Of a stretch of DNA of 20,707 nucleotides, positions 1 through 20,707 are shown one piece after another. A model generated the notes under the pieces. It was not told the origin of the DNA, made no database searches, and saw only the letters and a program-made list of their open reading frames with translations. Every line of letters starts with the position of its first letter. The stretch's first letter is position 1. The stretch spans positions 1 through 20,707 of the IMG/VR virus record IMGVR_UViG_3300011116_000737; one strand, given 5' to 3'. A program made the position numbers and the translations under genes. This DNA comes from a virus.

Positions 1-1326
1 TGTATTATTAATTGGATCCAACTCTACAAATACAATTGTAGGTTTAACAGCCTCTCCGCCTGATCCAATGATACCATATTCACTCACAATAAAATCATTC
101 ACACTGGCAGTTGATCCTGTGCCTGCAAATGGTGTTGTGGTTGATGTGTCAGTGCTTGCTCCAGTGCCTAACACGCCACCTATTGTGGTAGACGTTTCTA
201 TTGGTTTAGAGGTCCAGGTTCCATCAGGATTAACAGTATATTCCATACCATCATATTTGATGCTTGTAATAGTAGGATTATTATTGACCTTTGTGCCATC
301 ACCGTTGTAGTTTGTAATTGTATTTGTTGCAGGATCATATGCTGAATATGTTCCATTACTATTTTGAACTACGGTTGAATTATTAGGAACATTGTCCATT
401 ACACTGCCAGGAATGGTATCACCAAATGCTCCTGGAGTTTGAAACACATTTCCTTGATCAGACTTTGTGGCACTGGCACCATCCGGGCTTATAGAACTGG
501 TGCCGCCTGTTGTAGTTGTTGTATCTGTTGTGCCACCAGTGGTACTTGTTGTAACATCAGTTGGTGAAACTGCACCTGTTGTGCCACCTGTTGTGTCAAT
601 AGTAGTTGTGCCTGTGCCACCTGTTGTAATATTAGGTATTACTGGACCTGTGTCCAGGCCTGTAGTATCTGTAATGTTGCCGCCTGTTACAGGTGTTGTA
701 ACTATTGGCGTTGCTGTATTAGTTGTGTCAATTGGAACACTATAAGTGTCTTGTGGTGGCACATATGGAGTATTATAGGTATAGTTGCCAGTTTCATCCA
801 CTGTGTAGTCATATGCAGGTGGCACATAAGTGTCAACTGCGGGCGGAACATAAGTGTCAACCACAGGTGGCACATAGTTGTTGTAGTTGCCAGTTTCATC
901 CACTGTGTAGTCATATGCGGGTGGCACATAGGTATCAACAGGTGTATCATCAATTGGAGTAAAATAATTATGGTCTGGAACACCTACGTTATCAAAGGTA
1001 GGAACATATGGTCTGGGTTCATTGTCAATAAAACCAAGGTTGTCACCATAGCCAAAACTATCGTTAAAACCACCACCAAAGTCGCCTTCAAAGTCGTAGC
1101 CGCTTTCAAAGCCGCCATCGTAAGCAATGCCCCAACTATCACTTAAAGATCCAAACGCAAACTCTGGTAAGCCTGTTCGAGGGTTTATTCGACCGGAACC
1201 ACCCATGCGACGCAACATTGCGGCTTCCGCAGGATTGATGTGTGCTATCATAGTGTCGCCATTGCGTCCCATTCGAGCCAGTTGTTCCAGTTGCTCTGGT
1301 GATATTGGTCTGTAATTGTTTGCCAT
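1..1326 (-). CDS. Partial virion-associated protein with tandem Tyr/Pro repeats (C-terminus cut by window edge)
   Basis: A frame of 442 codons with no stop runs from an ATG at 1326 to the left edge, so the C-terminus is missing. The start follows an AAGG Shine-Dalgarno sequence and lies 20 nt after the stop of the 410-aa gene. Residues 30-57 carry the segment INPAEAAMLRRMGG followed by SGRINPRTGLPEF. From memory this is a recurrent N-terminal module of large structural or ejection-type proteins in uncultured aquatic phages. Residues about 60-100 are Gly/Asp/Phe-rich. Next come repeats built on DTYVPPAYDYTVDETGNY, then a long Thr/Gly-rich low-complexity stretch (DTTGGTT-like), then Asn/Thr/Gly-rich beta-type sequence up to the edge. 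I infer a tail-associated or internal virion protein. No catalytic domain is visible in the part present. Confidence 0.8.
   Translation of the reverse strand, partial: MANNYRPISPEQLEQLARMGRNGDTMIAHINPAEAAMLRRMGGSGRINPRTGLPEFAFGSLSDSWGIAYDGGFESGYDFEGDFGGGFNDSFGYGDNLGFIDNEPRPYVPTFDNVGVPDHNYFTPIDDTPVDTYVPPAYDYTVDETGNYNNYVPPVVDTYVPPAVDTYVPPAYDYTVDETGNYTYNTPYVPPQDTYSVPIDTTNTATPIVTTPVTGGNITDTTGLDTGPVIPNITTGGTGTTTIDTTGGTTGAVSPTDVTTSTTGGTTDTTTTTGGTSSISPDGASATKSDQGNVFQTPGAFGDTIPGSVMDNVPNNSTVVQNSNGTYSAYDPATNTITNYNGDGTKVNNNPTITSIKYDGMEYTVNPDGTWTSKPIETSTTIGGVLGTGASTDTSTTTPFAGTGSTASVNDFIVSEYGIIGSGGEAVKPTIVFVELDPINNT
784..939 (-). repeat. Two near-identical 54-bp direct repeats in the partial tail gene
   Basis: Positions 784-837 and 886-939 match at 51 of 54 bases, 102 bp apart and in frame. 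On the minus strand each encodes VDTYVPPAYDYTVDETGN. Shorter VDTYVPP units lie between the two copies. The repeat is part of the protein and is not a separate element. Confidence 0.9.
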
Positions 1327-1343
1327 CTTGTTACCTTGTTGTA

Positions 1344-1349
1344 TATTTA
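1344..1349 (-). promoter_or_regulatory. TAAATA box before the partial tail gene (weak match to the ACTAAATA box)
   Basis: The minus strand reads GCAGTAAATATACAAC, 17 nt before the ATG at 1326, with an AAGG ribosome site between them. The box includes the TAA stop of the 410-aa gene and lacks the ACT prefix of the four perfect boxes, so it may be coincidental. Confidence 0.25.
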
Positions 1350-2579
1350 CTGCTTGATCACTTGAGCAGTAAAACTGCGTAGGCCTAGTGTGAACACACC
1401 TGGTGTTGCATCGCCTGGATACGATTGTGGATCTATGGCCACAATGGTCAGTGTGAGATCATTGGCTGGTGAAGCACCACCAAGGTCAGTGCCTGCAATC
1501 AGTAGTGTATCGCCCACAGCATAATCACTGCCAGCGTTGTTGACAAAACTTATTGTGGTGTTTGCTTGGGTATAGGCACCACTTGCTCCCTCTAACAATT
1601 CAATGTCAATGTCAGCACCTGATCCAATGCCTGTTAATGTGGTTGGAATCACATTTGTATAACTTGTGGTTGAGACTTGTGTGGCACCAGTGCCTGAATA
1701 GGTGTAACTTGCTAGTGATCCATATTGTTGTTCCAACACGCCACCCAACACAGGATTCTTGGTTGAAAACTCTATGTCCAAGATGTACCAGTAGTATCCA
1801 AAGCTGGGTTGATCCAGCACAGTAGTAAAGATATATTCTACATTGCCACTTGAACCTGCAGTGGATTCTGAATAGTGTGTGACTTGTTCACTCACAACAG
1901 GATTACCGTTGGTGTCTAGATCAAACAAATAATCGTTGTCGCCGGCTGTGGTTGTTGGAAAGCCAGCATAACGATCAATTTTGATCCGAATATCCCATTC
2001 ACTTGCTGTGGAACAATCATACGTGAAATCCAAATTTAACTGTGCTGACAAAAACACCTTGTCTGTGGGACCATACACAGTGACACGACCATTGCAGTCA
2101 GTTGACACATCGGTGTTGCTGGCGTTTTTTCCAATGTCTCCGCCTGAAACATAAGCGGGCACAGCGTTTACAGCATCGTATTGAAGTTTGAGTCCTGTGC
2201 TAGATACTTCAATTACGCCTCGAGGATAATTGTCATTGTAATAGCCTGGCGTTGCATTGGCAATAGTGACTGTATCGCCTACCTGAAATGGCACAGGTGT
2301 TTGTGGTGCAGCATATGTAACATCAATTATCGCAATTGAAGGCGGATTTGTAAGTGTAACAATATTGCCAATGCTGATAGGTGCCTGATACAAACTAGGA
2401 GCCGGAGTGGTTGTTATAGGCACAGTGAATGGTGCTCTAAATGTGCCTGTCAAATAAGCAGGTGTGTACGCACTAAAACCATCAAAGTTCTGTCCTAGTC
2501 CAGCAGGACCACTCAACAGATAATTTACTGCTTCATTGATGGCTTGTCCATCATCTATTTCAATGGGAAATTGTGCCAT
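1347..2579 (-). CDS. Putative tail structural protein with FCCH-like and GDTL/LGG modules (410 aa)
   Basis: Function is inferred from position among the tail genes and from modules; I do not recognise the whole protein. The N-terminus (FPIEIDDGQAINEAVNYLL) looks like a virion-assembly segment. Residues about 70-150 resemble an E1 FCCH-like beta module: GDTVTIAN, then GYYNDNY, then YVSGGDI. The middle, about 165-300, is beta-rich and includes WDIRIKIDRYAGFP and YYWYILDIEFST. The C-terminal 94 residues carry GSDYAVGDTLLIAGTDLGG at about 350-368 followed by PANDLTLTI, a module I associate with many aquatic phage structural and fibre proteins. The ATG overlaps the stop of the upstream 661-aa gene (TAATG), with GAGGAT as ribosome site, which suggests coupled translation. 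It could be a tail-tip, fibre-anchor or receptor-contact protein. Confidence 0.75.
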   Translation of the reverse strand: MAQFPIEIDDGQAINEAVNYLLSGPAGLGQNFDGFSAYTPAYLTGTFRAPFTVPITTTPAPSLYQAPISIGNIVTLTNPPSIAIIDVTYAAPQTPVPFQVGDTVTIANATPGYYNDNYPRGVIEVSSTGLKLQYDAVNAVPAYVSGGDIGKNASNTDVSTDCNGRVTVYGPTDKVFLSAQLNLDFTYDCSTASEWDIRIKIDRYAGFPTTTAGDNDYLFDLDTNGNPVVSEQVTHYSESTAGSSGNVEYIFTTVLDQPSFGYYWYILDIEFSTKNPVLGGVLEQQYGSLASYTYSGTGATQVSTTSYTNVIPTTLTGIGSGADIDIELLEGASGAYTQANTTISFVNNAGSDYAVGDTLLIAGTDLGGASPANDLTLTIVAIDPQSYPGDATPGVFTLGLRSFTAQVIKQ

Positions 2580-4564
2580 TAACGATCATCCTCGGTCTGT
2601 GTGACTTGCCAAGTGGTTGCTGAACACATCCAAACATCATTGTTGCTAGTATTGCTTAACACAATTGAATTCACACGGAATGCATTTTGATTGATCTGTG
2701 CCCAGGGATTGGCACCTGCATTGCCATTGGCATCAACAGCCAATTGCACTGGTGTTTTGGCAGTGGGTGCTGAACCTACTGAATTGGCACCTTCAATTGT
2801 GACAGTGATATTGCCTTTGTGTGTGCTCACAGCAGGATCTATAGGGCGTTCATCATCAGATGTAAACGGATCAGCACCAAGATTAACAACTTCGGGCAAG
2901 ATGCGATGCACTAGAAGTTTGCCTGAATAGTCTTTCAACAGCTTGATATTGTCTCTGCGGAAACTTGAAGCAATGTTGCCGTTGGGATTGGTGTTGCTTG
3001 TGATAAAACTGTAGCCTTGATCTTTTTGTACAATTTGACTTTCAGCAATGCCACGTGCATACACCACTGTTCTTGATCCAAACTCTGCTGACCAAACAGG
3101 CAGTGAACTGTCTGTAACATCACGCCAAATGGGGCTTTCACATGAGAATGTGGCGTCGCTGACATCGCGTGGTGCGTTCCAGCAGTCTAGGTCATATCTG
3201 TAGCTTAACATCTTGTTGGGCACGCCGTTGACAGCATCAGAGTCTGGATAGTAAATTTCCACTTGGCTTCGTTGTGAATTTACTTCCATGAACACACGAT
3301 CATAGTATTGTGGATCCAGTTGATCATAGAACCAGTTCTTCACACGCTGGTTGCCCAGACCCTGAAAGTCTTGACCGTCAAACACCCAGATGTCTCTGGC
3401 ATCTACGCCATACACCAGTTTGTCTGTGTTGGCCCAGCAGTTTGAACTTAACAAACCACGACCTTGATTGTATTGTCGCACACCCAGGATAGGTGCTGAT
3501 GTGGTTGAATAGTTAATAGGTGAAAACACCACTGTGTCCCAGTATGAGCACAGGAAGAATTGTCCATTACAAGGAAACGCATCCAGTGCTGGCCCACGAA
3601 GCGGAACCTCTAACTGGTTGGCCACGTTTGTGACAGTGGGTGTCCAGGTTGTGGGTGCTTGGTTTAGGCCAAATGCTTGTGACCATTGCACAGTAACAGG
3701 ATATAGTTCTGTTGCTGAAGTATCTACGGCTGTGGCTGTTAGGTTGCCAGCAACTAGAATTGATCCCACATTTGGAGTGTTGTACAGTCGCATGAACTTG
3801 GCATACACACCTGACCAGTTGGGATTGTAGTTCCAGGTATAAAGAGGAGCAATTTCGCCTGACACAAATGGTTGTGCAACAGTGCAAGCAATTTCCACTG
3901 TGGTGTCAGTGCTGGAGATCACAGCATAGTTGCCATCATAATAACGAGGATTCATGCCTTGTAGTATAATGCTACTACTAGCACCAAATGGTATGGTAGG
4001 AGCGGTGGGATTGTCAAATGTGACCACACGATTTGCAGGATTGGCAGCAACTGTAATACTGGTTATTTCCAATGGTGAAATGTTGCTGTAACTGACCAAC
4101 ACAGCACCAGGTGCGTCTGGCCAAAATATAGGAGGATTGTGTTCGTCGTTTAAAAACAACACATTGCCATTCCATGCTTCTGTAATGTTGGTGTTTTGTG
4201 CGTATTCGCTTGCATCAAATGCTGAATCAGTGGGAGTGATGTTGATCCAATCTTCGCTGACAGGGTTCCAGGCATAGTATCTGCCGGGTTGAGCACCCAC
4301 TGCTGTGGTAGCCACCACAAACCAGAAGTAACCATCAGATCTAAATCCACCTGTGATGAATGTGGGTGCACCAGATCCTGCTGGCAAGGCATCTAATATC
4401 TCTTGATCACCTGACATTGATCTAATGCCACGCACATCAGTTTCTACGTTGACACCGTCGTTGTATTCGTTGGGTCCCAAGGCTGTTGATGGCACATCAG
4501 GTGTGAATGACATCTTGGCGAATGGAATTCGCACTTCATCTAAAGGGTTTCTAATTTGAGCCAC
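2579..4564 (-). CDS. Putative tail nozzle or tail tubular B-like structural protein (661 aa)
   Basis: The start is a GTG at 4564, supported by AGGAA 6 nt upstream; no ATG is better placed. The N-terminus has KMSFTPDVPSTALGPNEYND and ETDVRGIRSMSGD, segments I associate with a tail protein downstream of the adaptor in aquatic podovirus genomes. Residues about 70-160 contain Trp/Tyr-rich strands (GYFWFVVATTAVG, YYAWNPVSEDW, NVLFLNDEHNPPIFWP) typical of beta-propeller-like nozzle proteins. Residues about 166-240 form an FCCH-like module with MNPRYYDGNYAVISSTD and FVSGEI. Later segments such as WANTDKLVYGVDARDIWVFD continue the pattern. The size and the position after adaptor and fibre genes fit a T7 gp12-like or P22 gp10-like role in the short tail tube. 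The assignment is inferred from pattern and synteny, not from a catalytic motif. Confidence 0.8.
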   Translation of the reverse strand: MAQIRNPLDEVRIPFAKMSFTPDVPSTALGPNEYNDGVNVETDVRGIRSMSGDQEILDALPAGSGAPTFITGGFRSDGYFWFVVATTAVGAQPGRYYAWNPVSEDWINITPTDSAFDASEYAQNTNITEAWNGNVLFLNDEHNPPIFWPDAPGAVLVSYSNISPLEITSITVAANPANRVVTFDNPTAPTIPFGASSSIILQGMNPRYYDGNYAVISSTDTTVEIACTVAQPFVSGEIAPLYTWNYNPNWSGVYAKFMRLYNTPNVGSILVAGNLTATAVDTSATELYPVTVQWSQAFGLNQAPTTWTPTVTNVANQLEVPLRGPALDAFPCNGQFFLCSYWDTVVFSPINYSTTSAPILGVRQYNQGRGLLSSNCWANTDKLVYGVDARDIWVFDGQDFQGLGNQRVKNWFYDQLDPQYYDRVFMEVNSQRSQVEIYYPDSDAVNGVPNKMLSYRYDLDCWNAPRDVSDATFSCESPIWRDVTDSSLPVWSAEFGSRTVVYARGIAESQIVQKDQGYSFITSNTNPNGNIASSFRRDNIKLLKDYSGKLLVHRILPEVVNLGADPFTSDDERPIDPAVSTHKGNITVTIEGANSVGSAPTAKTPVQLAVDANGNAGANPWAQINQNAFRVNSIVLSNTSNNDVWMCSATTWQVTQTEDDR

Positions 4565-4576
4565 TTGTTTTTCCTA

Positions 4577-7552
4577 TTAAACTGCTGAGTTATCGTGTAT
4601 GTAACTCCAACGAGCATTTGTTGTGTCCCAGAATGCCAACATACCATTGGGATTGCCACCGCCAGCACTATCACTCACGGCAGCTATCTGTCCAATGGAG
4701 CCTGTGATAGCACCAAGTGCGGCTGCTGTGTAGCTTTGTGCTTTGAAGAAGCTGCCAGTTGTGATGTTGCCTGTGCCTATTATGGTGCCTGTCACACTCA
4801 AGTTGCCTGTAATGGTGCTGAGTGTGGTAGTGGTGTTGAGTGGGCCGCCGCCTGGTGGTGTTAGATCGCTGGTGAACAAGGCAGGAGCACTAAAATAACT
4901 GGTGGCAGTCACGGTGTTGGCACCTATATTATTCACTGCTTGAATATTGCCACTTGCTTGAATATTGCCTGTGATAACTGCTACATTGCCAGTACCATTG
5001 TCATATATGGCATTGGCATACAAGGTTGGCGTTATAACATTTTGAGTTGAAATAACATTGCCAGTTGCGGTGAGACTAGATCCCACCCACACGGTGCCTT
5101 GCACAGCAAGACCGTGTTGTGGGGCAGTATTGCCTATGCCCACATTGCCAGTGGTCAGCAAGTTGATTTGACTAGAACCAGTTGCTATGCGTATGTTGCT
5201 AGCGGTGCCTGTGCCCACACCAATTGATGTAAGGATTGTTAGGTTGCCAAATTGCCGCAGACTTCCAATTGTGCTGTTACCAGCATCAGGTGAAGCAAAC
5301 AAGTTATAACTGCTGTTGAACGCAGTGTTGCTGGTGGTGTGATTGATGCCTGGTAGCACTGTTATGTTAGTGCCTGCTGTGGTTCCTGTAGCAGTGGTCT
5401 GAAATGCAGTGCGTCCTGCTGTGGTGGCTGCTGTAAAATCTCCATAATAGCGTCCGCCATTGGGTAGTATTAGGTTGCCACCATTGATATTGCCTGTGGC
5501 AGTTACTACACCTGCTGTGCGTAGATTGCCCCCATCCACATTGCCTGACACACTTAAACTGGTAAGTGTGCCAACTGAAGTAATATTGGCCTGTGCATTT
5601 TGTGTAACATATTGAGCAAGCGGCACTGTGCCTGTGACATTGGCACCTGTTATGTTTGTGAGTAGTGATCCATCGCCAATGAAGTAATTGGCTGTGACAT
5701 TGCCTGTGGCACTAACCACACCGCCTGTGAGCAAGTTGCCTGATGTAATGTTGCCTGTAGTGGTTATGGTGTTGCTACCAAACCCGTTGCCCAGGAAGTT
5801 GGTCACATTGGCATTGCCATATGCACCCACAATGTTGGCAGCGTTGATATCGGTCAGACCAGAACCATTGCCAAAGAAATAACCTGCTGTGATATTGCCT
5901 GATGTTGATATTGGGTTGTTGGCAAACGCTGCCAGGTTGGCTGCCACATTGGCATTGCCATAAGTTGCTGGTAATCCAGTTAGTTGTGAACCATTACCAA
6001 TAAAGTAGTTGCCTGTGATATTGCCTGCAGCACTGATAGTGCCTGCGACATTTAAATTTAAACCAGTTGACGCAGGAGATGTTTGTTGTGCAGCATTGCC
6101 AATAAAAACATTGCCGCTTAAATTGATATTGCCATTGGCAGCAAAGCCACCTGAAATGGCTGTGCCAGAACTACGCAAATCTAAATTGCCAGCAGCAGCT
6201 TGACCTACATACATTTGTGCACCACCAGTGCCACTCACAGCTAAAACTAAATCATTACTTGGAGCAGCAACTAATTTGGAACTATTGCCTACATTACCAA
6301 TAATTAGATTGTTAGCATCCACGTACACGGCACCAGTGCCATTGACAGCACTACGTTGTCGAATAGTTACATTGGCATCACCAGTGTTGTTGATGTCTAA
6401 ATTGGCTGTGCCTGTGCCAGTTAATGTGGTAGCTACTACATTGCCATACAAATTGCCTGAAGTAATAAAATTGCCTGCTGTGATGTTTCCTGTTGTGCTT
6501 AGATTAGGAATCGAAATATTACCAGCAACACTGAGATTCTGGTTAACATACACACTGTCTGTCACAATCAGGTTGGCCTTGGCATTGGCTGCGTCAGCAC
6601 CTTGTGCGTTGCGACCCACATACACATTACCGCTCAAATTGATATTGCCTGTGCCGCCATATCCGCCTACATTGCTAGAACGAACATCTACGTTGCCTGT
6701 TAATGATGCATTATTGGCCACATACTTGCCCACATACACAGCAGGAGCACCTGCATTGGTTGTGGTTAGTTCAAGAGCCTGGTTTCTAATTGCACGAACA
6801 GTTGCATTGGTGCTTAAAGCAGCATTGTCTTGCCCCACAATCAATTCTGTAGTGTCTATAACCACTGCACCACGACTTGTACCTTGGAATTGGTTGGTAA
6901 TAAGCAAGTTTCCAAATGTTAAATTGCCAACAATAGATGATTTAGTAATTTCAATCCCTGAAGTAGGATATGTGGCGTTGCCTGTGACTTTTAATGTGCT
7001 GGTAGACTTATCAAATGTTAAATTTGCACTAGCATCCAACAAATTGCCTGTGTTGAATTGGATTTGTGTGTTGGCACCTGCGGCAGCAATGTTGCCGGAC
7101 AAATTGCCAATAAAATAAGGTGCTGTGACATTGCCTGCGGCTGTGATGGTTCCGCCAGTGAGCAGGTTGCCGCCCGTGATGTTTCCAGTTACACTCAAAC
7201 TTGTGAGCGTGCCTACACTGGTAATGTTGGCTTGTGCATTGGCTGTAACATATTGTGCTGTGCCTGCTGTGTTGGCAAAGTTTACATTGCCTGAAATATT
7301 GCCTGCGTTGATATTGGTCAGCTGCGAACCATCCCCAATAAAGTAATCAGCTGTGACATTGCCAGTGGCTGATATGTTGCCAATGGTGTTGCCGCCATCT
7401 GTTGATGTGGCCAACAGAGAGACCACATTGGCATTGCCATAGGCCTGTGTGGGATTGATTGTGCCTGATCCTGAATACAACGTGGTAAAGTTACTGCTAG
7501 CCACATTGGCATTGCCCGGTGTTGATGAATATAAACTTGTTGAACTTGTCAT
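4577..7552 (-). CDS. Repetitive tail fibre-like protein (991 aa)
   Basis: The ATG at 7552 (MTSSTSLYSS) is chosen because AAGTAAGGACCACA precedes it and it starts 8 nt after the adaptor stop. A 39-residue upstream extension would lie inside the adaptor gene in another frame. The protein is almost entirely Asn/Gly/Thr/Ser repeats: at least fifteen TGN tripeptides, five versions of YFIGDGSQLTNI, three of YGNANV, and two long units containing AQANITSVGTLTSLSV. Such repeats typically form elongated trimeric beta-fibres. The C-terminus changes character: ITGSIGQIAAVSDSAGGG, then MLAFWDTTNARWSYIHDNSAV, a terminal domain seen in tail fibres and likely at the distal tip. Its role is probably receptor contact or a side fibre. 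I see no chaperone or peptidase domain. Long antisense frames in this region result from the repeats. Confidence 0.88.
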   Translation of the reverse strand: MTSSTSLYSSTPGNANVASSNFTTLYSGSGTINPTQAYGNANVVSLLATSTDGGNTIGNISATGNVTADYFIGDGSQLTNINAGNISGNVNFANTAGTAQYVTANAQANITSVGTLTSLSVTGNITGGNLLTGGTITAAGNVTAPYFIGNLSGNIAAAGANTQIQFNTGNLLDASANLTFDKSTSTLKVTGNATYPTSGIEITKSSIVGNLTFGNLLITNQFQGTSRGAVVIDTTELIVGQDNAALSTNATVRAIRNQALELTTTNAGAPAVYVGKYVANNASLTGNVDVRSSNVGGYGGTGNINLSGNVYVGRNAQGADAANAKANLIVTDSVYVNQNLSVAGNISIPNLSTTGNITAGNFITSGNLYGNVVATTLTGTGTANLDINNTGDANVTIRQRSAVNGTGAVYVDANNLIIGNVGNSSKLVAAPSNDLVLAVSGTGGAQMYVGQAAAGNLDLRSSGTAISGGFAANGNINLSGNVFIGNAAQQTSPASTGLNLNVAGTISAAGNITGNYFIGNGSQLTGLPATYGNANVAANLAAFANNPISTSGNITAGYFFGNGSGLTDINAANIVGAYGNANVTNFLGNGFGSNTITTTGNITSGNLLTGGVVSATGNVTANYFIGDGSLLTNITGANVTGTVPLAQYVTQNAQANITSVGTLTSLSVSGNVDGGNLRTAGVVTATGNINGGNLILPNGGRYYGDFTAATTAGRTAFQTTATGTTAGTNITVLPGINHTTSNTAFNSSYNLFASPDAGNSTIGSLRQFGNLTILTSIGVGTGTASNIRIATGSSQINLLTTGNVGIGNTAPQHGLAVQGTVWVGSSLTATGNVISTQNVITPTLYANAIYDNGTGNVAVITGNIQASGNIQAVNNIGANTVTATSYFSAPALFTSDLTPPGGGPLNTTTTLSTITGNLSVTGTIIGTGNITTGSFFKAQSYTAAALGAITGSIGQIAAVSDSAGGGNPNGMLAFWDTTNARWSYIHDNSAV
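5530..7345 (-). repeat. Intragenic fibre repeats (YFIGDGS, TGN and YGNANV units)
   Basis: Units encoding YFIGDGSQLTNI or variants lie near 7345-7310, 7115-7080, 6008-5970, 5885-5845 and 5695-5655 on the minus strand. Two longer related units encoding AQYVTxNAQANITSVGTLTSLSV lie near 7260-7185 and 5620-5540. The copies have diverged in DNA but keep the protein pattern, consistent with old internal duplications. Confidence 0.8.
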
Positions 7553-7560
7553 TGTGGTCC

Positions 7561-8550
7561 TTACTTGATGTTGTATTGGCGATACTGACGTGGTTGCCAA
7601 ACACTTGTAAAGCGAGTGTGTCCACCTGACCATTTGCCTTTGTTGTTTTGATCTTCTACTGTGTTCCAAGCATCATCAAATTTGGCTTTCCAGGTGGCAG
7701 CGTCTTGTTCATTGTGACGCTTTAGGTAGTATTCCATCAATGTGGCATACACATAGCCTTCTGGCCAAGTCTGTAGCACAGCATTTGACTGCACTGTCTG
7801 ATTGGTTATGCTCACATTGGTCACTGTGCCTGCTGTGGGTGTTGTGCCTCCAGTTGCAGTGAATGTGATACTGGTGTTGCCAGGAATAGTGGCCACAGTG
7901 TACACACCTGCTCCGCCGCCCAGGCTGCCTGAACCTGCTGTGGCTGTGATTTGATCACCCACAGTTAATCCTGTAGTGGTGCTCATGCCTGTGATTGTGG
8001 CTGTCCAAGGACCTGCACCTGATATTGAACCCACTGTGCCTGTTGTGGAGATCACAGTGTCATCAGCAGGAGCAAACAACAAGGGCCAGGCCTTGTAGTA
8101 GTACAAATTGATTTCAGCACCTTCACCAATCCAGGGCAGGAAGTGATACTTGTCAGCCACTTCAGAGAACTTGCCACGGATCACAGCAGGCACATTCACA
8201 GGAGAGAGATACAACTGTGCAATCATGCCTTGTGTGATGATGTCTCTGTCGCCAATACGATCATACACAATCCAAGGACCAGTTTGACTGTTTTGTTGTC
8301 CGCCAGGATTGCCTTGTTTAAAGAACAAAATGGGTTTGTTCATGTCTGCTGGAATAGGAATGTAACCGTTGGCATCAGCAATGCCAATATTTTCCACAGC
8401 ATAAGGATCACTACGCAGGGCAGGCAGTTCAACATTACGCATGTCTAGTTCAGCTAGAAAAATACACTGCTTGATTTCAGCGTCATTGGTTGAACCAGTA
8501 AAGTCTTTGATGTAGTCAACGAGAGCATCACCTGTGGGGATTACGAACAT
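7561..8550 (-). CDS. Head-tail adaptor/connector with an inserted beta domain (329 aa)
   Basis: It joins the portal vertex to the tail in short-tailed phages. The N-terminus has the adaptor layout: VDYIKDFTGSTNDAEIKQCI, LAELDMRNVELPALRSD, then YIPIPADMNKPILFFKQG and a helical segment with EGAEINLYYYKAWP. The C-terminus returns to the family pattern with AVLQTWPEGYVYATLMEYYL and DAATWKAKFDDAWNTVEDQN. Between these, about residues 167-250, is a Gly/Thr-rich beta insertion (GPWTATITGMSTTTGLTVGD ... GVYTVATIPGNTSITFTATG) that resembles E1 FCCH-like or Ig-like modules of aquatic phages. The start is an ATG 2 nt after the stop of the 195-aa gene, with AAAGG as ribosome site. Assignment as an SU10/P22-type adaptor rests on pattern and on its place between capsid and tail genes. 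Confidence 0.85.
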   Translation of the reverse strand: MFVIPTGDALVDYIKDFTGSTNDAEIKQCIFLAELDMRNVELPALRSDPYAVENIGIADANGYIPIPADMNKPILFFKQGNPGGQQNSQTGPWIVYDRIGDRDIITQGMIAQLYLSPVNVPAVIRGKFSEVADKYHFLPWIGEGAEINLYYYKAWPLLFAPADDTVISTTGTVGSISGAGPWTATITGMSTTTGLTVGDQITATAGSGSLGGGAGVYTVATIPGNTSITFTATGGTTPTAGTVTNVSITNQTVQSNAVLQTWPEGYVYATLMEYYLKRHNEQDAATWKAKFDDAWNTVEDQNNKGKWSGGHTRFTSVWQPRQYRQYNIK

Positions 8551-8552
8551 GT

Positions 8553-9140
8553 TTAATGGCCTTTAAAGAATCGTTGTTGTCCAACCTTGGTAGGATAAGG
8601 GACATCAACTGGGATAGGCAGTTTGCCGCCTGGATAGCACACGTACTGATTGTATTCTTTTTCAACTACCTTGTAAAACTGTGCTTTTAAATTACGATCA
8701 TGTTTGATAGCTGCCCAGGGCATGCCACCAAAATACTGATCACTGATACGGATGCTTACAACATTGGGCAAGTCCATCCATTTGTATGTTAGTTTGCCAT
8801 CATCGCCAATGGGTGCAAGTGGGTCATTGTGCCCAGCTTCCACTGCTTTGCGATATGCTTGACATCTGCGTGCCACAGCTTCTGCGTTCTTTTGCTCACG
8901 ACGGATGTAGAACTTGCCATCTTCACGACCAGTAGTGGTTATGATGTTTTGGCTGCCGCTTAAACTGGTGCGTTGCCAGTCGCCTTTCATGGCATTGTAT
9001 AACTTGTCGTTTTTCAGCAGGGTATCAGCTATGCCATTGTGGTTGGTTACCATGCCACCATGGTCTTGACGCCAGTAATCAAAATTCTTTTCTGGGTCAG
9101 CGTCGCTCAAATATTCGGGTTTGTTTAGATCATCACTCAT
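8553..9140 (-). CDS. Hypothetical protein at the head-tail junction (195 aa)
   Basis: I do not recognise this family. The protein is soluble and mixed helical, with no signal peptide or membrane segment. Visible features are an acidic N-terminus (MSDDLNKPEYLSDADPEKN), a basic middle helix (REQKNAEAVARRCQAYRKAV), KWMDLPNVVSIRISDQYFGG and a Pro-rich end (LPIPVDVPYPTKVG). It lies between the major capsid and adaptor genes and is the first gene of the tail block, so a virion-completion or connector role is possible. The ATG at 9140 lies exactly 5 nt after an ACTAAATA box. A GGAGG sequence lies 14 nt upstream of the ATG, on the far side of that box, which is rather distant for a ribosome site. Confidence 0.82.
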   Translation of the reverse strand: MSDDLNKPEYLSDADPEKNFDYWRQDHGGMVTNHNGIADTLLKNDKLYNAMKGDWQRTSLSGSQNIITTTGREDGKFYIRREQKNAEAVARRCQAYRKAVEAGHNDPLAPIGDDGKLTYKWMDLPNVVSIRISDQYFGGMPWAAIKHDRNLKAQFYKVVEKEYNQYVCYPGGKLPIPVDVPYPTKVGQQRFFKGH

Positions 9141-9145
9141 ACAAG

Positions 9146-9153
9146 TATTTAGT
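9146..9153 (-). promoter_or_regulatory. Candidate late promoter box ACTAAATA before the tail block
   Basis: The minus strand reads GGCACTAAATACTTGTATG, with exactly 5 nt between the box and the ATG at 9140. It follows the terminator at 9185-9206, as expected for a new transcription unit. The core is close to the T4 late promoter TATAAATA, and I see no matching -35 element. Confidence 0.5.
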
Positions 9154-9184
9154 GCCTCCTAGAAATACAGGGGTGAACTCAAGA

Positions 9185-9206
9185 CAAAAGGGCCGGAGCC
9201 CTTTTG
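9185..9206 (-). terminator. Intrinsic terminator after the major capsid gene
   Basis: CAAAAGGGC and GCCCTTTTG form a perfect 9-bp stem with a 4-nt loop. On the minus strand the hairpin ends in CCCTTTTGTCTT, a broken U-tract. It lies 26 nt after the capsid stop and before the ACTAAATA box of the next unit. Confidence 0.75.
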
Positions 9207-9232
9207 TTGGTTTGCATCAAACTCTACTGAGA

Positions 9233-10405
9233 TCAGTAAGAGTCGCCAGCTCCAAAGTTCACACGCTGAACGAATGTGCTTGGACGTGCACCGCTTACAG
9301 CAGCACCGCTTGCTGAGATGTTGTGTAGAACACCAACGCCTGCTGGGTTACGCACAATTAGCGTGCCTTCCATCAAGAACTGGTCTAAACTTGCATCTGC
9401 ATTTGAGAAAACTTCGTTGTTGGGACCTAGGTCACGCAATGAACCCCACTGCAACACATCTTCGTTCATGAAGTAGATTTGATCGCTTACGCCAGACTGG
9501 TCCATGATCCAAGAATCATAGATTTCGTATGTGTAATTGAAGTCGCCTTCATAAGTCTGAATTGTGTCACCACGCTCAACGTTACGACGGTTGATGCTGG
9601 TGTTGGAGTTAACGATGTTGTCAGAGATCATGGTACGCAGGCTAGTTGGAACTACCATTGTGCGGATCTTGGCATTGTAACGCTGTTCAGCAGTTGTTAC
9701 CAATTGCTTGTACAACACAGGCTGGAACAATTGGTTAACAAATGTGCCAGTATAGAACTCAGTACCATTAGCACTGATGTTCAAGTTACCAACGTTGGCA
9801 GTGCTGGAGTCAGAACTTGCGTTGTTGGTGTTGGTTGTGATGTTGGCTGTGCCACCGTTTGAAGGGTTAAAGCTGTGTGTGCCTGCAAATGCGTTCAGGG
9901 AACCCATACGACGACCACCTGTCTGACTTGTGCCAGGGTTGGTGATAGCTGTGCCTGATTGGCCTGAGTATTGTGTGCCGATTTGGTCAGCACGAACCAA
10001 TTGTTGCTCAACGTCGAACATGAGTTCGATCAGCTGTTTAACTTCTTGGTAGGCTTGTGGGTCGCCACCAGCCTGCATCACTGCACGAGCTGTTCCAGAG
10101 GCTGCAATAGTTGTCTGGAAAATCTGTGTGTAGTTGCCCAGGTTGTAACGTGAATTTGATTCAGCGTTGGCAGTAGAAACAGCAGCACCTTCTTGCACAG
10201 CTTGAGCTGATGGCAAGCGATAGATGTCGTCAGTCCACAATGGTAGCGTGGAGTTAACTTTACGCTTTTTGCTCATACACATGTTCAACACAGGTGTATC
10301 ATCTTTAACACGATTGGATACGTCTAGATCCAGATCCTTGACAACGATGTCACTGCCGTATGCTGTAGTACCGTTACCAATTTGACTTGTTGTAATTTCT
10401 GCCAT
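9233..10405 (-). CDS. Major capsid protein, DUF5309 / SU10 type (390 aa)
   Basis: It forms the icosahedral shell (HK97 fold in this family). The N-terminal segment is typical of SU10-like major capsid proteins: residues about 33-60 read VKDDTPVLNMCMSKKRKVNS then TLPLWTDD, followed by QEGAAVSTANAESNSRYNLG and YTQIFQTTIAASGTARAV. The middle (about 165-215) is a Ser/Asn/Thr-rich surface-type insert. The end has RTMVVPTSLRTMISDNIV and YEIYDSWIMDQSG, consistent with the family's C-terminal half. Length is normal. The start has a strong AAGGAG site and lies 24 nt after the scaffold stop. It is the second gene of the scaffold-capsid unit and is followed by a terminator, which fits high expression from its own unit. 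Confidence 0.92.
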   Translation of the reverse strand: MAEITTSQIGNGTTAYGSDIVVKDLDLDVSNRVKDDTPVLNMCMSKKRKVNSTLPLWTDDIYRLPSAQAVQEGAAVSTANAESNSRYNLGNYTQIFQTTIAASGTARAVMQAGGDPQAYQEVKQLIELMFDVEQQLVRADQIGTQYSGQSGTAITNPGTSQTGGRRMGSLNAFAGTHSFNPSNGGTANITTNTNNASSDSSTANVGNLNISANGTEFYTGTFVNQLFQPVLYKQLVTTAEQRYNAKIRTMVVPTSLRTMISDNIVNSNTSINRRNVERGDTIQTYEGDFNYTYEIYDSWIMDQSGVSDQIYFMNEDVLQWGSLRDLGPNNEVFSNADASLDQFLMEGTLIVRNPAGVGVLHNISASGAAVSGARPSTFVQRVNFGAGDSY

Positions 10406-10429
10406 TTTATTCTCCTTGAATGTTGGCTA

Positions 10430-11572
10430 TTATCTTCTGCCGCCGCGTATTTGTTGTAAACGCTGCACCAGTAAGTTGTCTCCGGCTTTTTTATCGCCGG
10501 CTTTGGCTTGTTCACGAAGTTTAGTCATGCCATCATCACTTGATCTACCACCAGTTGAGGCTCCTCGGCGTTGTGTCAAGGCTGCCATTGAGCTGCCTGC
10601 TGACTTTGTTGCAGATCGAGATCTAAACTTTAGACCATCTCTCACCAACGCTAATAAATTTTCATCTGAACTGATCAAATCAATGTTGGCAATGCCAGGA
10701 ATAATCTCGCTATGTGCTTGTGGCCAAATCTTGACGACCTTGTCACGCAGTTCGTTATAGACATATTCGTTTCGCAACTTCTTGTCCTGGAACGACTTAC
10801 GTGCAGAATCTAATCTTTCACTCACTTGATTTCTACGAACTTGTCGAAATTGATCCACTGCGGGTTTCAGTTGTCCAATAATATCTTGCTGTTGACGAAT
10901 GTATTGTTCATTCTGTCTCATTGACGCTTGTATCCTGGCTTGTTGTCCGGGATCTTGCGTTCTGGCAAGCTGTTGTTGGAACGTGGTCTGATAACCTTGC
11001 GTTTTCACAATCTCATTGTAGGCACCTTGCAAGCGTGGTTCTACCGTAAACTCCATAGCCAGTGTTAGTCCTTCTTGTTGAGCACGTTGGGCTTGAATAT
11101 ATTCATCAAACTCAGCTCGTTCAACTTTTAACTGGCGTGCTTCTTCGTGTATTGCTCCACCTTGACCTAGAATACTTGCGGCTTTTTTGGCATCAATTAC
11201 AACTTCTTTACCGTTCTTCATAAACTTGAATTTGGCATTGGGATTAGTCTCTGCAAATTCAATAAAGTCGATCAGGTCGTCGCTTGTGCTTTCTGTTGTG
11301 TCAGTGCTTACCTCTTCAGGGGCATCTGCTTCCACAGTGTCGTCTTGGTATTCTGTGTCGCTGGCATCAGCAACTTCTGGCTCTACACTCTCGTGGGCCA
11401 CAGGCTCTTCCGATCCTGTTGCAGTCTGCTCGGTAGCACGGATTAGGTTACGTTCTGTCTGCTCTCGCATGACGGCCATCTTCTGTGCAATTGAGTCCAG
11501 GCTAGGGACTGCTGGGTTGTCATTGGCCGTAGTCACTGGGTCAGGACTATTAGGCGTGATCATAGTTGTCAT
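10430..11572 (-). CDS. Putative capsid scaffolding protein (380 aa)
   Basis: The start is taken as the ATG at 11572, with AAGGA just upstream; a TTG at 11590 is also in frame but has no better site. The N-terminal third (about 35-95) is very acidic and low in complexity (ESVEPEVADASDTEYQDDTV). Next comes FAETNPNAKFKFMKNGKEVV and AKKAASILGQGG, a short folded segment I associate with phage scaffold-type proteins. A long Gln/Arg/Glu-rich coiled-coil follows (about 125-260: QARIQASMRQNEQYIRQQQD), and a basic tail ends in QQIRGGRR, which could bind capsid protein. The position directly before the major capsid gene, the helical composition and the charged ends all indicate an assembly scaffold. Assignment is by context and composition. 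Confidence 0.85.
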   Translation of the reverse strand: MTTMITPNSPDPVTTANDNPAVPSLDSIAQKMAVMREQTERNLIRATEQTATGSEEPVAHESVEPEVADASDTEYQDDTVEADAPEEVSTDTTESTSDDLIDFIEFAETNPNAKFKFMKNGKEVVIDAKKAASILGQGGAIHEEARQLKVERAEFDEYIQAQRAQQEGLTLAMEFTVEPRLQGAYNEIVKTQGYQTTFQQQLARTQDPGQQARIQASMRQNEQYIRQQQDIIGQLKPAVDQFRQVRRNQVSERLDSARKSFQDKKLRNEYVYNELRDKVVKIWPQAHSEIIPGIANIDLISSDENLLALVRDGLKFRSRSATKSAGSSMAALTQRRGASTGGRSSDDGMTKLREQAKAGDKKAGDNLLVQRLQQIRGGRR

Positions 11573-11619
11573 TAAAATTCCTTGTTTCAAATCGGGCCTT
11601 GCGGTTACCGTTGTAAGGA

Positions 11620-11627
11620 TATTTAGT
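11620..11627 (-). promoter_or_regulatory. Candidate late promoter box ACTAAATA before scaffold-capsid
   Basis: The minus strand reads ATAGACTAAATATCCTTAC in the 76-nt gap between the 113-aa gene and the scaffold ATG at 11572. It leaves a leader of about 47 nt that contains the AAGGA ribosome site. Confidence 0.55.
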
Positions 11628-11648
11628 CTATTTGATTAAAATACAAGT

Positions 11649-11990
11649 TTATTGAGTTTGATTGCTTTCCCACTCTATAATTCTATTACGCATCATCACA
11701 GCTCGTTTCAGGCTGCCAATAAATGCGTCAATGCCTGTAAGTTGATTGGCCACTGCTACTCTGTGTGCGTTGGCTTCATCTGAGTGGCTGGTAATTGTGA
11801 GCAAGATATCACTCATGCTGAATTTAAAGTGATGAACGAACAAGGCCAATTCACGGTTCTTTAACAGTGCTTCTGCGTCACTGCCGTACTTCTTGACCTG
11901 GTCCCGCTGTGCTGGTGTAAACTTTTTGTAGTTGTTTAGGTCTACTGTTAGTCGTGTGTTGTAGGCTTCTATAGTTGTGTCATCTATCAT
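11649..11990 (-). CDS. Hypothetical protein after portal (113 aa)
   Basis: Family not recognised. The protein is small and mainly helical, with no signal peptide or membrane segment. Visible segments are EAYNTRLTVDLNNYKKFTPA, DQVKKYGSDAEALLKNRELA, a hydrophobic middle (LFVHHFKFSMSDILLTITSH) and a C-terminal helix (GSLKRAVMMRNRIIEWES). The ATG at 11990 has a clear AAAAGGA site and lies 22 nt after the portal stop, so it is co-transcribed with portal. A 5-prime limit for the next unit is set by the ACTAAATA box 22 nt after its own stop. It could be a small head or assembly factor, but nothing in the sequence proves it. Confidence 0.82.
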   Translation of the reverse strand: MIDDTTIEAYNTRLTVDLNNYKKFTPAQRDQVKKYGSDAEALLKNRELALFVHHFKFSMSDILLTITSHSDEANAHRVAVANQLTGIDAFIGSLKRAVMMRNRIIEWESNQTQ

Positions 11991-12012
11991 ATCATTTCCT
12001 TTTCAAAATCTA

Positions 12013-14277
12013 TTACGAGTATACTTTTGGATCTCCGGCAGCCATGCTCATAAAGTCCAGTTGGCTTTCAGCGTCAGTGCCAGCAACTTCCATTTCAATT
12101 TGGCGTGCTTTGACATCGTTCAAATTGGCCACACTCAGCTTCTGTTTGTCTTCTGCTGATGGCTCCCGAGTTTTGGCAGCTTCTTGTGCTTGAGCAATCA
12201 TTTGCTTGACTTCATCATCGCTAGGCAAGTAGGTGTCGCAGTCTTTCACACCCAATTGATATAGTGTGTCAGCAAAAGGCTTCTTGACCTTTTTAAATAT
12301 GTCTGGTGTTAGTGTGCCTGAACTAACCATGCCTTGCACTGTGTTGTATAATTCTGTTTGCACCTTCTGAATGATCTGTGTGCGGGCTAGAGCGTTCTCT
12401 TCTGACATCATGCCCAGGGCCAATTCAATGTGAACCTGCTTGCGATCACAGAAGTTCATGTCATCCCAGGCTTGATAATCCAGGAAAATGGGTTGCTTGT
12501 CAGGATGTGAGCTGGCAGCCAATTTCTTCACACCATAATCATCACCATACTGGATCAGAGTTCGCCATGTAAGCCATAGTGCTTCTCTCAAGCCTTCGGC
12601 ACAGTTGCGTACTGTGTTGTCTTGAATGATTTGATTTGGTGTCAAGGCCATTTGTAGCTTCACGCCTGAATTGCCTGGGCTCATGACTTCAGGATTGAAC
12701 ACATCTTGTGGAGTGGTCATACCAATCATGGCCATTGTATCCTGCTGAATACGGTTCATGGCCACTTCTAAAAACTGCAAGTTGCCTGATGGTGGGGGAA
12801 CAGCATACACATCTGTGGCAGGATTGAATTTAGAGTCCAGGATAAAGATGGCAGCTTCGCCATCTTGCAGCATTTCAAAGTCCAGTTTGTCGGGTTTCAC
12901 ACCCAATCTTGGCGTTGCTGTCAAGAGGCCTAACTGTATTTCAGCTCTTGCGGCTGATGTTGCGTATTCCTGCATGGGAATAACTGACTCTGCAATGCTC
13001 ATTCCATAAAAGTTGCCGGGCAAGGGCTTGGGACACATGTTGGCCACAGGGATAAACTCTACTTCACGTGCGGAAATGATGTAACTGCCTGAATAGATCA
13101 GTTCCACAAGCTCTAGTTCTCCGTCTCCGTCAATGTCATACTTGTTCCATACTGTGACAATTGATACTTGTCTTGAGTCAGGGTCAGCTGATGCTGCTGA
13201 ACTCACTGGGATACCCATAACAGGCACTGAGTCTCTTGCGTGAATAGCCAAGTTGTTCAGCACTGATCCTGCTTGATACGCACCATTCATGTTGTATTCA
13301 GCATGCACTTCAAACTCAGCAAGGTCAATACCAGGATATAGTTCTGTTGCTTCTTGTATGGTCATGGGATCATAGTAACCACAGAAAGGTTGCTCACGCA
13401 TTTCAGGCACAGTGGGATCACAAATCCAGTAGTGCTGTGCAATAGGGTGAAACTTGATGTTGATGTTGTAGCCTGTTAGTTTGTATTTGGCCGAATAGAT
13501 GGTGTTTCTTGCAATTGCGTCATCCAAGACTGATTGTTCAGCGTCTAACATGGCACCTGGCTGGTCCATGGGCTCGTCTTGTTCTTCAGGATCCTGGGGC
13601 AAATTGTTTACAAACTGGTCCAGTTGTTCTTCACTTATGGCAGCACGTTCAGAGCCTAGGTTCTGTTGTATTTCTGCCAGTGCTGTCTGCAGGTCCACAC
13701 TGACTCTACGACGGCTTTGTCGCATGGCAACAAGGCCTGAATCAGCTGCTTGTTGTTCAAATGCTGTGAGCTGGTCTGCTGTGCCTTCTGTTGTGACATA
13801 ACGCACAATGGGTTCACGCACAGGCTTGATCATCATCATGCCATTTTTGTGCATGGCTGAATCCATCACCCAGCGTTCCATGATAAAGTGCGGGTCATTC
13901 ATTTGGTTAACAACTTTTGACACCATCTCAGTGGCTTGTCGTGCTGCGTATTCATCTTCTTCTGAATCAGGCACAAACTCAAAGTTGATTTCACCGTTGG
14001 GCACCAGTCCTTTGGTAATCACAGCAGTGGCATAATCCACAGCAGGCTTTACTGATGGGTGAATATAATCTATGCCGTTTACAGGAGCTGTAGAGTCTGT
14101 CACAGCCAACACCAAGTAATGGTAATCACTGGCACGGTTCACAGCATTCTTGGTGCCTAGGTAGCGTAGATATGAAGCCATCTTCACATCCATTTGATTC
14201 TTCATACGAACAAGATTAGCGTTGAGTCTGCGATTTTGATTGATCTTGTCAATGGGTATATTTTTAATGTCTAGCAT
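12013..14277 (-). CDS. Portal protein, P22/SU10 type (754 aa)
   Basis: It forms the dodecameric vertex ring through which DNA is packaged and ejected, and it binds terminase and adaptor. Length is close to the large P22-type portals. The family layout is visible: an N-terminal helical region (RMKNQMDVKMASYLRYLG), HPSVKPAVDYATAVITKGL near 73-91, MERWVMDSAMHKNGMMMIKP near 133-152, then an acidic insert (about 215-245, NLPQDPEEQDEPMDQPG). The portal-type strand pair VSIVTVWNKYDIDGDGELEL is near 371-390, followed by FYGMSIAESVIPMQEY near 423-438, and DTMAMIGMTTPQDVF in the core. The C-terminus is helical and charged (DDEVKQMIAQAQEAAK), like the barrel region. The start is preceded by GAGGA and lies 23 nt after an ACTAAATA box. 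Confidence 0.92.
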   Translation of the reverse strand: MLDIKNIPIDKINQNRRLNANLVRMKNQMDVKMASYLRYLGTKNAVNRASDYHYLVLAVTDSTAPVNGIDYIHPSVKPAVDYATAVITKGLVPNGEINFEFVPDSEEDEYAARQATEMVSKVVNQMNDPHFIMERWVMDSAMHKNGMMMIKPVREPIVRYVTTEGTADQLTAFEQQAADSGLVAMRQSRRRVSVDLQTALAEIQQNLGSERAAISEEQLDQFVNNLPQDPEEQDEPMDQPGAMLDAEQSVLDDAIARNTIYSAKYKLTGYNINIKFHPIAQHYWICDPTVPEMREQPFCGYYDPMTIQEATELYPGIDLAEFEVHAEYNMNGAYQAGSVLNNLAIHARDSVPVMGIPVSSAASADPDSRQVSIVTVWNKYDIDGDGELELVELIYSGSYIISAREVEFIPVANMCPKPLPGNFYGMSIAESVIPMQEYATSAARAEIQLGLLTATPRLGVKPDKLDFEMLQDGEAAIFILDSKFNPATDVYAVPPPSGNLQFLEVAMNRIQQDTMAMIGMTTPQDVFNPEVMSPGNSGVKLQMALTPNQIIQDNTVRNCAEGLREALWLTWRTLIQYGDDYGVKKLAASSHPDKQPIFLDYQAWDDMNFCDRKQVHIELALGMMSEENALARTQIIQKVQTELYNTVQGMVSSGTLTPDIFKKVKKPFADTLYQLGVKDCDTYLPSDDEVKQMIAQAQEAAKTREPSAEDKQKLSVANLNDVKARQIEMEVAGTDAESQLDFMSMAAGDPKVYS

Positions 14278-14300
14278 TTAGAGGGGTCCTCAGGATACAT

Positions 14301-14308
14301 TATTTAGT
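14301..14308 (-). promoter_or_regulatory. Candidate late promoter box ACTAAATA before portal
   Basis: The minus strand reads ATACCACTAAATAATGTATC in the 52-nt gap before portal. The box lies 23 nt upstream of the portal ATG, leaving room for the GAGGA site in the leader. No -35-like partner is evident. Confidence 0.55.
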
Positions 14309-14329
14309 GGTATCGCGAAAAGCCAGGGT

Positions 14330-14551
14330 TTACTGAGTAATAATTGTGGGTGTGGGGTCAGGATCAGCTGCCATGCAAGCACGACACTGTTCACCAAAGT
14401 CTTCTATCTCTAGTGGTTCAATTGTTAATTTTACGCCATTGCCATCAGCAAGGTCCACAAGGGCAAGAGCATGACGATGACACAACAGCATCAAGCGTGT
14501 GCCTAGGAATAGTCTTGCTGTGGCAAAAGTGTCTGGGTTGGGTGTGGTCAT
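14330..14551 (-). CDS. Small hypothetical protein (73 aa)
   Basis: Family not recognised. The ATG at 14551 overlaps the TGA of the upstream gene (ATGA), which favours it; an ATG at 14575 would add 8 residues and overlap more. The protein has a helical middle (LFLGTRLMLLCHRHALALVD), a strand-like KLTIEPLEI, and an end with EQCRACMAADPDPTPTIITQ. The CRAC pair is too isolated to call a zinc site. It is the last gene of the packaging block, just before the portal promoter box. Confidence 0.65.
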   Translation of the reverse strand: MTTPNPDTFATARLFLGTRLMLLCHRHALALVDLADGNGVKLTIEPLEIEDFGEQCRACMAADPDPTPTIITQ

Positions 14552-14910
14552 GGTGTGGCTGTTCTTCCTGCCCATTTAAGCACAAACATTGTTTTTTCAG
14601 CACAGGCTTCAGGCCACATGCGGTCAGCAAATTCTTCTGCGTTTCGGCAAGGTGTGCCAGCAAACACCCAGTCTGGTCTGGGATTGTGCTGTTGAGCATA
14701 ACCGCCATGAGGCAGGCCCAGCAGGTGATTGTTGTATTGCTGTGCTGACATCTGCTGTGCCAATCCTGCGTTTGAGCCTGCAATAGCACCCTGCTGATAT
14801 GCTGAGTAGGCTTGCGTAAATGCTGTGTTTGCTGACTGTTGTGCAGCTGGTGATGTCAAGTTGCTGGAGGCATTGACTTGACCAAATATCATGTTGTAAA
14901 GTGATTGCAT
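14548..14910 (-). CDS. Ala/Gln-rich hypothetical protein (120 aa)
   Basis: Family not recognised. The ATG at 14910 shares one base with the terminase stop (TAATG), so it is probably translated by coupling; a longer frame from 14940 lies inside the terminase gene and is not needed. Residues 1-12 are hydrophobic (MQSLYNMIFGQV), followed by an Ala/Gln/Ser-rich helix-forming stretch (SAYQQGAIAGSNAGLAQQMS). The C-terminal 50 residues look folded, with PDWVFAGTPCRNAEEFADRM and TMFVLKWAGR. It could be a small virion or packaging accessory protein lying between terminase and portal. The hydrophobic start is too short for a confident membrane call. Confidence 0.72.
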   Translation of the reverse strand: MQSLYNMIFGQVNASSNLTSPAAQQSANTAFTQAYSAYQQGAIAGSNAGLAQQMSAQQYNNHLLGLPHGGYAQQHNPRPDWVFAGTPCRNAEEFADRMWPEACAEKTMFVLKWAGRTATP

Positions 14911-16520
14911 TATGCGTCCGGTGAGTAGGAGCGTTTCCATGCTGGCTTAGAGCTTTCATCTCTACGCACATAACGGTCACGCTGTGCTGCCATTCTCTGG
15001 GCAGGTGATCTGTTGTCCCAGGGTTCTGCTAAACCATTAAGACAACCCAGTATAGCATATCTTGCTGAATCCACACAGTCATCTGGGTCACTAAATCTGC
15101 CTTGGTTGTCCACATAGTAGTTTCTGGCTTCATTTAGGAATCCAGTACAGTTCTCGTTGATCATCAAGCTGCCAACTTCCAACATCTGTCGCATTTGGTT
15201 TATGCCATAGCTTTTGTGATTGGTCACACGACCTTCAGAGTCAGGCGGATTCATAATGGCTCGTGAATACACATTGAGTTCATATGATTCAAACAGTTCT
15301 CTTATGGAGTTAGCACTCATGGTGTAGCGTCCAGGCGTTGAAGCATCAGGTGGCAGCACAATGGGTGTGCCAAACACTTCTGGTCTCAGCAAGTGATTGA
15401 TATACTGTGTGGGCACAGCTTCTTCTATGCCTTGCACAATGATTTGTTTGTGCAGCCAGGCCATGCGTTCGTAAGGATCCCAGTACATCAAGCTGATCAC
15501 AGTCTTGTCATTCACAAGGCCCAGGTCAAGTGCAATGATGCGATGTATGTTGGGCATGCTTCTAAAGTCAATCTCTGACGGTCGGTATGTGGGCCATTCA
15601 CGTATCTGAAACACAGCACCTTTACCTTGAATGGGCTTGCCCTGCATACGTGCTTCACGTTCATGCGGCAAGTAATCACGCTCCAGTTGATCTCTTGTGC
15701 TTTGTAATAGGAATGGCTCCCCCCATGGGTCATATTCAGGCACATCGTCCCAGGCCACACGCACATAGTCATAGCCTTCTTCTCTATTCCAGAACTTTGA
15801 CACAAGTCCATTTAGACCCTTGAGTGGTGTAAAGCTGCACAGCACCATGCCTTGTGTGGTGGCAGTACGTGTGACAATCTCTGAGAAAAAGTCATCTGGT
15901 GGTTGTTCATCAAATACTGCTAGATTCAGCTTGAAGCCTTGCAATTGTCTAACCTCTTGTGTGTAGTTGGCAAACAACAAGTAGCTTTTTGAACCTGACA
16001 CATGCCGAATCTCTACACCAATACAGTTGGCACCATCACCTCGCATGGTATCAATCACAATGGCATCGCGGGGTATGGCACCTGTGCCCAATTGTTCACG
16101 CAGCTTGACATCAGGTGTGCCCAAGAGTTCTTGTTGCAACACAAGAGCAACCTGACTCCAACCTTCTCCGGCAACCATAACAGTAATGGGCTTGTCAAAT
16201 CTATGTCCAGTCCACCAGTCAGGATACTGTCCAGTCAAGTGATAGGCAGTTTCATAACAGGTTGACACCGTCTTACCAATCCTGTTGGCAGCAAGAATAC
16301 CTCTACGGTCAGTAGTGGTGTTGAAGAACCTCCGCTGATGTTCAAATGGCCTAAAGTATTTTAAACCATTGTAACGCATGTCATCACTCACAGCAATCAC
16401 CAGCTCTTGTAGTGTTTGCTGTGCGTCAGTTGTGAGTGTGTTCCAGGCTTCAGGTGCAATTTCATGCTGATCCATGACCCAACGCAGGGCTCTACGCATT
16501 AGCACAATGGGATCAAGCAT
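14910..16520 (-). CDS. terL: Terminase large subunit (536 aa)
   Basis: It is the ATP-driven motor and nuclease that packages DNA into the procapsid through the portal. The ATPase domain shows a Walker A-like LAANRIGKT at 76-84 (K83, T84), the AxNRxGKT form of P22/Sf6-type terminases. Walker B with the catalytic acid is LNLAVFDEQ at 198-206 (D204, E205), and a coupling motif CSFTPLKG lies at 228-235. The nuclease domain starts near 325 with IIALDLGLVNDKT (D332), and the C-terminal acidic site is in DPDDCVDSARYAILG (about 478-492, D484 likely). All key residues are present, so it is probably active. The ATG shares one base with the preceding stop (TAATG). The family suggests a headful-type motor, but the packaging mode is not shown. 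Confidence 0.95.
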   Translation of the reverse strand: MLDPIVLMRRALRWVMDQHEIAPEAWNTLTTDAQQTLQELVIAVSDDMRYNGLKYFRPFEHQRRFFNTTTDRRGILAANRIGKTVSTCYETAYHLTGQYPDWWTGHRFDKPITVMVAGEGWSQVALVLQQELLGTPDVKLREQLGTGAIPRDAIVIDTMRGDGANCIGVEIRHVSGSKSYLLFANYTQEVRQLQGFKLNLAVFDEQPPDDFFSEIVTRTATTQGMVLCSFTPLKGLNGLVSKFWNREEGYDYVRVAWDDVPEYDPWGEPFLLQSTRDQLERDYLPHEREARMQGKPIQGKGAVFQIREWPTYRPSEIDFRSMPNIHRIIALDLGLVNDKTVISLMYWDPYERMAWLHKQIIVQGIEEAVPTQYINHLLRPEVFGTPIVLPPDASTPGRYTMSANSIRELFESYELNVYSRAIMNPPDSEGRVTNHKSYGINQMRQMLEVGSLMINENCTGFLNEARNYYVDNQGRFSDPDDCVDSARYAILGCLNGLAEPWDNRSPAQRMAAQRDRYVRRDESSKPAWKRSYSPDA

Positions 16521-16834
16521 TAGTCTTCTTCAGGTATACGCCAGTCTCTACGAACTTCATTAAGGTTCTTGAGTGCTAGACTTAGATTTAAGATTTCTTC
16601 TGCTGTGGCTGGCCATGTGTCAGGATGATCTAATTGCATGTGTTCAGGTTTGCTTAGACAACTTTGCAAGCGTTCACTTACCAGTCTCATATGGTGTTCA
16701 ACTTGACCAGGAAAGCGTTGTGTAAACGCTACTCGGTTCACAGCATTGACCTTTTGTAGGATCTTGGTGTCATCTGCTGCTCGTGCTTCTCGGGCATTGT
16801 GTATCATGCCATCTCGTATGGTGGGATTATTCAT
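16520..16834 (-). CDS. Hypothetical protein, candidate terminase small subunit by position (104 aa)
   Basis: It starts 8 nt inside the end of the 258-aa gene and ends in a TAATG overlap with the large terminase, the usual place for a small terminase. The sequence is helical and charged: RDGMIHNAREARAADDTKIL, FTQRFPGQVEHHMRLVSERL, then AEEILNLSLALKNLNEVRRD. I cannot see a clear helix-turn-helix or an established TerS signature, so the function is inferred from position only. It could equally be another packaging accessory protein. No signal peptide or membrane segment. Confidence 0.8.
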   Translation of the reverse strand: MNNPTIRDGMIHNAREARAADDTKILQKVNAVNRVAFTQRFPGQVEHHMRLVSERLQSCLSKPEHMQLDHPDTWPATAEEILNLSLALKNLNEVRRDWRIPEED

Positions 16835-17603
16835 CTAGGTCCCATGGGTTGATTGCGGCCTTGTGATCCAGGCTAATGAAGTCACGGTCAATATAACGCA
16901 CCCATTGATTTGAATCGTTGTAACGCATGGTCTGCATCATGGCTTTCAAGCGTCGTCCAATGGGAGTAAATGATCCATCAGGGCGTTGCACAATCTGTTC
17001 ACCAGTGCGGGGATCAACCCAGCGAATGATTTCGGGACGCACCTTGCCCCACTTGTCAATCTTTTCACCATAGGGTCTTGGCTCGATAGGACCAATCACT
17101 TCATAGGTAATCATGCCGTTTTTATACTTCTTGAATGTGCAATGCATCTTGCGACCCTGTGCATGATACTCCTGATCCGAGTGTGGCACAAACGCAGTGA
17201 AGAATTCATTCTGCAGTTCTGTTCGGGGTGGCAGACCTGGATCTCTAGGTGGCAGTTCTTTCATGGGCTCTTCTGGCACCATGTCAGTCTTTTCCAAGTA
17301 AGGATTGTCTTTGCCAATGTAGCGAGCTTCTACTGCAACACCATTTAGAGTGTCCATGGCAATCTGATATTTCAGTTTGTTGGCACGACCTTTGAGGTTC
17401 AGCACAATGCCTGTTTCATCATACACAAAGCGTTCTAAATCTTTGGCTGTGGGAAAGTCTGTCATGAGGCCTTCCAGATCAAACTCACGTGATTCAATCA
17501 CGGGTTCTGGTTTTTTAGGCTTGGAGGGTTTTGCGGGTTCAGTCACTGTGTCAGTGGCATCATCCCATACATTGTTGTCGTTGGTGACGGGTCGTTTGTT
17601 CAT
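16827..17603 (-). CDS. Hypothetical protein heading the packaging block (258 aa)
   Basis: Family not recognised. Residues 1-40 are low-complexity, acidic then Lys/Pro-rich (EPAKPSKPKKPEPV), probably a disordered tail. Residues about 40-95 look folded and helical (LMTDFPTAKDLERFVYDETG, KLKYQIAMDTLNGV), followed by a proline-rich linker (PPRDPGLPPRTEL) and a second domain with HCTFKKYKNGMITYEVIG, IIRWVDPRTGEQIVQRPDGS and QTMRYNDSNQWVRYIDRDF. It is the first gene after the terminator at 17633-17659 and has an AAAAGGA site. It overlaps the 104-aa gene by 8 nt, so it belongs to the terminase unit. A packaging or head-assembly role is inferred from context. Confidence 0.85.
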   Translation of the reverse strand: MNKRPVTNDNNVWDDATDTVTEPAKPSKPKKPEPVIESREFDLEGLMTDFPTAKDLERFVYDETGIVLNLKGRANKLKYQIAMDTLNGVAVEARYIGKDNPYLEKTDMVPEEPMKELPPRDPGLPPRTELQNEFFTAFVPHSDQEYHAQGRKMHCTFKKYKNGMITYEVIGPIEPRPYGEKIDKWGKVRPEIIRWVDPRTGEQIVQRPDGSFTPIGRRLKAMMQTMRYNDSNQWVRYIDRDFISLDHKAAINPWDLDE

Positions 17604-17632
17604 GTCTTTTCCTTTTCAAAACAAATCAAAAA

Positions 17633-17659
17633 CTAGAACACACCCCGTGTGTGTTCTAG
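17633..17659 (-). terminator. Strong intrinsic terminator between accessory and packaging blocks
   Basis: CTAGAACACAC and GTGTGTTCTAG form a perfect 11-bp stem with a 5-nt loop. On the minus strand the hairpin is followed at once by TTTTTGATTTG, a clear U-tract. It lies 12 nt after the 108-aa gene and 29 nt before the 258-aa gene. Confidence 0.9.
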
Positions 17660-17671
17660 TGGGGGGTTCTC

Positions 17672-17998
17672 TTAATAACCTGAAGTGGCACCCACAGCAC
17701 CTTTGCGAGCGGCACCAGACTTCTGTTGTTTGCCAGCGTTGCCTTTTGTGGGTCCACGACCAACATTGGTGTTGGCGTGTAAGGGTTCCACTGCTGGATC
17801 ACGTACTGATCGCATGAGTTCGCCTCTACGGGCCACAGCTGATGTGACCATGTCAGCCAGTGCAGACTTTTCTGAACCTGACTTGGCCTTTTCACTCATG
17901 AAGTCAGCACGTTTAGATCCTGTGTTGTGGTTGCCTGTTGTGGGACCACGTGATTGATTAATGCTTTTGGCATTGGGGTTAGTGGTTGATGTTCTCAT
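17672..17998 (-). CDS. Small basic protein with two RGPTxGN motifs (108 aa)
   Basis: Function unknown. The protein is Ser/Gly/Lys/Arg-rich with little hydrophobic core, so much of it is probably disordered. It carries SRGPTTGN near residues 16-23 and GRGPTKGN near 80-87; the 162-aa protein of the same block has GRGPTTGN. Between them is one possible helix (KSALADMVTSAVARRGELMR). The ATG at 17998 has a good AAGGAA site, 9 nt after the preceding stop. It is the last gene before the strong terminator. The motif is familiar from small proteins of aquatic phages, but I know of no proven role. Nucleic-acid or virion-surface association is a guess from the charge. Confidence 0.78.
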   Translation of the reverse strand: MRTSTTNPNAKSINQSRGPTTGNHNTGSKRADFMSEKAKSGSEKSALADMVTSAVARRGELMRSVRDPAVEPLHANTNVGRGPTKGNAGKQQKSGAARKGAVGATSGY

Positions 17999-18007
17999 GA
18001 TGTTTCC

Positions 18008-18499
18008 TTATGCTACTGTGTAGCCTGATAATTCAGTAACTGTGGCTGTGGCATTCAGAATTTGTGTAGGATACACAAATGGTGCTGATGCCTGGCTTGC
18101 CACCTGAACAGCCACTGTGACTGTGTTGCCTGTGGTGTTGTAAAACACTGTGCTCACAGGCACACCAGGCACTGCTGTGGGGCCAATGGCTGCTAGAGTG
18201 TCTGCGTTGACCCAACCATATGTTACAGGTGGGGCTCCGCGTGGATTGTTGGGCATGTCTAAACTGGCTGACAGCTGATAAGCAACATTGGCAGCACCAC
18301 TAAGACTGAACACACCAGTTGACACATTGGCTGTAATATTGGTGCCAATATTGGCCACAGTGGTATTGAATGTCACTGTCTGTGGTGACAGCACCGTGTC
18401 TAATCGAGTGGTGCCTTCGCCAGTTGTGGCTATGGTGAACAAGTTCTGAGTAGCTGTGTTTTTTAGACTTTCTACTGCGGTGGTAATGACTGTAGGCAT
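18008..18499 (-). CDS. C1q/TNF-like beta-sandwich protein (163 aa)
   Basis: The start is the ATG at 18499, which lies after the stop of the preceding gene; a longer frame to 18577 would sit inside that gene. From about residue 25 the pattern is beta strands like a C1q/TNF-type trimeric jelly roll: SPQTVTFNTTVANIGTNITA, VSTGVFSLSGAANVAYQLSA, then FYNTTGNTVTVAVQVASQ. The STGVFS-to-YQLSAS stretch is the clearest C1q-like signature. Such domains form trimers at phage fibre tips or on capsids. The fold is judged by pattern only. It is next to another small beta-rich protein, and both lie upstream of the terminase block, so a head decoration or spike role is possible. Confidence 0.75.
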   Translation of the reverse strand: MPTVITTAVESLKNTATQNLFTIATTGEGTTRLDTVLSPQTVTFNTTVANIGTNITANVSTGVFSLSGAANVAYQLSASLDMPNNPRGAPPVTYGWVNADTLAAIGPTAVPGVPVSTVFYNTTGNTVTVAVQVASQASAPFVYPTQILNATATVTELSGYTVA

Positions 18500-18512
18500 T
18501 TGTAATATCCGT

Positions 18513-18869
18513 TTAATATTTGAACAACACGCCAGGCGTGATGTAGACTGAGCCTGTGCCTGAATGTCCAGCAGCACTCACATACAAGTTGCCAGTTTGG
18601 TTGGCAGCTTGTGGGATGGCAATCATGGCATAACCATAAGGTGGGATGATGGCACCAAGACCATTGGCACCTGATGATGGCACAATGGCATTGGTGTCTT
18701 GTGAGTCAAAACTGTAGCTCACTGCCACAATGTTGGCTGAGTCTTCGTTCACACAGTACAGCACGTTGGGCATGCCAGTGCCGCCAGTGGTAATGGTGAT
18801 TGATGTGTCTGTGGAGTCATCAGTGTAGTCTACTACAGCTGAACGTCCAATGGGTGTGAATGGAACCAT
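18513..18869 (-). CDS. Small beta-rich putative virion surface protein (118 aa)
   Basis: Family not named. Composition is strand-forming and low in charge: AVVDYTDDSTDTSITITTGG, NVLYCVNEDSANIVAVSYSF, GLGAIIPPYGYAMIAIPQA and TGNLYVSAAGHSGTGSVYIT, ending in GVLFKY. This looks like a compact beta-sandwich, typical of capsid decoration or fibre-base proteins. The ATG at 18869 has AAGGA about 9 nt upstream, inside the end of the preceding gene's spacer. It is 13 nt downstream of the 162-aa gene and followed 13 nt later by the C1q-like gene, so the pair probably acts together. Function is inferred from composition and neighbours. Confidence 0.78.
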   Translation of the reverse strand: MVPFTPIGRSAVVDYTDDSTDTSITITTGGTGMPNVLYCVNEDSANIVAVSYSFDSQDTNAIVPSSGANGLGAIIPPYGYAMIAIPQAANQTGNLYVSAAGHSGTGSVYITPGVLFKY

Positions 18870-18882
18870 TTTGTGTCAGTCC

Positions 18883-19371
18883 TTAGTATTGGCTCTTGGG
18901 GCCATAGTTGAAGTTGGTCTGCCCAGCAGAAGTGCTAGGACGACTGCCTCTTGTGGCAGCACCATAACCTTCACCACCGGATTGACCAATGCGAATTGAA
19001 TCAGGATTGCCATTGTAGTTCTGTGTGGCTTTTGGATCCCATGCTCTAGTGCCACCTGGCGTGCGAACTTGGCTGCCACGATTGATTGAATCACGCACTG
19101 TGCCTTGTTTGGGCACTGAGGGAACTGAACTTGTTGGGGCTGGTCTGAATTTATCTCGGGTAACGCTTGTGGAGGCACCTGCACGGCTGGGATCACCACA
19201 ACCCATATTACCTGTTGTGGGGCCACGTCCTTTGTTGACCAAGCGGCCATCATTCATGTAGCCTGTAAACCGGTTCACATGTAAGCCACCGCGTACTGAG
19301 CCTGTTGACTCTCGACCAGCACCATCAAAGCCTAAGCCTTGGTCCATTTGCGTTTTTGCATTGGGTTTCAT
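18883..19371 (-). CDS. Gly/Ser/Arg-rich hypothetical protein with RGPTTGN motif (162 aa)
   Basis: Function unknown. The protein is rich in Gly, Ser, Thr, Arg and Asn, with almost no hydrophobic core, so it is probably largely disordered. A GRGPTTGN motif lies near residues 48-55, shared with the 108-aa protein. Other visible stretches are GLHVNRFTGYMNDGRLVNKG, SVPKQGTVRDSINRGSQVRT and a tail ending in NFNYGPKSQY. The ATG at 19371 overlaps the TGA of the 53-aa gene (ATGA) and has AAAAGGA upstream. Possible roles are a virion-associated or nucleic-acid-associated protein, but nothing in the sequence decides this. Confidence 0.78.
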   Translation of the reverse strand: MKPNAKTQMDQGLGFDGAGRESTGSVRGGLHVNRFTGYMNDGRLVNKGRGPTTGNMGCGDPSRAGASTSVTRDKFRPAPTSSVPSVPKQGTVRDSINRGSQVRTPGGTRAWDPKATQNYNGNPDSIRIGQSGGEGYGAATRGSRPSTSAGQTNFNYGPKSQY

Positions 19372-19529
19372 TTTTGTTTTCCTTTTGACTTCGAAGTCTT
19401 TTTAGCAGCCGCGTCACGCTTGACAGCATAGGCAATGGCCACAGCTTGTTTTTGTGGTTTACCTGATGACATTTCTCGAGAGATGTTTTCCTTGAAGGCC
19501 TTCTTGGATGTTGATTTTGTTAACGGCAT
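19368..19529 (-). CDS. Small basic conserved phage protein, MPLTKS...QAVAIAY type (53 aa)
   Basis: The ATG at 19529 (MPLTKSTSKKAFKEN) is chosen over an in-frame TTG at 19553 because this family starts with MPL-type residues. The pattern SKKAFKENISREM then GKPQKQAVAIAYAVKR is a widespread small-protein family of phages; its role is not established. The C-terminus is Lys-rich (KKTSKSKGKQK). There is no Shine-Dalgarno sequence before the ATG. Instead an ACTAAATA box lies exactly 5 nt upstream, overlapping the stop of the preceding gene, so the mRNA might be leaderless, or translation might restart after that stop 4 nt away. Confidence 0.8.
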   Translation of the reverse strand: MPLTKSTSKKAFKENISREMSSGKPQKQAVAIAYAVKRDAAAKKTSKSKGKQK

Positions 19530-19533
19530 AATG

Positions 19534-19890
19534 TTATTTAGTTGTGGCAGCAATTTCAGTTATCTTGGCCAGGGCCGCTGTGAACGCTGCCTGTTTGGCA
19601 TCAACTTCGTCTTGTGGGCTTGAAACTTCTACTGAGTTCATTGTGGCCATTACTTTGTTTAGAATTAGATTATGGTACTTGGCAGTGAGTCCATGATCGT
19701 TACCGCGACGAGCATTTAAAAAGTCTTCCGTAAGGAGATCAGTGTAGCTACGACCTGAGGCAGTGTCTACTGCTGACAGGAGGCTGGCAATGGTGACTTT
19801 GTCTACAGATCCTCGTGGGCGACCAGCGTTGGGTCTAGCACCTCCACGCTTGCCTCGGGGTTTGGTTAAATTTGAATCTTTCATTTCCAT
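19534..19890 (-). CDS. Putative DNA-binding protein with GGARPNAGRPRG motif, candidate small terminase (118 aa)
   Basis: The N-terminus has LTKPRGKRGGARPNAGRPRG (residues about 8-27), a basic AT-hook-like segment that I have seen at the start of phage small terminase-like and other DNA-binding proteins. The rest is helical: TIASLLSAVDTASGRSYTDL, EDFLNARRGNDHGLTAKYHN, and a C-terminal AAFTAALAKITEIAATTK. This makes it an alternative small-terminase candidate to the 104-aa gene, although it is not next to the large subunit. The ATG at 19890 follows the previous stop by 5 nt; a second ATG lies two codons later. Its last codons and stop contain the ACTAAATA box of the next gene. Confidence 0.8.
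   Translation of the reverse strand: MEMKDSNLTKPRGKRGGARPNAGRPRGSVDKVTIASLLSAVDTASGRSYTDLLTEDFLNARRGNDHGLTAKYHNLILNKVMATMNSVEVSSPQDEVDAKQAAFTAALAKITEIAATTK
19535..19542 (-). promoter_or_regulatory. ACTAAATA box before the 53-aa gene
   Basis: The minus strand reads CACAACTAAATAACATTATG: exactly 5 nt from the box to the ATG at 19529. The box overlaps the last codons and stop (ACT AAA TAA) of the 118-aa gene, so coincidence from coding is possible here. Confidence 0.4.
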
Positions 19891-19895
19891 ATCAT

Positions 19896-20243
19896 TTACT
19901 TATTGGACTTTGCAAACACAATGGGTTTTGGCATGGGTTTTGACAATTTTGCGTCTGCATAGATTTTGAGTTGCAGCATGAACCACTGCTGACATTCATG
20001 TTCTTTAAGACCCGAACGTTCTGCTATCAAGGCCAGCCTAGCAAACTCCTGTTGTGCTTCTGTCGGCACAGTGATATCATGTGCAGCCTTTAGCCAGGTG
20101 CCAAATTCCCCATCCGAAATCATCCACATGTCGTCGCCTGCTCTAAACATCACAGGTGCAGACTTTTTGGGAGTGCTCATGAGCCTACCGCCCCACCGCT
20201 TGATTTCAGCAATTTCTTGTGCTCTTAACCTAGCTTGACCCAT
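19896..20243 (-). CDS. Hypothetical protein (115 aa)
   Basis: The start is the ATG at 20243 (MGQARLRAQEIAEIKRWGG), with AAGGAG 6 nt before it; a GTG 13 codons upstream has no such site. Family not recognised. Residues 1-20 form a basic helix, followed by VMFRAGDDMWMISDGEFGTW and a helical C-terminal half (PTEAQQEFARLALIAERSGL, ECQQWFMLQLKIYADAKLS). No membrane segment or signal peptide. It overlaps the preceding 96-aa gene by 14 nt and is followed by the GARPNAGRPRG protein, so it is in the same unit. A DNA or regulatory role is possible but unproven. Confidence 0.8.
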   Translation of the reverse strand: MGQARLRAQEIAEIKRWGGRLMSTPKKSAPVMFRAGDDMWMISDGEFGTWLKAAHDITVPTEAQQEFARLALIAERSGLKEHECQQWFMLQLKIYADAKLSKPMPKPIVFAKSNK

Positions 20244-20520
20244 GATTGACTCCTTGTATTTGACGCACACCAAAGTGTTCACTGTGAAACAGTTCGTTCA
20301 TTTTTCGTGCAGTGCTTCTGGCCACAGTTTCGCTGGTCCAACCATTGCGTCTATATCTATGCACATCGTCCGAATAATCATGTGTGTCCTTGATCTGACA
20401 CAGAGCACCTTGATAGGTCATGACCCACCAAGCATCAGGCACAATTATATGTGCCGTTTTTGCCTGGTTCCGCATGTGCATGCTGCCTGCTTGGGGTAAG
20501 GGTGGTCTCATTATCAGCAT
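20230..20520 (-). CDS. Hypothetical protein, first gene of the leftward unit (96 aa)
   Basis: Family not recognised. Two starts are possible: the ATG at 20520, which sits inside a TAAATA box, or the ATG at 20511 (MRPPLPQAGS), which would give 93 aa. Neither has a Shine-Dalgarno sequence. Visible parts are HIIVPDAWWVMTYQGALCQI, a central HDYSDDVHRYRRNGWTSETV and a basic helix (ARSTARKMNELF). No signal peptide, membrane segment or catalytic motif is clear. It overlaps the next gene by 14 nt and diverges from a plus-strand frame that starts at 20545. Confidence 0.65.
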   Translation of the reverse strand: MLIMRPPLPQAGSMHMRNQAKTAHIIVPDAWWVMTYQGALCQIKDTHDYSDDVHRYRRNGWTSETVARSTARKMNELFHSEHFGVRQIQGVNHGSS

Positions 20521-20525
20521 ATTTA
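20520..20525 (-). promoter_or_regulatory. TAAATA box at the divergent boundary, minus strand
   Basis: The minus strand reads TTGGATTAAATATGCTGATA, 8 nt before the ATG at 20511 and overlapping the ATG at 20520. It matches six of the eight bases of the ACTAAATA box. Confidence 0.35.
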
Positions 20526-20533
20526 ATCCAAAA

Positions 20534-20539
20534 TAAATA
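20534..20539 (+). promoter_or_regulatory. TAAATA box at the divergent boundary, plus strand
   Basis: The plus strand reads CAAAATAAATATCAGTATGG. It is exactly 5 nt before the ATG at 20545, the same spacing as for the 195-aa and 53-aa genes, and it lies back to back with the minus-strand box. Confidence 0.35.
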
Positions 20540-20544
20540 TCAGT

Positions 20545-20707
20545 ATGGAACGCACAATCATCAGTCAGGTATATCGTCGACGCTACAATTTTGCTGTGCG
20601 GGACGGCAGCCGTACTTGTGATTGGGTGTTGTCACGAACTCCGGGACGCAGTCAACTCACTCTGCAACAGGTCCAGGAGTTTGAAGCCCTGTGCCTACGC
20701 CTTGACC
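20545..20707 (+). CDS. Partial hypothetical protein on the plus strand (at least 54 aa, cut by window edge)
   Basis: An ATG opens a frame with no stop to the right edge; an in-frame stop lies at 20524-20526. The visible part reads MERTIISQVYRRRYNFAVRD, GSRTCDWVLSRTPGRSQLTL and QQVQEFEALCLRLD. It is basic at the start and helical at the end, with no recognised motif. There is no Shine-Dalgarno sequence, and a TAAATA box lies 5 nt upstream. The opposite strand has no competing gene here. If real, it begins a rightward gene block, perhaps replication or early functions. Confidence 0.5.
   Translation, partial: MERTIISQVYRRRYNFAVRDGSRTCDWVLSRTPGRSQLTLQQVQEFEALCLRLD

Follow-up and report, generated by a model that had tools for sequence, protein, structure and literature searches.

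Head–tail adaptors are usually regarded as conserved connecting parts that join portal and tail. The stretch of viral DNA analyzed here (the window; 20,707 nt, positions 1 to 20,707 of IMG/VR record IMGVR_UViG_3300011116_000737) encodes an adaptor in which an earlier note, made from the sequence alone, had described a Gly/Thr-rich beta domain inserted between two segments of continuous adaptor sequence, with the suggestion that it could bind the fibre, the host surface or glycans. This raises the questions of whether the domain is a true insertion, where else it occurs and what it might contribute to the virion.

The product of 7561–8550 is a head–tail adaptor of the SU10 type, as supported by its match to the Pfam family SU10_adaptor (PF24175), its predicted fold and the surrounding gene order (Table 1). 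PF24175 matched the window adaptor with an E value of 1.3e-6 and 29.4 bits (cut-off 27), the best stretch comprising residues 220–303 only; an insert-less relative, L145, aligned to the same family over 15–214 (E 6e-10). The corresponding PHROG was phrog_2941. Profile–profile comparison with SU10 gp11 using hhalign was not significant and does not enter the assignment. Portal (PF23899), major capsid protein (PF17236), adaptor and fibre genes are arranged as in an SU10-like morphogenesis block. Between the capsid and adaptor genes, a 195-aa gene (8553–9140) could not be convincingly placed in any Pfam or PHROGs family; in SU10, the equivalent place is taken by a gene for an Ig-like protein. At the edge of the window, a partial ORF (1–1326, 442 aa) contains near-duplicate stretches (PAYDYTVDETGNY...TYVPP) and a 24-nt repeat at 816–876.

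Table 1 Features of the adaptor locus and its surroundings in the window.
Feature	Positions	Strand	Basis or remark
Head–tail adaptor, SU10 type, 329 aa	7561..8550	(-)	PF24175, phrog_2941 and fold matches
N-terminal part of the adaptor core (two helices plus the fibre-dock beta sheet)	8062..8550	(-)	Alignment and model
Site A, between the first two helices; empty in the window	8488..8502	(-)	~75-aa insert in P0002 and L159–L238
Site B loop; empty in the window	8287..8316	(-)	Holds another Gly/Thr-rich module, of ~74 aa, in ~23 relatives
Inserted six-stranded beta domain, site C module, residues ~164–250	7801..8061	(-)	Insert-less relatives, model, free copies
Adaptor core, C-terminal helices and tail	7561..7800	(-)	Alignment, model, PF24175 match passing through
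Fibre-like protein, downstream of the adaptor	4577..7552	(-)	N-terminal (S/N)N.T.LY motif, repeated
SU10-type major capsid protein (context)	9233..10405	(-)	PF17236, E 1.1e-33
SU10-type portal protein (context)	12013..14277	(-)	PF23899, E 7.1e-46

The proposed insert proved to lie where it had been placed, with 7801–8052 encoding adaptor residues 167–250 between the flanks KAWPLLFAPADD and AVLQTWPEGYVYATL. Gly, Thr and Ser account for 58% of the insert versus 16% of the adaptor core, and its GC content is 54% versus 45%. With 112 distinct 4-mers (window mean 139 ± 10.5), the insert DNA ranks in the lowest 1.7% of windows for complexity. The suggestion that this DNA is repetitive therefore holds for its composition and not for its arrangement: the best TRF score was 31 and no real tandem repeat was present in the insert, which led us to reject tandem-repeat expansion as its origin. 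A 17-nt direct repeat (94%) occurs near both module ends at 7822–7838 and 8032–8048, with a spacing of 210; it could be a recombination handle or merely reflect the codons of TGTV/AGTV. A frameshift or misjoin artefact was rejected on the basis of the single open frame and more than 100 homologues with the same architecture. Profile searches at E up to 10 detected no further module copies in this virus record.

To place the insert in an evolutionary context, we compared 207 complete relatives from IMG/VR, counted as loci, some of which are overlapping cuts of one contig. Their adaptors were mostly about 320–333 aa long (177 loci), with 23 of about 400–406 aa and seven shorter. In seven of the 207 (L102, L104, L143, L158, L145, L146 and L149), falling in four lineages, the same flanks are joined by a short linker. 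One of them, L104, shares 80% identity with the window adaptor and has the junction ...LLFSPVTGGDPGETVQTNAVLQTWAEGY... in place of the insert. The site C insert is also absent from P0002 (MW202484, the genome of a Manatee Spring podovirus) and its 80 IMG/VR relatives, a sister clade in which a short linker likewise joins the flanks. Residues ~165–249 are a true insertion, being missing from relatives whose overall identity reaches 80%. The possibility that all adaptors of the family carry the segment as part of their core fold was rejected, since homologues without it keep both flanks, which are continuous adaptor sequence as the earlier note had read them. SU10 gp11, aligned by eye, has only a short strand-to-helix loop at the junction. 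A BFVD search with the adaptor returned an 88%-identical 329-aa protein as well as relatives of 475 and 242 aa, lengths consistent with the presence and absence of inserts. On a tree of core columns, the distribution of the insert requires several state changes (L143 was labelled 'A' in this tree only on account of an upstream ATG; this locus carries no insert).

Structure prediction supported a separate domain. An AlphaFold2 model was computed with 80 relatives from a reference without the first codon, so that model numbering equals the protein residue minus 1. Mean pLDDT was 81.9 for the adaptor and 93–96 for the insert, with uncertainty at a loop around ~80–120 and at the C-terminal tail. 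The core combines a helix bundle with a beta dock domain. The whole model resembles SU10 gp11 (7z4b, 7z47) as well as the Pa223 adapter (9nwi), with Foldseek E values of 7e-8 to 3e-7 and Z scores of 15–17, including VIA Z values of 17.2 to 9nwi_A and 15.9 to 7z47_B over ~196–201 residues. The insert forms a compact, separate barrel of six strands (model residues 164–248, protein 165–249). Taken by itself, it aligned at Z ~7 with small barrels: the N-terminal domains of F1-ATPase, and also riboflavin synthase, lumazine protein, RNA helicases and a tail-tube protein of phage Mystique. Foldseek also listed E1 structures and the phi92 and K1F endosialidases (E 0.008–0.1).

The earlier classification of the domain as FCCH-like or Ig-like fared unevenly. 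Likeness to FCCH was suggested at the fold level only, with Foldseek E values of ~1e-2 to E1 structures, and found no counterpart in Pfam: the E1_FCCH profile matched neither the insert (E up to 10) nor any of 46 members (E up to 1), in searches where weak hits are discarded by the filters of HMMER. Against the insert, the barrels of riboflavin synthase and F1-ATPase reach scores level with those of E1 FCCH. As Z ~7 is usual for common small barrels, these data support a fold class, not kinship. The Ig-like label found no support in the profile searches or among the fold matches listed: Ig profiles did not match the window insert, a single member of 46 matched Big_6 (E 0.27), and the listed fold matches included no Ig domain. 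Searches for solved structures related to the insert by sequence yielded none. Two tail proteins of the window, at 2579–4564 (residues ~168–245) and 1347–2579 (residues ~65–150), contain FCCH-looking segments of their own (VTLTNP..GDTVTIANATPGYYNDNY), which the insert profile did not match.

Site C is one of three separate loops of this adaptor fold that take different modules. Members of the P0002 clade carry ~75 residues at site A in place of the site C insert. Adaptors of ~402 aa, such as L054, combine the site C insert with a ~74-aa module at site B, in the loop after KPILFFKQG, and a second model, for L054, showed each of the two inserts as a beta module attached to this core. The site B module is present in other proteins too, among them a second SU10_adaptor subfamily comprising L381 (1273–2106; PF24175 E 1.8e-20) and several of L374–L396. 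There, the module (TATGTSGQFTIVV...) sits in the corresponding loop of a remote adaptor.

Using patterns derived from the insert alignment, we also searched for free copies of the site C module. It occurs at 57–71% identity in unrelated, non-adaptor virion proteins on 39 distinct stretches (a count that includes L038, a truncated adaptor). Examples are the tail fibre of L317 (989 aa), which contains Mtd_N and Peptidase_S74 (S74-chaperone) domains; families annotated as 'virion structural protein', represented by L268 and by L266, where the module is present twice; a protein of 403 aa in L278; and proteins of ~280 aa. No model in Pfam, NCBIfam or PHROGs covers the module. The window insert is equally distant from inserts of remote adaptors (66% identity to L054, 64% to L065) and from free copies. 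Module trees did not reject a single origin of the adaptor copies (AU p 0.667), and we make no claim of several independent captures by adaptors, given that a single origin fits. In bacterial and archaeal genomes, one exact pattern and the L361-module patterns, which constitute a weak test, retrieved no module copy.

Within adaptors, the insert changes faster than its surroundings. Over 1378 pairs, mean identity was 75% for the core and 55% for the insert, with a core–insert correlation of only 0.50. In the pair L040 and L042, cores are 97–99% identical and inserts 51%, with breakpoints at the domain ends; DNA identity drops from ~0.9 to ~0.5 at residue ~157 and recovers at ~250. The window adaptor and L010 share 96% of the core and 73% of the insert. 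At four-fold sites, this second pair is identical at 66 of 90 positions in the flanks and 18 of 45 in the insert (Fisher p 3e-4), and the corresponding test for L040 and L042 gave p 0.01, both values uncorrected with 51 pairs viewed. Judged from these alignments, both pairs point to replacement of the insert by recombination. In pooled close pairs, four-fold identity was similar for flank (0.58) and insert (0.54), so that the age of most inserts seems to match that of their flanks, with only the amino acid sequence changing faster. This fast change could reflect relaxed constraint. A diversity-generating retroelement was rejected as its source because substitutions between the window and L010 are of all types rather than adenine-specific and affect the whole domain.

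We then asked how insert and fibre are related. The adaptor ring of SU10 carries the long fibres via the dock domain and the helix-bundle surface (PMC9509320). Fibres encoded in L001–L238 and at 4577–7552 of the window begin, right after the start codon, with one or two copies of a (S/N)N.T.LY / GLYG motif, which is likely an adaptor-docking peptide present once or twice per chain. Downstream of the insert-less adaptors of L102, L104, L143, L158 and L145, fibres have the same N.T.LY N-terminal motif, which indicates that the insert is dispensable for fibre docking and, at the level of sequence comparison, weakens a strict docking role. Insert identity nevertheless correlates, beyond the core, with that of fibre residues 1–60 and 61–150 (partial r 0.23, p 0.001), a signal found neither for the upstream gene nor for the C-terminal part of the adaptor, although the latter separates the insert from the fibre gene. 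Stricter controls lowered r to 0.125–0.17 (p 0.012 and 0.003). Among 26 independent pairs, the correlation was retained for fibre residues 1–60 (partial rho 0.41, p 0.025) and no signal was seen for 61–150. Partial Mantel tests are liberal, and the covariation is weak; we take these values as suggestive of insert divergence tracking the first 60 residues of the fibre. Two side observations concern this part of the locus. The window fibre has four weak matches to the PF06598 Chlorovirus glycoprotein repeat (25.4 bits, cut-off 27). In four members of the P0002 clade (L171, L177, L199 and L209), an ORF of ~190–200 aa between the adaptor and fibre genes looks, by eye only, like a free-standing GIY-YIG-type endonuclease.

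On balance, we lean towards the insert being an optional, promiscuous and exposed barrel, a decoration cassette near the fibre dock that provides an accessory contact surface. A barrel module would have been spliced in at the junction of the fibre-dock sheet and the C-terminal helices. Twelve copies, a number taken from SU10, would then ring the neck and adjoin the fibre attachment sites, facing outward and being unnecessary for neck assembly or fibre docking. They might serve weak adhesion to cell-surface polymers or contact the fibre stem, and would have diversified through fast substitution with occasional wholesale replacement. A more far-reaching version, in which the adaptor is a diversity hot spot whose exchangeable barrel co-evolves with the docking region of the fibre and aids host attachment, with relatives using two more sites, is one we offer tentatively and regard as rather unlikely.

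Three other explanations were weighed against the decoration cassette. Gly/Thr-rich barrels may be mere spacers. As a spacer or structural cement, the insert could occupy the space that separates neck from capsid, or it could lend rigidity to the base of the fibre, and would then have no ligand beyond the virion itself. Its location next to the dock sheet and the helix bundle and the modest covariation with the start of the fibre would suit this function, as would the phage Mystique tail-tube protein (9n71), part of which aligns with the insert barrel (Z 6.8). We nonetheless consider it unlikely, as four lineages lack the insert entirely while keeping the same fibre motif and the domain changes faster than expected of a conserved interface. 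It is quite unlikely that the insert is a neutral passenger, in which case a Gly/Thr-rich module prone to recombination would move from one virion gene to another and be accommodated by surface loops. The variety of proteins containing it, its repeated absence on the tree and the module at site B of the second adaptor subfamily would all be in line with such spread, but key Gly and Trp positions are conserved across 46 divergent inserts and most of the clade keeps the domain. Finally, that the insert itself holds the long fibre and co-evolves with the fibre N-terminus for this reason is very improbable: the covariation with fibre residues 1–60, its specificity and its persistence in independent pairs are as this would predict, yet fibres behind insert-less adaptors keep their motif, and SU10 docks its fibres without any such inserted domain (PMC9509320).

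The locus was also compared with known systems. SU10 gp11 (7z47, 7z4b, 7z4f) and the Pa223 adapter (9nwi) resemble the window adaptor in core fold, and the likeness extends to the order of portal, capsid, adaptor and fibre genes and to SU10-type portal and capsid proteins; unlike the window adaptor, both lack the ~85-aa barrel at the junction. The open-licence papers searched described no adaptor with such an insertion. E1 FCCH, riboflavin synthase, the F1-ATPase N-terminal barrel and the phi92 and K1F endosialidases likewise feature a small beta barrel, but no sequence relation to the insert was found and the match is at the level of common barrels. The promiscuous Ig-like domains of virion proteins (Fraser 2006, cited in PMC10684548) and the shuffling of domains reported among neck passage proteins (PMC10684548) provide a parallel in that one module recurs across unrelated virion proteins and is swapped between near-identical relatives. 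The present module differs in not being Ig by the matches listed, in sitting in an adaptor and in having no family entry; it represents a family in fibres and virion proteins of uncultivated phages that is unnamed in the searched libraries. 'Evolved' Dit and major tail proteins (MTPs) contain inserted carbohydrate-binding modules (CBMs), and 936 lactococcal phages have neck-passage CBMs (PMC6669499). These, too, are exchangeable surface domains on a ring or tube protein in only some relatives, whereas the host protein here is the portal-proximal adaptor and the likeness is one of analogy. By this analogy, the insert would most likely work like the Dit, MTP and 936 modules. Natural pairs with and without the insert allow the role of such domains to be tested directly, and a near-constant adaptor core with one replaced or fast-changing domain would make the neck a further mount for exchangeable surface domains.
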